NCBI RefSeq assembly: GCF_030316135.1
Contig: NZ_CP128185.1
Location: 3,348,001-3,412,000, forward strand
From: Aliiglaciecola sp. LCG003
GTDB lineage: Bacteria > Pseudomonadota > Gammaproteobacteria > Enterobacterales > Alteromonadaceae
DNA: 64,000 bases
Direction: 5' to 3'
The notes under the pieces are model-generated. The model worked only from the letters and a program-made list of their open reading frames with translations. It searched no databases and was not told where the DNA came from. This document shows positions 1 through 64,000 of the stretch, piece after piece (positions within the stretch are counted from its first letter, which is position 1; every line of letters begins with the position of its first letter). The position numbers and the translations under genes are program-made.

Positions 1-947
1 GATTGAGCTTCCAAATGTATTTGCTGGGCAGCGCGTTCCGGTTGATAGCTGTTTTGCTGACGCTTGTAACTGCGAATTGCCCCAACCAAAAGCTGTAACT
101 CTTGCTCATGCTCGACCCGATTAACATCTACGCTGGCGGGCTGGATAACACTTGGAGCCTGATTGAATAGCATAGGCACTTGTGACAATCGACAGTAATT
201 GATAGGGGTAAAATCAGCTGAATGTTCCATGTGCAGTAAAAAGCCTTTGATCAGCCTGGTGCGTCCACGAAACTCGCGGAAACGTCCCAGTAACGCCAGT
301 AATCTTGCCTGAACAATAGATAGCTCTTGAGTCACTCGTGAGAAATTATGCTGTAGGGTGACTATCAGCAAATGTCGAAGTTCCCGGTGATTGGCGGCAA
401 TTTCACTTAATTCATCAAAGCGAAACATCTCTAACTGGTTGAGCAACTCAGAAACTTGCGATTGGGCCAATTGGTTTTCGCGGATTTTTGCATCAATAGA
501 GGATACATAACCGAACTCATTATTGATTCGACTAAATAAAACCCGCACATTATTGGCCAGCGACTCCGTCAAACTGTAAACATGTTCGGTTAAATCCGAC
601 AAGTGAGCTTGAGATTCAGCAAAGCGCTGATGTTGCAATGCTTCTTTATAATGCTCAGCCAACGTCTTTAAACTACTAAGGGTCGAGCCTATATTAGCGT
701 CGATCTGACGATTTCGCTCATCCTGCAGGCTGCCTTCCAATAATTGCCGCACGGCATTTTTCAGGCGTAGATCGGATTCAGCTTCCGGTCTCCATAAAAT
801 CCCTTGCTTGATCAAACTATCAATTAGCTTAGGACTAAATTTCGATTCATCTAAGCTACCGGACAAATAAACCTGCATGATCAGGTCAGCATGTCGGCTC
901 AGAGCGTTGAGCAGCTTAACCCCTGCCTGTAGCATGTTTTGGTTCAT
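1..947 (-). CDS. MksF/JetA-like kleisin subunit, partial (C-terminus outside window)
   Basis: My own translation of the minus strand from ATG at 947-945 stays open to the window edge (at least 315 residues, beginning MNQNMLQAGVKLLNALSRHA). It is a helical, Glu/Gln/Leu-rich protein without catalytic motifs. It starts on an ATGA overlap with the stop of the MksE-like gene, so it is translationally coupled as the third gene of the SMC operon. By position, size and character it should be the kleisin-like partner (MksF in MksBEF, JetA in Wadjet) that bridges the SMC heads. The assignment rests mainly on context and general helical composition, not on a signature motif. The 3' end, and any fourth gene such as a JetD-type nuclease, lie beyond base 1. 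Confidence 0.55.
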   Translation of the reverse strand, partial: MNQNMLQAGVKLLNALSRHADLIMQVYLSGSLDESKFSPKLIDSLIKQGILWRPEAESDLRLKNAVRQLLEGSLQDERNRQIDANIGSTLSSLKTLAEHYKEALQHQRFAESQAHLSDLTEHVYSLTESLANNVRVLFSRINNEFGYVSSIDAKIRENQLAQSQVSELLNQLEMFRFDELSEIAANHRELRHLLIVTLQHNFSRVTQELSIVQARLLALLGRFREFRGRTRLIKGFLLHMEHSADFTPINYCRLSQVPMLFNQAPSVIQPASVDVNRVEHEQELQLLVGAIRSYKRQQNSYQPERAAQQIHLEAQ

Positions 948-1579
948 AGCAAACTACCCTGCTGAACCGCATTCTCCGCTTGCTCTGCTAACGATAACGA
1001 TTCAGTTTCGTCGATGAATTTGATCACTTCGAACAAGTATTCAATTTTACCGGTCGCAATAAAAATTTGTTTATCTTGGTTTGGCTTTAACAGGTAGCCC
1101 AAATCCGTGAGGCGTTTAAAGACTTGTTTTATTTGTCCATCTGCCGTGCTGCTGGTTGAGCCAAACAGTTTGTAGTGAGAGATTTTCGCCAACTGCTCGG
1201 CAAATGCAGGCGTGTCTTCGATGGTACCTTGTAATTCGGTCAACCGAATTGCACTGCCCTGCGCCACTGGGACATCTGTGCCGCTAGCCTGTTGCACCAA
1301 TAATAACCACTCCACCAGCGGAACCAAGTGACTGGATATTTCTTGGAACTGACTGGTGAGCACTTTGCGCTCAGGCTCTGCTAAGGACTGATATGCGGCA
1401 TAGAATACTTCACCATCAGCCGCACTGGCCAAGGTTCGGTTAAGCACATTTAACTGGGCTTCAATCTTGTGACTGTTGCCGCTAGTTTTAATAAATCGCC
1501 ATGCATCTTCATCAGATACCTGACAAATAAAGTTTCCAGATAAAAGCTGCTCTAAAATTCTACCTTGCTCAGTGATCAT
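944..1579 (-). CDS. MksE/JetB-like condensin accessory protein
   Basis: A 211-residue protein of the size expected for the tandem winged-helix KITE subunits (MksE, JetB) of SMC-kleisin complexes. It reads as an N-terminal helical/winged region (FICQVSDEDAWRFI...), a central segment (FYAAYQSL, HLVPLVEWLLLV) and a C-terminal winged-helix-like tail with a hairpin (LTDLGYLLKP...IFIATGKIEYLFEVIKFI). MksE proteins bind the kleisin and help close the ring. The gene overlaps both neighbours by ATGA junctions (1576-1579 and 944-947), which implies equimolar, coupled synthesis. Family assignment is by size, domain feel and operon position. There is no catalytic motif to confirm it. Confidence 0.6.
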   Translation of the reverse strand: MITEQGRILEQLLSGNFICQVSDEDAWRFIKTSGNSHKIEAQLNVLNRTLASAADGEVFYAAYQSLAEPERKVLTSQFQEISSHLVPLVEWLLLVQQASGTDVPVAQGSAIRLTELQGTIEDTPAFAEQLAKISHYKLFGSTSSTADGQIKQVFKRLTDLGYLLKPNQDKQIFIATGKIEYLFEVIKFIDETESLSLAEQAENAVQQGSLL

Positions 1580-4500
1580 ATGCTGACCTCCTGTTCTGCC
1601 GCCTTGCGCTGGGCAAGTCGTTTACTAATGGAGCTGACTTTAGGTTGCACCACTTGAAGCTTGCGAGTGGTTTTATCAATCAAGTAACGATTATCAAACA
1701 AAGTCAGTACCTCTGACTCCGGATTTGGAAAGGCTCCCACCACACAAATATTATTGTTCTGACAAGCATCGAAAATCTTTTTCACATTGCTTTGATGCAA
1801 GGTACCCAATTCATCAATTGGCCAGTGAATGGTTGTATTGGCTTGGCCTCGCAACAAACGGGTAAACGCCAACAGGAACTTACACAAAATCAAATACGCC
1901 ATACCATGACTGGAAGACTCATTTAGTTGTCGGTCGGTGCGGATAACCAAATTAGAATTACCTTCTTTGATATGCAGTTCAATATCCAGCAGTTTACTAA
2001 TACCTCCGCTGAGGGCTGCACGCCCGAGGATATCCAATACTCGGCGCATACTTACCGCATAGTTGTCATCGGGTAACTCCACCGCGCCACTTTGCATCCA
2101 AGCCTGATATAGGGTGTTGAACTCGGCTAATTCCGGCCAAAATTCTAATTCTGATATACGCGACCTAATTTTCACCGCAGATTCTGATACGCCGTCCAAA
2201 AACAGTTCTTCGTCGACTTCTTTACTAATACGGTTGCTTTGGCTGGCGATACGCTTATCGATATCCTCCAACACATTATAATATTGAGTCAAATCGGCGC
2301 CAAAAATACGACCTTGTTCCCTTAGCCCATGTAGTTTTTGCGGCACCACTTCATTGAGTAATTGGGCCAAATGATTAACCATACGGCGATGATCAACACT
2401 GCGTATACCTTGGGCATTAACCACCGCACAATCTTCACGTGAGCGTTCCCATATATCTGCCAAACCTGTACCAGATTGGGCCGCGATCAATTGATCAAAA
2501 TGTTCTACGTATACTTTGATATCAGTCAGCAACCGCTCACGGGTTTGCAGTAAATCTTGGCCTTCTGAAATCCTTTGACCTATGCTTACTGTATCAAGCG
2601 TGGAGTTTGACGAACTATTAACAGTATCATCCAATTTGGGTAAGCTTAGCTTGGCCAAATTTCGATTAATGTTTTGCACGTCAGCATCTTGTTCACGGGC
2701 CAAACGCAATTCTTGTTCTAGCTGAATTTGATTGTCTTTAAATTGCTGACGTTGCTGTTTAAACTCAGCTTCCTGCTGATTTAACTTTCGCTCAGCCTGA
2801 CTAGCGGCTTTTTTTGCGCTACTGAGGTTTTTCTGCCATGTCACTTTATATCCAACAAAGTAGTTGGTATACCAGCGTTGATAATCTTTGACTTTATGCC
2901 TGTGAGTGTCGGTATAAGTGATATCTTTTTGTAATTGCTTAATATGCTTTTGCAGCCCACCAATTTCGTCCACATCAACACCACGATTGTCGAGCTCATC
3001 CGCTTTCCATTGTTCGGTTTTTTGCTTATCTTCCAGCGCCACTTGACGGGCTTTGGAGATATGCTGATCAACGGTATTGATTTTAGCTTGGGTATCGCCG
3101 ATTAATTGCTGCCAATGAAATTGATGTTCGGTCTGCGCTTCCCGTTGCTGATCTTTCAATTCCTGAATGTCATGGGTATGTTGCGACTGACACTTGCTCT
3201 GTTCAGCTTGGTTGGCAGCTAAACGCTTCTTATCTTGCAGTTTACGCTGGGACAACGCATGGGCATATTCTTGCTGAATTTGCTCTTTATCTTGCTGAGC
3301 CCGTTTACGATTTGCTTCGGCAGTTTTGCATTCACTTTCTTGACGAGCTTGCGCCAACTCCTTGTTACGTACCTCTTCACTGGCTTTGGATAATTCACTC
3401 TCAGCTTCATTTTGCACTTGCAAAGCTTGAGCAAGTTCTTCTTGGGTATCCGCTAGGCGCTGTTTCATCGATTGTTCCGATTCAGCATAGGCCGGGGTAT
3501 CTAAACTGTGCATATCAAGCTTCACGCCAAACAGGCTATCCCCATGTTCAGCTACGGCAGGTTTTAGATCTTTGCGTTTGAGCAGATCCGGATGAATAAC
3601 CTTGCCTAATGTCGTTTCCCAATCAGGACGTTCTTTGCGTAAAAATTCAAGCAGACTGTTTTCGCCTGGATAGAGCAGCGCTTCAACCTCAGATACCTTT
3701 TGTTGGGCGGCTTGGAATCGACGGCGGGCGTCTTCCAAGCGGCTATTTGATTGTGTGCGAGCTTGAACCGCTTGTTGGTATGCTAATTGTGTCTTACGCA
3801 GCGAATCACGGCTAGCATCCTCAACAATACCGGCTTCCTTTAATGTGGCGTCGAGTATATCTAACTGGCTTTGTTCAAACTCATCAAAGCCAGCGGTTTT
3901 TAAACTGGCAGATATTTCAGCCTGCTGAACTTTTAATTCATTCACACGTTGGCGATAAGTGTCCTCGACGGCACTCATTTGACTTTGATGTTCATCGCGT
4001 ATCTGTTGTAAGGCCTGCTGCTCATCACTTTTTTGGGTGGATAGAATGTCTTGAAGTTGGGCTTTTTGCTCAGAATAGGATTCTAACTCCAAGTTCAATT
4101 TTTCACTGATGTGGGCGATACGTTTATTAAAACTGGATTCAATATCTTGATGCTTGTCAGTTAGCAATGCATAGCGGGTTGATGCAGTTTCCAGTTCACT
4201 TTCCCATTGCGGCATCTGCTGCAAATTTTTCTGCAGGGTCTCAATGTCTTGTGATTGCCAATCGTCAAACTCTTGCTCAATTTGCTCTAAATCCGACTCT
4301 AATTTTTCAGCATCGGCTTTAGCACTGGATAAAGTTCGATTCAATTCATCACGGTTCGCTGTCCAATCGTTTTCGAGTTTCTTACTACCCAAGTGAGTTT
4401 CATCAACCTGTCCCTGCAATTTTAAAATATTGGCCGACAAAGCGCTGGTGTCCAGCGAAAACTGTTGCTTGATGGTGCTGAGTCTAGATTCAGTCTGGGC

Positions 4501-5277
4501 CAACTGATAGTCAGCTTGCTCCAAACGGGCAAATTCTGGACGAATGGCATCAAATTCTTTGATGAGGTGGCACTCGCTTATCCAGTCCTCAACGCGATTG
4601 CGGCTTAAACTGGAACTTGGCGGCTGTACCCCATCTTCTTCCAGAATGGCAGCGATCATTGCCTTGATGGTTTCCATTTTGCCTTCTTTGGAATGCACCG
4701 CTTTAGCAAGCTTTTCAATATGGCGTAAATGGTGGACTTGGTCGCACAAACTAAAAATTCGTGCGTAACCTAATAGCTCTCGATTATTGGCACTGTCGTT
4801 AAGAACACCGCGATCATTTTGCAATATAGCTTTGAATTCTTTGGTATTGAGTAAATTGGTCACCAGAACGTTTGAGCGTTTCAAGCTTCGAGCCAATTCA
4901 TTCATACTGACGCTGGAGTGTTCTCCGGCTTTGTTTTTAAATAAATAATCGTTTAAGTCAAAAGGTTTACCAATAAAACGGTAGTTGACACCATTGCCTG
5001 ATGACGCCAGCACAACTTGACACAAGTCATCTTCGTTGCGTGCGTACTCATAAATAATAAAACTCGACTCTCGAGGCAAATACCATTTTTCAAAACTGTC
5101 ACGGGTAGCCGGTACTACGCGGCTAGGATATTCACCATAAAAGACCGGAATCAAACGCTGCAGTGTGGTTTTGCCCGATGCATTAGTACCACAGATATTG
5201 GTGTGTCCATTGAGTTTCAATTCCACTACGCCAGGTAGATGGGTGTCGATAAGAATAATGCGGTGTAACCCAGGCAT
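1576..5277 (-). CDS. SMC-like coiled-coil ATPase (MksB/DUF3584-type)
   Basis: This 1233-residue protein has SMC architecture. The N-terminal head carries Walker A GTNASGKTT at about residues 30-38. A very long Gln/Glu/Lys-rich coiled coil runs from about 255 to 960, with a break near 535-600 (YPGENSLLEFLRKERPDWE...) that could be a small hinge. The C-terminal head has an SSHG motif near 1121 where SMCs have LSGGQ-type signatures, and Walker B TTIHWPIDELG near 1148-1158. Size and P-loop match the DUF3584 (PF12128) group of MukB/MksB-like proteins. Such complexes load on DNA and extrude loops in ATP-driven cycles; relatives act in chromosome organisation (MksBEF) or plasmid defence (Wadjet JetC). 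It is the first gene of the operon, unlike mksFEB and jetABCD where the SMC gene is third. Which role applies here is not decidable from sequence. Confidence 0.75.
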   Translation of the reverse strand: MPGLHRIILIDTHLPGVVELKLNGHTNICGTNASGKTTLQRLIPVFYGEYPSRVVPATRDSFEKWYLPRESSFIIYEYARNEDDLCQVVLASSGNGVNYRFIGKPFDLNDYLFKNKAGEHSSVSMNELARSLKRSNVLVTNLLNTKEFKAILQNDRGVLNDSANNRELLGYARIFSLCDQVHHLRHIEKLAKAVHSKEGKMETIKAMIAAILEEDGVQPPSSSLSRNRVEDWISECHLIKEFDAIRPEFARLEQADYQLAQTESRLSTIKQQFSLDTSALSANILKLQGQVDETHLGSKKLENDWTANRDELNRTLSSAKADAEKLESDLEQIEQEFDDWQSQDIETLQKNLQQMPQWESELETASTRYALLTDKHQDIESSFNKRIAHISEKLNLELESYSEQKAQLQDILSTQKSDEQQALQQIRDEHQSQMSAVEDTYRQRVNELKVQQAEISASLKTAGFDEFEQSQLDILDATLKEAGIVEDASRDSLRKTQLAYQQAVQARTQSNSRLEDARRRFQAAQQKVSEVEALLYPGENSLLEFLRKERPDWETTLGKVIHPDLLKRKDLKPAVAEHGDSLFGVKLDMHSLDTPAYAESEQSMKQRLADTQEELAQALQVQNEAESELSKASEEVRNKELAQARQESECKTAEANRKRAQQDKEQIQQEYAHALSQRKLQDKKRLAANQAEQSKCQSQHTHDIQELKDQQREAQTEHQFHWQQLIGDTQAKINTVDQHISKARQVALEDKQKTEQWKADELDNRGVDVDEIGGLQKHIKQLQKDITYTDTHRHKVKDYQRWYTNYFVGYKVTWQKNLSSAKKAASQAERKLNQQEAEFKQQRQQFKDNQIQLEQELRLAREQDADVQNINRNLAKLSLPKLDDTVNSSSNSTLDTVSIGQRISEGQDLLQTRERLLTDIKVYVEHFDQLIAAQSGTGLADIWERSREDCAVVNAQGIRSVDHRRMVNHLAQLLNEVVPQKLHGLREQGRIFGADLTQYYNVLEDIDKRIASQSNRISKEVDEELFLDGVSESAVKIRSRISELEFWPELAEFNTLYQAWMQSGAVELPDDNYAVSMRRVLDILGRAALSGGISKLLDIELHIKEGNSNLVIRTDRQLNESSSHGMAYLILCKFLLAFTRLLRGQANTTIHWPIDELGTLHQSNVKKIFDACQNNNICVVGAFPNPESEVLTLFDNRYLIDKTTRKLQVVQPKVSSISKRLAQRKAAEQEVSI

Positions 5278-5719
5278 AAACGTCCTACTAATTATGATGA
5301 AAGCGGCAAAACAATTCGGGATTCAAGATGCAGTTAACGCGGAGTAAGAATTCCGTTTGGGCGACGATTCTAGCGAGGTTTGGCGCAATTTAACACCGAA
5401 ATTCTGCCTAGGTAGACAGTTTACGCTGTTGAGGGGGTATAAGTGTATGATTTGCCGCGCTCTAAGGACTTATCCGAGCACAATTACGCTAGCTTAAATA
5501 ACCCTAGTTGCTGGGCAAGACGATTAGAAAAAGCATAGTGTTTAACCACTGGTGAATCTCAAGATCATTTTTAGGCAGCGCAGAGATAAACATGCCATAA
5601 AAGCTACAGGCCGTTAAATAGGCCTGCTACAAAGACGAGCCATTTAGCACTAATGCCACGGGCGGGATAATACTGTTATCCCGCCATGCCTAATGATTAA
5701 ATCGGTCGGTTAATCTGAT
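5278..5719. other. Intergenic region between SMC operon and azoR
   Basis: This 442-bp noncoding stretch should hold the SMC-operon promoter on the minus strand. A TAGAAT hexamer (plus-strand complement at 5367-5372) is a possible -10, but I found no convincing -35. It also contains two inverted repeats: CAGGCC...GGCCTG near 5607-5626 and the perfect 10-bp stem at 5661-5685. I see no coding sequence. Confidence 0.5.
5661..5685. repeat. Inverted repeat downstream of azoR
   Basis: A perfect 10-bp stem, GGCGGGATAA / TTATCCCGCC, with a 5-nt loop (TACTG) lies 35 bp past the azoR stop. No T-run follows on either strand, so an intrinsic terminator is not clearly shown. It could still end azoR transcription with Rho or stabilise the 3' end. 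Confidence 0.5.
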
Positions 5720-6307
5720 TTAAGCCACCGCCTGAATGCTAGTTTCTGCGCGATTGATAGCCGCCGCTTCATCCATCATCAAACCACTACTATCAATGAT
5801 TTCTACTTCTTTGATGCCAATAAAGCCAAGTACATGTTTCAGCCAAGGAGTGACAAAGTCCATTTCTGTGCCCAATTGCGTTCCAGCAGAAGTGATCACC
5901 ACATAAGCCTTTTTACCTTCAAGCAAACCAACCGGCCCATTTTCAGTATAGCGGAAGGTTTCTCTTGCTCTGGCAATCATGTCAATCCAAGCTTTGAATG
6001 CCGCTGGCACACCAAAATTATAGATTGGTGTAGCTATTACCAAAACACTTGAATCTTTCAACTCTTCCACCAAACCGTCAGATAAAGCCAAGATTGAGCG
6101 CTGTTCGGCAGTGCGTTCAGAGGGATCAGTAAAGTTGGCATTGATCCAGCCTTCATTCACGAAAGGAATAGAATCAGTTAAATCACGGTTTTTAACGATA
6201 TAGTCCTGTTGACTAGTTAGCTTGCTGACCAATTGGTCGGCAAGTTGGCGACTGACCGAACCATTGCTGCGCATGCTTGCATCAATTCTCAATAATTGCT
6301 TACTCAT
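5720..6307 (-). CDS. azoR: FMN-dependent NADH-azoreductase
   Basis: The flavodoxin-like quinone/azo reductase AzoR reduces quinones and azo dyes with NADH and FMN in the cytoplasm. Family landmarks are the N-terminal phosphate-loop region (LLRIDASMRSNGSVSRQLA), the P-x-YNFG-x-PAAFKAWID FMN-binding segment, and TSAGTQLGTEMDFVTPWLKHVLGFIG near the C-terminus. I place the start at 6307 (195 residues; E. coli AzoR is about 200) because the upstream in-frame ATG at 6319 would place GAGAGG, an obvious ribosome binding site for the second ATG, inside the coding sequence. It is divergent from a LysR gene 124 bp away, the usual layout for LysR-controlled oxidoreductases. Confidence 0.9.
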   Translation of the reverse strand: MSKQLLRIDASMRSNGSVSRQLADQLVSKLTSQQDYIVKNRDLTDSIPFVNEGWINANFTDPSERTAEQRSILALSDGLVEELKDSSVLVIATPIYNFGVPAAFKAWIDMIARARETFRYTENGPVGLLEGKKAYVVITSAGTQLGTEMDFVTPWLKHVLGFIGIKEVEIIDSSGLMMDEAAAINRAETSIQAVA

Positions 6308-6431
6308 AATCCTCTCCAAAAATTCAATTAAATAAACGGTGTTAAGTTAGTGAAGGCATCATACATCTTGACAATAAAGATAAAAATACGCATTTTATCA
6401 AATAACTTTTCTAAAAATCAGAAAAATAGAA

Positions 6432-7379
6432 ATGAGTAAGCTAGATGAAATGCGGGTATTTGTTACCCTGATTGAGACTCAATCAGCAACTAGAACAGCT
6501 GAAAAGCTAGGGGTTGCAAATTCGGCGGTAAGTCGAAGAATGAAAGATCTTGAACAAAGACTAGGGGTGCAACTGGTTAAACGCACCACTCGTAAAATGA
6601 ACATTACCCTAGATGGCGAGCTTTATTTTGCACGCTGCAAGCAAATATTAGACGACCTCGAAGAGGCCGAAAGACAAGTAATGCGTGCGTCGGGAGATTT
6701 AAGTGGCAATATCAAAATCGCCACCCCCCTTAGTTTCGGCATTGGCCATCTTTCTTCTGCAATTGCTGCATTTATGCATCTTCATGAAAAGGTCAATATC
6801 GACTTGGACATGAGCGATAGACGGGTTGATATTGTGGAAGAAGGCTTTGACTTGGCGTTACGCATAGGCAATTTGGATGATTCAAGCCTAAGAGCGCGCA
6901 AGTTATCAGCGGTTAAGCATGTAGTTTGTTGTTCGCCTTCTTTACTAAAAGGATTTGGCCCCATTCAAAATCCGAATGATTTAAAACAGCTACCGGCACT
7001 TTGCTATTCAAATATCAAACAACCTAATCGATGGCGCTATACTAGCAAAGAAGGAATCAGCGGTCAGGTTAGTGTCACGCCCCGTTTGCTGAGTAGCAAT
7101 GGCGATGCATTGCGCGATGCTGCCATTGCGGGCTTAGGCGTAGTGTGTGAACCAACCTTCATTTGTCATACAGCCATAAAACAAGGACTGCTGGTTCCGG
7201 TGTTAACTGACTATCAGTGGTTTGACATGAATCTTTATGCGTTATACCCGCAAACTCGATATCTATCTGCTCGAACCCGTACGCTGATTGATTTTCTGGC
7301 TAAGCGATTTGGCGACACACCCTACTGGGATAGTTGCTTTGAAGCGCAAAAACACAATTTTCCGCAAGCAAGGTCGTGA
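6432..7379 (+). CDS. LysR-family transcriptional regulator
   Basis: A 315-residue LysR-type regulator. The N-terminal winged helix-turn-helix (about residues 1-60) contains the typical SATRTAEKLGVANSAVSRRM helix-turn-helix and the RLGVQLVKRTTRKMNIT wing. The effector-binding domain (about 90-300) has the two-lobed periplasmic-binding fold pattern, including DLALRIGNLDDSSLRARKL, common in the CrgA/AaeR-like subgroup. It is divergently transcribed from azoR, so it probably controls azoR and itself from the shared 124-bp region, where a TTGACA at 6368-6373 may be part of a promoter. The inducer is unknown; for azoR partners it is often a quinone or another electrophile. Confidence 0.88.
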   Translation: MSKLDEMRVFVTLIETQSATRTAEKLGVANSAVSRRMKDLEQRLGVQLVKRTTRKMNITLDGELYFARCKQILDDLEEAERQVMRASGDLSGNIKIATPLSFGIGHLSSAIAAFMHLHEKVNIDLDMSDRRVDIVEEGFDLALRIGNLDDSSLRARKLSAVKHVVCCSPSLLKGFGPIQNPNDLKQLPALCYSNIKQPNRWRYTSKEGISGQVSVTPRLLSSNGDALRDAAIAGLGVVCEPTFICHTAIKQGLLVPVLTDYQWFDMNLYALYPQTRYLSARTRTLIDFLAKRFGDTPYWDSCFEAQKHNFPQARS

Positions 7380-7445
7380 AAAATTCAAGCCAACTGGGTT
7401 AGATAAGATATAATCAGCAACATTGTAGGATTTTTAAGGGCCAAG

Positions 7446-8144
7446 ATGAAAAAGTATTGTTATATATTGGTAATGTTATTAATTAGTTGCGCCGCTCATG
7501 GGAATGAAGAGCCCGCTGTAGAAGCGCCTAAGCCTCTTGACCCAAGCTATTATGGGACCCATGGCATGCTGTTATTTAGTAGCGGTTCAATTTTATATGC
7601 ATCGAATCAAGCCAAGTATCGCAGACCTCACAATGCGCAAATCATCTATAAACTTGAATCCAAGAGTGCCGCCTTAGTTTACTTAGTAAAAGATGCGGAT
7701 TTGGTTACGATTATACCTGAGCCGTTCAACTTGCAAAGGTTAATGCGTGGTGAGGAAGTCACCGTTAAAGCTGATGTCTATGTCGGTCATTATGAGCGTC
7801 AAGGAAGCCTTATATACGAACAATTGGAAGTCACCTTTGCCGATCAAAAATATGTGAGAATGTTAGAGAATTTCAAAGCCCCGACGGGCAAGCAAACCTA
7901 TGACTTGGTAGAGCTTAGCAGCAACGCGCGTTTGTTAGTCCACCAAATCCAAGGTGCACCAAGCTATGACCATGTTATTCTGCTAATGCAAGATGTCATG
8001 TGTAGCACCGATGTATATGCACAAACTTCTGTACCAGATGAAAATTATCTTATCACTCGCTTGAGCTTTTGCGGCTCGATGAAACCAATTTATTATGAAA
8101 CTCAGGATTTTGCCGAAGGCATTTCCGATGCTGGCTCATACTGA
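7446..8144 (+). CDS. Exported protein of unknown function
   Basis: I do not recognise this 232-residue protein. It starts with a signal peptide (MKKYCYILVMLLISCAAHG). LISC could serve as a lipobox with Cys15, or a type I peptidase could cleave after AHG. The mature part is mixed beta-rich sequence with a few late cysteines (MCSTDVY, LSFCGSMKP) that may form a disulfide in the periplasm. A clean AAGGG ribosome binding site precedes the ATG. It sits alone between LysR and the convergent Old Yellow Enzyme gene, with a strong shared stem-loop after its stop. No function can be inferred. Confidence 0.75.
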   Translation: MKKYCYILVMLLISCAAHGNEEPAVEAPKPLDPSYYGTHGMLLFSSGSILYASNQAKYRRPHNAQIIYKLESKSAALVYLVKDADLVTIIPEPFNLQRLMRGEEVTVKADVYVGHYERQGSLIYEQLEVTFADQKYVRMLENFKAPTGKQTYDLVELSSNARLLVHQIQGAPSYDHVILLMQDVMCSTDVYAQTSVPDENYLITRLSFCGSMKPIYYETQDFAEGISDAGSY

Positions 8145-8190
8145 ATCAACAATTCCCCCTAATATTGACCTGTATGCCTACAAATAAGCT

Positions 8191-8219
8191 TTCGGCTATG
8201 TAAATCCTACATAGCCGAA
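8191..8219. terminator. Bidirectional stem-loop between convergent genes
   Basis: A perfect 12-bp stem TTCGGCTATGTA / TACATAGCCGAA with a 5-nt loop sits between the convergent stops at 8144 and 8230. Position and stability suggest it ends transcription from both sides. Flanking T-runs are short. Confidence 0.6.
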
Positions 8220-8229
8220 CCAGTTAATC

Positions 8230-9294
8230 TTAAGATGCAGTTGGATAATCTATATAGCCTTCGTCTCCATGGGTGTAGAAGGTCGCTTCATCCGGTTGTT
8301 GCAAGGGTACACCATTTTTAAAACGGTAGGCCAAGTCTGGGTTGGCAATGTAGGCTGAACCAAATGCTACCGCTGCTAATGAGCCTTTTTCGATTGCTTG
8401 GCTCGCCTCAGCCTGATCATATCCCATGTTACCTATCAAATTTCCTTGATATCCTTTGGATGCAATAGCAATTACATCACCGGTTTGTTTCTGCTGAAAG
8501 TCCGCGCGCATCATGTGCAAATAAGCCAATTTACGCGAATTAAGTTTTTCCACAACATAAGCCAACATTCCCATAGGATCACTATCAATCATACTGTTGA
8601 AACTATTCAGTGGCGACAAACGCAAGCCTACTCTACCGCTACCCCAAATATTGATAACCGCATCTAGTACTTCAAACAATAAACGGGAGCGGTTTTCCAA
8701 ACTTCCGCCATACTGGTCATCCCGTTTGTTTGAACCATCCCGTAGAAATTGATCAAGTAAATAGCCGTTGGCACCATGTACTTCGACACCATCGAAACCG
8801 GCAGCTTTAGCGTTTATGGCAGCCTTAGCAAAGCCTTCAACAATGGCATGAATTGCATCCGCCGTTAAGCTCTCTGGTTGAACATAGGCTTTCTTACCCT
8901 CTGGTGTATGCACTTCGCCGTCGATGGCAATTGGGCTCGGAGCAACCGGTGTTGCCCCGTCATTGAGCACAGGATGGCAAGCTCTTCCACCGTGCCAAAT
9001 TTGCAAAAATATTTTGCCCCCTTGCTGATGAACTTCATCTGTAACTTTGCGCCATGCAGCGACTTGTTGGTCTGAGTAGATGCCAGGTTCCCGATAAAAA
9101 GCAGAGTTTCCTTCAATTGCCATGGTAGCTTCAGCGATGATAAGACCGGCCCCTGCACGCTGACCATAGTAGGTGGCCATTCGATCCGTTGGAATATGAT
9201 CGACTGTGGCCCGGCAACGAGTTAAGGGAGCCATGATCACACGGTTCTGCAAATTGATATCCCCAAGCTTAACGGGAGTAAATAATTCAGACAT
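8230..9294 (-). CDS. Old Yellow Enzyme-type ene-reductase (NemA-like)
   Basis: This 354-residue TIM-barrel flavoprotein of the NADH:flavin oxidoreductase/OYE family reduces activated C=C bonds of electrophiles such as N-ethylmaleimide, nitro-aromatics or enones using NAD(P)H and FMN. Motifs in order: LFTPVKLGDINLQNRVIMAPLTRCRA at the N-terminus, HGGRACHP in the substrate pocket, GFDGVEVHGANGYLLDQFL with the H-x-x-N pair that binds substrate, DQYGGSLENRSRL, and VAFGSAYIANPDL near the flavin phosphate site. AAGGAA lies upstream of the ATG. Full length and apparently intact. The adjacent azoR suggests a local electrophile/quinone detoxification group, though the two genes are not in one operon. 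Confidence 0.88.
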   Translation of the reverse strand: MSELFTPVKLGDINLQNRVIMAPLTRCRATVDHIPTDRMATYYGQRAGAGLIIAEATMAIEGNSAFYREPGIYSDQQVAAWRKVTDEVHQQGGKIFLQIWHGGRACHPVLNDGATPVAPSPIAIDGEVHTPEGKKAYVQPESLTADAIHAIVEGFAKAAINAKAAGFDGVEVHGANGYLLDQFLRDGSNKRDDQYGGSLENRSRLLFEVLDAVINIWGSGRVGLRLSPLNSFNSMIDSDPMGMLAYVVEKLNSRKLAYLHMMRADFQQKQTGDVIAIASKGYQGNLIGNMGYDQAEASQAIEKGSLAAVAFGSAYIANPDLAYRFKNGVPLQQPDEATFYTHGDEGYIDYPTAS

Positions 9295-9542
9295 AAGTAA
9301 TTGTTTCCTTTTTAGCGGTTAATAATCTTACAATACGTTGGACGAGCACAAAGAGTTCAAGCTCTTTAATTGATTGATTTAATAGATATCTTTTTATCTT
9401 CTATGGGTTTAAATATGTTTCTCACTAGCGACTTCACAATCTACCTGCTAGGGTGCAATGCAAGTTTGTATCCAAGATTGATTGATTCTCCCGATAGATT
9501 TTTTAACTACACTTAACTCACTCTAGTTACCGGAGCAGCAGT

Positions 9543-10067
9543 ATGGCCTTAGCACAATTGAAAACCCTATTTGGACGCTACAATAATGGCGCTATGTCAG
9601 GCATATATGATTTATTTGAGCCGCACAAAATTCGCCAAGAGCCCCCCTTCACCGAAAGGGTTCATGGGGAGTTTCAAAATATACTCGCCAATGGACAAAA
9701 GGGCTTGTCGGTTGTGAGGGGATTAAATTTTACCAATCAGCACTTTTGCGGTTTGTTTATCAGTATGCTGGCTTACACAAGCCAGCGTCCGGTGCGGCTA
9801 ATTACTCGTGAATTTATTGAAAATTTGCATCCTAGGGACTTATCAAGGCTGTTTGCCGATGCTGAGACGTCCAGCCATATTCTGCTTTTTGATGAAGCTG
9901 ACAGTTTATTTAATCAAGATGCCCATTACGAAAATGGCGATCGCTTAGAGGTCAGTTATGTACACCAGTTAGCCATTCAACATCAGGGCATAACGCTATT
10001 TAAATTCAGCCATCATGAGACCTTGGCTGCTATCCAGCATCGTATCACTGTGCTTGAGATAAACTAA
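9543..10067 (+). CDS. AAA-like protein lacking a P-loop
   Basis: A 174-residue protein resembling half of an AAA+ domain. A clear Walker B, HILLFDEADSLF, is at about residues 111-122, followed by a segment laid out like the post-Walker B region of AAA proteins (NGDRLEVSYVHQLAIQHQGITLFKFSHH). Where Walker A (GxxGxGKT) should be, the sequence reads VVRGLNFTNQHFCGLF, so ATP binding is probably lost. The arginine-finger and lid regions are absent or very short. It may be a regulatory pseudo-ATPase or a decaying gene. GGAGCAGCAGT precedes the ATG. It runs tail to tail with the WYL regulator, with one base between the two stop codons. I do not know its function. Confidence 0.6.
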   Translation: MALAQLKTLFGRYNNGAMSGIYDLFEPHKIRQEPPFTERVHGEFQNILANGQKGLSVVRGLNFTNQHFCGLFISMLAYTSQRPVRLITREFIENLHPRDLSRLFADAETSSHILLFDEADSLFNQDAHYENGDRLEVSYVHQLAIQHQGITLFKFSHHETLAAIQHRITVLEIN

Positions 10068-10068
10068 C

Positions 10069-10941
10069 CTAGTGGTAGCCCGGTGCCAGAGACGTATTCT
10101 CCAGTCCATCAAGTACCTCAATATTGGCCAATGCCAATTGACAGCCCTGGGCCTTGAACTTATGCCCAACTGAGCAATCTACTTGCCATTGACGCAATAA
10201 GTAAGCCGCCAAAGGTGCCTTGATTTTTAAGCGTAATTGGCCGTCGACCATGGCATAATCCATGTGAATTGCTTTAGGTTGCAACACGCTCGGATGAGCA
10301 ACCAACACCAGCTCCACCTGCTGATTCCACTGGCTGTCATGCTCACGCCCTTCCCCTTTATGCATGTCACTCGCCAACGAAGTAATCTGAATAAACCGGG
10401 TACAAACAAAATCTCGGAAGCTCTGATGCTTGCGATCATAGGCGCGAACATGCCAACGATGCCCATTATTAACAATACTATGTGGCACTATCACACGACT
10501 TGATTGACCTGAACTAATAGACACATAGTCCACTTCTATGGGCTGTTTAGTATGAATGGCTCGCATTAACGCCGCGATAATGTTCGCATCGGGATGGATT
10601 AATCTAACAGCATCGAAGCATTGTTCAGAAGGCTGCACACCGCTTGATATGCCGTTACCAAATCCCCGACTAAGGGAGGTTAAAATCACTTCAGGATCAT
10701 GCTTAAACACGGGCTTAAACGCGGCTGTACGATGATAGCTTTTACTCTGATGCCGTAAAATTAAATTGTCAGGTGCGATGGATTTGTAAGTAGAAAAATC
10801 GCGGGTGCTGGCCGCTAACCCTGTCTGAAAACGTTGGATCAAGTCTGTGCGAGCCACGTGTCCAAAGTATTGCAAACTAAAATCAATAAATGCCAAGCGT
10901 TCACGCTGTGCATGGTTCAGGTCATCAAGTGTATCAGCCAT
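10069..10941 (-). CDS. WYL-domain transcriptional regulator (CapW/BrxR type)
   Basis: This 290-residue regulator has an N-terminal winged helix (about residues 10-85: AQRERLAFIDFSLQYFGHVARTDLI..., then the recognition-helix region AASTRDFSTYKSIAPDNL), a central WYL ligand-sensing domain (about 110-200: IEVDYVSISSGQSSRVIVPHSIVNNGHRWHVRAYD) and a C-terminal WCX-like part. The layout matches CapW/BrxR, repressors best known from CBASS and BREX defence islands but also found alone. I start at ATG 10941, preceded by AAGGAT; a longer reading frame to 11052 adds residues without family character. The upstream region (10961-11035) holds an inverted pair TTGCATC/GATGCAA and two ATCTTTTTGAT direct repeats, possible operator material. 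No cognate defence operon is visible next to it. Confidence 0.75.
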   Translation of the reverse strand: MADTLDDLNHAQRERLAFIDFSLQYFGHVARTDLIQRFQTGLAASTRDFSTYKSIAPDNLILRHQSKSYHRTAAFKPVFKHDPEVILTSLSRGFGNGISSGVQPSEQCFDAVRLIHPDANIIAALMRAIHTKQPIEVDYVSISSGQSSRVIVPHSIVNNGHRWHVRAYDRKHQSFRDFVCTRFIQITSLASDMHKGEGREHDSQWNQQVELVLVAHPSVLQPKAIHMDYAMVDGQLRLKIKAPLAAYLLRQWQVDCSVGHKFKAQGCQLALANIEVLDGLENTSLAPGYH

Positions 10942-11145
10942 AAAAATCCTTATTAATTTCTTGCATCGGGTGTGTCTGACTAATATAAGCACTAAAAAAG
11001 CAAGGATGCAATCTTTTTGATGGCATCTTTTTGATTTAAGACTATCCTTCAACGATGGAATTTAAAAAATTTGGATAATTATTAAACTTTTTGCCCCTTT
11101 AACCCGTCATACTACTGACAGCGTAGTGAACTGTTAACTCCCTGG

Positions 11146-11179
11146 GCCGCAAGCATGAAAATGTGAATGCGGCTTTTTT
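11146..11179 (+). terminator. Plus-strand intrinsic terminator, possibly the end of a small RNA
   Basis: The stem GCCGCA...TGCGGC (inner CAT/ATG pairs, GAAA loop) is followed directly by TTTTTT at 11174-11179, the classic Rho-independent shape on the plus strand. No plus-strand gene ends here. The nearest genes on both sides run on the minus strand, and the T-run overlaps the HDOD stop codon. Upstream, ACTAC...GTAGT (11111-11126) can form a second hairpin. It may end a small RNA starting about 60-100 nt upstream, or stop a long transcript of the AAA-like gene that runs antisense through the WYL gene. Confidence 0.5.
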
Positions 11180-12650
11180 ATGGGTTTGGAATCCCCGTAG
11201 ACTTTCGTGAAACCAACGACAAACACATATTTAAATGCTCAGTAATAAAGCTAAAGTGTTCAAAATCTACGCTGCTAAATAGCACTGATTTATCGATAAA
11301 TTGTGCGGTTAACACGCCAATACTGCGGCTATTTACTCGTACAGGTGATAAACACATAATGCCATTTTCCATCAAATACTCCGAGTCTAATGTCATCACA
11401 TCTTGCCAGCGAGCATGACGAAAATCATTGATGAACAAAGGCGCTTCACTTTGTAAACCCATAGTCAAAATATTCGCGCCGTCATTGACTGGAAATTGTC
11501 TAGAAAAACGAATGGGTTGGCTGTCACTGTCCACGGCCAAGCGACATTGCAATACGTTTTTATCACTGTTTAACACCCAAAACGCGCCTCGCTCAAAGTG
11601 AAAAATTTGACTTAGATGGTTCAGGGTGTCAGACAAGTAATCATTAATGTTTCGACTATGTTTAGACAATTCAGATAAGGATTTTACAGCGCCTAGCACC
11701 GCTTGCTCTTTAGTCAAAGGCACCTTTGGCGCCGCTGCTTGTGTGCTAAAATCAGCGTCTTTGGGCAAAGGTTTTAAATAACTTTCTAACATAGACGCGT
11801 TATAAGAGCCCAGCAATTCAATGGCCACCTGTCGAGTTGCCTCAATTTTGTTCTTCAGGATCCGTATATCAGTGCCCATTAAATTAGCCACTTCTTGTAA
11901 CAATTGATCGAATTTGAGGCGGTTCTTCGGCGGAGTACCAATCGCTTCACTCAACTGATTGGACAGACTGATGATATTCATCTCTTTAGTGCGGCTTTTT
12001 GGATGATCTAAGGCCTTCTCTAACAGATCACCTAAGCGCCATGTGCGGGCTAAGCCTAAACTTATCTGGGCAAATTTGATCCCGCCTTGATTGGCACAAT
12101 ATTGCTCAAAGGCTAATTTAGGCATACCGCTTTTCAAAATCAAATCACGGGTTAACATACTTCCCGTACTCCAAAAAGAGGTTTCGCCAATGTTGTACAT
12201 CATCGCCGCAAGGTACACTTCTTCTTGAGTATTCTCCTCATAGTCCGGCACCATCATCCTTGCTAGCAATCCAGCAAAAAATGCATTGGCCATTAATTTT
12301 TTAAGACGCTCGTAAACCTGCGGGACGAGTTTATGATTGTTCAGCAGCCCTTCGAGCACCTTGGCGGTTAAGCATATATTTTTTACTGAATGAACACCTA
12401 ACACTATCGCCGCCCGCGAGACAGTAGTGACCTTGTGGATAGGTGAACGACTAGAGCTATTGGCCACCCTTAGTAAGCAAGAAGACAATGCTTGGTCATG
12501 CAGGATAACTTTACTTAGTTTTGGAATAGAGGAAGTATCGTCATTCGAAAACTTATCCAAAATTCCGGCTATCGAAGTAATGGCTGGCAGTTCATCTTTT
12601 GCCAGCAGCGCCACCCATTGTTCAGTGGATAATTTCGATTTTTGAGGCAT
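11178..12650 (-). CDS. HDOD-GAF domain signalling protein
   Basis: A 490-residue cytoplasmic protein. The N-terminal HDOD domain (about residues 15-220) has LPAITSIAGILDKF, SKVILHDQALSSCLLRVANSS and the YNIGETSFW stretch that replaces true HD metal ligands, so it is probably a non-catalytic signalling module. The C-terminal GAF domain (about 335-485) reads LSQIFHFERGAFWVLNSDKNVLQCRLAV...MCLSPVRVNSRSIGVL. Such proteins are common in Alteromonadales and are linked to motility, biofilm or c-di-GMP control, but the ligand is unknown. The ATG at 12650 opens a long leader shared divergently with the small membrane gene at 12862. Confidence 0.82.
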   Translation of the reverse strand: MPQKSKLSTEQWVALLAKDELPAITSIAGILDKFSNDDTSSIPKLSKVILHDQALSSCLLRVANSSSRSPIHKVTTVSRAAIVLGVHSVKNICLTAKVLEGLLNNHKLVPQVYERLKKLMANAFFAGLLARMMVPDYEENTQEEVYLAAMMYNIGETSFWSTGSMLTRDLILKSGMPKLAFEQYCANQGGIKFAQISLGLARTWRLGDLLEKALDHPKSRTKEMNIISLSNQLSEAIGTPPKNRLKFDQLLQEVANLMGTDIRILKNKIEATRQVAIELLGSYNASMLESYLKPLPKDADFSTQAAAPKVPLTKEQAVLGAVKSLSELSKHSRNINDYLSDTLNHLSQIFHFERGAFWVLNSDKNVLQCRLAVDSDSQPIRFSRQFPVNDGANILTMGLQSEAPLFINDFRHARWQDVMTLDSEYLMENGIMCLSPVRVNSRSIGVLTAQFIDKSVLFSSVDFEHFSFITEHLNMCLSLVSRKSTGIPNP

Positions 12651-12791
12651 TTACAATCCAAATTGAATACTCGAAACAACAACATAATGTTTCGTCTTTT
12701 CGTCAATTTACTTAAAATTTGGTGAAAAGCAAATATCAAATTATTTCACTTACACCTTATCTGACTGATAAGTAAGGATTTTCACAGTTGG

Positions 12792-12837
12792 AACACGCTT
12801 TGCTTTTTATTTATCAGACGCAACCGAGCGTGTTTTT
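12792..12837 (+). promoter_or_regulatory. Leader stem-loop ahead of the small membrane gene
   Basis: AACACGCT (12792-12799) pairs with AGCGTGTT (12827-12834), followed by TTTA, only about 12 bp before the AGGAG ribosome binding site of the 62-residue protein. It could act as an attenuator or thermo-sensitive leader, or be the terminator of a short upstream RNA. This is inference from position and pairing only. Confidence 0.35.
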
Positions 12838-12861
12838 AGGTCAATACAGGAGTAAGTCACA

Positions 12862-13050
12862 ATGTTTAGCTTTTTAATAGGCGTGATTGTTTTCGTTTTA
12901 TGGTTCATACCGATTCTTGCAATCAGTATTTCTGACCGTACCCAAGGAGGCGAAAAAGCAGCTTGGATCTTGGCGGTTATCTTTGTTTCATGGTTTGCTT
13001 GGATATTCTATTTACTGCTTGCGCCATTAAAATCACAGCGCTACGTATAG
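12862..13050 (+). CDS. Small two-helix membrane protein (PLDc_N-like)
   Basis: This 62-residue protein has two hydrophobic helices (about residues 2-22 and 34-54) joined by a polar loop with SDRTQGGEKAAW. The pattern of helix, short D-R-x-x-G-x-x-K-x-x-W loop, and aromatic helix ending YLLLAPLK resembles the PLDc_N segment that anchors cardiolipin synthases and also occurs as stand-alone small inner-membrane proteins. A good ribosome binding site (CAGGAGTAAGTCAC) supports translation. It is monocistronic, with a stem-loop in its leader. Function unknown. Confidence 0.7.
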   Translation: MFSFLIGVIVFVLWFIPILAISISDRTQGGEKAAWILAVIFVSWFAWIFYLLLAPLKSQRYV

Positions 13051-13171
13051 CCTTAGACCTAGGTAGGGGCAAATGATGTTGCCAAAGCTCCCCATGCAGC
13101 ATCTGTGGCCCCATTTAATTCCTATCCGATATTCAATCCTGACTTTTCTAAGTACAACTGACAGCCCAATA

Positions 13172-13185
13172 GATTGTCGACAATC
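13172..13185. promoter_or_regulatory. Palindromic operator 1 upstream of the prp operon
   Basis: GATTGTCGACAATC is a perfect 14-bp palindrome about 80 bp upstream of the GntR start. Its core TTGTCGACA recurs at 13226-13234. The size and TxGTxxxxACxA-like symmetry fit GntR/FadR-family operators, so the likely binder is the regulator encoded just downstream. Confidence 0.55.
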
Positions 13186-13198
13186 AACCGGATAATAT

Positions 13199-13227
13199 TT
13201 GCAAAAAAGCAATTTATAGCCTACATT
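13199..13227 (+). promoter_or_regulatory. Predicted sigma-70 promoter of the prp operon
   Basis: TTGCAA (13199-13204), a 17-bp spacer and TACATT (13222-13227) form a plausible -35/-10 pair. The -10 box overlaps the second TTGTCGACA operator, so regulator binding there would block RNA polymerase. The match is moderate (four of six bases in each box). Confidence 0.45.
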
Positions 13228-13236
13228 GTCGACATT
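13225..13236. promoter_or_regulatory. Palindromic operator 2 upstream of the prp operon
   Basis: ATTGTCGACATT is a near-perfect second copy of the palindrome at 13172, spaced 53 bp centre to centre (about five helical turns). It overlaps the predicted -10 and start site. Two copies in helical phase suggest cooperative or looped repression by the GntR-type regulator. Confidence 0.5.
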
Positions 13237-13263
13237 ATTTTGATTAACTGACAGTGAGCTTAC

Positions 13264-13920
13264 GTGAAATCTTTTGCTGAATCCCCTGTTACCTCAGCAG
13301 ACAAGACCTTTTATCAGATGCGTTCAGACATTGTTGAAGGCCGGATTACTGCGGGCGGAAAGCTTAGTGAAATGGAATTGTCGACAAAATATGCTGTCAG
13401 TCGCGCGGTGGTGCGCGAAGCGATAAATCGCTTAGCGACCTGTCATTTAGTCGAACGTAAGGCGAACGTCGGAGCTCGAGTGGTAAGCTTAACACCGGAA
13501 GGATTGGTGCAGCTTTATCAAGTACGCGAGTCACTGGAAGGTATGGCGGCAAGACTAGCCGCTAGCAACATGAGCGATGCTGAAATCACTGAATTGGAAA
13601 ATCTTCTGCAAAATCATTTTGAAGAAGTCAAACAAGGTCAGTCTTACTATCAAGAAGCTGGCGATGTAGATTTTCATTACCGCATTATTATGGGCAGTAA
13701 AAACAATCACCTCATTTCAATATTAACTAACGGAATCTATCATCTGGTACGTATGTATCGGGTCCAACTTGGCATGGCAGGTCCGCGCGTGTCCACCGCA
13801 TTTGACGAACATAAACATATTGTTCAAGCGATAGCCAACCGTGATGGTGAGCTGGCAGAAATGTTGATGCGTAGACACATTTTATATTCGAAAAATAATA
13901 TTGAAAAGAAACTGCTGTAA
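13264..13920 (+). CDS. GntR/FadR-family regulator of the propionate operon
   Basis: A 218-residue regulator of the FCD subgroup of GntR. The N-terminal winged helix (about residues 12-75: YQMRSDIVEGRITAGGKLSEMELSTKY, VVREAINRLATCHLVERK) is followed by an all-helical FCD ligand domain (about 85-210) with the metal/ligand residues D, H and H (DVDFHYRIIMGS, FDEHKHIVQAI, MRRHI). It starts at GTG 13264. It heads the prpB-prpC-acnD-prpF cluster 43 bp ahead of prpB and is almost certainly its regulator. This replaces the sigma-54 activator PrpR of enterobacteria, as seen in Shewanella and Pseudomonas. The effector is probably a 2-methylcitrate-cycle intermediate. Confidence 0.85.
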   Translation: MKSFAESPVTSADKTFYQMRSDIVEGRITAGGKLSEMELSTKYAVSRAVVREAINRLATCHLVERKANVGARVVSLTPEGLVQLYQVRESLEGMAARLAASNMSDAEITELENLLQNHFEEVKQGQSYYQEAGDVDFHYRIIMGSKNNHLISILTNGIYHLVRMYRVQLGMAGPRVSTAFDEHKHIVQAIANRDGELAEMLMRRHILYSKNNIEKKLL

Positions 13921-13963
13921 ACCACTAGTCACTATTTTAATTTAACTACCGGAGCGATACATT

Positions 13964-14842
13964 ATGAGCGCAGGCAAACGATTTCGTCAGGCATTGATTG
14001 ACAACAAACCTTTACAAATTGTCGGAACCATTAATGCTTACACAGCGATGATGGCCAAACAAATTGGCCATAAAGCCATTTATCTTTCAGGTGGCGGTGT
14101 AGCGAATGCTTCTTACGGCTTGCCTGACTTAGGAATGACCTCATTAAACGATGTGATTGTGGATGTGCAACGAATTACCTCGGCCTGTGACTTACCTTTG
14201 TTGGTTGATATTGATACTGGCTGGGGGGGCGCGTTTAATATCGCCAAAACCATCCGAGACATGGAAAAAGCGGGTGCCGCAGCAGTTCACATGGAAGACC
14301 AAGTTGCGCAAAAACGTTGTGGCCACCGTCCCAACAAAGAAATTGTCTCCATCGAAGAAATGGTTGACCGTATCACCGCCGCCGTTGATGCGCGCACCGA
14401 TCCCGACTTTTTCATCATGGCTAGAACCGACTCTTTCGCCCAAGAAGGGTTAGACAAGGCAATCGCCAGAGCACAAGCTTATGTTGCCGCAGGCGCTGAC
14501 GGTATTTTCGCCGAAGCCATTCAAACCGAAGCGCACTACCGAGCTTTTAGCGAAGCCTTGGACGTCCCCATTTTGGCCAACATCACCGAATTTGGTAAGA
14601 CTGAGTTATGGAATGCCAAAGACTTAGCTCAATGGGGTGCCGCTATGGTGCTTTATCCATTGAGTGCGTTCAGAGCTATGAACAAAGCAGCGGAAAATGT
14701 CTATACCTCCATCCTTGAAAATGGCGATCAAAAAGCCGTGGTGGATAGTATGCAGACCCGGATAGAATTGTACGATTATCTTGGTTATCACGAATATGAA
14801 CAAAAATTAGACAGCTTGTTTTCTGTCGGAAAAAATAAGTAA
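13964..14842 (+). CDS. prpB: 2-methylisocitrate lyase
   Basis: PrpB splits 2-methylisocitrate into pyruvate and succinate, the last step of the 2-methylcitrate cycle that burns propionyl-CoA. It is an isocitrate-lyase-superfamily TIM barrel of 292 residues, the usual length. Diagnostic segments: [55 protein letters not shown] with the Mg-binding aspartates, and the catalytic loop [12 protein letters not shown] near residue 122. [18 protein letters not shown] and [11 protein letters not shown] complete the family pattern. GGAGCG precedes the ATG. First enzyme gene of the operon, followed 54 bp later by prpC. Confidence 0.95.
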
Positions 14843-14896
14843 CCAGCTTTGTCAATTAGTAGCCTAATATTTATATTAAACTCACAGGATTAAATC

Positions 14897-16021
14897 ATGG
14901 TAGATAAAAAATTAAGCGGTGCAGGTCTTCGCGGCCAAAGTGCTGGAGAAACGGCACTTTGTACAGTAGGTAAGTCAGGCTCAGGTCTAACCTATTGCGG
15001 ATATGATATTTCTGATTTGGCCGAAAATGCCACTTTCGAAGAAGTCGCATACCTGTTGTTCAACGGCGAATTACCTAGCCAATCTCAGTTAGACGAGTAT
15101 AAAACTGAGTTAACCGCTAAACGGGATTTGCCTGAAGCCCTCAAAGCAGTTCTTAAATTGATCCCTGCCAGCGCCCACCCGATGGATGTGATGCGTACTG
15201 GCTGTTCATTTCTTGGCAACCTAGAGCCTGAAGTGGATTTTACCGAGCAGCATCAGGCTGCTAATCGTTTGTTGGCCGCATTCCCTGCCATCATGTGTTA
15301 CTGGTACCGATATAGCCACGAGGGTGTAGAGATTGACTGTAGCAGTGACGAAGACTCCATTGCTGGCCATTTTCTACATTTACTCACCGGCAAATCACCA
15401 TCGGTACAACATCAAAGAGTGATGGATGTATCGTTAATTCTATATGCTGAACACGAGTTTAACGCTTCGACTTTTACCGCTCGAGTATGTGCATCTACCT
15501 TGTCTGATATGTACTCCTGTATCACAGGCGCGATCGGCTCTTTGCGCGGTCCATTGCATGGTGGCGCTAATGAAGCGGCCATGGATATGATCCAGCAATT
15601 TTCTTCACCCGCAGATGCCAAAGAAAAAATGGCCGGTATGTTGGCCCGTAAAGAAAAAATCATGGGTTTCGGTCACGCCATTTACCGTGAATCGGATCCT
15701 CGCAATGTTATCATCAAAGCCTGGTCTGAAAAACTCGCTAAGGAATTTGGCGATAGCAGTTTGTATGACATTTCTGTGGCATGTGAAGAATTTATGTGGG
15801 ACAGCAAAAAGCTATTTTGTAATGCTGATTTTTTCCATGCATCGGCATATCACTTTATGGGTATTCCCACCAAGTTATTCACCCCAATATTTGTCTGCTC
15901 GCGCCTAACAGGCTGGGCAGCTCATGTTATGGAGCAGCGCAGTAACAATCGGATTATACGCCCAAGTGCAGATTATATCGGCGCAGGACCGCGCAAAGTC
16001 ACTCCGATAAAACAAAGATAA
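14897..16021 (+). CDS. prpC: 2-methylcitrate synthase
   Basis: PrpC condenses propionyl-CoA with oxaloacetate to 2-methylcitrate. At 374 residues it has the short, Gram-positive-like citrate synthase form typical of PrpC. The N-terminal segment GLRGQSAGETALCTVGKSGSGLTYCGYDISDLAE is characteristic. The catalytic His/Asp set is visible: GPLHGGANEAAMDMI, FGHAIYRESDPR and the downstream substrate-binding part NADFFHASAYHFMGIP with its aspartate. It is co-transcribed with prpB. A strong stem-loop at 16031-16058 follows the stop and may lower transcription into acnD. Confidence 0.95.
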   Translation: MVDKKLSGAGLRGQSAGETALCTVGKSGSGLTYCGYDISDLAENATFEEVAYLLFNGELPSQSQLDEYKTELTAKRDLPEALKAVLKLIPASAHPMDVMRTGCSFLGNLEPEVDFTEQHQAANRLLAAFPAIMCYWYRYSHEGVEIDCSSDEDSIAGHFLHLLTGKSPSVQHQRVMDVSLILYAEHEFNASTFTARVCASTLSDMYSCITGAIGSLRGPLHGGANEAAMDMIQQFSSPADAKEKMAGMLARKEKIMGFGHAIYRESDPRNVIIKAWSEKLAKEFGDSSLYDISVACEEFMWDSKKLFCNADFFHASAYHFMGIPTKLFTPIFVCSRLTGWAAHVMEQRSNNRIIRPSADYIGAGPRKVTPIKQR

Positions 16022-16030
16022 ACAGCCCAA

Positions 16031-16058
16031 CGGCTAAATAGGCTGGCCTATTTAGCCG
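16031..16058 (+). terminator. Stem-loop between prpC and acnD
   Basis: CGGCTAAATAGGC / GCCTATTTAGCCG is a perfect 13-bp inverted repeat with a 2-bp centre, followed by TGTTGTTT. It lies 10 bp after the prpC stop. It is either an intercistronic terminator giving partial read-through or an mRNA-stabilising hairpin in the prp operon. It can fold from either strand. Confidence 0.55.
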
Positions 16059-16130
16059 TGTTGTTTCAACACTCAAAAGTTACTTGGCGTCCCTGCCTGA
16101 GTACACTGTCACAGATAATTTGGAAACACT

Positions 16131-18743
16131 ATGAACACATTGCATCGCAAACCATTACCAGGTACCAAGCTGGATTACTTTGATACTCAAGAAGCAGTGG
16201 ACGCAATTAAACCAGGTGCCTATGCAGGCTTACCCTACACCTCAAGAGTGTTTGCTGAAAACCTTGTTCGCCGCTGCCCTGCTGAGCAACTTGAGCCATC
16301 ATTACGTCAACTTATCGAGCGTAAGCGTGATCTGGACTTCCCATGGTTTCCAGCGCGGGTAGTGTGTCACGACATTCTCGGTCAAACTGCACTAGTAGAT
16401 CTAGCAGGGCTAAGAGATGCAATCGCAGCCAAAGGAGGCGATCCGTCTAAAGTGAATCCGGTGGTCCCAACTCAGTTGATCGTCGACCACTCGTTGGCAG
16501 TAGAACACGCGGGTTTTGAACCAGATGCTTTTGAAAAAAACCGTGCGATTGAAGATAGACGTAATGACGACCGTTTCCATTTTATCAACTGGACCAAGAC
16601 CGCATTTAAAAATGTAGACGTGATCCCTCCAGGTAACGGCATCATGCATCAAATCAACCTTGAGAAGATGTCTCCGGTTATTCACGCAAGAGACGGTGTC
16701 GCTTTTCCTGACACCTTAGTAGGCACTGATAGTCACACCCCCCATGTAGATGCTCTGGGTGTAATTGCCCTTGGTGTGGGTGGACTAGAAGCCGAAAGCG
16801 TGATGTTAGGCAGAGCGTCCTACTTGCGCTTACCGGATATTATTGGTGTTGAATTAACCGGTAAACGCCAACCAGGTATTACCGCCACCGATATCGTCCT
16901 AGCGATAACGGAGTTTTTACGTGAACAACGTGTGATCTCTTCCTATCTAGAATTTTATGGCGAAGGTGCGGCGCAATTAACCTTGGGTGACCGCGCGACC
17001 ATTTCCAATATGACACCAGAATTTGGCGCCTCTGCTGCCATGTTTTATATCGATGACAAGACCATCGATTACTTAACACTAACCGGTCGTGAAAGCGAGC
17101 AGGTGAAATTAGTCGAAACCTACGCTAAGCACACCGGCTTATGGGCTGACACCCTTAACAAGGTCGAATACGAGCGCGTATTACAATTCGACTTATCTTC
17201 GGTTGGACGCAATATAGCGGGGCCATCTAATCCTCATCGCCGGGTAGCCACTAAAGACCTAGCCGCTAGCGGTATCTCGGGTGTCATTGAAAACGAGAAA
17301 GATTTAATGCCTGATGGCGCGGTGATTATTGCCGCTATCACAAGTTGTACTAATACCAGTAACCCACGTAATGTAATCGCAGCGGGGTTGATTGCTCGCA
17401 ATGCTAATAAACTGGGCCTGAGTCGCAAGCCTTGGGTCAAAACCTCTCTGGCCCCAGGCTCTAAAACCGTCGAGCTTTATCTGGAAGATGCTAATTTATT
17501 GTCCGAATTAGAGCAACTTGGCTTTGGGATTGTCGGCTTTGCCTGCACTACCTGCAATGGCATGAGCGGTGCTTTGGATCCTAAGATTCAGCAGGAAGTC
17601 ATTGAGCGTGATTTGTACGCCACTGCTGTGTTATCGGGTAACCGTAATTTCGATGGCCGTATTCATCCTTATGCGAAGCAAGCCTTTCTAGCCTCACCGC
17701 CCTTGGTTGTAGCTTATGCAATTGCCGGTACGATTCGCTTCGATATTGAAAAAGATGTATTGGGTTATGATAACCAAGGCAAACCTATCACCTTAAAAGA
17801 TATCTGGCCCAGCGATGAAGAAATTGATCAAATCGTGGCGCAAAGTGTGAAACCCGAGCAGTTCAAAAAAGTATACCAGCCGATGTTCGACTTAAGCGTC
17901 GATTACGGTGAGCACATAGATCCTCTGTATGCATGGCGTGAAAAAAGTACCTATATTCGACGCCCTCCATACTGGGAAGGGGCATTAGCTCGAGAACGTA
18001 GCATGACCAATATGCGTCCTCTAGCAGTGCTCGGGGACAATATCACCACAGATCACTTGTCACCTTCTAACGCTATTATGCGTGATAGCGCCGCGGGCGA
18101 GTATCTATTGTCGATGGATGTTCCGGAAGTAGATTTCAACTCCTACGCCACCCACAGAGGGGATCACTTGACCGCCCAACGGGCGACCTTTGCTAATCCC
18201 AAGTTGTTAAACGAGATGGTCATGGAAACCCTTGCTGATGGCACTAGCCAGGTTAAACAAGGATCTTTAGCTCGCCTTGAGCCTGAAGGGACTGAGATGC
18301 GCATGTGGGATGCAATCGAAGTATATATGCAACGTAAACAACCACTGATCATCATCGCTGGGGCAGATTACGGCCAAGGTTCATCGAGAGACTGGGCCGC
18401 TAAAGGTGTTCGTCTAGCTGGTGTAGAAGTTATCGTGGCTGAAGGTTTTGAGCGAATTCACCGCACTAATTTAATCGGCATGGGTGTATTGCCCTTAGAA
18501 TTTAAAACCGGAACCACCCGCACCACACTTAAAATTGATGGCAGCGAAACCTATGATGTTGTCGGTGAGCGCCAGCCTGGTGCGACTTTGACCCTGCGTA
18601 TTCATCGCAGCAACAATGAATTAATTGAAGTGCCGGTGACCTGTCGAGTGGATACTGCCGAAGAGTTATCAATTTATGAAGCAGGTGGCGTGTTGCAGCG
18701 TTTTGCCCAAGACTTTTTGGAATCTGCAGGACATAGCGCATGA
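16131..18743 (+). CDS. acnD: Fe-S-dependent 2-methylcitrate dehydratase
   Basis: AcnD dehydrates 2-methylcitrate to 2-methylaconitate and replaces PrpD in species that also carry PrpF. It is an aconitase-superfamily protein of 870 residues. The 4Fe-4S ligands are in TSCTNTSNP (about residue 404) and in CTTCNGMSG (about 471-474). Upstream, LVGTDSHTPHVDALGVIALGVGGLEAE is the aconitase active-site segment, and the swivel domain carries DNITTDHLSP and GADYGQGSSRDWAAKG. It overlaps prpF by ATGA (18740-18743), so the two are translationally coupled, as expected for obligate partners. Confidence 0.95.
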   Translation: MNTLHRKPLPGTKLDYFDTQEAVDAIKPGAYAGLPYTSRVFAENLVRRCPAEQLEPSLRQLIERKRDLDFPWFPARVVCHDILGQTALVDLAGLRDAIAAKGGDPSKVNPVVPTQLIVDHSLAVEHAGFEPDAFEKNRAIEDRRNDDRFHFINWTKTAFKNVDVIPPGNGIMHQINLEKMSPVIHARDGVAFPDTLVGTDSHTPHVDALGVIALGVGGLEAESVMLGRASYLRLPDIIGVELTGKRQPGITATDIVLAITEFLREQRVISSYLEFYGEGAAQLTLGDRATISNMTPEFGASAAMFYIDDKTIDYLTLTGRESEQVKLVETYAKHTGLWADTLNKVEYERVLQFDLSSVGRNIAGPSNPHRRVATKDLAASGISGVIENEKDLMPDGAVIIAAITSCTNTSNPRNVIAAGLIARNANKLGLSRKPWVKTSLAPGSKTVELYLEDANLLSELEQLGFGIVGFACTTCNGMSGALDPKIQQEVIERDLYATAVLSGNRNFDGRIHPYAKQAFLASPPLVVAYAIAGTIRFDIEKDVLGYDNQGKPITLKDIWPSDEEIDQIVAQSVKPEQFKKVYQPMFDLSVDYGEHIDPLYAWREKSTYIRRPPYWEGALARERSMTNMRPLAVLGDNITTDHLSPSNAIMRDSAAGEYLLSMDVPEVDFNSYATHRGDHLTAQRATFANPKLLNEMVMETLADGTSQVKQGSLARLEPEGTEMRMWDAIEVYMQRKQPLIIIAGADYGQGSSRDWAAKGVRLAGVEVIVAEGFERIHRTNLIGMGVLPLEFKTGTTRTTLKIDGSETYDVVGERQPGATLTLRIHRSNNELIEVPVTCRVDTAEELSIYEAGGVLQRFAQDFLESAGHSA

Positions 18744-19915
18744 GCGGTTTCGCCCCACAACTGAAAATTGCCGCTACCTATATGCGTGGCGGCACCAGCA
18801 AAGGTGTATTTTTTAGATTGGATGCACTGCCGGTAGAAGCGCAGCGACCAGGGATATACCGCGATAATTTGTTATTACGAGTGATAGGCAGCCCTGATCC
18901 TTACGGCAAACACACAGATGGCATGGGCGGGGCTACATCAAGTACCAGCAAAACCGTTATCGTATCCAAAAGCACAGTGGCGGATCACGACGTAGATTAC
19001 TTGTTCGGTCAAGTTGCTATTGATAAAGCCTTTGTAGATTGGTCTGGGAACTGCGGGAATTTATCCGCCGCCGTGGCTCCTTTTGCCATCCATAGTGGTT
19101 TGATCCCAGAGCACAAATTGGTTAAAAATGGCATCGTCAAAATAAAGATTTGGCAAGTTAATATCCAAAAAACCATCATCGCCTACGTCCCCATGACTAA
19201 TGGAGAAGTACAGGAAACCGGTGATTTTGAACTAGATGGGGTTACCTTTCCAGCCGCAGAAATACCGGTAGAGTTCATGCAACCAGCAGACGGTGAAGGA
19301 GATATGTTTCCCACTGGAAATCTTGTCGACAACCTAGATATCCCAGGTATAGGTACATTGCAGGCGACCTTGATAAACGCTGGTATCCCAACTATTTTCG
19401 TCAACGCATCTGATATTGGCTACCAAGGAACTGAACTACAAGATGTGATCAACAGTAGCAGTAGTGCGTTAGAAAAGTTTGAATCTATCCGCGCGATTGG
19501 GGCAATGAAAATGGGCTTGATCAACTCTTTGGAAGAGGCGGCAACACGCCAACACACGCCCAAAGTGGCATTCGTATCGCCTCCAGCGAGTTATCTGGCT
19601 TCTAGTGGCAAGACGGTCCAATCCGCAGACATAGATTTGTCGGTGAGGGCGATGTCGATGGGTAAACTACATCATGCGATGATGGGCACAGCAGCCGTTG
19701 CCATTGGCACTGCAGCCGCAGTTCCTGGCACGTTGGTCAATCTTGCCGCCGGCGGCGGAAGCATTGAGTCAGTATGTTTTGGCCATCCGTCTGGCACCCT
19801 TAGAGTGGGTGCAAAAGCCACTAAGATTGATGGGAAATGGCAGGTTGAAAAAGCCGTGATGAGCCGCAGTGCGCGGATTTTGATGGAAGGTTGGGTACGT
19901 ATTCCAACCGTTTAA
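18740..19915 (+). CDS. prpF: 2-methylaconitate isomerase, AcnD partner
   Basis: PrpF is a diaminopimelate-epimerase-fold isomerase that converts the trans-2-methylaconitate made by AcnD to the cis isomer, which can then be hydrated to 2-methylisocitrate. This 391-residue protein shows the family starts MRGGTSKGVFFR and DPYGKHTDGMGGATSSTSKTVIVS, then WSGNCGNLSAAVAPFAI, with the conserved basic and acidic residues of PrpF. The ATGA overlap with acnD ties their synthesis. It is the last gene of the operon; an inverted repeat follows at 19950-19990. Confidence 0.94.
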   Translation: MSGFAPQLKIAATYMRGGTSKGVFFRLDALPVEAQRPGIYRDNLLLRVIGSPDPYGKHTDGMGGATSSTSKTVIVSKSTVADHDVDYLFGQVAIDKAFVDWSGNCGNLSAAVAPFAIHSGLIPEHKLVKNGIVKIKIWQVNIQKTIIAYVPMTNGEVQETGDFELDGVTFPAAEIPVEFMQPADGEGDMFPTGNLVDNLDIPGIGTLQATLINAGIPTIFVNASDIGYQGTELQDVINSSSSALEKFESIRAIGAMKMGLINSLEEAATRQHTPKVAFVSPPASYLASSGKTVQSADIDLSVRAMSMGKLHHAMMGTAAVAIGTAAAVPGTLVNLAAGGGSIESVCFGHPSGTLRVGAKATKIDGKWQVEKAVMSRSARILMEGWVRIPTV

Positions 19916-19949
19916 ATAGCTACTTATTTTTATAAAAAAATGTCTAAGT

Positions 19950-19990
19950 AGCCACACTCACAAACGCCAGAGGCTAAAGTGAGTGTGGCT
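19950..19990. terminator. Inverted repeat after prpF
   Basis: AGCCACACTCAC (19950-19961) and GTGAGTGTGGCT (19979-19990) form a perfect 12-bp stem with a 17-nt loop between the convergent prpF and hydrolase genes. Ahead of it, GCTACTTA/TAAGTAGC can form another stem. It likely closes transcription of the prp operon, although no long T-run follows. Confidence 0.5.
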
Positions 19991-20041
19991 AGTATGGCAC
20001 CTTACAACCGTTAGCAGCATCCATGCTACATGACTCGTTTA

Positions 20042-20914
20042 CTATCCAACAGTGGCTGCCCCCTTCTGCTCAAAATAGCTTAGAACGTCCTCCCATAATA
20101 CACTTGCACTAGCATGAAAATAGCCCATATGACCGATACTTTTCAGCCCCATTTGAGACGGATGAATATCGGCAGTTTGCAACTTTGCGTTGACGTAGTA
20201 GGTAAAGAAAGCCTGCCTAGAACTGGGCGTAGCCCACTTATCATCGGTAGAATTGACCGCTTTAATCGGCATTTCAATGCGCTCATACAGCGCTTTCATA
20301 TGGGGATATTGCGGATCTTGGAAAAAATAATAGGGATAACTACACCAGCGTTTCCATTGACGATATACCCCCAAGGGTAAATCCTCCCCCATTCCCAAGG
20401 CATTCCAGGCTAAATATCCTTTGACTCGGGTGACAAGGGGCGCCATTACGTGCCACATGAACTGCACTTTGAGTTGCTCCATTCTCGGCATCCAACCATG
20501 CCAGCCAGCTCCAGTGCCAAAAGTATATGCCGCTGTCACTTTCTGATGTGGTTCAAGCAAACCTATTGCATGACCACCATAGGAATGCCCCAGCAGGTAC
20601 AAAGGTAAACCTTGCTGACTGAGTTCATCAACTACACCACTCAAATCTTTGCTGGCCCAATCTCGGTAATCCATATCAAAGCCGCGCAAAGATGCAGGAG
20701 CAGATTGGCCAATGCCTCGATAGTCAAATGTGACCACATTAAAATCAGATTGAGTAGCACGCAGTGCAAACCTGCGATAAAAACCTTGTGGCACTCCTGT
20801 TGCACTGGCAATAATAATTGTCCCTTTCGCTGTACCACTATTGCTAGGGTAAAAGCGCCCTATCAGCTTAAATCCATCGGTCGCACTGAACGCTTGGCTG
20901 TGAAATTCTGACAT
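20042..20914 (-). CDS. Alpha/beta hydrolase
   Basis: This 290-residue hydrolase of the YheT/serine-aminopeptidase-like group has the nucleophile elbow GHSYGGHA, an upstream oxyanion region (IIIASATGVPQGFYRRFA), and a late KSIGHMGYF segment that supplies the catalytic histidine. An aspartate in NSTDDKW fits the acid of the triad. I choose ATG 20914 (MSEFHSQ) rather than 20968, because the promoter predicted at 20948-20979 would start the transcript downstream of 20968. It is divergent from a merR-type gene and is the likely regulatory target. Substrate unknown. Confidence 0.8.
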   Translation of the reverse strand: MSEFHSQAFSATDGFKLIGRFYPSNSGTAKGTIIIASATGVPQGFYRRFALRATQSDFNVVTFDYRGIGQSAPASLRGFDMDYRDWASKDLSGVVDELSQQGLPLYLLGHSYGGHAIGLLEPHQKVTAAYTFGTGAGWHGWMPRMEQLKVQFMWHVMAPLVTRVKGYLAWNALGMGEDLPLGVYRQWKRWCSYPYYFFQDPQYPHMKALYERIEMPIKAVNSTDDKWATPSSRQAFFTYYVNAKLQTADIHPSQMGLKSIGHMGYFHASASVLWEDVLSYFEQKGAATVG

Positions 20915-20947
20915 TGTGTTTAATCCTAAACAAAACAAAGTATCAGC

Positions 20948-20979
20948 ATGATAAAGTATGGAGTACACTCCAGGGTCAA
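20948..20979 (-). promoter_or_regulatory. MerR-type promoter with long spacer
   Basis: Read on the minus strand: TTGACC (20979-20974), a 20-bp spacer containing the dyad GGAGT-GT-ACTCC, then TATCAT (20953-20948). An over-long 19-20-bp spacer with a central dyad is the hallmark of MerR-family controlled promoters, where the bound activator twists the DNA to realign the boxes. It drives the hydrolase and lies just upstream of the merR-like gene. Confidence 0.7.
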
Positions 20980-21001
20980 GTGCTTTTTCTCAGGAGCGAT
21001 T

Positions 21002-21358
21002 ATGAAAGCCAGCGAACTGGCCACCAAGGCCAACTTAGGTAAAGACACTCTGCGCTATTATGAGAAAATCGGTCTCATTTCTGCTCCGCCCAGAGGTATT
21101 AATGGCTACCGTGATTATCCAGCCTCGTGCTTAGATGAGCTAAAATTCATTAAAATGGCACAGTCTGTTGGTTTTACGCTGAGTGAAATCAAACCGGCCA
21201 TTGCTTTTTTGAGCAATCCCCAACCGGGATGCCCAATGCTGACACAGGCCATCAGTAAGCAAATAGAACGTATCAATGAAAAAATAGTTGAATTGGAGAT
21301 TTCCAAAGTCACCCTTCATCGTTGGCTTGAAAAACTTCAACAGCAACAACAGGGTTAA
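21002..21358 (+). CDS. MerR-family transcriptional regulator
   Basis: A 118-residue protein with an N-terminal MerR helix-turn-helix and wing (KASELATKANLGKDTLRYYEKIGLISAPPRGINGYRDYP), then KFIKMAQSVGFTLSEIKPAI and a coiled-coil dimerisation helix. The C-terminal part has a single PGCPML cysteine and lacks the CxC/Cys-rich metal loops of CueR, ZntR or MerR, so it is probably not a standard metal sensor. The start at 21002 is set by AGGAG at 20992-20996; the longer frame from 20948 would overlap the promoter. It probably activates the divergent hydrolase gene. Confidence 0.85.
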   Translation: MKASELATKANLGKDTLRYYEKIGLISAPPRGINGYRDYPASCLDELKFIKMAQSVGFTLSEIKPAIAFLSNPQPGCPMLTQAISKQIERINEKIVELEISKVTLHRWLEKLQQQQQG

Positions 21359-21499
21359 CTCAAAGCTTGCCGATATCTATGCTAAGGAATGTCAGTTAAT
21401 CTGCTGATAATAATATTAGTTGGGGTAAAATAGAGTCCGCTGCTCTGCTAACAGCAACTATTGCCCAACATCAATAAATCGAAGGTTGTACATCTAACT

Positions 21500-22252
21500 A
21501 TGCTCGAACTTTTTTCTTACTCTTTGAGTTATTCGCAATTATCTATGCTGTGTTTAATAGCATTTTTCATTGGCATGGCCAAAACTGGTGTGCATGGTGT
21601 TTCGATGTTTGCCGTCCCCATAATGGCGTTAATATTTGGCGGCAAAGCATCCTCTGGGTTGATGTTACCTATGTTGATTATGGCCGATTTATTTGCGGTT
21701 AAATATTATCATCGACATGCCAACTGGGGCTTTTTGCTCAAACTTTTTCCCTCTGCAGCCGTGGGAGTTTTAATTGCCACTGTAATCGGCAACAACATTG
21801 ACGATCTGTTATTTAAACAAATAATGGGCGGCATTATCTTCGTCAGTCTCGGCATCATGATCTGGATGGAAACCGTCAATAAAGACAAGGTGCCGGATTA
21901 CATGTGGTTTGCCATATTAATGGGTACCCTAGGAGGAATAACCACTATGATTGGTAACCTTGCAGGCTCGGTGATGGCCTTATATTTGTTGAGCATGAGA
22001 TTGCCTAAAAATGAGTACATTGGTACGGCCGCGTGGTTCTTCTTAGTCATTAACTTATTCAAAGTGCCATTTCATGTATGGAGTTGGGAAACCATTACCC
22101 TTGACTCCTTGTACTTAAATTTACTTGGCCTGCCGTTTATTGCCCTAGGTGCTTATTGTGGAATTCAGATTATTAAACGACTTGCTGACAAGCAGTATCG
22201 CTGGCTAATTTTGGCCATGACCGCTGTGGCGGCTGTATTCATGATTGTGTAG
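21500..22252 (+). CDS. TauE/SafE-family membrane permease
   Basis: A 250-residue inner-membrane protein with about eight hydrophobic segments, including the two family repeats (FFIGMAKTGVHGVSMFAVPIMALIFG... and MGTLGGITTMIGNLAGSVMALYLL). TauE/SafE proteins move sulfonates, sulfite, sulfoacetate or similar organic anions. I prefer ATG 21500 to a TTG at 21461, as the first 13 residues of the longer form are polar and no ribosome binding site precedes them. Substrate cannot be told from neighbours. It converges with the APH-like gene across a GCCTCA/TGAGGC inverted repeat (22267-22294). Confidence 0.82.
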   Translation: MLELFSYSLSYSQLSMLCLIAFFIGMAKTGVHGVSMFAVPIMALIFGGKASSGLMLPMLIMADLFAVKYYHRHANWGFLLKLFPSAAVGVLIATVIGNNIDDLLFKQIMGGIIFVSLGIMIWMETVNKDKVPDYMWFAILMGTLGGITTMIGNLAGSVMALYLLSMRLPKNEYIGTAAWFFLVINLFKVPFHVWSWETITLDSLYLNLLGLPFIALGAYCGIQIIKRLADKQYRWLILAMTAVAAVFMIV

Positions 22253-22280
22253 TACTGAACTTAATTGCCTCATTAGTTGC

Positions 22281-23267
22281 TCAATTATTGAGGCTCGTAA
22301 GAACTTTGTCTGTCATCATCAACATGTAGTCATTAATTTTATAATGTTCTGTCGCCCAACCGATTAAAAATCGTTGGAAGTCGGCCCAAGCCAGAGGATA
22401 TAGTGCGCGCCATTGATGCTCTACTGCTGCTATATCTGTATTGATAACATAGTGTTTCGCAGCTTGGTGTAAGCAACTGAAATAGTGATCTAGCAACATA
22501 TCAGCGTGATGAATTAGCCCGTCACTATCGAAGCAACTTCCCAAGAAATAGGCCACATCTTTCACCCCAACCCCAGCCCCGACATATTGAAAGTCTACCG
22601 CAGCCAAATCCGTTTGGTCTTGACTAAAACAGAAATTAGCCAACTTAGCATCGCCATGCAGTAAAGTCTGAAAGCCGGCCTGATTTAGCTGGTTATCAAT
22701 GCTTTGCGCCTGTTGTTTTAAACGACCATCAGGCATTTTTTGCCACTCATCTGGTCGAGTAGCAAGATGCCAGTAAGTGCCAATTGGCCATAATCCTGAA
22801 AGAGGTTCCTGCAAAAAACGAGCATGAAAATAAGCTAGCCAACGTAGTCCTAATTTGACTAACGCCAGCGGGGCATCATCACACCTATAGGTAAAACCAT
22901 GCTGATCTAAGTCTTGTAAAATCAACCAGCTTTGCTTACCGAACTGCCCTGTCCCCAAGCAGCGTGGAACATGACAATAATTATCAGTAAAGGCCGAATA
23001 ATGCTGATAAAAATATTGTTCATTACGATAGGAGTCCAACTTACGTTGATGAGATACAGTAGTATTCCAGCCCCGCGGATGCTGCGTATCGTCTGGAGGA
23101 TTAACCGACTTTACCACCACACTGCTGGATAAACTGGGTAACCAGTAGCGCGCTATTTCGCCGTAGTCGCTCCACAATGATTGTATTGATTGCAATTTAA
23201 CCGCGTCATCATCGTTAAAATGCTGGCGAATAGAATGTAGAACCTGCTTATTGGTTTGCTGAGTCAT
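22281..23267 (-). CDS. APH/choline-kinase-like phosphotransferase
   Basis: This 328-residue protein has the protein-kinase-like fold of aminoglycoside phosphotransferases. The catalytic loop is LLHGDAKLANFCF (HGDxxxxN) near residue 210, and the metal-binding motif AAVDFQYVGAGVGVKDVAYFLG follows. An N-terminal lobe with SWLILQDLDQHGFTYR fits the hinge. It belongs with the ecdysteroid/choline kinase-like group (DUF1679-like) rather than with known antibiotic-resistance enzymes. Substrate is unknown, and the acyl/enoyl reductase next door (FadH) is on the other strand, so no operon link exists. Confidence 0.78.
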   Translation of the reverse strand: MTQQTNKQVLHSIRQHFNDDDAVKLQSIQSLWSDYGEIARYWLPSLSSSVVVKSVNPPDDTQHPRGWNTTVSHQRKLDSYRNEQYFYQHYSAFTDNYCHVPRCLGTGQFGKQSWLILQDLDQHGFTYRCDDAPLALVKLGLRWLAYFHARFLQEPLSGLWPIGTYWHLATRPDEWQKMPDGRLKQQAQSIDNQLNQAGFQTLLHGDAKLANFCFSQDQTDLAAVDFQYVGAGVGVKDVAYFLGSCFDSDGLIHHADMLLDHYFSCLHQAAKHYVINTDIAAVEHQWRALYPLAWADFQRFLIGWATEHYKINDYMLMMTDKVLTSLNN

Positions 23268-23290
23268 AGTGGACCATAGTTATCTGCTAA

Positions 23291-25396
<2,106 letters not shown>

Positions 25397-25403
25397 ATCG
25401 AAT

Positions 25404-25430
25404 GAGTTACATGGACTGAGTTACATGGAC
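25404..25430. repeat. Left pair of GAGTTACATGGAC repeats flanking the IS
   Basis: Two direct copies of GAGTTACATGGAC (25404-25416 and 25418-25430), 14 bp apart in register, lie just before the left end of the insertion sequence. The last six bases, ATGGAC, are also the first six of the element's subterminal inverted repeat at 25435. Confidence 0.85.
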
Positions 25431-25434
25431 ATAT

Positions 25435-25447
25435 ATGGACGCTCCCC
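25435..25447. repeat. Left subterminal inverted repeat of the IS
   Basis: ATGGACGCTCCCC, an exact reverse complement of 26933-26945. It marks the 3' (noncoding-rich) end relative to the transposase. Confidence 0.85.
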
Positions 25448-25840
25448 TGATGTCAACGTACTAATTGCCCCTTCGTGCTGATTTTCTGCACGAATTACGT
25501 TTTTACTATTCTATTACCGCTAGTCTGTTGTCTTGAAGGCAGTCTAAAATGGCTTAGTTCTGACATATATTCAGGCTCTTTATTAGCGTTGGTTTAATCA
25601 ACGCTGGCCTCTGATGAACTCCGAACCTTATCGCCTAAAAACACCCAGTCGGATTGTTATCCGTGTCTAAGTCTGGCTTTGATGAGGTAGGTAGACCGTT
25701 TTCTTCATCATTTTATGACTAAGCGGGGTAGGTAAAGTAAGTGTTATCCCGTGTCTTGCCTTCCACAACACCCACACAGGCTTGGTGCCTTTGTCCTACA
25801 CGGAATTGAGCTCGACAGGGATAACGTAAAGTGATTCATG
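25448..25840 (-). ncRNA. Noncoding end of the IS, candidate bridge/seek RNA region
   Basis: About 390 bp downstream of the transposase stop, without a plausible gene but with clear hairpins: TTCGTGC/GCACGAA (25472-25494, 9-nt loop) and AGCGTTG/CAACGCT (25585-25605, 7-nt loop). IS110-family elements encode a structured RNA in their longer noncoding end that pairs with target and donor DNA; in IS1111 elements it is on the 3' side, as here. The exact RNA ends, strand and guide loops cannot be fixed by eye, so the feature is an inference from family and layout. Confidence 0.4.
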
Positions 25841-26866
25841 TTATGCGCTCACTTGTGAGGACGTAACGCGATAGTGCTCCTGACGTGTGAGCAATATCCA
25901 GATTAAACGTGCTAAACGATGGGCGACGGCGACTGCCACTTTATTAAACGGCTTGGTAACGCGAAGTTTAGTGGCCCACAGTGATAACGGATCAGTTCTT
26001 TGCGCGGCACGACTCACGACAGACCGCGCACCATGTACCAGTTGTTTACGTAAATAACGGTCTCCGCGTTTGGTAATGCCGCCCATCTTACTGATATTGC
26101 CTGAGGCGTGTTGTTTAGGCGTCAGCCCTAACCACACGGCAAATTCTTTGGGATTATTAAACGCCTGGCCTTTATCAATGGCGGCTAAAAACGCTGAGGC
26201 ATTAATGAAACCAATCCCTGGGATGCTGAGCAATATTTTGCCACTTTCACTGTTATTAACAAAGTGATGCAATTGCTGCTCAATGGCCTTGATGCGAGAG
26301 CGTGTGTCTTCATATTCTGCCTTTAACGCGCGCATCATGGTTCTCAACTGGTTACTGCGTTGTTCGCTATCAATTACTTGGGCTAATCCTGCACACAAGG
26401 CCACGTGGCCACAAGGAAATATTACCCCAAATTCACTTAACAACCCGCGTATCTGGTTACTCAGGGCCGTTTTGTTTCTAATTAAGCGCTCTCGAATTCG
26501 ATGCAAGCAATTAATTTCTTGCTGTTGCTCAGATTTTACGGGGACAAAGCGGATATGTGAGCGCTGGCTGGCTTCTGCTATGGCAAAAGCATCGTTATGG
26601 TCATTCTTGTTGCCTCGCACAAAAGGCGTGACATGTTGGGCTGGTATAAGCTTGGTATCATGACCTAATTTAGCAATTTCACGCCCCCAGTAATGCGATG
26701 AATAACAGGCTTCCATCACCACCAACGTAGGTGGTTGTTGGCGCATAAAATCAAGTAGCTCAGTCCGTTTTAATTTCTTATTAAATTGCGGTTTAATATG
26801 TTCATTTACTCCGCACACTTGAAATACAGTCTTTGCCAAATCGATGGTAATTGTTTTAAGCTTCAT
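25841..26866 (-). CDS. IS110-family transposase
   Basis: A 341-residue DEDD recombinase. The N-terminal RuvC-like domain (DEDD_Tnp_IS110) has Asp9 (TITIDLAKT), Glu52 (VVMEACYSSHYWGREI), Asp89 and Asp92 (KNDHNDAFAI). After a helical linker (about 110-210), the C-terminal Transposase_20 domain shows LLSIPGIGFINASAFLAAI, FAVWLGLTPKQHASGN, and GGITKRGDRYLRKQLVHGARSVV, where the serine near residue 286 is the expected nucleophile partner. All key residues are present and the frame is intact, so the element may still be active. Confidence 0.93.
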   Translation of the reverse strand: MKLKTITIDLAKTVFQVCGVNEHIKPQFNKKLKRTELLDFMRQQPPTLVVMEACYSSHYWGREIAKLGHDTKLIPAQHVTPFVRGNKNDHNDAFAIAEASQRSHIRFVPVKSEQQQEINCLHRIRERLIRNKTALSNQIRGLLSEFGVIFPCGHVALCAGLAQVIDSEQRSNQLRTMMRALKAEYEDTRSRIKAIEQQLHHFVNNSESGKILLSIPGIGFINASAFLAAIDKGQAFNNPKEFAVWLGLTPKQHASGNISKMGGITKRGDRYLRKQLVHGARSVVSRAAQRTDPLSLWATKLRVTKPFNKVAVAVAHRLARLIWILLTRQEHYRVTSSQVSA

Positions 26867-26932
26867 ATTGGACGTTCCCTATGTAAATAGTCTTGTTTAA
26901 GAACTACTATTTTGGCGCATTGACGCCGTATT

Positions 26933-26945
26933 GGGGAGCGTCCAT
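26933..26945. repeat. Right subterminal inverted repeat of the IS
   Basis: GGGGAGCGTCCAT, the exact reverse complement of the left repeat at 25435-25447, 66 bp upstream of the transposase start. Confidence 0.85.
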
Positions 26946-26967
26946 CTCATCACCCATGATAAAAAGG

Positions 26968-26998
26968 GAGTTACATGGACAACCAGAGTTACATGGAC
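26968..26998. repeat. Right pair of GAGTTACATGGAC repeats flanking the IS
   Basis: Two more direct copies of GAGTTACATGGAC (26968-26980 and 26986-26998), 18 bp apart, separated by AACCA. CCATGATAAA occurs on both sides of the pair (26954 and 27001). With the left pair, the IS sits inside a short array of four copies. Confidence 0.85.
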
Positions 26999-27032
26999 AA
27001 CCATGATAAATGCACTATGAAACTGAGGCATT

Positions 27033-27542
27033 ATGTTGCGTAAACTGTTCTATATTATTGTGATCCTAACGGGAATTGGGCTGCTATTACCCAGCTCTCA
27101 GATTATTCCAGTTCTTGGAGCAGACAGCACAGACTGGAATCACGATACTTTCTGGCACTCCCCTTGGGGAAGCTCTGGGATGCATAAAGGCATCGACATA
27201 TTCGCTATCCAGCGCACTCCCGTTATAGCCTCAACTTATGGTGTAGTCGTGAAGGTTGCTCAAAGTGATAAGGGCGGTAGATATGTGCTGGTTTTAGGTC
27301 CTAAATGGAAGCTGCATTACTACGCCCACTTAGATGATACCCAAGCGAAGCCAGGAGATTGGTTAGGTAGCGGCCAGCAATTGGGCTTGGTTGGAACCAC
27401 AGGCAATGCCGCAGAGCGACCACCCCACTTGCACTATGCCATATATAGTCTTTTGCCATATTTTTGGTTGGCGGATGATACGCCGCAAGGCTGGAAGAAA
27501 ATGTTTATTTTAAACCCACAGGAATATTTGTCAGGGTTTTAA
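27033..27542 (+). CDS. M23-family (LytM) metallopeptidase
   Basis: This 169-residue protein has an N-terminal membrane anchor or signal segment (about residues 5-25) and one LytM domain. Zinc ligands fit HKGID (His51, Asp55) and HLHY (His132 and His134), with the extra active-site His in YYAHLD (about 99). TYGVVVKVAQSDKGGRYVLVLGP and GTTGNAAERPPHLHYAIY match the family core. Such short periplasmic LytM proteins cut peptide cross-links in peptidoglycan or, if inactive, regulate amidases; here the site looks intact. It lies just after the IS repeat array. Confidence 0.85.
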   Translation: MLRKLFYIIVILTGIGLLLPSSQIIPVLGADSTDWNHDTFWHSPWGSSGMHKGIDIFAIQRTPVIASTYGVVVKVAQSDKGGRYVLVLGPKWKLHYYAHLDDTQAKPGDWLGSGQQLGLVGTTGNAAERPPHLHYAIYSLLPYFWLADDTPQGWKKMFILNPQEYLSGF

Positions 27543-27767
27543 CAACATAATCCCCAACTTATATCCTAAATAGCTTATCGCTAGTTAACATACTGTAATC
27601 CGATGAAGTCGCAAAGTCAGATAGCACAATATAAATGGATGTGGTTGACAGGCAATAATCACCTATTTAACGTATTTTGCTACCAAAAACCTACCTTTAC
27701 CGTATAAAGGAGGCTTAGTCCGATTTTATTCGTATACTGTTACTTTAATGTCTAATAAGAGGTTTCT

Positions 27768-29144
27768 ATGACCCCACGCTTTTTATCTGCCGCAACATTA
27801 TTCCTCGCGATAGGTGCAGTTAATCTTGCCAGTGCTGAACCAGCCTATCAAGATCAACAAAAACTCCATGATATAGCCGCAGATATTTCTGCCGCCAATA
27901 TCGAAAAAAACATTGTCAAACTTGTCAGCTTTGGCACCCGTCATACCTTGTCCGAGACCGAATCTGATAGTCGTGGGATAGGCGCGGCAAGACGCTGGAT
28001 CAAAGCCGAGTTTGAGGCGATATCACAACAATGTGGTGGCTGCTTAGAAGTTTATTTTCAATCTCGGACCATCAGCGGTAAAAAACGTATTCCAGATGCC
28101 GTAGAAGTCGTCAGCGTAATCGCCATTCAACGGGGCCAGACTGATCCTCAACGTTATGTGCTGATGTCTGGCGATATAGATTCACGGGTATCGGATGTGA
28201 TGGATTTCACCTCTGACTCACCCGGTGCCAATGACAACGCATCTGGCGTAGCGGGGACATTGGAAGCAGCACGAGTACTGTCTAAATATAAGTTTAATGG
28301 CAGCATTGTTTATGCCGCGCTCGCGGGTGAAGAGCAAGGACTATTCGGTGGCAAAATCTTAGCTGAAACCGCTCAACAGCAAGGCTGGCGTATCAAGGCG
28401 GTATTAAATAATGACATGATTGGTAATATTCAGGGCATTAATGGTGTGATCAATAACACCAGCGCGCGTATTTTTGCCGAAGGGACCCGTCAAACAGAAA
28501 GTCCTGAAGAAGCAAGCACACGCCGTTTTACCGGTGGTGAAGTCGACTCTCCTAGTCGAAATCTAGCCCGTTATATTGATTGGATGGCCGACCGTTATAT
28601 TCCCAATCTGGATACCATGGTGATTTATCGCTTAGACCGTTTTGGCCGTGGTGGACATCATCGCCCTTTCAATGACCTTGGTTACCCTGGGGTTAGGATC
28701 ATGGAAACCAACGAAAACTACAATCACCAACATCAGGATTTACGTAGCGAGAATGGCATTACTTATGGTGATACTATTCAAGGCGTCAATTTTGACTATG
28801 CCGCTAAGCTCACCGGATTAAATGCTGTTTCCTTAGCAGGAATGGCGTGGGCTCCGAATCCACCCGCTCAGGTTAAGATTAAAGGCGCGGTGCAACCAAG
28901 CACAACCTTAAGTTGGCAAACCGCAGATGCACAGCAAAACCCGCAGCTAGCAGGTTATAAGATTTATTGGCGTTATACCGACGCTCCCCAGTGGCAATTT
29001 AGCCGATATGTGGGCAAGGTCAATGAGTTCACACTGGAAAACGTGGTCATCGATAATTACTTTTTCGGCGTCGCCAGTGTCAGTAAAGACGGCTTTGAGA
29101 GCCCTGTCGTCTTTCCAGGTCCAGCCGGTGCATTTGGTGAATAA
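27768..29144 (+). CDS. Exported M28-family peptidase with C-terminal Fn3-like domain
   Basis: A 458-residue protein with a signal peptide (cleavage near ASA at residue 23). The M28 zinc-aminopeptidase fold spans about residues 35-360, and a fibronectin-III-like domain about 365-450 (VKIKGAVQPSTTLSWQTAD...GYKIYWRY...). Visible metal-site residues are Asp156 in GANDNASG, Glu188/189 in GEEQG, an aspartate in NNDMIGN and a His in NYNHQHQD. The first ligand, usually His in a GHxDS motif, reads SGDIDS here (Asp136), so one zinc position is altered. It is likely periplasmic or secreted and acts on peptides; activity is uncertain. Confidence 0.8.
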   Translation: MTPRFLSAATLFLAIGAVNLASAEPAYQDQQKLHDIAADISAANIEKNIVKLVSFGTRHTLSETESDSRGIGAARRWIKAEFEAISQQCGGCLEVYFQSRTISGKKRIPDAVEVVSVIAIQRGQTDPQRYVLMSGDIDSRVSDVMDFTSDSPGANDNASGVAGTLEAARVLSKYKFNGSIVYAALAGEEQGLFGGKILAETAQQQGWRIKAVLNNDMIGNIQGINGVINNTSARIFAEGTRQTESPEEASTRRFTGGEVDSPSRNLARYIDWMADRYIPNLDTMVIYRLDRFGRGGHHRPFNDLGYPGVRIMETNENYNHQHQDLRSENGITYGDTIQGVNFDYAAKLTGLNAVSLAGMAWAPNPPAQVKIKGAVQPSTTLSWQTADAQQNPQLAGYKIYWRYTDAPQWQFSRYVGKVNEFTLENVVIDNYFFGVASVSKDGFESPVVFPGPAGAFGE

Positions 29145-29162
29145 CCAAGCGCTTACCGATCA

Positions 29163-29708
29163 TTAATCTTCGCTGGGGCAATCAGTTGCCTCAGCAGCTA
29201 GATTGCACACGAAAGACGCTTCGAATCTTTGCTGCCACGCTTCGAATTCCGCCTGAGTAGGCTCGTACTTCCAAATTTTCTGAATGTGATAGAAGCTCTC
29301 TCGGCCCTGCAACACTAAATGCAGCATACGCGCCACCACTTTACCTGACATCTCACATTGGGTTTGCCAATATCGTGAAGCCACGGCTAGGGATTTTGGA
29401 TGGGGCAAATCTGTCGATGCAAAACCTTGGCAACTTTCCAAACCGGGTTTATCTAATTCGGCTCTACGTGCTTCCAAATCAACGCTTTGCTGATAGTAAA
29501 CACTTACCGCAAAGGTATTTGCCCAACGTTCTCCTGGCGCTTGCCACATACTGTAGCGAAAACCATTTTCATCTTTTTGAAAGAGTTGCCAAGGTTTAAT
29601 TTCTTCGATAGCGGGTATCACCAAGTGTTCGCCCTGATAGCGAGAACCTTGATTGGCGCAGCCGGAAAGTAGCAGCACAGAAGCGATTATTGACAGACTA
29701 TATTTCAC
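29163..29708 (-). CDS. Lipoprotein of unknown function
   Basis: Starting at GTG 29708 (GGAT just upstream) this is a 181-residue lipoprotein: VKYSLSIIASVLLLSGCANQG has a lipobox LSGC and Ser/Asn-type following residues. A longer frame back to 29867 would overlap murI by over 100 bp and push the lipobox far inside, so I reject it. The mature part has tryptophan-rich segments (EIKPWQLFQ, MWQAPGERWANTF) and several cysteines late (CQGF, TQCEMSG, VCNLAAEATDC). I do not recognise the family. It is the last gene after murI in the long ccm-mlaA-murI run. Confidence 0.7.
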   Translation of the reverse strand: MKYSLSIIASVLLLSGCANQGSRYQGEHLVIPAIEEIKPWQLFQKDENGFRYSMWQAPGERWANTFAVSVYYQQSVDLEARRAELDKPGLESCQGFASTDLPHPKSLAVASRYWQTQCEMSGKVVARMLHLVLQGRESFYHIQKIWKYEPTQAEFEAWQQRFEASFVCNLAAEATDCPSED

Positions 29709-29760
29709 AAAAAATCCATTTTCACCTAAGAAGGATAGCCAAACAGGAGTATGCACCAAA

Positions 29761-30618
29761 TCAATAGTCGAAAGTGTCGATTGACTTGACGACTCGATCC
29801 CAAAGTTGGCTACATAACTCCTCAAAGCCAACATCCAGCAGACTAGTATAGACCGATATTTGTCCAACTTGTTCGCTGTTATTGAGTAATTTCAATTGTT
29901 GCAACAATACGGCAGTGCGCCGAGCGATAGCTTCACTAGTATTAATCAGCTGAGCTTGATTACCCACCAAAGCTGCAATTTGGTGACTTAAGAAACCGTA
30001 ATGGGTACAGCCAAGAACGATTTGATCGGCACCCTTTTCTAACATAGGTGAAATAAACGTATTTAACAAAGAAAGTGTATCTGGCGCATCGAATTGCGCC
30101 TTTTCAATCTGCTCAACCAAACCATTGCAAGCTTGGTTAATAATAGTTTGATCTGCGGCCCAACGCTTAACAAGGCGTTGGTATTGGTTACTTTGCAGGG
30201 TATTACGCGTCGCCATAACCCCTATCACACCACTTTGACTGGCTTCTAATGCTGGCTTGATGCCGGGCTCTACGCCGACAAATTCCATGTCATAGTTAGC
30301 CCGTAAATGGGCAATACTGCTAAGCGTGGCTGTATTGCAGGCCACCACAATCAACTTCACCTGTTTGGCCAGAAGGAAATCGACAATTCGTTTGCAGCGT
30401 GCCGTGACAAAAGCTTCAGTTTTGGCACCATATGGCGCATGAGCGGTGTCGGCCACATAAATAATATTTTCATTAGGCAGAATATCTGCAATAGCATTGG
30501 CCACGGAAATCCCGCCTACGCCAGAGTCAAACACCCCAATGGCTGCGGTATTTGCCGATATATTAGTTGAGCTAGACAAAGTGATAGGCTTTCCAATTGG
30601 CTCCCCTTTGCTTAACAC
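29761..30618 (-). CDS. murI: Glutamate racemase
   Basis: MurI interconverts L- and D-glutamate, supplying D-Glu for peptidoglycan. It is a two-domain Asp/Glu racemase of up to 285 residues. Key motifs: GVFDSGVGGISVANAI (family start), VVACNTATLS with the first catalytic cysteine, and VLGCTHYGFLS with the second cysteine and its histidine. The N-terminal 25 residues before AAIGVFDSG are longer than in E. coli-like enzymes; GTG 30618 has no clear ribosome binding site, so the true start may be a little downstream. It follows mlaA by 31 bp and probably shares its transcript. Confidence 0.92.
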   Translation of the reverse strand: MLSKGEPIGKPITLSSSTNISANTAAIGVFDSGVGGISVANAIADILPNENIIYVADTAHAPYGAKTEAFVTARCKRIVDFLLAKQVKLIVVACNTATLSSIAHLRANYDMEFVGVEPGIKPALEASQSGVIGVMATRNTLQSNQYQRLVKRWAADQTIINQACNGLVEQIEKAQFDAPDTLSLLNTFISPMLEKGADQIVLGCTHYGFLSHQIAALVGNQAQLINTSEAIARRTAVLLQQLKLLNNSEQVGQISVYTSLLDVGFEELCSQLWDRVVKSIDTFDY

Positions 30619-30649
30619 AACAGTGCATAAAGAGGAGCATGATTGCTAT

Positions 30650-31426
30650 TTATAAATCATCGAGGAAGTCTTCGAACCCTTCCTCTTCGACCTCAGGATC
30701 CACTTGCAATTCACTAGGTGGTACCTTGCCATCGGTTACTTTGAATTCAAGGTTTTGAAAATAAGCATTCTTCACAAAAGCATAAGGATCTAGGGACTGT
30801 TCCAAGTTTCCTTCTTGCTCAATGAGCTGAGCACGGGCCTCTAGGGCTTTGATACCGGTGCGAACCGCTGCAACGTAAAAAGATAAATCTTGCAACGGGA
30901 AGTATGATGAATCGACAAAATCACCCACACTGGAGCGAATATCCGACGGACCCATGGCTGGGATCATCAAAAATGCCCCTGTGCCAATACCATACTTGCC
31001 TAGCACTTCGCCAAACTCTTCTTCTTGACGTTCTAAACCAATCTCTTTGGCTACATCAATCAGCCCCAAAATTCCCACGGTAGAATTCAGTACAAAGCGG
31101 CCTAGGCTGGTTAGGCTACCACCGACTTTACCTTGCAAGAGATTATTTAGCGTATTCGACGGCTCTTCTAGATTTAACGCGGCATTGTATAAACCGGTAC
31201 GCGCCACGTGGGGCATGTAGTCAACATATACCACTGTGGTTGGGCGCAATATGTATGCATCCAACACATCATAGTTAAAATCCCACATCACGCGGTTGAA
31301 TCCTTCGATTGGATCCCGCGGATCTGCATATCCTTGATTCTCAACCTGTTCGTCGGAGGCTTGTCGCGAAGCACAGCCTCCGAGAGCCAACAATGTGGCT
31401 ATAACAAGCAAAATCTTATTCGTCAT
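30650..31426 (-). CDS. mlaA: Outer-membrane lipid-asymmetry lipoprotein MlaA
   Basis: MlaA (VacJ) is the outer-membrane channel of the Mla system that removes phospholipids from the outer leaflet and passes them to MlaC. The 258-residue precursor has lipobox LGGCASRQ, then the family signature DPIEGFNRVMWDFNYDVLDAYILRP, the amphipathic pore region LEEPSNTLNNLLQGK, and GTGAFLMIPAMGPSDIRSSVG. The C-terminus is acidic. Its ATG shares one base with the ccmI stop codon, so translation is coupled to the cytochrome c maturation operon, an unusual link. The rest of the Mla system is not in this window. Confidence 0.92.
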   Translation of the reverse strand: MTNKILLVIATLLALGGCASRQASDEQVENQGYADPRDPIEGFNRVMWDFNYDVLDAYILRPTTVVYVDYMPHVARTGLYNAALNLEEPSNTLNNLLQGKVGGSLTSLGRFVLNSTVGILGLIDVAKEIGLERQEEEFGEVLGKYGIGTGAFLMIPAMGPSDIRSSVGDFVDSSYFPLQDLSFYVAAVRTGIKALEARAQLIEQEGNLEQSLDPYAFVKNAYFQNLEFKVTDGKVPPSELQVDPEVEEEGFEDFLDDL

Positions 31427-32646
31427 TACAATAGTTCCTTATCAATGGTAATTTTTTGGGTAAACTGCTTTCCTGGTTGCAGCGTTACCACTACCTCTCC
31501 TTGCAGATCCCCTGATGCAGGTGCCACATTTTCATCAATTGATATCCTGGCGACTAAGCGTGCTTGGGTTAATTGTGACAATTTAAACGTTGGCATCATG
31601 GCATTCGCATCAGATAACCTAACTTGCACCGGTAAATTGGCTAGACGGCTTTTCACCACGGCAGCTGGCATACGTAAGTCACTGTTTGCATCTTGTGCGA
31701 AAACAATCAAAAATGCGTTTTCGGGTAATTTGTCTTTCAATTCTTGGCTAATATCGATCGCAACCATAACCGAGGTTTCAGCTACATCCTCAGCGTCCCC
31801 GCTCAAAGCGGCAATCCTTTTTTGTATTTCCAACTGCATAGGATCGTCACCGGACAATTTTTGTTGCAGTTTCCGCCAACTATCAATTGCCTGTTGCGTT
31901 TCGCCTAACTGAGTAGAAGTCACCGCCAACATTCCCAATGCATTATAATCATTCGGGTCTAGCTCGATGGAGCGCCTAATCAGGCCTTCGGCTTGGCGAA
32001 GATAAGATTCCTCGCCGGTTAATACAAGTGTTTGACTGTAGCTAGATAAGACACCGCCATGATTTGGCGCCAGAGCGTACGCCTTTTCAAACGCCTGCAA
32101 GGCGCTGTCCAATCGATTTAATGACGCGTGGATCCGGCCCAGTAGCAGCCAACCAATATGATCATCTGGGGTGTTAAGCAACTTGGTTCGCATGGCTAGG
32201 GCGAAATCTTCTAAATCTTTAACGGTTACACTAGGGTCCGCATCCACCACAATACGTTTAGCTAATTCGGATGAGTGTTGTGTCACTTGCTGCCAACTGG
32301 CAATATCCTGAACTTCATTACTTTTGTAGTAAATCCACCCACACACTGATAACGCAACGACTAGCCCTAGCAGCATAATGCCAGAGGCTGAATGTTGGGT
32401 ATTTTGTAAAGGCTGGTTTTCATCCACCAAGGCAAGCTTCAACTCTTTGACCGCGCTGTCTTTGTCTTCTGCTGCAATCAGCCCCTCGCCAACCTCGCGC
32501 TCAAGCTCTAGCATACGCTGACGAATAATTTGTGTGTTAGTTAACACATCCTGCTGATGGCGATTACCGCGGCGTATCCACGGAAAGACTAGAATCAACA
32601 CACCAACACAGCTCAGTAGTGCGACTCCAAACCAATAATTACTCAC
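31426..32646 (-). CDS. ccmI: Cytochrome c maturation protein CcmI (TPR apocytochrome chaperone)
   Basis: CcmI holds apocytochrome c and hands it to the CcmFH heme lyase. The 406-residue protein has two N-terminal membrane helices (about 3-22 and 95-113) flanking a cytoplasmic coiled segment (IIRQRMLELEREVGEGLIAAEDKDSAVKEL), then a periplasmic TPR region (about 160-270: DHIGWLLLGRIHASLNRLDSALQAFEKAYALAPNHG...) and a beta-rich C-terminal domain (290-406). It overlaps ccmH by ATGA (32643-32646) and mlaA by one base, so it is the last Ccm gene of the operon. Confidence 0.88.
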   Translation of the reverse strand: MSNYWFGVALLSCVGVLILVFPWIRRGNRHQQDVLTNTQIIRQRMLELEREVGEGLIAAEDKDSAVKELKLALVDENQPLQNTQHSASGIMLLGLVVALSVCGWIYYKSNEVQDIASWQQVTQHSSELAKRIVVDADPSVTVKDLEDFALAMRTKLLNTPDDHIGWLLLGRIHASLNRLDSALQAFEKAYALAPNHGGVLSSYSQTLVLTGEESYLRQAEGLIRRSIELDPNDYNALGMLAVTSTQLGETQQAIDSWRKLQQKLSGDDPMQLEIQKRIAALSGDAEDVAETSVMVAIDISQELKDKLPENAFLIVFAQDANSDLRMPAAVVKSRLANLPVQVRLSDANAMMPTFKLSQLTQARLVARISIDENVAPASGDLQGEVVVTLQPGKQFTQKITIDKELL

Positions 32647-33089
32647 TTATCTTTCTCCAATAGGGAATCAGCTTGGTCTAATTTATCTTGATCAAATTCT
32701 GTAGGTTGCTTGCTGCGCTTATTAAACACAAATATCATTCCGGTCACGATGAACAATACTGGCAGCAGCCATAACCAAATAGTCAGAGGCGTAACAGGCG
32801 GCTGATACGAGACGAAATCACCGTAACGGGATTTCATAAAGTCGACCACTTCTTCGTGGCTTTTACCTTGTTGCAAAAGCTCGTATACCTTGCGGCGTAA
32901 GTCGTGAGCAATCATCGCATCTGAATCCGCAATATTTTGATTCTGACATTGAGGACAGCGTAATTCTTGGGTTAAGTCTAAAAATAATTGTTGTTTGACC
33001 GGGTCGGTAAACTCATAGGCTTGCTCTGCAGCACCTATACTAGCTATGCCAAACAACATACAACTCATTAAGGCAATTAAGGTCTTCAT
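32643..33089 (-). CDS. ccmH: Cytochrome c maturation protein CcmH (NrfF-like)
   Basis: CcmH is the membrane-bound thiol oxidoreductase that reduces apocytochrome CxxCH motifs. The 148-residue precursor has a signal peptide, the active-site motif ELRCPQCQNQNIADSDA near residue 42, the family segment HDLRRKVYELLQQGKSHEEVVDFMKSRYGDFVSYQPP, a C-terminal membrane helix (about 100-122) and a cytoplasmic tail. It is the short, single-domain form, with CcmI separate. ATGA overlaps join it to both ccmG and ccmI. Confidence 0.93.
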   Translation of the reverse strand: MKTLIALMSCMLFGIASIGAAEQAYEFTDPVKQQLFLDLTQELRCPQCQNQNIADSDAMIAHDLRRKVYELLQQGKSHEEVVDFMKSRYGDFVSYQPPVTPLTIWLWLLPVLFIVTGMIFVFNKRSKQPTEFDQDKLDQADSLLEKDK

Positions 33090-33658
33090 TGGGCGCTTAA
33101 CTCATTGTATAAGGGACCAATTTTGTTCTGCCATACCCGTGGATTGATATCACCAATATGATGCATCCTGACCACACCTTGCTTATCAATCACATAGGTT
33201 TCAGGTGCTCCAGTGACGCCTAAATCCAACGAATAATCCCGTTTAACATCGAATATATTAAAGGCGTATGGGTTACCTAATTTTGCTAGCTTGGCCCGTA
33301 CTTCCTGTTGAATTGTAGGAATACTTTTCAAGCCAAAATCTGGATCAGTGTCTTGGTCGTAGTATAAGCCGACAATCCTCACCCCTTGGTCTTTCAACTG
33401 GGTTAAATAGGGCAGCTCTACTGCACAGGTGACACACCACACGCCCCAGACGTTCATCAAAGTCACCTGCCCTTTGAATATCTCTGGAGTATGGGTTTTA
33501 TCCGGTTGCATCAAATCTGGCAGCGCAAAAGGTGGCAGGGGTTGATTAACTAGATTCGAATCCAGTTGACGTGGGTCACTGTACAAGCCTTTGTACAAAA
33601 ATACCGAGGTCAGTACAAACAAAACTAATGGGATCAAAAAGATAGTCAGTTTTCTCAT
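33086..33658 (-). CDS. ccmG: Thiol:disulfide oxidoreductase CcmG/DsbE
   Basis: CcmG is a periplasmic thioredoxin-like protein anchored by an N-terminal helix (residues 4-22). It passes electrons from DsbD/CcdA to CcmH and apocytochrome c. The active site is WGVWCVTCAVELPYL, with CxxC near residue 76-79, and GVTGAPETYVIDKQGVVR carries the cis-proline loop and CcmG-type acidic residue. At 190 residues the length is normal. It lies between ccmF and ccmH with 4-bp overlaps at each side. Confidence 0.93.
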   Translation of the reverse strand: MRKLTIFLIPLVLFVLTSVFLYKGLYSDPRQLDSNLVNQPLPPFALPDLMQPDKTHTPEIFKGQVTLMNVWGVWCVTCAVELPYLTQLKDQGVRIVGLYYDQDTDPDFGLKSIPTIQQEVRAKLAKLGNPYAFNIFDVKRDYSLDLGVTGAPETYVIDKQGVVRMHHIGDINPRVWQNKIGPLYNELSAQ

Positions 33659-35688
33659 GCTTTTCCTTCCACCCTAGCAGCACTGCGCAAAGCTGCAACA
33701 TCAGATACCGCGCGCTGTTGTTGGCTTGCTTTAGATTTTTTGGCCATTCTGTAGCGCTTATCCGAAATCGATAATAAGCCACCGAAGCCCATCAAAAATG
33801 CCCCTGCCCAAATCCAATTAACGAAGGGTTTAATATAGATCCTGACGGCCCAAGCACCGTCATTAAGCTGTTCGCCCAGTGCCACAAATAGATCACGGGT
33901 GATCCCAGAGTCTATTCCCGCTTCGGTCATACCGGTGCGCTGCACAGGATAGAAGCGCTTTTCAGGTTCAAGATGGGTAATCTTGTCCGTCAATGAACTA
34001 TCCGTATACACATCGAAAATACCAACATGACCAGTATAATTGGGGCCTTGAAGATCACGCACAGCACTAAACTGAAATGTGTATCCGCCAAGCTCAACGA
34101 CATCACCAGCATGCATGCGTAAGTCTCGCTCCTGCTCGTAATTACTAACTAAGGTAATTCCCATCAAGGTCACGGCGAAGCCCACATGACCCAGCACCAT
34201 CCCCCAATGACTGGGGGTTAGACTGCGCAATCTGCCCAGTCGACTGCTGGAGTCAGACACCCGATTTTGTGTACGTTGTAATATTTCTTGTATGGTTGAG
34301 ATAAATATCCAGACACTAAGCACTAAACCTAAGGTTGCCATGTAAGACATTTGGTCGTAACTGAACTGAATCAAAAGCGCGGCACTGATACTCAGCCCAA
34401 AGGCTAGCAATAATTGCTTTTGTAATGCTTGTGGCGCTTGCTTTTTCCAGCGGGAAAGTGGTCCCATGGCTAACAACAGCACAAAAGGCACAATCAAATA
34501 GACAAACATCTGGTTAAAAAATGGCGCACCTATTGAGATGGAACCCATGCCCAGTTCTTTATGCACAAGGGGCAATAAGGTGCCCAACAACACCACAATA
34601 GTGGCGGCGGTTAACAGCAAATTATTGCCCATTAACATCACTTCTCGTGAGAACCATTCAAATCGGCCTACGCTTTTCAACTGAGGAGCACGCAGCGCAT
34701 ATAGCGTAAGCGAACCACCAACTACCACAGCCAATAAGCCGAGAATAAATAAACCTCGGGTAGGATCACTGGCAAATGAATGCACCGATACCAACACCCC
34801 TGAGCGAACTAAAAAGGTACCAAGCAGACTTAATGAGAAAGCCGATATAGCCAGCAAAACCGTCCAAGACTTGAATATTTTGCGTTTTTCGGTCACCGCT
34901 AGACTATGGATCAAGGCAGTGCCAATTAGCCAAGGCATAAACGATGCGTTTTCAACCGGATCCCAGAACCACCAGCCGCCCCAGCCAAGTTCGTAATAAG
35001 CCCACCATGACCCCAAAGCAATACCTACTGTTAGGAAGCACCAAGCAGCGATAGTCCAAGGCCGCGACCAGCGGGCCCAAGTGGAATCTAACTGACCAGA
35101 GATAAGTGCAGCAATGGCAAAGGCAAAAGCCACTGAAAAGCCCACATAGCCCATATACAGCATAGGTGGATGAATGATCATGCCAAAATCTTGCAGTAAC
35201 GGATTGAGGTCTCTTCCATCAACGGGATAAAACGGCAACAAACTCTCAAATGGATTAGATGCAATCAGAATAAATAAGTAGAAGCCCACGGCCACCAAGC
35301 CCAATATAGACAGCACTCTGGCGACCATCTCTTGAGGGATGCCATTACTCAAAAGAGCAACCGCCACTGTCCAAACCGAAAATATAAGAACCCACAATAA
35401 AAATGAGCCTTCATGTCCGCCCCACACTGCGGTAATTTTGTAATACCAAGGCAGTAAACTGTTAGAGTGATGGGCAACATAGGCAATGCTGAAATCATCG
35501 TGATAAAAAGCATTGGTCAAGGCAATATAGGCAAATGCCGTGAACACAAACATACCTATGGCTAAGGGTTTAGCCAGCGCCATGATCTGCTGATGATTAC
35601 GTTGTGCGCCCCACATGGGATAGACTGCGAGTAATAATGACATAAACAATGCCATGACTAACGAAAAATGACCTAATTCAGCAAACAT
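33655..35688 (-). CDS. ccmF: Cytochrome c heme lyase subunit CcmF
   Basis: CcmF, with CcmH, attaches heme covalently to apocytochromes c. The 677-residue polytopic protein (about 15 helices) has the heme-handling WWD signature GWGGWWFWDPVENASFMPWL near residue 245 and the family motifs KITAVWGGHEGSFLLW, MIIHPPMLYMGYVG and FLVRSGVLVSVHSFASDPTRG. The conserved periplasmic histidines lie in HxG and HPP-type motifs. The large C-terminal periplasmic loop (about 510-610) precedes the last helix. A 13-bp gap separates it from ccmE. Confidence 0.95.
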   Translation of the reverse strand: MFAELGHFSLVMALFMSLLLAVYPMWGAQRNHQQIMALAKPLAIGMFVFTAFAYIALTNAFYHDDFSIAYVAHHSNSLLPWYYKITAVWGGHEGSFLLWVLIFSVWTVAVALLSNGIPQEMVARVLSILGLVAVGFYLFILIASNPFESLLPFYPVDGRDLNPLLQDFGMIIHPPMLYMGYVGFSVAFAFAIAALISGQLDSTWARWSRPWTIAAWCFLTVGIALGSWWAYYELGWGGWWFWDPVENASFMPWLIGTALIHSLAVTEKRKIFKSWTVLLAISAFSLSLLGTFLVRSGVLVSVHSFASDPTRGLFILGLLAVVVGGSLTLYALRAPQLKSVGRFEWFSREVMLMGNNLLLTAATIVVLLGTLLPLVHKELGMGSISIGAPFFNQMFVYLIVPFVLLLAMGPLSRWKKQAPQALQKQLLLAFGLSISAALLIQFSYDQMSYMATLGLVLSVWIFISTIQEILQRTQNRVSDSSSRLGRLRSLTPSHWGMVLGHVGFAVTLMGITLVSNYEQERDLRMHAGDVVELGGYTFQFSAVRDLQGPNYTGHVGIFDVYTDSSLTDKITHLEPEKRFYPVQRTGMTEAGIDSGITRDLFVALGEQLNDGAWAVRIYIKPFVNWIWAGAFLMGFGGLLSISDKRYRMAKKSKASQQQRAVSDVAALRSAARVEGKA

Positions 35689-35701
35689 CTGATTTATATT
35701 C

Positions 35702-36172
35702 CTATTGGCCAGTGCCTAAGTTTTCGGGTTTGACATGTTTAATGCCTTTGAGTTTTTCGGCTAGCTCAGGCGGCATGTATTCTTCATCGTGTTTGGCCAG
35801 CACCTCATCAGCGACAATTTTATTTGATTCGGTTAATTTACCTGTAGCAACGATACCCTGCCCTTCACGAAATAGATCTGGCAAGATACCCGAATAACTT
35901 ACCGTTACCAATGGACCTGTATCAACCAAGTCAAAGCTTACCGCCAAGCTTTGTTGATCACGTTTGACACTGCCTGGCACGACCATCCCACCAATACGTA
36001 AACGTTGGCCTACCTGAGGTTTGACACCTTGTTTACCATCAACGATTTCTGACGGGGTATAGAAGTGATCGATATTGTCACTCAGTGCATTTAGCATCAT
36101 CCACACGGCGGCAGCGATCAGGATAACTATGGCGCTCACGCCCATTAATCGTTTTTGACGTCTTGGATTCAC
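35702..36172 (-). CDS. ccmE: Heme chaperone CcmE
   Basis: CcmE carries heme covalently in the periplasm from CcmC to CcmF. It is 156 residues with one N-terminal membrane helix (about 8-28) and an OB-fold domain. The heme-binding motif is [10 protein letters not shown], with His128 bonded to the heme vinyl group and Tyr132 as axial ligand. [15 protein letters not shown] and [21 protein letters not shown] are the usual OB strands. It overlaps ccmD by ATGA (36169-36172). Confidence 0.95.
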
Positions 36173-36429
36173 AACTCTTTCCTCTGTTGGGCTGTTACGC
36201 TTTGCTCAACCTGTGCGGCGACATCGGTTGGCTGTTGTTTACTTTGTTGAATACGTTTCTTACGGGCTAGCTGCGCGGTGACGGCTTTAACCAATTGCTT
36301 TTTAGCCCAATAACTTTCTGCCACCAGTAGCAAAATAGACGCTAAGGTGACACCGAAGGACAACCACACAAAAAAACCGTAGCCGCCCATGTGCCAAAAG
36401 GCTTGCCAACTTTCAAACTGTATATTCAT
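36169..36429 (-). CDS. ccmD: Heme exporter accessory protein CcmD
   Basis: A small 86-residue membrane protein with one helix (about residues 14-36: [22 protein letters not shown]) and a long basic cytoplasmic tail, as in CcmD, which helps release holo-CcmE from CcmABC. The start [16 protein letters not shown] at 36429 forms an ATGA overlap with the ccmC stop; a longer upstream frame would run deep into ccmC. The Gln-rich C-terminus is variable in this family. Confidence 0.88.
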
Positions 36430-37172
36430 GAGCGTCCCTCTTTGATCAAGGTTTTGACTGCCCAAGGACGATGGATTTCACGGCGTAATAACTCGTTTTG
36501 TAGTCGTTTAATTGAGATGGCACCTATGAGTAATGCCATGCCAAGTAGATTAATTAACAGCGGCCACAACATATCATTGGCAATGGATGGTTTATCGAAC
36601 TTACTGATACTGGCCCCTTGATGCAGGGTATTCCACCACTCCACAGAATAATGAATAATGGGCAGATTAATCACTCCAACTAATGCCATCACCCCCGCAG
36701 CTTTACCCCCTTGAATTTTGTCATCGAAGGAGTTGTAAAGGGATATCACCCCGAGATAAAGGAACAACAGGACCAATTCGGAGGTCAAACGTGCATCCCA
36801 CACCCACCATGTGCCCCACATGGGTTTGCCCCAAGCAGCACCAGTAAATAGCGCAATAAAGGTGATCACGGCACCTACAGGCGCTATAGCGATCATCGCC
36901 ATATACGCGGTGCGGATTTGCCAGACCAACCCAATCAAGGCGGCAACGGCCATGGCCGCATAAGCACTCATAGATAAGATTGCAGTAGGAACGTGAATAT
37001 AAATAATTCGAAAGGAATCCCCCTGCTGGTAGTCTGGCGGAGCAAACAACAAGCCCCACAACGTACCGATAATTAGGGTCAGGGTTGAGCTGATGGCAAA
37101 CCAGGGTAATAGGGTTTTACACAACTGATAAGCTGATTCTGATTTAGCGTAAGGATGTAACCACTTCCACAT
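36426..37172 (-). CDS. ccmC: Heme-handling protein CcmC
   Basis: CcmC loads heme onto CcmE. The 248-residue protein has six membrane helices and the tryptophan-rich WWD motif WGTWWVWDARLTSELVLLFLYLG near residue 120, with conserved heme-ligand histidines in the flanking loops (IIYIHVPTAI and IHYSVEWWNTLHQG). It is longer at the C-terminus than CcmF-type relatives would be at this position, so the CcmC call is clear. It shares one base with ccmB and overlaps ccmD by 4 bp. Confidence 0.95.
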   Translation of the reverse strand: MWKWLHPYAKSESAYQLCKTLLPWFAISSTLTLIIGTLWGLLFAPPDYQQGDSFRIIYIHVPTAILSMSAYAAMAVAALIGLVWQIRTAYMAMIAIAPVGAVITFIALFTGAAWGKPMWGTWWVWDARLTSELVLLFLYLGVISLYNSFDDKIQGGKAAGVMALVGVINLPIIHYSVEWWNTLHQGASISKFDKPSIANDMLWPLLINLLGMALLIGAISIKRLQNELLRREIHRPWAVKTLIKEGRS

Positions 37173-37840
37173 TAACTTTGACTCACTCGTAATGCATATG
37201 CGATAGCACTGGGTGCCAACGCAAAGGCTAATAATAACATCGCCCCGATGAAACCTAAATGGGCAGAATAAGGTAACTGAAATGAAGCGGCGTCAACTGC
37301 CGCGGTAGCAAAAATTAGTAAGGGCACAAACACCGGCAATAACAACAATGCCAAGAGTACTCCGCCTTTTTGTATTCCAACAGTTAACCCTACGGCAACT
37401 GCGCCCACCAAACTTAACAAAGGAGTGCCAATTAACAGTGTACTCAACAAGGCCCAATACATTTCGACTGTTAAATTTAGGAAAAGTGCAAGTAAAGGTG
37501 AGAGCGATATCAACGGAAAAATACTGGTTAGCCAGTGCACAGCCACTTTGGCTAAAGCCACTAGCGGCATGGACACGCCACTGAGCATTAATTGCTCTAA
37601 ACTGCCATCTTGGAAATCATCTCGAAATAAGCGCTCCATACCTAACAGTGATGACAATATAGCCGCCACCCAAATTACCCCTGGACCTATCTTTTGCAAA
37701 ATGTCTGGCCCTGGTCCCACGCCCAGAGGGAATAGACTTATCACCAGTACAAAAAACATCATAGGCTGCATCAACTCTGCTCGCTGGCGAAAGGCCAAAG
37801 CAAGGTCTCGTTTGAATACTGCCAGCAATGCAGTACTCAT
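37172..37840 (-). CDS. ccmB: ABC transporter permease CcmB
   Basis: CcmB is the membrane subunit that pairs with the CcmA ATPase to power release of heme-loaded CcmE. It is 222 residues with about six hydrophobic helices and family segments FKRDLALAFRQRAELMQPMMFFVLVISLFPLGVGP, MERLFRDDFQDGSLEQLMLSG and LLLLPVFVPLLIFATAAVDAA. It overlaps ccmA by ATGA (37837-37840) and touches ccmC by one base. Confidence 0.95.
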   Translation of the reverse strand: MSTALLAVFKRDLALAFRQRAELMQPMMFFVLVISLFPLGVGPGPDILQKIGPGVIWVAAILSSLLGMERLFRDDFQDGSLEQLMLSGVSMPLVALAKVAVHWLTSIFPLISLSPLLALFLNLTVEMYWALLSTLLIGTPLLSLVGAVAVGLTVGIQKGGVLLALLLLPVFVPLLIFATAAVDAASFQLPYSAHLGFIGAMLLLAFALAPSAIAYALRVSQS

Positions 37841-38466
37841 AATCTGTACTCCAGCATCAATTCAGATGTTTGATAAGGAATATCCAACTGTTGGTGCGAG
37901 GTAATAATAACCCCACCGCCTTGACTCAAATGCTGCACCATTTTGCTTTTTAACAACTCAATACCTTGTACATCTAATGCGGTAAAAGGTTCATCTAGGA
38001 TCCAAATTTTCGCATCCGTTTTAAGCCATAGCCGAGCTAATGCCACCCTGCGTTGTTGACCAGCAGAAAGCTGACGCACGGGTAGATCTTCCAAACCAAC
38101 CAAGCCTAGCGCCGCCATTAACGCAAATAATTGGTTGTCATCAACTACCACATTATTCAACTGACACCAAAATTGCAGGTTTTCTATCCCATTTAAACTC
38201 AAATTCAGACCTAGTTTATGCCCGAAGTACACGAGTCCTTGATGATAGGCGTCGGCAACTTCAATAATTGATTGGCCATTAAATAATACAGCGCCGCTAG
38301 CAGGATCAGACAACCCAACCAGTATTCGTAGCAGACTCGTTTTACCCGAGCCATTTTGGCCGCGGATATAGAGCAATTCAGCTGGATGAACTGAGAAAGT
38401 AATGTTCTCAAACAGCGTCCGGTCTTGTTTCACACAAGACAAGTTCTGTCCGCTTAGTAATGCCAA
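37837..38466 (-). CDS. ccmA: Heme exporter ATP-binding protein CcmA
   Basis: CcmA is the 209-residue ABC ATPase of the CcmAB(CD) complex. Walker A GQNGSGKTSLLR is at about residues 35-46, the signature is LSAGQQRRVALARL, Walker B is IWILDEPFTALD, and the switch histidine is in VIITSHQQLD. It opens the ccmABCDEFGHI operon and is divergent from the FliK-like gene with 116 bp between them. Confidence 0.95.
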   Translation of the reverse strand: MALLSGQNLSCVKQDRTLFENITFSVHPAELLYIRGQNGSGKTSLLRILVGLSDPASGAVLFNGQSIIEVADAYHQGLVYFGHKLGLNLSLNGIENLQFWCQLNNVVVDDNQLFALMAALGLVGLEDLPVRQLSAGQQRRVALARLWLKTDAKIWILDEPFTALDVQGIELLKSKMVQHLSQGGGVIITSHQQLDIPYQTSELMLEYRL

Positions 38467-38525
38467 GGTTGTGTATTCTCCGCAGTGGCAGCAGCAACGA
38501 TTACCGAGCCTAAAAAACGGCGCAA

Positions 38526-38534
38526 ATCATACCA
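38526..38534 (-). promoter_or_regulatory. Candidate extended -10 promoter for the ccm operon
   Basis: On the minus strand the sequence reads TGGTATGAT, an extended -10 (TGn + TATGAT, five of six matches), about 60 bp upstream of ccmA. No good -35 is present, as is common for extended -10 promoters. Confidence 0.4.
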
Positions 38535-38582
38535 TAGCAACCGACCAATTCCAGTTATTAGATTCTATTCTCGCAACAGGTT

Positions 38583-40880
38583 ATGCTAACGACACACTCA
38601 ACATCCTGGTTAGATGCCGATAAACTGGTTATGTCTGATATTTCATTAAGTACGCAGCAACTCAGCCAAGCGTTAGCCCAGTTGAGCCAAGCGCAAAATT
38701 CATCGCCTATTGCCCGCCAAGCTGCGCAGGTGATCGTGCAGCATCTTGCCGGAAATCAAATTGCCATTACCCTGCCTAGACAGACACAGCCGGATAGCGC
38801 AAAATTAACTAAACAACTCATTTTGGAAAAGCCTGCCAGTTTGCCAGCAGGGCTGCGCTCAGACGCTTATCAGGCGCTGATCCAGCAAGGTCAAGGGGGG
38901 CAACCCGGCTTTGCAGTCCTAAATTTATATCCTAAAGACCAAGCTGCAGTTGGCCAACAACAACTTATATTGGCCAAATTGAGCCAAGGACAAATATCAC
39001 AGTTATTAGATGCTATACAAGCTAGAATCGGGCCAGCAACGGGTGCAAAGACCTTAATCGTATCGGCTCAAATTACCGCACTCACCCATAACTCTATATC
39101 AGTAAGCACTCAGATAAACGGTCGACAGGAAAACCTTAGTGTACAACTTCCCCGGGGTTCAGTTGATCTGCAACTCGGCCAACAGGTACAAATACAGTTA
39201 CAACCCAAAGGTAATAACTGGCAAGTATCGCTATTGTCTGCTGGCTTGGCGCAGCGAACCAAAACCTCAATCAAGCAAATTGTACCCACGTCTGACTCAA
39301 ATACATTGACACAGAAGTCACTAGCAAGCTCTATACAGGGTCAAGTGAATGAGTCGTTAGGCAGTGGCAAATTAGCTGAATCTAAACAGCTAGCTACAGC
39401 TTCGCAATCCCCTGCCAACCTAACCGAGAAAACCTCAATTCAGCTGGATAAAGGCTCTATTACCAAACTATTGCAAGCTGAATCAGTTCGTTCTCAAGCC
39501 AGCGCTTCATCCAACACCTTATCTATCCCTAAACAAGCATTGCTAGATGTACTGGCCCGTCATCCGCAAATGTTACCCACTTCGTTATCTGAAAAATTAG
39601 CCAGCCTTGCCCCGTCCGTTCGCACCGTCACCCTGGCATTGAATCAAGTCCATGGGGGGGAACTACGCAGCCAGTTGGACCAACCTATGGCGAGTATCAA
39701 ACTGACCTCAGAACAATTCAAACAGGCCCAGCAACTTTTGAGTAATCCAGCCCCTGTCACTGTTGCGCCGAAAGATGCACAATCGTCCCCTGCTCTTTCA
39801 TCTGAACAAAAAATGCAAACTGCTGATAATCAAAGCGTGGTTCGAGGGGGTAAACAAGCCGATCCACAAGCAGTATTGACAGGCAATACTGCCGAGACGG
39901 CCTCAGTAGCAGAGCGTATTAGTCAACTTGCTCAACTACCTAACCTGCAAAAGCAGCAGTTGCAAACTCAAATACATGACATCTTGCGTCGTCTGTTACC
40001 CCAAGCAAGCAGCCCTAGTGAGACCCTGATTCAAATTGAAAAAGCCTTGCAAGACACCGCTGTGGTAAAAGATCCTGAAACAAAACAATTGATGCAAAAT
40101 TTATTACAGCAAATTCAACAAAGTCTGCCACAAGGTAAAGACACCGATAGTGCCCACATCAAGCAATTGCTGACGCAACCGCCGTTGAATTTGTCGGCAG
40201 TACAACTTATTCAGCCCCCTGCCCAACAAGGCTTAATGGGAGGCTTGATCGCCCTATTGCAAATCAGTCTGGCAGCACGTTTGACCCGCACCCAACCCCA
40301 GACTAACGAAAAAGTGGCTCAAGTCATCTCTAGCATTCTAGGTACTAGTTCTGCCTCTGGCGCGGCACAGGGCCAACGCAGTGTGAGCGATCTAAACCAA
40401 ATGGAGCAACGCCATCAGATGCTCAAACAACTTGGTCAGATATTTGCGCAACACCAATCCAACAAGCTGGCCAATGCTGAACAAGCAATTCAAGGGCAAG
40501 AGAGCTTTTACTATGTGCTGCCAAGTGGCACAGGTGAGTCTCGTCGAGATATTGAGTTATTGATAAAGCGTCAAACCGAACCGCCAAACAAGCAGCAAAA
40601 AGAGGCTAGCCAAACTGCGACTTGGCATCTGACCATGAAACTCGATGTAGGTGATATAGGCCAGATGTTAACCAAAGCGAAATTACGAGAACATGTACTG
40701 GAATTAGATTTTTATACTTCAAATGACAGCGTCAAAACCTTAGTGTTTGATTATTTGCCGTTATTTAAAAAACGCTTAGAGAGTTTAGGAATTGAAGTCG
40801 CGAAAACCCAGTGTCAGTTGGGCAAAATACCCACTCACTTGCAATCGCGCCCCTATCAAATTTTCGAAACACAGGCTTAA
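38583..40880 (+). CDS. FliK-like hook-length-control-type protein
   Basis: A 765-residue protein, Gln/Ser/Leu-rich and low in complexity over most of its length (about residues 15-590). It ends in a compact domain resembling the flagellar hook-length control C-terminus (Flg_hook): WHLTMKLDVGDIGQMLTKAKLREHVLELDFYTSN...FKKRLESLGIEVAKTQCQLG at about 670-750. True FliK measures hook length and switches FlhB substrate specificity. Here the gene is away from any flagellar operon and is followed 4 bp later by an FlhB C-terminal-like gene, its logical partner. ATG 38583 has an adjacent AGG; MSDIS at 38631 is an alternative start. Confidence 0.7.
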   Translation: MLTTHSTSWLDADKLVMSDISLSTQQLSQALAQLSQAQNSSPIARQAAQVIVQHLAGNQIAITLPRQTQPDSAKLTKQLILEKPASLPAGLRSDAYQALIQQGQGGQPGFAVLNLYPKDQAAVGQQQLILAKLSQGQISQLLDAIQARIGPATGAKTLIVSAQITALTHNSISVSTQINGRQENLSVQLPRGSVDLQLGQQVQIQLQPKGNNWQVSLLSAGLAQRTKTSIKQIVPTSDSNTLTQKSLASSIQGQVNESLGSGKLAESKQLATASQSPANLTEKTSIQLDKGSITKLLQAESVRSQASASSNTLSIPKQALLDVLARHPQMLPTSLSEKLASLAPSVRTVTLALNQVHGGELRSQLDQPMASIKLTSEQFKQAQQLLSNPAPVTVAPKDAQSSPALSSEQKMQTADNQSVVRGGKQADPQAVLTGNTAETASVAERISQLAQLPNLQKQQLQTQIHDILRRLLPQASSPSETLIQIEKALQDTAVVKDPETKQLMQNLLQQIQQSLPQGKDTDSAHIKQLLTQPPLNLSAVQLIQPPAQQGLMGGLIALLQISLAARLTRTQPQTNEKVAQVISSILGTSSASGAAQGQRSVSDLNQMEQRHQMLKQLGQIFAQHQSNKLANAEQAIQGQESFYYVLPSGTGESRRDIELLIKRQTEPPNKQQKEASQTATWHLTMKLDVGDIGQMLTKAKLREHVLELDFYTSNDSVKTLVFDYLPLFKKRLESLGIEVAKTQCQLGKIPTHLQSRPYQIFETQA

Positions 40881-40884
40881 AGCT

Positions 40885-41196
40885 ATGAATAAGAGCAAAA
40901 CCAAGAGCGCCGTTGGTATCAAATATCAAGATGGCAGCAAAGAATCCCCTAAAGTCATTGCCAAAGGCTTTGGCGAATTAGCAGAAGAGATCATTGCAGT
41001 TGCCAAACAAAATGGCGTGCTTGTCCATGAAGATCCCTACTTGAGTGATTTTTTGGCTAAACTCGATTTAGGACAAGAAATCCCCGAGCAGCTCTATCAT
41101 GTAATTGCAGAGCTGATTGCGTTTTCATATGTGCTACAAGGTAAATTTCCAGAGAGTTGGGCCAAAACTCACAACAAGCTAGCGACCAAAGCCTAG
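40885..41196 (+). CDS. FhlB-like protein (FlhB C-terminal domain paralogue)
   Basis: At 103 residues this matches the stand-alone cytoplasmic FlhB/EscU C-terminal domain: AVGIKYQDGSKESPKVIAKGFGELAEEIIAVAKQNGVLVHEDPYLSDFLAKLDLGQEIPEQLYHVIAELIAFSY. The autocleaving NPTH motif of full FlhB is absent at the expected place (KESPKVIAKG instead), as in other FhlB-type paralogues, which can partly replace the FlhB tail. The start at 40885, 4 bp after the FliK-like stop, is more likely than a longer frame that overlaps it. Confidence 0.82.
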   Translation: MNKSKTKSAVGIKYQDGSKESPKVIAKGFGELAEEIIAVAKQNGVLVHEDPYLSDFLAKLDLGQEIPEQLYHVIAELIAFSYVLQGKFPESWAKTHNKLATKA

Positions 41197-41374
41197 CAAT
41201 AAACAGCGTTTTTTTGCCTCACATTATGCCGATCTGTTTCGATTGGGCATTGATTGGCCATGTTAACAACTGTGGTTGAGTATTATTTTGTACACCTAAT
41301 CATCTTTATAAAGATTTCTTGCCTATTCTATAGGGTGTATGGTGTTTTAAGGCGAATAATGGGGAATCAAATTA

Positions 41375-44300
41375 ATGGCAATACGCAGCTATCACAAAGG
41401 CATATTTGGCAGTCTGGCATTGTGCAGTCATTCAGCCTTTGCTCTGGGTGAGCAAGTGTTGCAGCAGGATGCAGCCACTATCGATAAGCTACTTATCGTT
41501 ATAGGCACCACGTTTTCATTCCTGCTACTTGCCTTGATATATTTGAAATTCAGTCACAGCCGCGCCCGTAAAGCCTACGTCAAAAATACCGCTATATTAG
41601 ACCGAAAAAAACAGCTACTAGACAATTTTCATGTAGGCATGGTGCATGTCAATACTGCCGGAGCAATTCAGTACTGCAATAAATTAGCTGCGTACTACTT
41701 AGGTGACCGAGCAGAAAACTTGCTCGGCAAGACTTTACATAAGCTGCTTGATGGCCAAGATCATGAGGCATTAACTCAGTCCATTAACGCAAAAGTTCAA
41801 TGTAAATTGGCATTATCCGCCCCGATAAAAAAGCGTCAATTAGTACTCGAATTTGCCCCTCAAAAAAATCACAGCGAACAGGTTAGTTCTATCATATCGT
41901 TGTATGACATCAGTGAACAGCAAGCCATCGTAGACAAAAAAACCGAAAGTTTAGCCCTTAATAATCAGTTGCTGGACGACACAGCTATTGGCCAATTAAC
42001 ACTGAATTTAGCCGATAAGCAGTTTTACGCCAATGCAGTATTATGCAGCCAGCTAGGTATAGCTGCCGATGCTGGGCAGGGAGAATTAAAATACTTTGAA
42101 CAATTTGTACATCAGTCATCTCAATTCGCTTGGAATCAAGCTTACGGCCAACTTGAGCGAGGCGAATCGGCAAAATTTGAATGTCGTTTCGATGGACAAG
42201 AGCAAGCATTTTACGGCAAGTTAATCGGGGTTGTGGTCAAAAAAGATGACAACAATAAAGGCCTAGTCGCACAACTCACAATTAGCAATCACACCCCTGT
42301 GATTGAGCTTAAGAATCAACTCGCGGCGAGTAAGCAACAAGCTAAAGGTTTGCTCAGTAGCAGTTCCGCAGCCATGTACACCCTAGACAATCAAGGTTTG
42401 ATAACCAACTGTAATACCCCTTTTGAAATATTGTTTAATACTTCAATCGAAACGATTCGCCATCAAAATGCCAGACAGTTGGCATGCTTTAGTGATGAGT
42501 TAAAAGAGATGCAACCTGACTCTGGCCCGAATAAAGGCATAGCAAGCTATTCAATTCAATCTGGTATGGCCCGAGAAATACAAATAACCTCGCCTTTGGG
42601 AGAGCTGAAAGTCCTCAAAGTCAAAATTCAGCCGTTTCGTGACAACGAGGGTAATAATGCTGGGGCGGTCTGTAGTTTAGAAGATATCTCTGAATTGAAA
42701 AGTCTCAGTGCACAACTTGAACAAGAGCGCCAGCACTTTACCGATATCATTAATAAAGCGCCGTTAGGGATTGCCATGATTGATGATGATGATAGAGTTG
42801 TGCAGGCCAACGAAGCCCTGACGAAGCGATTAGGGCTAACTGCCCATGAACTTAGCAAAGGGTCTTTTTATCAGCTATTTAATGATGCTAAAAGTGCAGG
42901 GAAAGCAGCTAAAAAGCTACATAAAAATGGCCAGCTAACGGGCTTTCACGCCAACTTGAAAGGCAAATCTGAACAATTACACCCTAGCGAACTGAACATT
43001 GAGCTTTTCGATAAAGCCAAACAACACTTCTTATGTTGGATATCAGATATCAGCGATGAGCAGTACCAACAAGACAAATTCGAAAGCCTACTTCTACATA
43101 GCAGTATGCCAATGGCGGTGCTCAGCGGCGAGGGCTTTAATAAATTAAACCCCGCTGCTTGCGATTTTTTCCGGGTTGAGGACGAAGAAGAATTATTCGG
43201 ATACTTCCCTTATTCAAAATCGCTCAATAGTGATGATGCCGATCTCGATCAGTTAAAACAAAAAATCAGTCAGATTAATCAAGACTCAAAAGCCCTTTCA
43301 CTGATGTGGCAGCATGCTAGAGGAGAAGTGAAGCTACCTTGCCATGCTACCTTTGTGCCTATGTTCAAAGGCCAGCGCCTAGACTCAATATTGTGTATCT
43401 GGACAGATTTACGCGCAATTAAACAAGCCGACGCAGAGCGAATCGAGGCGGTTAATTTACAACAGGCCGCCGAGCGGCTGATTGTTGAGAAGCAACAACT
43501 TTTGGAAAGCAGCCAAGATTTACTCGCCAGCAAGGTGAAAAGCTTATCGGCCACCGAGTCAAAACTCAAGGCAGTGAAAGAAGATCTCAGCGACAAGGAA
43601 TCAGAAATAACTTCACTACAAGAAGCTCACGAAAGTATTGCTGAACATTTAAATAAACTGCAAGCGGATTACCAGCAAAGCCGCGAATCATTGGCTTCAA
43701 GTGAAGAAAATAATCAACAACTGGCCGCTCAATTAGAGCAGTCGTCCCGCCGAGTAAGTGGTTTAGAGCGTCAGCGCAATCAGATTGCCAATGAATTGCA
43801 ATACAGTGAAAAGAAATACAAAACCGCCCAGCAAGAGTTGGCAGACAGTGAAGCGACCGCCGAACGGCTTGAACAAGAAAGGCAGTCGCAGCAGCAGGCC
43901 ATGCAAAACTTTGAAGGTGAAATTCAGCAACTTAAACAATCTATCCAAAGCAAAGATCAACAGATTAGTGATGTCAGCGGGCAAATCAACGCCTTGCATA
44001 GCAAGCTTTCTAGCTCCAGTCAGACCAGCGAAAAATTACGCCAGCAGCTAATTAACCAGCGCAAGGCCAGTGAACAGGCAGAGTTACAACGACGAGATCT
44101 GGAGCAATCATGCTTTGTCGCCCAATCTGAGCTATCGAACAAAGCCCGTCATATCGATCACCTGCAGCACGAGATGGATAAATTTGAAGAAATGTCCAAG
44201 CAGCAAAAAGGCGATATGGAGAAACAGCAGGCGTTGTTAGAGCAAGAATTGGCTAACAAACAAACCCAATTACACAAGACCCAGAGCGCGCTGGATGAAA

Positions 44301-46324
44301 CCAAACGCCAGTCAGAGCAAGATCAAGCGGAAAAACTCATCCAGCAACAGCGATTAGAGCAGTTGCAGCAAGAGCTCAATGAAGTCGAACGACACAGCGA
44401 AGAACAGCAACAGAAAGTGGTTGAAGCAGATAAGCAATGGCGCAAGCAACAACAAGAATTACAACAAGAGTTGCAGCTTAAGCAACAACGCCTACTCGAA
44501 ACAGAACAGGTACTGAAAAAACAAGAGCTGCAAGTTGAACTGGAAAAAGACGAACGGGCTAAACAAAAACAGCTGCTCACTCGCCTGCAACAAGAGTTGG
44601 CGGAAATGGAACAACGCAGTGATGAACAGCAGCGTCAAAAACTTGAAGAGGCCAATCTGAACTGGCAACAGCAACAGCACAAGTTTGAAGCTGAACTAGA
44701 GGCTAAACAACAGAAACTGCAACAAGCCGAGCAAAACCTCAATCAAGCTAAGCAGCAAACGGAAGCGCAAAAAGCCGAGCAGCGCCAAGTAATGGAGCGT
44801 TTACAGGCTGAATTAATTGAAGTGGGAAAACGCAGCGAAGCCCACCAAAAGCGGATCATGGAAGAAGCGGATCAGCGCTGGAAGGACAAGCAAGAAGCAC
44901 TCAACAAAGAATTACAGGCCAAGCAGCAACGCTTAATAGAAACCGAAGAAGCCCTCAAACAGACTGCCGAGCAAAGCGAAATCGATAAACAAGCAAAGGC
45001 TCAGCAGCAACACTTGTTTGAGCGTCTGCAAGTTGAATTAGCTGAGATGGAGCAGCGTAGCGCTGAGCAACAACAATCTATGCAAGAAAGCGATCAGCAT
45101 TGGCAACAACGTCAACAAGAGTTGAAACAAGAAGTGGCCGCCAAACAGCAGCAACTGCAGGCGACCCGCCAGCAGCTAGATGAAAATCAGCGCCAGACCG
45201 ATGCCGAAAAGCGCGAACGCTTAGAGCAACAGCAAAAATTAGAACAACTCAAGGTCGAGCTGACTGACGTGGAAAGTCGCGCCATCAAACAAAAAGAGAT
45301 GCTCCAAGGTAGTGATGAACAATGGCGTCAGCATCACGCAGAAATTGAACAGCAAAAACAACAACTTCAACGTGCATTGCAAGAAGCCGAACAACAAAAT
45401 GCGCAGATGAAACAGAGCCTCAACCAAAGTTTAGCAGAATTGCAAAAAGCCGAGTCTCAAGTGTCAGACACCCAATCAGGAGAGCAGAAACTGCAAACCG
45501 AACTTGAACAAGCGCGCAACGAAGCGCAACAGTTGCAGCAACGCTTGAAACAACAAGAACAACAGGAATTAAAGCTGCAGCAGCAATTAGCCGACCAACA
45601 ACAAGCCTTGCAATCCAGTGAACAGAATATTCACAGCATGCAAAATGAGCAACAGCAACTAAATCAACAGTTACAAGCTATCCAGGTAGAATACGACAAC
45701 ACCAAGGCGAATTTGAATGCACAAGACAGTAATCAGTCTGAGCTGAATAGCAAACTGCAACAGCTGGAGCAGGAACTGACCAACAGCAAACAACAAATTG
45801 CCAGTAAAGAGACTGCCTTGCAAACGGCCCAAAAACAGCTTCAATCTAGCCAACAAAAGCTACAACACAAAGAAAAAGCTTTGGTCGATGCTCATAAAGA
45901 AGAGTTAAAACAAGTACAAGAACAACAACCGGAAATCAGTCAACAAGTCATCCCTGATTTTGCTAAGTTAGCTATGCCAAAAGAGCCACAAATATGGTTC
46001 GATTTGCTGCCCTATTTACAAAAAAATCCACCTAAAGTCTCCCTTGCATTGGCCTTGAGTGAAATGATGTCTGAGCTAGAACAAAGCATGCAGAACATGG
46101 ACAAGGCAGTAAATGACGATGACAACAAAGCCATTTTAATGCAGGCTCGAAAACTAGCGTTCATCGCCCGTAAAGTAAATTCAGCCCCACTGGACGATGT
46201 TGCCACCCGACTTGAAACTGATTTCCAGCAAGGCGAAGTTGATAGCATCGCCATATTCTGGCCCAGTGTAAAAGAGTCTTTGATGACCACCCTAAGAGTG
46301 ATTTACGCCCAATTGCACGCATAG
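41375..46324 (+). CDS. Giant membrane-anchored PAS/coiled-coil protein
   Basis: This 1649-residue protein has no recognised catalytic domain. The N-terminus has a signal-like stretch and a membrane helix (about 38-60). Four or five PAS-like domains follow, clearest near 75-185, 330-440, 457-560 and 572-680 (for example DIINKAPLGIAMIDDDDRVVQANEALTKRLG). A Gln/Glu-rich coiled coil spans about 690-1520 and contains tandem repeats of about 74 residues. A C-terminal helical domain of about 120 residues (PQIWFDLLPYLQKNPPKVSLALAL...) resembles an HPt-like four-helix bundle but lacks a clear phospho-histidine motif. No histidine kinase, GGDEF or EAL is present. It probably forms a long cytoplasmic rod from the inner membrane, a scaffold or sensor. 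It is monocistronic, 178 bp after fhlB. Confidence 0.75.
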   Translation: MAIRSYHKGIFGSLALCSHSAFALGEQVLQQDAATIDKLLIVIGTTFSFLLLALIYLKFSHSRARKAYVKNTAILDRKKQLLDNFHVGMVHVNTAGAIQYCNKLAAYYLGDRAENLLGKTLHKLLDGQDHEALTQSINAKVQCKLALSAPIKKRQLVLEFAPQKNHSEQVSSIISLYDISEQQAIVDKKTESLALNNQLLDDTAIGQLTLNLADKQFYANAVLCSQLGIAADAGQGELKYFEQFVHQSSQFAWNQAYGQLERGESAKFECRFDGQEQAFYGKLIGVVVKKDDNNKGLVAQLTISNHTPVIELKNQLAASKQQAKGLLSSSSAAMYTLDNQGLITNCNTPFEILFNTSIETIRHQNARQLACFSDELKEMQPDSGPNKGIASYSIQSGMAREIQITSPLGELKVLKVKIQPFRDNEGNNAGAVCSLEDISELKSLSAQLEQERQHFTDIINKAPLGIAMIDDDDRVVQANEALTKRLGLTAHELSKGSFYQLFNDAKSAGKAAKKLHKNGQLTGFHANLKGKSEQLHPSELNIELFDKAKQHFLCWISDISDEQYQQDKFESLLLHSSMPMAVLSGEGFNKLNPAACDFFRVEDEEELFGYFPYSKSLNSDDADLDQLKQKISQINQDSKALSLMWQHARGEVKLPCHATFVPMFKGQRLDSILCIWTDLRAIKQADAERIEAVNLQQAAERLIVEKQQLLESSQDLLASKVKSLSATESKLKAVKEDLSDKESEITSLQEAHESIAEHLNKLQADYQQSRESLASSEENNQQLAAQLEQSSRRVSGLERQRNQIANELQYSEKKYKTAQQELADSEATAERLEQERQSQQQAMQNFEGEIQQLKQSIQSKDQQISDVSGQINALHSKLSSSSQTSEKLRQQLINQRKASEQAELQRRDLEQSCFVAQSELSNKARHIDHLQHEMDKFEEMSKQQKGDMEKQQALLEQELANKQTQLHKTQSALDETKRQSEQDQAEKLIQQQRLEQLQQELNEVERHSEEQQQKVVEADKQWRKQQQELQQELQLKQQRLLETEQVLKKQELQVELEKDERAKQKQLLTRLQQELAEMEQRSDEQQRQKLEEANLNWQQQQHKFEAELEAKQQKLQQAEQNLNQAKQQTEAQKAEQRQVMERLQAELIEVGKRSEAHQKRIMEEADQRWKDKQEALNKELQAKQQRLIETEEALKQTAEQSEIDKQAKAQQQHLFERLQVELAEMEQRSAEQQQSMQESDQHWQQRQQELKQEVAAKQQQLQATRQQLDENQRQTDAEKRERLEQQQKLEQLKVELTDVESRAIKQKEMLQGSDEQWRQHHAEIEQQKQQLQRALQEAEQQNAQMKQSLNQSLAELQKAESQVSDTQSGEQKLQTELEQARNEAQQLQQRLKQQEQQELKLQQQLADQQQALQSSEQNIHSMQNEQQQLNQQLQAIQVEYDNTKANLNAQDSNQSELNSKLQQLEQELTNSKQQIASKETALQTAQKQLQSSQQKLQHKEKALVDAHKEELKQVQEQQPEISQQVIPDFAKLAMPKEPQIWFDLLPYLQKNPPKVSLALALSEMMSELEQSMQNMDKAVNDDDNKAILMQARKLAFIARKVNSAPLDDVATRLETDFQQGEVDSIAIFWPSVKESLMTTLRVIYAQLHA
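44356..45400 (+). repeat. Tandem coiled-coil repeats of about 74 residues inside the giant PAS protein
   Basis: Four and a half in-frame units of about 72-77 residues (about 220 bp each). Each starts LQxELxEVExRS and has a lone tryptophan about 25 residues in (KQW, LNW, QRW, QHW, EQW), followed by an AKQQxL heptad block. Units are similar but not identical, so the repeats are old enough to have diverged. Boundaries are approximate. Confidence 0.65.
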
Positions 46325-46331
46325 TGCATTA

Positions 46332-46377
46332 CTCACCCTACGTAGGAGTGTGTAGTAACACTGCTAAGTAGGGTGAG
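46332..46377 (+). terminator. Stem-loop after the giant PAS gene
   Basis: CTCACCCTAC (46332-46341) pairs perfectly with GTAGGGTGAG (46368-46377) eight bases past the stop codon at 46324. The loop is 26 nt and no long T-run follows, so termination is plausible but not clear-cut. Confidence 0.5.
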
Positions 46378-46538
46378 CCGCAAATCACAAGGTATTGTTG
46401 TGCTGTATTTTATCGACGCAATTACTTGCCGCCTTGCAAACAGGGGGTAAATTTAACCTTCACTCTTCCTAACTGCTTGTTTTTATGCCAAATTACAGCC
46501 TGCAAGATAACCATAATAAATTTATCAAGGAGTAGATT

Positions 46539-46787
46539 ATTCAAGCAGAGTATGGCTGGAACCCCAAACCAATAATCCATTTTGCAATAGCCCTATCTTT
46601 TTGTTTGACCACAGCGTTGATTTCTATTGTTTTATATTTCAATGCCAGTGATATGTTGGCCAACTCCAGCATCATAAAAGGACGGGTGGTAGACAATAAG
46701 GTTAGCTCTAACGGGCAATTCACCCCAATCATAGAATACGAAAAAGCTACTTATAGAGCCCAATTTACCGCTAACTTTTATCAATAA
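46539..46787 (+). CDS. Small membrane protein with apparent AUU start (DUF3592-like)
   Basis: An open frame of about 82 codons begins right after a TAG at 46533. A strong Shine-Dalgarno AAGGAG (46527-46532) sits 6 nt before ATT at 46539, and no ATG/GTG exists before a TTG at 46605, which would cut off half of the hydrophobic segment. From ATT it reads xQAEYGWNPKPIIHFAIALSF, then a membrane helix to about residue 40, and an extracytoplasmic beta part (GRVVDNKVSSNGQFTPIIEYEKATYRAQF) similar to DUF3592 proteins. Either AUU is a real, weak start or the ATG was mutated and the gene is dying. Confidence 0.5.
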   Translation: MQAEYGWNPKPIIHFAIALSFCLTTALISIVLYFNASDMLANSSIIKGRVVDNKVSSNGQFTPIIEYEKATYRAQFTANFYQ

Positions 46788-46805
46788 CAAAATTAGGCAA
46801 TAAAT

Positions 46806-47138
46806 ATGATTCAAATAGCAGTAGCAGCATTTTTCGTATGGTGTTTTTTTAAATTCATCGATAAAGAAGGATATTTGGACGGCTTTACCTCATTAGCATT
46901 TATTTTAGCTCCTGCATTGATTATATTTTTTGCAACGGTTTTAGTCAGAGCATCAGGCCTGCCCATCTGGGTTTTGTATCTCTTTGAAACAAGCTATTTT
47001 TTGGTTCCCTTATTGATGTTGAAAAGTATGACTGAATTTACCTGGCCGAAAATAATTGGCTATTCGGCGGCAGTATTTACAATTAATCTAGTCTGTCAGG
47101 TGGCCGGATTTGTATTTATTGCGACAGCAAGCGCTTAA
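46806..47138 (+). CDS. Hypothetical membrane protein
   Basis: A 110-residue protein with about four hydrophobic segments (residues 3-17, 28-47, 53-72, 84-106) and few charged residues. I do not recognise the family. It starts 18 bp after the AUU-start gene and is probably co-transcribed with it. Both are small inner-membrane proteins, so they may act together. Confidence 0.6.
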   Translation: MIQIAVAAFFVWCFFKFIDKEGYLDGFTSLAFILAPALIIFFATVLVRASGLPIWVLYLFETSYFLVPLLMLKSMTEFTWPKIIGYSAAVFTINLVCQVAGFVFIATASA

Positions 47139-47268
47139 CCCGCCACCTAACAAATTTACTTTGTAGGGCACAAAAAACTTTTTACGGCAGAATCTTTTGA
47201 ATGCTGTTATAAATAACGAATCCCTTTCAAACTAACTATTTAAGTTACCCAAAGAATAAGAGGTTACC

Positions 47269-47673
47269 ATGGCGAAGATTACTGGAATTGGCGGAGTTTT
47301 TCTAAAATGTAAGGGGGATAGCACTGAGCTAGCAGCCTGGTATCAGCAACACCTAGGATTGAAGCTAGAAGAATTTGGCGGTGCCGTACTTAAGTGGCCA
47401 GAAGATAAGGCTGAAGATAAGGGACTGACCGTTTGGCATCTGGCCAACAAGGACAGTCAATGGTTCAGTCCTAGTGACTCTGCATTTATGATTAATTATC
47501 GAGTCGACAATCTTGATGAAATGCTTATTCAACTCAAAGAAGCAGGTATAGCCACGGTAGGCGGTCCAGAATCCCATGAAAACGGTAAGTTCGCTTGGAT
47601 AATGGATCCTGATGGAAACAAAGTTGAACTTTGGGAGCCAATGCTGTGGGATGACAAAAATAAAGGAGCCTGA
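47269..47673 (+). CDS. VOC-family (glyoxalase/dioxygenase-like) protein
   Basis: This 134-residue protein has the beta-alpha-beta-beta-beta vicinal oxygen chelate fold: ITGIGGVFLKCKGDSTELAAWYQQHLGLKLEEFGGAVLKW in the first half, and FMINYRVDNLDEMLIQLKEAGIATVGGPESHENGKFAWIMDPDGNKVELWEP in the second. The final WIMDPDGNKVELWEP with a metal-binding glutamate is diagnostic. Substrate unknown; stand-alone VOC proteins include antibiotic-binding and lyase types. AAGAGG precedes the ATG. Confidence 0.85.
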   Translation: MAKITGIGGVFLKCKGDSTELAAWYQQHLGLKLEEFGGAVLKWPEDKAEDKGLTVWHLANKDSQWFSPSDSAFMINYRVDNLDEMLIQLKEAGIATVGGPESHENGKFAWIMDPDGNKVELWEPMLWDDKNKGA

Positions 47674-47823
47674 AACTCTGCACCATACTTTTTCAATGCC
47701 GTGACCTAATTGCTTATTTCACTGAGTTGGATTAAATGGTTTGCAAAAACTCCCTTGAAAAATAGATGAGACTTGAGGACATAGTCGGCCTGAATCACTC
47801 TGCCCCCATGCATAGGAAAATTA

Positions 47824-48333
47824 TTGGTGAATATCAGGCTACGAACCTTCGAGAGTACCGACACTGACTTGCTTGTAAAATATCTCAATAACAAGCAAGT
47901 TACCCAGTACATTACAGATGCAGTACCAACGCCTTACACCCCAAGCGATGGACAATGGTGGGTGGAACACAGTAAGCGGTCACAGTACACAAAAGCGATT
48001 GAATACCAGGGTAAATTAGTTGGCTGTATATCGGCTCAAGTAGGCAGTTTTGAATATTATCGAAGTGCAGAGCTTGGCTATTGGATTGGCCAGGAGTATT
48101 GGAATAAAGGCATCGCCACTTCAGCTGTAAAGCAATTTTCAGATAGGTTATTTAGTACTACTCATATTGTTCGCCTGTTTGTATCTGTCGTTTCCTTGAA
48201 TACAGCATCCATTAGAGTGTTAGAAAAAAACGGCTTTAGGTCTGAAGGCATACGTAAAAGCGCCTCATACAAAAACAATCAGTTTTTTGATGAGTGTGTG
48301 TTGGCAAAAATCAGCCTAAAAAACCATGCCTGA
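47824..48333 (+). CDS. GNAT acetyltransferase, RimJ/RimL-like
   Basis: A GNAT protein of up to 169 residues: VNIRLRTFESTDTDLLVKYLNNKQVTQYI at the start, LGYWIGQEYWNKGIATSAVKQFSDRLF with the acetyl-CoA pyrophosphate loop (Q/RxxGxG/A as Y-W-N-K-G-I-A-T), and SVVSLNTASIRVLEKNGFRSEGIRKSASYKN as in RimJ/RimL. Start is TTG 47824 or, more likely, GTG 47827. It likely acetylates an amine of a small molecule or protein N-terminus. Confidence 0.85.
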   Translation: MVNIRLRTFESTDTDLLVKYLNNKQVTQYITDAVPTPYTPSDGQWWVEHSKRSQYTKAIEYQGKLVGCISAQVGSFEYYRSAELGYWIGQEYWNKGIATSAVKQFSDRLFSTTHIVRLFVSVVSLNTASIRVLEKNGFRSEGIRKSASYKNNQFFDECVLAKISLKNHA

Positions 48334-48403
48334 AATCTGGCAATCCGCCTATGACATCAAACCTTGTCATTGGCTAAGGGTTATCGTTTAGTCTTGGTAA
48401 ATT

Positions 48404-48978
48404 AATCCATCGACAAGGTCTCCACAGGGAATAGTAAAGACAAGGATCTTAATCGCCATAGTCTGCATAACTATGACGGCCAGATTGATGGTTATAGCTC
48501 GATGATGAGCCGATTCATCGATGACCAACACAGCATTATTATTTTAAGTAATATAGGTATCAGCTATTTGTTAAAACAACAGCTTACTAAAGATATCGTC
48601 TCGATATTATACGACCTATCCCCTCCCGAGCGAAAAAACGATGCAACTTTAGCTTTGATAAACAGCCTTGTCTCTAACCAATTCATGCAAACTTTGCATG
48701 AGATTAAATCAGCTAAAACAGAGCATGTATTGGATGAAGCAAGTCTGTCTTCATTAGCATTTCAGTTGCTTTGGTCGGGCCTGATTAACCAATCTTTACC
48801 GTTATTTTCATTCATCAACACAGAGTTTGTCGATTCTAAATCTGCTCAACAGAACTTATCAAATACATGCAGTCACCGATTAGTTAAACAGTCTAAAGCT
48901 GATTTAACGGTGTGCAACTACAAGCTGATATACGCTGTTTGCGTCAATAATGACGCATTTCAAAAATGCTATGTATAA
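48404..48978 (+). pseudogene. Truncated serine-hydrolase (beta-lactamase-like) remnant
   Basis: From a stop at 48401 an open frame runs to 48978 with no plausible start until ATG 48502. The reading before that ATG, HNYDGQIDGYSSMMSRFIDDQHSIIILSNIG, matches the end of a beta-lactamase/penicillin-binding-like catalytic domain (HxGxIxGYxSxxxxxPxxxxxIIxLSN). The rest is a helical tail like that after such domains. The N-terminal catalytic part with SxxK and YxN is missing from the DNA before it. I therefore call a 5'-truncated pseudogene. It lies in an accessory stretch between GNAT and EAL genes. Confidence 0.6.
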
Positions 48979-49152
48979 TATGTTATTCTGCGCAGGCTGA
49001 GGACAACGGTTGCTTTTGCACCTTGTCATTCATCAACAATTAGCATTTCACAAGCATAAATGCTATAGGTGAGATGATTCTAAATACATTTAATCTGGTA
49101 GTCAGAGTCAAAGATACTGAAGTGGCTGTTTATCGTTAATGGGGTTTTAAGA

Positions 49153-49920
49153 GTGGACGAACAAACAACAATAGTTGATAGATTTTCATGTGATAACTGC
49201 TCTGATAGAGGCAGCCTTGATTTTGATTTCACTATGGCTTTCCAGCCAATTATTAATTGCAAAACTAAAACAATTTTTGGCTATGAGGCTCTCGCTCGCG
49301 GATTAAACAATGAATCGGCTTATTCCGTCATCTCTCAAGTAAACGATGACAATAGGTATTTATTTGATCAGCATTGCCGCGTTAAAGCAATTGCGCTGGC
49401 ATCCAAGCTAAAACTTGATTCGATGCTGAGCATCAACTTTCTGCCCAACGCAGTTTATATACCTGAAAGGTGCATTCGCACCACGTTAGAAGCCGCTAAG
49501 CAATATGGGTTTTCAACCGATAAAATCATGTTTGAATTTACCGAGGCAGAGAAAATTGAAGACAGTGATTTTGTTAAGCGCATTGTTGAATATTATCGAA
49601 AATCGGGTTTTGTAACCGCAATTGATGATTTTGGTTCAGGTTATGCTGGATTAGGATTGCTGGCTGATTTTCAGACCAATATTATTAAATTTGATATGGG
49701 ACTGATCCGTAATATCGACCAAGATAAAACTCGACAATCCATCATGAAGAACTGTCTAAATTTATTCAAAGAGCTGAATGTAACGCCATTGGCAGAAGGT
49801 ATCGAAACATCCGAAGAAATGATCTGGCTACGGGATGCTGGAATTGAATTAATGCAGGGTTACCTCTTTGCCAAACCCGGCTTTGAAAGTCTGCCACAAG
49901 TTGATTTTAGTAATTTATAG
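49153..49920 (+). CDS. Stand-alone EAL-domain c-di-GMP phosphodiesterase
   Basis: This 255-residue single EAL domain starts at GTG. Catalytic elements look complete: EALAR near residue 45, NFLPNAVY, FEFTEAEKI, the DDFGSGYAGLGLLADF motif, IIKFDM, LAEGIETSEEMIWL and MQGYLFAKP. It should hydrolyse c-di-GMP to pGpG in the cytoplasm and favour motility over biofilm. No sensory domain or membrane helix is attached; the first 25 residues carry two cysteines (SCDNCSD) that could be redox-active or bind metal. This is speculative. Confidence 0.87.
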   Translation: MDEQTTIVDRFSCDNCSDRGSLDFDFTMAFQPIINCKTKTIFGYEALARGLNNESAYSVISQVNDDNRYLFDQHCRVKAIALASKLKLDSMLSINFLPNAVYIPERCIRTTLEAAKQYGFSTDKIMFEFTEAEKIEDSDFVKRIVEYYRKSGFVTAIDDFGSGYAGLGLLADFQTNIIKFDMGLIRNIDQDKTRQSIMKNCLNLFKELNVTPLAEGIETSEEMIWLRDAGIELMQGYLFAKPGFESLPQVDFSNL

Positions 49921-50406
49921 CGAGTAGCTCTGTTACTTTTACTCACAATATAATGATTTATATCACTATTATGCTGCTCACTGGCATGATGCTTTTTTGT
50001 TAAGGTCTAGTCACTGTCAAGCTGTTAGCAGATGTGCAATTGATATACCTATGCTTCCACAGGGTTATGCTGTATGGTCTATCACGTACTCCATCTACAT
50101 TTACCTACTATTTTCTAATACTTTGTCTGAACACTTCATTTTCTGAAGTATTCAAATGCCTTCTGGTCTTTAGACGTCAGCATATTTACCGTCGAATAAT
50201 TTAGTGTCTAGTGAGTTTGATTCTCACAGATTTTTACCTCTTGTTAGGTCGTTAGCCTAATAACCTGTCCTTTACAAAAAACATATGTGCCGCACCTCAG
50301 CAGTGTTTTCATCAGAGCAGAATATAAAATACTGACCTATCAGTGACACAAATAATTTGTTGCTTAGGTCCCACTCAAAATATTTCAATCATAAGGGCAC
50401 CACAGC
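49921..50406. other. Intergenic region, AT-rich
   Basis: 486 bp between the EAL and CEOS-like genes. I see no ORF of substance; one small hairpin (ACTTCA-TTTTC-TGAAGT near 50130-50146) and AT-rich promoter-like stretches are present. AAGGG (50393-50397) serves the downstream ATG. Confidence 0.5.
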
Positions 50407-51585
50407 ATGCATACTTCAAAAGTAGGAGTCATAGGGACTTCAAAAAAAGAAGATGAACGAAGGTATCCCATCCACCCTGATCATTTACCGCGTATTCCAG
50501 AATCACTGCGTCGCCAGCTGGTATTTGAACAAGGTTATGGTGAACCCTTTGGAATCACTGATGCAGAAATTGCAGTGCTGACCGGCGGCATAGCCTCACG
50601 GCACGATTTACTCGCCGAGATAGGCACTGTTATTGTTGCCAAGCCCGTATTAGCTGACCTGCAGGAACTTCGCGAAGGCGGAACACTTTGGGGTTATGCC
50701 CATTGTGTTCAGCAGCGGGACATCACTCAAGCCGCGATAGACCGTAAACAAACCCTCATTCCCTTTGAGGATATGTTCATTTGGTCACCTAGTGGCAACA
50801 TTGGTCGCCATACCTTCTATAAAAACAACGAAATGGCGGGCTACTGTGCGGTTATCCATGCCTTGCAACTCAAAGGTATAGATGGACACTACGGTAATCA
50901 ACGTAAAACCATTATTTTCGGCTTCGGAGCCGTCAGCCGAGGTGCAATATACGCTTTGAAAGCACATGGTTTCAGAGATATCACTATTTGCATTCAACGA
51001 CCCGAGCATGAGGTCCGTGAAGAAGTGCTTGATTGTAATTATGTTCGCATCCGCGCTGGCGACAAGAACGAGGCACGTATGGTAGTGGTAGAACATGACG
51101 GCAGTGTACGCCCCTTAACATCACTAATTAGTGAAGCTGATATTATTGTCAATGGCACCTTTCAAGATACTGAAAATCCAACTGATTTCGTGACCGAAGC
51201 AGAAAGTGCCTGCCTCAAAGCCAATAGCCTGATTATCGATGTCAGTTGTGACGAGGGCATGGGATTCTTTTTCGCCAAACCGACAACGTTTAAACACCCG
51301 ATGTTTAAGTATCAAAGCATCGATTACTACGCTGTGGATCACTCACCTAGCTATCTTTGGGAGAGTGCAACGCGATCTATCTCCGCTGCTTTAATTGTAT
51401 ATTTACCGACTATACTGGCAGGTCGAGCTAGTTGGCATAAAAATGAAACGATTAGACAAGCGATTAACCTGGAGAGTGGGGTAATTCAGAAACCTGCGAT
51501 TCTGTCATTTCAAAAACGTCAGGCGATCTACCCGCACTTATCCTGCCATTTAGCAAATAAAGCCTTACCGGATATTGTCGCATGA
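50407..51585 (+). CDS. N5-(carboxyethyl)ornithine synthase-like dehydrogenase
   Basis: A 392-residue member of the alanine dehydrogenase/PNT superfamily. Its pattern fits CEOS, which reductively couples ornithine (or lysine) to pyruvate with NADPH. The N-terminal half begins KVGVIGTSKKEDERRYPIHPDHLPRIP, followed by VFEQGYGEPFGITDAEI and the central NIGRHTFYKNNEMAGYCAV. The Rossmann part KTIIFGFGAVSRGAIYALKAHG, at about residue 160-185, lacks the strict GxGxxG but reads GFGAVSRG. LIIDVSCDEGMGFFFAKPTTF and YAVDHSPSYLWESAT are CEOS-like. Alanine dehydrogenase is the main alternative. It stands alone. Confidence 0.75.
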   Translation: MHTSKVGVIGTSKKEDERRYPIHPDHLPRIPESLRRQLVFEQGYGEPFGITDAEIAVLTGGIASRHDLLAEIGTVIVAKPVLADLQELREGGTLWGYAHCVQQRDITQAAIDRKQTLIPFEDMFIWSPSGNIGRHTFYKNNEMAGYCAVIHALQLKGIDGHYGNQRKTIIFGFGAVSRGAIYALKAHGFRDITICIQRPEHEVREEVLDCNYVRIRAGDKNEARMVVVEHDGSVRPLTSLISEADIIVNGTFQDTENPTDFVTEAESACLKANSLIIDVSCDEGMGFFFAKPTTFKHPMFKYQSIDYYAVDHSPSYLWESATRSISAALIVYLPTILAGRASWHKNETIRQAINLESGVIQKPAILSFQKRQAIYPHLSCHLANKALPDIVA

Positions 51586-52071
51586 GCAATTAGTCGTAAT
51601 TATCTTACCTTAGCTTCAGAGCACTCAGCATATGACTTCGTACCATGACGTCTAAGCATATAAAAATATAGTCGCTGGCCACAAAAATAGTCTTGCTATA
51701 TTTGTACCACCGGTTTTTTTTAACCTTTATGCCTCATTTATGATGTCTCAATAGCCGCTCCATTATTAATAAAGAGCCGTTGATTAAACTAGTTTTTAGC
51801 CCATGCTATTTCTGAAGGGACCGTTTATGAGCGCTAGAATATTGTAGCCCTGATGAATACTTATGTATCGCTAATGTACTATCTTTGTAACTCGTTTCTA
51901 AAATACATAAGCTCGGCAGTTGTACAAATACGGTTCCCACTGGTAACTATGTCAGATAGCACAAAACTTTGGTACCGGCTAGTGCTCATGTTGGTATAAC
52001 CTGAGAGATTCGTTGCTTCATTTTTGTCAGCTCTGGGTTAAATAAATTGGAGGTATTCAGTAAAACTAGTC
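51586..52071. other. Intergenic region without visible features
   Basis: 486 bp between the CEOS-like and CHAD genes. I find no convincing ORF, hairpin terminator or known RNA motif. A GGAGG at about 52049 precedes the CHAD ATG by more than the usual spacing. Confidence 0.45.
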
Positions 52072-52956
52072 ATGAAAAAATCTTCTATAAAGTCAGATCC
52101 ACTCATCAAACTTGCTAAGAAGCGCGTCAACGCCTTGCAAAAGGCTATGGCTGATTCCCAAGCGTCATCGAACGACTTGTCCGTTGAAGCAGTACACGAA
52201 TTACGTGTGTGCAGCAAAAACCTGCGAGCACTACTTCAGTTGTATCGACCTTTTTGCAATAAAATCATCCTCAATAATGTTGAACAACTCGTTAAGGCAC
52301 TCGCCGATAGCTACGCTGGGCAACGTGATGCCGACGTACAATATGAATTGGTGTGTCAAGCTATCGAAGCGCTAGCAAAACTAAACGATAAGACTAAGCA
52401 ATTCTTACTCAGATATTTTGTTGAACTACGTCATCATGCAAATGAGAAAAGCCGTATAGCTGATGTGCGAGCTCAACTTGAGCAACTACTGCTGGTCTGG
52501 AAACAGGAATTAACGCTTTCTTTAATGACTGACTGTAGCCAAGGTCTACAATTCAGTTACCAAAAATCGCGAAAGTTGGCTCTTAAGGCAGCAATCACAG
52601 ACAAAGATGATAAATATCATCAGTGTCGAAAATGGGTTAAGTACTATTTGTATCAATCACGAATGTTGCATTCAAATAAAAACGCTAAGAATGATATGTA
52701 CCTTAACCAACTAGCTATTCTAGGGGACCTATTAGGAAAGCTTCATGACTATTGTGTGTTAGAACAATCCTTAACGCTCATATTGACTCACTCCGCTAGG
52801 CAGAAATTTAACAGCATAGAGGCTCGTAGTATAGAAGTAGCTATTTCACAAATACAGGCCTGGTTAGCTGAGCAAAAACGATTGAATAAAAGCCAATGCC
52901 AAACACTCTTCAAACACATTTTTTCGCATTCTAAAAGCCCTATTAAAATCAGATAA
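52072..52956 (+). CDS. CHAD-domain protein
   Basis: A 294-residue all-helical protein with the CHAD fold: VEAVHELRVCSKNLRALLQLYRPF near the start, the DSYAGQRDADVQYEL segment, and a second repeat FSYQKSRKLALKAAITDKDDKYHQCRKWVKYYLYQSRML ending in LGDLLGKLHDYCVLEQSL. CHAD domains have conserved histidines and basic residues and bind polyphosphate. It lacks an attached CYTH triphosphatase domain. Here His and Lys/Arg positions (HELR, HQCRKWVKYY) are kept, so polyphosphate binding is likely. Confidence 0.82.
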   Translation: MKKSSIKSDPLIKLAKKRVNALQKAMADSQASSNDLSVEAVHELRVCSKNLRALLQLYRPFCNKIILNNVEQLVKALADSYAGQRDADVQYELVCQAIEALAKLNDKTKQFLLRYFVELRHHANEKSRIADVRAQLEQLLLVWKQELTLSLMTDCSQGLQFSYQKSRKLALKAAITDKDDKYHQCRKWVKYYLYQSRMLHSNKNAKNDMYLNQLAILGDLLGKLHDYCVLEQSLTLILTHSARQKFNSIEARSIEVAISQIQAWLAEQKRLNKSQCQTLFKHIFSHSKSPIKIR

Positions 52957-52979
52957 CATAAGTTAAATGGTGAGTTAAT

Positions 52980-53327
52980 TTAATGCTGTGATAGACGCTT
53001 CGACCAGTTCCCCCCATGTTGTTCAATGCATCCTTCTTCAGAATCAAATACAACATTATGTTTAGCTTGTTTGAGTAATATACCAACCTTCAACAGTTGG
53101 GTATGAATGGATTTGATCAGAACTAAATCCCGTTGCTGATTGACTGCTTCATTTAGGGATTGCTCTGTTTCAAACACACAGGTTACTTTTAGACTAGCAG
53201 GGAAGTTGGAATAATTTGCACTATGGGTTAACCAACTAAAACCCGGAATTTGCTGTTTTGCCGTCTCACACACAATGGTTAAGGCTTTTATCACGTTATT
53301 GTCTAATTTTTTTACGGTATTGTTCAT
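52980..53327 (-). CDS. Hypothetical protein
   Basis: This 115-residue soluble protein has no signal or membrane segment. I do not recognise it. It reads as alpha/beta (ALTIVCETAKQQIPGFSWLTHSANYSNFPASLKVTCVFETEQSLNEAV...), with a C-terminal basic tail. It converges with the CHAD gene 23 bp away. No ribosome binding site of note. Confidence 0.55.
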   Translation of the reverse strand: MNNTVKKLDNNVIKALTIVCETAKQQIPGFSWLTHSANYSNFPASLKVTCVFETEQSLNEAVNQQRDLVLIKSIHTQLLKVGILLKQAKHNVVFDSEEGCIEQHGGNWSKRLSQH

Positions 53328-53482
53328 TTAAACAAGCCTGCACAGTAGAAAGTAGCTGAAGATCCTATTACTTCTAGATTTGTCTGCCAATATATAATAA
53401 CAAAAACTAGGAATTTACCAGCAGCACTGATACAAAAGCCAGACCTGCTGTTTTGGGTTAGCTGAGGGTGCGCCAATTATAG

Positions 53483-54055
53483 TTAAAGGTTAGGTTTGTA
53501 ATCGAAACCTTGGGAAGTCTGCACGTCAGAAAACACATTAATTCGAGGCTGTTTATTCAATATGCCATTGACCATATTGTTGGGGAAAACTTCAATGCCA
53601 GCGTTAAAGGCTTCAACATTCTGATTAAAAATCCGTATCGCGGCACCGACATTTTCCTGCTGTTCAGCTATTTCGCGCATCATTGAGTCCATCAAACCAG
53701 CGGTTTTAAGATCAGGGTAGGCTTCCACCGCAATATTAATACCTTGTGCTACCGATGACATCAAAGACTCTACATCTGCTAACCCATGAGTGTCTATTTG
53801 CTGATCGTTTAATTCCGTCAACTTCGAGCGTAAACGAGTAATATCAGTAAGCACACTCGACTCAAACTCTTTATGTTGGCTAACGACTTTTTCTAACTCT
53901 GGCAAAATTTTATTTTTTTGACGTTCTTGAGTTATGACGCCCGCCCAAGCTCTTTCCACTGCATTTTTACGGGTAATAATGCCGTTATATATAACCACAA
54001 TGCCAACAAGCAACACAGACAATATAACGAGTCCAATAATCGTAGTGGTTTGCAT
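53483..54055 (-). CDS. lemA: LemA-family protein
   Basis: LemA proteins have one N-terminal membrane helix (here residues 5-24) and a long four-helix bundle; roles include envelope stress and signalling but are poorly defined. At 190 residues this is typical: YNGIITRKNAVERAWAGVITQERQKNKILPELEKVVSQH, ADVESLMSSVAQGINIAVEAYPDLKTAGLMDSMMREIAEQQENVGAAIRIFNQNVEAFNAGIEVFPNNMVNG. It starts 8 bp after the DUF3137 gene, so the two form an operon, a pairing common in proteobacteria. Confidence 0.92.
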   Translation of the reverse strand: MQTTTIIGLVILSVLLVGIVVIYNGIITRKNAVERAWAGVITQERQKNKILPELEKVVSQHKEFESSVLTDITRLRSKLTELNDQQIDTHGLADVESLMSSVAQGINIAVEAYPDLKTAGLMDSMMREIAEQQENVGAAIRIFNQNVEAFNAGIEVFPNNMVNGILNKQPRINVFSDVQTSQGFDYKPNL

Positions 54056-54063
54056 AAATATCC

Positions 54064-55095
54064 TTAGAAGTTACTGTCTGAATGTTTCATAAGTTGATGA
54101 ATAAAATCAAGCGTAGATTGCAGCTTGCGCAGTTCTGTATTTGCTACTAATTCTTGATAAAACTCAACTGGCTGTTTCAAGTCATACCGTTGTTTAACAC
54201 TTAATACATTATCATCTGTAAAAGAAATACAAAGCTCTCCTGTAGTATTGAGTTCTATATTAAGCCGACCTAACACCTGAGCAATATCTTCAATCGCTAC
54301 TACAACTGCGGGTTTCAAAAACTTTGCAGCTATAAATTGATCGCCAGCCCTAACTTTAAATTTACGCGCAAACTGAACAGAGCCTGTAAAATATTTTTCC
54401 GGATAAAGCTGAGCTAATGAATCACCGATAATTTGGATATTCTGGTAAAAGCTAAAGGGCACGATAATCCCATAGCGATCAAAGTGGTCATACACCGTTC
54501 TCGTTCTGACAGTTGTGCGTCCTTTTGAGTCGGTAGTAACATAGGTTTCAATGCGTTTATCAACATAATGATAGTGGAAATAACTAAAATTGAAGTTGTG
54601 TTCCGATCCTACATACTCTCCCGCATAAAACTCGCGAAATTCACGACTATGATTGCCACGCAGGAACTCCGCAAAATGCCTACTCATTTCACGACTACTC
54701 GGGTTCGGCTTTTTTATAATGTGATTATCAAATAGGGCGTCTTTAAAAAATGCCATTTTAGCCAGTGAGGACAGTTGCCTTGCGCGGCTAAAGACTAAAT
54801 AGAAGATGAATGCAGAGCAAGCCAGTAGGCCAACCCAAACGAATATCCAATGGCCTTGGCCAGGATTATTCCAATTAGGTAAAAATGCAACATCCAAAGC
54901 AGGCACCATCAACAAAAGCCCACCAAGCAACAAACTAACAATACTAATAGTGATATGGTAGTTATGTTGATAAGCGAAAGGCTGGGGGTAATCAACAGCT
55001 TTAATAAGCGCTAAGTGAATCTGTTCAGAACAATTTGCAGCATGAACTTGAGCTTCTATCTGATTAACTAGCTTTTTTAACTCCTTGTTCGACAT
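54064..55095 (-). CDS. DUF3137-domain membrane protein
   Basis: A 343-residue protein with two membrane helices (about residues 49-70 and 80-103: HITISIVSLLLGGLLLMVPALDVAF... and IFVWVGLLACSAFIFYLVF). Its large domain is typical of DUF3137 (KIDFALFDNHIIK..., FNFSYFHYHYVDKRIETYVTTDSKGRTTVRTRTVYDHFDRYGIIV). It is upstream of lemA in the same operon. The pair likely works together at the inner membrane; the molecular function is unknown. Confidence 0.85.
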   Translation of the reverse strand: MSNKELKKLVNQIEAQVHAANCSEQIHLALIKAVDYPQPFAYQHNYHITISIVSLLLGGLLLMVPALDVAFLPNWNNPGQGHWIFVWVGLLACSAFIFYLVFSRARQLSSLAKMAFFKDALFDNHIIKKPNPSSREMSRHFAEFLRGNHSREFREFYAGEYVGSEHNFNFSYFHYHYVDKRIETYVTTDSKGRTTVRTRTVYDHFDRYGIIVPFSFYQNIQIIGDSLAQLYPEKYFTGSVQFARKFKVRAGDQFIAAKFLKPAVVVAIEDIAQVLGRLNIELNTTGELCISFTDDNVLSVKQRYDLKQPVEFYQELVANTELRKLQSTLDFIHQLMKHSDSNF

Positions 55096-55402
55096 TGCCT
55101 ATCCTTTACTACTTGGGTAATTTTCTTAACCTTTTTGAACAGTTTTTATTGGCTAGTATAAAATTCTTTCAATTACACCGACATTACCATTAATTAATAG
55201 CAATGTTGTTAAGATTTTTTTTCCGACGAAAACATCACTCACTGCTTTTATATAAACACCTTTGTTTACAATAGTCATATTGCCGAATTGTTTTAATATT
55301 CGTGATCCAATCACACTACCAGTAGCCGAAATGGTGACTAAAGTCTTGATTCTGTTTAGCTGTACATGCACTATGCGCTGAAAATCTAACGACGTGAGTA
55401 TC

Positions 55403-55621
55403 ATGCAAAATCAGATCGTTTATCAATTTAATTCCGCTCAAATAGCCAATCGTTTCTTAAATGAAGTCAATTCTTCACGCCTGCAAGATATTAAGGCTAA
55501 GTTATTTCGCGGTTCAGATAAAGTGCAAGTGGTATATAAGTTTGCAGATAAGGGATTTGACAGCACTATTTCAGAGCTGGATGATATGGCCGCACGATAT
55601 GACGGCAAAGAAGTTTTCTAA
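55403..55621 (+). CDS. Small hypothetical protein
   Basis: A 72-residue soluble protein (MQNQIVYQFNSAQIANRFLNEVNSSRL... to the stop at 55621). The alpha/beta pattern is charged and protein-like, and GTGAG lies just before the ATG; GTG 55394 would add three residues. An ACCACT-TTTT-AGTGGT hairpin follows the stop. I do not recognise the family. The 307 bp before it (55096-55402) contain no other feature I trust. Confidence 0.55.
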   Translation: MQNQIVYQFNSAQIANRFLNEVNSSRLQDIKAKLFRGSDKVQVVYKFADKGFDSTISELDDMAARYDGKEVF

Positions 55622-55784
55622 CCACTTTTTAGTGGTCTAATATTAATCGAATAGTTTAGGCAAAAGTCCTGCTGTTGCTTTTCAGTTTAGCTTAACAATA
55701 GTGTAGAACGCACTGACCATTCAAATACTCACTTTGAAAAGACACTAATCAACGCGTTCCACAAAAAATTAAGCAAAATAACAG

Positions 55785-56282
55785 CTAACTAGAAATTGGG
55801 ATTTTACGCTGTGATTGTTGGGCTTTTTCCGATTTTGGTAAAGTGACATGCAAAACGCCATTTTTGAAGTCAGCTTTGATTTTATCTTGTTCAACCGCTA
55901 CAGGTAATGAAAAGCTGCGTTTAAAGTACCCATGGCTTCTTTCCATGATATGGTAATTGTTTTCATCATCTCTTTCAGATTCAGTTTTCCTCTCTCCACT
56001 GATCGTCAACACATTATCCGAAATGTCTAAACTGATATCTTTACTATCTAACCCAGGAAGATCGGCTGATATTTTATAGCTTTTTTTATCTTCACTTACA
56101 TCTACATCTGGGCTTAACAGTTGGCCATTAAGTTTAAAAGGTGCTTCATCGGTAAAGTGAAATGGCCAATGATTTCGAAGACTATCGAACATTTTGTCCA
56201 TTTGTCCCCAAGACATATCAATGGGGATAAGGCCCGAATGTTTACTAGGTTTTGATTGCTGTTTAGTTTGAATACTTGTCAT
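55785..56282 (-). CDS. Small heat-shock protein, Hsp20 family
   Basis: Hsp20/IbpA-like holdase of 165 residues with an alpha-crystallin domain from about residue 55 to 145: SPDVDVSEDKKSYKISADLPGLDSKDISLDISDNVLTISGERKTE...YHIMERSHGYFKRSFSLPVAVEQDKIKADFKNGVLHVTLPKSE. The C-terminal IxI motif is RKIPIS (I-P-I), which docks between dimers. The N-terminal arm is polar and includes KPSKHSGLIPIDMSWGQMDKMFDSL. GGAGTGTTACC precedes the ATG. Expected to respond to heat or envelope-damaging stress; I found no clear sigma-32 promoter. Confidence 0.92.
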   Translation of the reverse strand: MTSIQTKQQSKPSKHSGLIPIDMSWGQMDKMFDSLRNHWPFHFTDEAPFKLNGQLLSPDVDVSEDKKSYKISADLPGLDSKDISLDISDNVLTISGERKTESERDDENNYHIMERSHGYFKRSFSLPVAVEQDKIKADFKNGVLHVTLPKSEKAQQSQRKIPISS

Positions 56283-56694
56283 GGTAACACTCCAATTTTT
56301 TTAATAGACCGTTGAGTAAAGACATTCAGACTGCTGTCTTTCCTCTTCATTAAAGCAAAAAAGGAATAGTTAAATTTGACAGAAATCAAATTTTGGAATG
56401 ATTACAAATTCTTTGGGACTGTCCTCTATTCCACTCGCTCTAGACGGTTGTAAATCGCTTTTTTTAGACCCTAAGTTCAACATCTTTGCTACATACTGAT
56501 TTATACATCGGTGCATTTTTATTGAGCTACCGACCTACAGTAAAGCAACTATCAATATCACATAGAAGCAGTTTATCTATATATACAACACACAAATGGG
56601 TATCTTCAGGCACGAGTGCTAGGCACAAGAAGTGACGGTAAGTCCCTTTGAAATTTCCATCTAATGCAACCTCGATAGTTAAAATATAAAGAGA
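56283..56694. other. Intergenic region between lipoprotein and hsp20
   Basis: 412 bp of AT-rich DNA. No convincing ORF or terminator. The Hsp20 promoter must lie at the left end on the minus strand, but CTTGAA/CCCCAT-type boxes are not clear. Confidence 0.45.
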
Positions 56695-57168
56695 TTAATT
56701 TTTTGCTTTCCAACTGCCATCCTCTTGGCGACAAGCGGTTCCGTAAATATCTTCCTTTTTGCCCCCAATTGTTGCTTCAATTTGATATTCTCGGCAAGGT
56801 TTAGCATCTCCCCCATAGGTTTTTGTTGGCACTACTTTGTAGTAATTTCCAGAATCTGGATTACGCCAACTGGTGGAAACACCTGTACGAACAGTTTCAA
56901 GTGAGTGAGATAGTTTCAACCTATCGGCCTCATCCATAGTACGGCCGACATTTCCTCCAATAGCGGTTCCAATCATAGCCCCAAACACTGTTGCAGCGGT
57001 TTGGCCATGACCCCCACCAATTTGGTGGCCAAGTACGCCGCCTAAAATACCGCCGATAATCATACCGCTCGACTCGTTGGGGCCTTGTGATGAGGCGCAT
57101 GCTGACAAAAGCGTAACTGTGGTTAAACTTATTAAAATAGATTTTACAGAACATCTCACATGGTTCAT
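56695..57168 (-). CDS. Glycine-zipper outer-membrane lipoprotein
   Basis: This 157-residue precursor has a lipobox LSACASSQ near residue 24, then a glycine-zipper 2TM-like segment (GMIIGGILGGVLGHQIGGGHGQTAATVFGAMIGTAIGGNVGRTMD) as in 17-kDa surface antigen/SlyB-type proteins. The C-terminal domain contains WRNPDSGNYYKVVPTKTYGGDAKPCREYQIEATIGGKKEDIYGTACRQEDGSWKAKN, the common beta-domain with two cysteines. It is probably anchored in the outer membrane and supports envelope integrity. Monocistronic. Confidence 0.85.
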   Translation of the reverse strand: MNHVRCSVKSILISLTTVTLLSACASSQGPNESSGMIIGGILGGVLGHQIGGGHGQTAATVFGAMIGTAIGGNVGRTMDEADRLKLSHSLETVRTGVSTSWRNPDSGNYYKVVPTKTYGGDAKPCREYQIEATIGGKKEDIYGTACRQEDGSWKAKN

Positions 57169-57352
57169 AACTTACCCCTTATTATATAGCTGATACGCTA
57201 ATTCAATTAACAGAGTAATTTAGACCATTAGAAAAGCTTTGATTTAAGTCAATAAAGCAAGTGATTGGGAGGATTGGAGATATAAGCCACTTCGAAAATG
57301 TCCTGTCAGTAATTAACTAACACGCTTCCGTAGAGTTGCTCTGCTCCTAAAC

Positions 57353-57383
57353 GCAAAAAGCCCCACTAACAGTCTTAGCAGGG
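57353..57383 (-). terminator. Rho-independent terminator of recA
   Basis: On the minus strand CCC-TG-CTAA-GACTG-TTAG-TG-GGG forms a stem with a 2-nt internal mismatch, followed by GCTTTTTGC. It lies about 35 bp after the recA stop, the expected place. Confidence 0.65.
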
Positions 57384-57419
57384 AATATCACGCTTAGGAG
57401 ACGCGCTTAATTTAATATT

Positions 57420-58454
57420 TTACAACACTTCTTCGGTAGCGGCGGCATCTTCCGGCTTAACCGTTTTAGGCAACAATAATTCTGCACGTAGACGCTTTTC
57501 AATATCGTCAGCCATTTCTTTATGCTCTTTCAAGTATTTAACAACATTAGCCTTACCTTGACCAATACGTTCGCCGTTGTAGCTATACCATGCACCAGCT
57601 TTTTCGACGAATTTTTGCTTCACACCCAAATCGATCAACTCAGCTTCTTTGCAAATTCCCTGTCCATACATGATTTGGAATTCAGCTTGTTTGAATGGGG
57701 GGGCAACTTTATTCTTGACCACTTTGACCCGTGTTTCGTTGCCGACGACTTCATCACCATCCTTGATGGCGCCGATACGACGGATATCCAATCGAACTGA
57801 AGCATAGAATTTCAACGCATTACCACCGGTAGTGGTTTCAGGTGAACCAAACATAACGCCGATTTTCATCCGGATCTGGTTAATGAAAATAACCAAGGTA
57901 TTTGAACGTTTGATGTTACCTGTTAATTTACGCAATGCTTGAGACATCAAGCGAGCTTGTAGACCAACGTGAGAATCCCCCATGTCGCCTTCGATTTCTG
58001 CTTTTGGTGTAAGAGCAGCTACCGAGTCAACCACCACAACATCAACCGCACCCGAACGTACTAACATGTCACAAATTTCTAGGGCTTGTTCACCCGTATC
58101 AGGTTGAGACACCAATAAATCATCGATGTTGACCCCTAACTTTGCAGCATAAATCGGATCCAAAGCATGCTCAGCATCGACGAATGCACAGGTTTTACCG
58201 ATTTTCTGTGCTTCAGCAATGGCTTGAAGCGTTAATGTTGTTTTACCCGATGATTCTGGACCGTAAATTTCAACCACACGACCACAGGGCAATCCACCTA
58301 TACCAAGGGCAATATCGATAGTAAGTGAGCCGGTCGAGATTGCATCAATATCAAGTGCCTGGTTATCACCCAGACGCATGATGGCACCTTTACCAAATTG
58401 TTTTTCAATCTGTCCTAAAGCTGCTGATAGTGCGCGAGATTTATTGTCGTCCAT
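57420..58454 (-). CDS. recA: RecA recombinase
   Basis: RecA coats single-stranded DNA, drives strand exchange and triggers LexA self-cleavage. I start at ATG 58454 (344 residues), preceded by AAGGAT; the longer frame to 58517 adds 21 residues absent from RecA proteins. Features: [30 protein letters not shown] at the N-terminus, Walker [14 protein letters not shown] near residue 66, [18 protein letters not shown] with Walker B and loop L1 region, [36 protein letters not shown] with loop L2, and the C-terminal acidic tail. A LexA box lies 90 bp upstream. Confidence 0.97.
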
Positions 58455-58544
58455 CGGAGTATCCTTCGAATTAAGCATGGGTGAATCAGCGATGGTTAAT
58501 GATCTGGCTGATTTCAATCAATATAGTTGTTGAACAGAAGTATA

Positions 58545-58560
58545 CTGTATGATTATACAG
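58545..58560. promoter_or_regulatory. LexA (SOS) box of recA
   Basis: CTGTATGATTATACAG is a perfect CTGT-N8-ACAG LexA box, extended by TA and TT on the outside. It is 91 bp upstream of recA and thus controls it in the SOS response. Confidence 0.9.
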
Positions 58561-58622
58561 TTACAAGTACAGTTTTGTTTTTTTATCAAAATAAATTTCA
58601 TTGCTAGGCAAAGTCACTGAAT

Positions 58623-59114
58623 TCATTCACCTTCACAAACTAATATACTTTGCTCAAGGGCGAATTGGATTGCCTGCATTCTGACCTGATGACGATTTCC
58701 AGTAAAGATTCGACTGGTGCTGGTTATCTGGCCTTGGCAATAAAAGCCAAACCAAACCAAGCCCACTGGCTTTTCGGTGCTACCGCCATTTGGCCCAGCG
58801 ATACCACTGATTGAAACCGCTAAATTTGCCTTACTCACTTTGGCGCAGCCTAGGGCCATTTGTTCAACAGTCTGTTGCGACACGGCACCAAATGTATCCA
58901 AGGTAGTCTGCTCTACCTGCAACAACTCATGTTTAGCTTGATTGCTATAAGTCACAAAAGAGCGTTCAAACCAATTGGAACTGCCATCAACACTGGTGAA
59001 AGCAAAAGCTAACCCACCCCCAGTACAAGATTCAGCACAACTAATTGTCCATTTTTGCTTGAGCAAATTAGTGGCCAAGTGCACGACCAATGATTCAATC
59101 TTATCTGCAAACAT
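58623..59114 (-). CDS. pncC: Nicotinamide-nucleotide amidase (CinA C-terminal family)
   Basis: PncC deamidates nicotinamide mononucleotide to nicotinic acid mononucleotide, recycling NAD by-products. Starting at ATG 59114 it has 163 residues, the usual single-domain length. Motifs: WTISCAESCTGGGLAFAFTSVDGSSNWFERSFVTYSNQAKHELLQV near the start, FGAVSQQTVEQMALGCAKVSKANLAVSISGIAGPNGGSTEKPVGLVWFGF in the second half. Its place just upstream of recA is the classic gammaproteobacterial order (mutS, pncC, recA). Confidence 0.92.
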   Translation of the reverse strand: MFADKIESLVVHLATNLLKQKWTISCAESCTGGGLAFAFTSVDGSSNWFERSFVTYSNQAKHELLQVEQTTLDTFGAVSQQTVEQMALGCAKVSKANLAVSISGIAGPNGGSTEKPVGLVWFGFYCQGQITSTSRIFTGNRHQVRMQAIQFALEQSILVCEGE

Positions 59115-59381
59115 AAGCACAGGCCTTGAAAAGTAAAAGCTAATTATGCCTTTTATCGCCAATGCTATTCAAGGGGATAGTCGATACTTAATAAGTCGCT
59201 AAATTAACCCCGCGATTGCGCAGCTTAGGTGCCTTTGAGAGAAACTACTGATATTTGTCATCAGTAGCGCTAGAAAAACCCCGCGTAGCTCTTATAATGC
59301 ACCTATTGAAATTCACCGCCTTATTTTGAATAGCCCGTTTATTCTGACCTAAGACACTGCAACAAAGAGCTCAAAGTTTCT

Positions 59382-61958
59382 ATGAATCAAAGCGTTCAAC
59401 CAACCGAACTTGATAATCACACCCCGATGATGCGCCAATATTTACGTATTAAGGCCGATCATCCGGATATTTTACTATTTTATCGAATGGGTGATTTTTA
59501 TGAACTGTTCTTTGATGACGCCAAAAAAGCTGCCCAATTGCTAGATATTTCACTTACTGCCAGAGGAAAATCTGGCGGCAACGCCATTCCTATGGCAGGT
59601 GTACCTTACCATGCGGTTGACAATTACCTTGCCCGCCTAGTGAAAATGGGCCAATCGGTGGCACTATGCGAACAAATTGGTGATCCAGCCGCTAGCAAAG
59701 GTCCGGTTGAACGTCAAGTACAGCGAATCGTTACACCCGGCACTGTCACAGACGAAGCCCTGTTAGAGGATAAGCGCGATAATTTGCTCGCAGCTGTATT
59801 TTCCCATAAGACTAAATTTGGCTACGCCACACTAGATATTACCAGTGGTCGCTTTGCCATTGTCGAATTAGATGACGAAGAGTCGTTATTGGCCGAGTTA
59901 CAACGCAGTCGGCCAGCAGAGTTACTCTATCCTGAAGGATTTGATTTTCACCATCTGATTGAACATCAATCAGGATTGCGTCGCCGCCCAGAATGGGAAT
60001 TCGATTTGCAAACCGCGCAAAATCAATTGAATCAACAATTTGGCACTAAAGAGTTAAATGGCTTTGGGGTTCACAACGCCAAACTCGGATTATGTGCCGC
60101 AGGTTGCGTGATGCAATATGTTAAAGACACACAACGGGCAGCCTTGCCGCATATTCGCCGCATTCAACTAGAAGATCATTGTGATTCGGTGATGATGGAC
60201 GCCGCAACTAGACGCAATCTTGAGCTTACTCACAACTTAGCCGGAGGCACTGACAATACCCTCAGTAGTATTTTAGATTGCACCTCTACTGCTATGGGCA
60301 GTCGACTGCTCAATCGATGGATTCAACGGCCACTGCGTGATCATCAAGCATTAGCAGTTCGTCAGCAACGCATTCAAGCATTGCTAAATAGTGATTATAC
60401 TGAACTACAAAGTACCTTGAAGCATATTGGCGATGTTGAACGAGCATTAGCAAGGCTAGCATTGCGCTCCGCTCGACCTCGAGATTTTTCACGCTTATCC
60501 AATGCCTTTGAAACCCTGCCAAAGTTGCAGACCAATTTAGCGCAATTAGGTGCGCCATTTGCGCAATTGGCCACACAGATTACAGAATTCCCCGCATTTT
60601 TAGAGCTATTACAACACGCGATTATCGAGAATCCGCCGGTACTTATCCGCGATGGCGGTGTTATTGCCCCTGGCTACAACGCAGAATTAGATGAACTGCG
60701 TGATCTGGCCAAGGGCGCGACAGATTACATTGATAGACTTGAGTTGCGAGAAAAAGAACGCACTGGTATTTCGACTCTAAAAGTCAGCTACAACAAGGTT
60801 CATGGCTTCTATATCGAGGTCAGCCGCAGCTATGCGGATAAAGTGCCGCCGGAATACGTCCGCCGCCAAACGTTGAAAAATAATGAGCGCTATATCATTC
60901 CTGAGCTCAAAGAACATGAAGACAAAGTACTGACCAGTCAAAGCCGTGCACTGGCGCTGGAAAAGCAACTGTATGAGCAATTGTTCGATTTGTTACTACC
61001 TGAACTCGAAGCACTCATGGATAGTGCCGCTGGTTTGGCTGAACTGGATGTATTAAGTAACCTAGCCGAGCGGGCTGAAACCCTAGATTTACACTGTCCT
61101 CAGCTTAGCCAGGATACCGGAATATTCTATCAACAAGGCCGTCATCCGGTGGTAGAAAACGTGATGCAAGGTCCCTTCATTGCTAATCCGTTAGCTTTGA
61201 CAGCATCCCGTCGCATGCTGGTGATTACTGGGCCAAATATGGGCGGCAAATCTACTTATATGCGCCAAACTGCACTTATCGTGTTAATGGCCTACATTGG
61301 CAGTTTTGTACCTGCTCAAGATGCTAAAATTGGCCCGATTGATCGGATATTTACCCGAATAGGAGCCTCTGACGATTTAGCGTCTGGCCGTTCAACCTTT
61401 ATGGTTGAAATGACTGAAACCGCTAATATCCTCAATAATGCCACGGCCAATAGCTTGGTGTTGATGGATGAAATTGGTCGTGGCACCAGTACCTATGATG
61501 GCCTATCGCTTGCTTGGGCTTGTGCGGAATATCTGGCTAAGAAAATAAATGCCTTCACCTTATTCGCCACCCATTATTTTGAACTGACGGAGTTAGCCAA
61601 TGAATTAGACAATTTGGCTAATGTGCATTTGGATGCGGTTGAATACCAAGATAGCATCCGTTTCATGCATGCAGTGCAAGAAGGACCGGCCAATCGAAGC
61701 TATGGATTACAGGTCGCACAACTGGCTGGAGTGCCGCGAACAGTGATCCAATCTGCCAAGCAAAAACTCGCTATGCTAGAGTTAGAACCCCGTATTGAAG
61801 TAAATTTAAATGAAGTAAGCGATCACTCACTACAATTAAACTTACTTGAGCAAGCCGATCCGGTTAAGGATAAATTAGCTCAAGTTGAGCCAGATGACCT
61901 CAGTCCCAAACAGGCACTGGAATTACTTTATGTGCTTAAAAAAATGAGCCATCAGTAA
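59382..61958 (+). CDS. mutS: DNA mismatch repair ATPase MutS
   Basis: MutS recognises mismatches and short loops and recruits MutL. It has 858 residues (E. coli 853). The N-terminal mismatch-binding domain has the Phe-Tyr-Glu wedge in [21 protein letters not shown] at about residue 30-45. Connector, lever and clamp domains follow, then the ATPase with Walker [22 protein letters not shown] (about 617), the signature [19 protein letters not shown], Walker [24 protein letters not shown], and LFATHYFEL. The C-terminal dimer/tetramer tail is present. It is divergent from pncC across 267 bp. Confidence 0.97.
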
Positions 61959-62002
61959 TCATCTATCAGCTGTTATCTGAGCCAAAACTGATTAAAAACA
62001 AA

Positions 62003-62041
62003 GCGCCTGAATACGAAAAAGTTCATTGTATGCACAGGCGC
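62003..62041 (+). terminator. Stem-loop after mutS
   Basis: GCGCCTG (62003-62009) pairs with CAGGCGC (62035-62041), followed by CTTTGGG, 45 bp past the mutS stop. A 25-nt loop and a short T-run make it a moderate terminator candidate. Confidence 0.45.
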
Positions 62042-62075
62042 CTTTGGGTATACTGTTACGCCGTCCATTAGCTGA

Positions 62076-63764
<1,689 letters not shown>

Positions 63765-63789
63765 CGAATATCAGGCAGTTTAGAGTTCG

Positions 63790-63831
63790 CTACAAAAGAT
63801 AATAGATAAGTAAATCTACTCTCTTTTGTAG
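63790..63831 (+). terminator. Inverted repeat between pyrG and eno
   Basis: CTACAAAAGA (63790-63799) and TCTTTTGTAG (63822-63831) form a perfect 10-bp stem with a 22-nt loop. It is 25 bp past the pyrG stop. No T-run follows, so it may stabilise or attenuate between pyrG and eno rather than terminate fully. Confidence 0.4.
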
Positions 63832-63878
63832 TGACGGGCTGACCTGTATGTATTGAATTACATTTATATTTTTAATAA

Positions 63879-64000
<122 letters not shown>

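Follow-up and report, generated by a model that had tools for sequence, protein, structure and literature searches.

Considering that a very large protein of Aliiglaciecola sp. LCG003 combines sensory-type domains and a long coiled coil with no recognizable output enzyme, the question raised by this locus is what such a protein does in the cell. We analysed it within a window of 64,000 nucleotides (the whole stretch of DNA considered here), taken from a genome that consists of a single contig of 4,411,932 bases. The open reading frame of the window has exactly the boundaries given in Table 1 and encodes the 1649 residues that the original prediction, made from the DNA letters, had claimed. It is a real gene, because relatives have an open frame that can be aligned with it and is laid out in the same way; the named relatives at 58-68% identity belong to Aliiglaciecola. 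Along the protein we found a start that resembles a signal peptide, a single membrane helix, five PAS domains, a coiled coil of ~840 residues and a C-terminal four-helix domain.

Table 1. Features of the gene and its product, with positions in the window.
Feature	Residues	Positions	Strand	Basis
Whole gene	1649 aa	41375..46324	+	Open reading frame and homologues
Signal-peptide-like start (...SAFA/L)	1-24	41375..41446	+	Hydrophobic stretch and AxA-like motif
Short stub, predicted periplasmic	25-38	41447..41488	+	Topology, inferred
Membrane helix	39-57	41489..41545	+	Hydrophobicity
PAS1	88-178	41636..41908	+	Profile match and AlphaFold2 model
PAS2	206-305	41990..42289	+	AlphaFold2 model
PAS3	333-437	42371..42685	+	AlphaFold2 model
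PAS4	465-558	42767..43048	+	Pfam, NCBIfam and AlphaFold2 model
PAS5, long helix leading into the coil	580-678	43112..43408	+	AlphaFold2 model
Coiled coil	680-1518	43412..45928	+	Proline-free, heptad periodicity; a/d kept, outer positions vary
N-coil, nearly fixed length	691-940	43445..44194	+	250 aa in 31/36 proteins, 257 in 5/36
Block kept also on outer positions, immediately before the array	865-934	43967..44176	+	Conservation
Expandable array of ~74-residue repeats	941-1260	44195..45154	+	Autocorrelation, lengths, tree
C-coil, nearly fixed length	1261-1518	45155..45928	+	Lengths in 36 proteins
Most conserved 49-residue stretch of the protein, immediately after the array	1287-1335	45233..45379	+	Conservation
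Pseudo-HPt domain	1538-1648	45986..46318	+	AlphaFold2 model, fold and profile comparison
Arg1592 codon, where the phospho-accepting His would be	1592	46148..46150	+	Alignment, hhalign register

Profile searches with Pfam and NCBIfam at E<=1 placed matches in the PAS region and the coil only. No enzyme domain, whether kinase, cyclase, EAL or another, was among them, in agreement with the absence of these domains claimed from the sequence, and no hidden enzymatic domain emerged. HisKA and HATPase were likewise not found with these libraries at this threshold, the best stretches of PnpS and WalK sitting in PAS1, and neither library placed a receiver domain in the protein. Several identities whose best match lies in the coil were rejected: SMC (SMC_prok_B, 61.7 bits against a cut-off of 567, a true SMC being encoded elsewhere), crescentin (Rod_CreS, E 0.0027, 17.3 bits against a cut-off of 100) and anti-phage defence (the sole PADLOC match being DruC, at 18.4 bits).

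The single membrane helix that had been claimed is borne out by hydrophobicity (residues ~39-57). By eye, a hydrophobic stretch and an AxA-like motif precede this helix in most of the 36 proteins compared, being absent in one relative (L120), and the N-terminus of the protein looks like a cleavable signal peptide (~1-24). Three high-scoring PAS stretches were evident from the sequence with Pfam and NCBIfam, and an AlphaFold2 model that covers residues 60-720 (mean pLDDT 83) contains five helix-joined PAS units, which settles the earlier estimate of four to five; the relative placement of the units is unsure at a pTM of 0.43. In Foldseek, this model matched structures with PAS domains in tandem, FixL among them (8js5, TM 0.79 relative to target length). 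Compared with the window protein, 11 relatives are 28-34% identical in PAS1-3 and 57-59% identical in PAS4-5. Among the long forms, C554 is kept in 35 of 36 proteins and C674 in all 36. As regards a possible metal or redox site at C554/C674, inspection by eye indicated that the short forms described below vary at these positions.

The part following the PAS array had been described as a Gln/Glu-rich coiled coil of ~830 residues, and we found one of ~840 that is free of proline and shows heptad periodicity in both flanks. The longest proline-free run comprises residues 663-1518 (856 aa), and Gln and Glu account for 23.7% and 14.3%, respectively, of residues 696-1518. The hydrophobic power spectrum peaks at 3.50 residues in segment 696-1000 (3.87, the highest value among 500 shuffles being 1.64) and again in segment 1241-1518 (2.91, shuffle maximum 1.47), and no heptad signal above the shuffles was detected in residues 1001-1240, within the repeat array (0.94 versus 1.38). 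Coiled coils rise 0.1485 nm per residue, and at ~840 residues the predicted rod of >100 nm is plausible. Positional entropy over 36 rows was 0.45-0.62 bits at a/d, 1.07-1.31 at e/g and 1.82-2.06 at b/c/f. The coil flanks of 11 relatives are 58-69% identical to the window protein, compared with 44-51% for the SMC arms of the same genomes, a control in which the SMC frame of one genome (G001) is interrupted by a stop and was represented by its 815-aa piece, which lowers the C-arm figure somewhat; slipping the alignment by one heptad reduced identity to 0.05-0.17 across regions. The SMC gene of this relative (L130) has a TGA codon within its frame, which may be an error of sequencing. Judged from these alignments, selection maintains the coil as a dimeric rod or spacer, its a/d core being kept while the outer positions drift. 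Exceptions to this drift are the first turns after PAS5 and residues 865-934 and 1287-1335, which makes these blocks candidate docking sites; since the heptad register shifts within 1287-1335, the faces of that block cannot be assigned safely.

To describe how coil length varies we used 36 long-form proteins (35 plus that of the window) from ~60 genomes carrying this form; the set includes the near-copies L044 and L045 and leaves out carriers with odd frame lengths, such as G299, G382, G349, G227 and G331. Autocorrelation of the coil peaks at 74 and 147 residues. The N-coil is almost constant in length, the C-coil segment ranges from 272 to 291 aa, and the middle segment between them measures 169-173 residues in 21 of the 36 proteins, 247 in one, 318-322 in 11, 395 in one and 464 in one. 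These lengths correspond to ~171 residues plus 0 to 4 units of 74, a ladder to which 35 of the 36 proteins fit; L107, which has a very long branch, fits it poorly (middle segment of 223). A tree from which the array was excluded requires 7 changes of copy number; for the +2 state, well-supported branches force 3 gains or losses. Within one genus the copy number spans +0 to +4. Thus the length of the coil varies in whole units of ~74 residues between nearly fixed ends. A lack of conserved coil length had been named as grounds for doubting the original prediction, and this lack is borne out in part: a constant length is not kept (693-988 aa), the changes come in steps of ~74 residues, and both ends nearly keep their length.

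The separate C-terminal helical domain that had been proposed, with the suggestion of an HPt variant, was then modelled with AlphaFold2 (residues 1526-1649), which gave an HPt-like helical bundle with a pLDDT of 91.6. Foldseek placed HPt domains at ranks 1-5, no E-value being below 0.001, and VIA placed them at ranks 1-4, led by 3myf, the HPt of a Shewanella hybrid kinase (Z 13.5, rmsd 2.4, 112 residues), with 7c1i at Z 12.9 and the first unrelated helical row at Z 10.8, values to be read with the caveat that a Z of ~13 is possible between unrelated helical bundles. Given the weak Foldseek E-values and this caveat, HPt ancestry rests on sequence and fold jointly. Profile-profile comparison by hhalign with eight HPts of the same genome gave a probability of 93.8 and an E of 1.8e-7, with R1592 facing their His. 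Of 13 members, 5 match Pfam Hpt (PF01627) at E<=10, the best of them with 1e-4, the window domain scoring 13.4 bits against the curated cut-off of 24.6, and our C-terminal profile also reaches the true HPts that end two hybrid kinases (L096 and L097, E ~8e-4 each).

Across 31 long-form rows, the phospho-His site is occupied by Arg in 28 and by Lys, Ala and Gln in one each, with His in none (0/31), and the Lys at +3 of the HxxKG motif is likewise found in 0/31. The four short forms have Gln, His, Glu and Lys at this site; the sole one with His (L089) is nevertheless without the HxxK lysine. Among the helices of the domain, that of the His varies most (1.97 bits). Helix D (0.94 bits) and h2 (0.47 bits) are well conserved, helix D and the portion of WFDLLPYL that lies in h2 ranking highest. 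From the alignments and the model, the C-terminal domain is best described as having the HPt fold and HPt sequence ancestry with the phospho-acceptor lost, that is, as a pseudo-HPt, and the suggested HPt variant holds in this form, with Arg1592 replacing the His.

The C-terminal profile matches 68 of 395 Alteromonadaceae genomes at E<=1e-3, 62 of them below 1e-20, and 3 of 369 genomes in a class-wide draw, namely the window's own, one of the same family and one weak match (E 7.9e-4), which indicates from the sequences sampled that the protein family is found essentially only in Alteromonadaceae. A short form of ~900-1230 residues with fewer PAS domains is present in four examined genomes, two of which also carry the long form. 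At these short-form loci (L088, L089, L090 and L091) the gene adjoins or lies close to that of a conserved protein of one helix and 340-380 residues, which also has a coil and an end that looks rich in beta structure; 3 of the 4 loci have, nearby, genes resembling those of a small binding protein and of a porin. The weak matches within the family include, besides L096 and L097, four membrane proteins of ~1200 residues (L092, L093, L094 and L095) that have an HPt-like end without obvious phospho-His and are apparently degenerate hybrid kinases; pseudo-HPts may be common in Alteromonadaceae. In the open-access papers searched we found no paper linking Aliiglaciecola with coiled-coil, Alteromonadaceae with PAS domain and coiled-coil, or a His-less HPt domain with a coiled-coil, and the family was not met there.

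The neighbourhood of the gene offers little context for its function. A survey of homologues for partners in neighbouring genes had been proposed as a check, and it named none: among 36 loci no gene neighbour is conserved across genera, and the most widely shared neighbour family occurs in 7, all in the window's genus. The gene is stand-alone in this respect, so its partner cannot be read from context. Shared neighbours within the genus are what we take to be ccm and flagellar-type genes, those upstream being presumably fliK-like and flhB-like. A flagellar link is not supported, as fliK-like genes occur at 6 of 36 loci and flhB-like genes at 7 of 36, all in the window's genus and at none of the other loci. 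Promoter and terminator scans, made with a transcription unit of its own in mind, returned no sites near the gene. At L053 and L098, two loci from a single genus, the gene lies directly downstream of a response regulator and a histidine kinase that belong to a cluster which we assume to be a marine dedicated-sortase system. TIGR03784 is present in 41 of the 62 strong carriers (E<1e-20) and in 128 of the 333 other genomes (Fisher p 7e-5, uncorrected for kinship); since 21 of the 62 carriers are without it, the sortase system is not an obligate partner, and this link was rejected as the explanation. By eye, the window also holds an IS110-type transposase (25841-26866, minus strand) and, at 944-5277 (minus strand), an ATP-binding protein of 1233 residues that resembles SMC/MukB, next to a protein of 211 residues; the two may be an MksB/JetC-type condensin or a plasmid-defence pair.

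The best explanation, to which we give about an even chance, is a membrane-tethered, non-catalytic sensory adaptor or scaffold; rather than an enzyme, the protein is probably a tether or scaffold with a sensory role. It would form a parallel homodimer with one helix anchoring it in the inner membrane and the rest in the cytoplasm. The PAS array would sense a ligand or redox state, or might mainly dimerise, and the coil could transmit the PAS state or just keep distance. Paired pseudo-HPt heads would then bind a client ~100-150 nm off along the rod, most probably a two-component protein by its receiver or kinase part; alternatively, a new client may be bound via the conserved helix D and the WFDLLPYL stretch. 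The drift of the surface between the conserved coil blocks argues against a platform that binds many clients along the rod. The polar or cytoskeletal location that had been proposed for the scaffold is conjectural; the flagellar-type genes beside this gene do not form a conserved neighbourhood, and a FimV C-terminal domain is encoded by a separate gene of the genome. A more specific proposal, which we consider speculative and rather unlikely, is that the PAS state is passed along a rod of >100 nm to non-phosphorylatable HPt heads that dock two-component proteins far from the membrane, the reach being tuned in evolution by whole 74-residue modules, which would amount to long-range phosphate-free signalling.

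The pseudo-HPt could instead be a decoy in a phosphorelay, occupying receivers and blocking true-HPt phosphotransfer, with the PAS domains and the coil setting when and where. An HPt fold that is non-phosphorylatable on the usual His would suit this role, and the 9 HPt matches in the genome represent possible competitors. However, the His-bearing helix of an HPt normally belongs to the receiver-binding face, and its low conservation here is a poor fit with canonical receiver binding. The decoy would act like AHP6, a plant pseudo-HPt that inhibits cytokinin signalling (PMC3572949), and we judge it unlikely for the present protein. Self-assembly of the coil, laterally or end to end, into a crescentin-like cytoskeletal filament with the PAS domains and pseudo-HPt as end caps appears distinctly unlikely: the very long heptad coil, the weak Rod_CreS match and the possible assembly sites at 865-934 and 1287-1335 are consistent with it, but the crescentin score is far under its cut-off, most outer coil positions drift, the length differs between relatives and a membrane anchor is present.

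Variation in length also bears on whether the coil is a molecular ruler whose length fixes a cellular spacing, be it that from membrane to nucleoid or one that spans a division or flagellar structure. The nearly fixed coil ends and the shift of copy number in whole units would agree with such a role, which is nevertheless very unlikely, given that +0 to +4 copies within one genus (~103 to 147 nm if straight) imply that no strict length is kept. Finally, a PAS array with an HPt-like end recalls a hybrid histidine kinase minus its catalytic core, and PAS1-3 diverge fast, as might be expected of a decaying relic without present function; we find this highly improbable, as the frames are long and open in 36 of the 36 proteins examined and both the coil core and the C-terminal helix are strongly conserved.

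Pseudo-receivers on coiled coils are known localisation modules, and the pseudo-HPt literature found by our search was, judged by title, all plant work. A conserved bacterial family that joins PAS domains, a coil varying by units and a pseudo-HPt would offer a clean test of two points: whether signals from PAS domains can travel the whole of such a long coil, and whether an HPt without its acceptor works as a docking head. Its relatives, differing mainly in repeat number, form a natural rod series with which to probe what coil length does in the cell.

Among known systems, BarA/ArcB-type hybrid histidine kinases share a membrane helix, PAS domains and a C-terminal HPt fold with this protein, and the best fold matches of its C-terminal domain include hybrid-kinase HPt domains; it differs from them in having no HisKA, HATPase or receiver, an Arg for the phospho-His and a coil in the kinase's place. 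AHP6 is likewise HPt-type without the phospho-accepting His (PMC3572949); it is a separate plant phosphotransfer-type protein, whereas the domain described here terminates a giant rod in a bacterium. In Caulobacter, PodJ is a coiled-coil scaffold in a two-component pathway (PMC8980812). It binds the PAS domain of another protein (PleC), unlike the present case, where the PAS domains lie within the rod itself.

FrzS and AglZ of Myxococcus xanthus, with HubP/FimV and AHP6 the closest published mechanisms, also carry a degenerate two-component domain on a coiled coil with no catalytic output; the receiver of FrzS, which has lost the Asp that would be phosphorylated, serves as a recognition module (PMC1974792). 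This receiver is N-terminal, and the coil of FrzS has 258 residues. The protein described here differs in its five PAS domains, its membrane anchor, its coil of ~840 residues and its end of HPt rather than receiver type. With HubP/FimV it would share a predicted signal peptide, one predicted membrane helix, a long, presumably cytoplasmic spacer and a putative client-binding domain at the C-terminus, the number of spacer repeats of HubP also varying between close species (PMC12918733). Hydrophobicity and motif fit the HubP/FimV type of N-terminus at the level of sequence. Unlike HubP/FimV, whose spacer consists of largely unstructured acidic repeats, our protein has a PAS array and a coiled coil, without LysM (no Pfam match, with only ~14 residues separating the membrane helix from the signal peptide that is predicted) and without a FimV C-terminal/TPR domain (none in NCBIfam at E<=1, the C-terminus being HPt-like instead); the FimV C-terminal domain TIGR03504 has one match in the genome, at another gene. 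By these domain tests the protein is a member of neither the FrzS/AglZ, the HubP/FimV nor the AHP6 kind. By analogy, it may work in its logic like FrzS/AglZ while being laid out like HubP, with an anchor, a repeat spacer and a putative client-binding tip.
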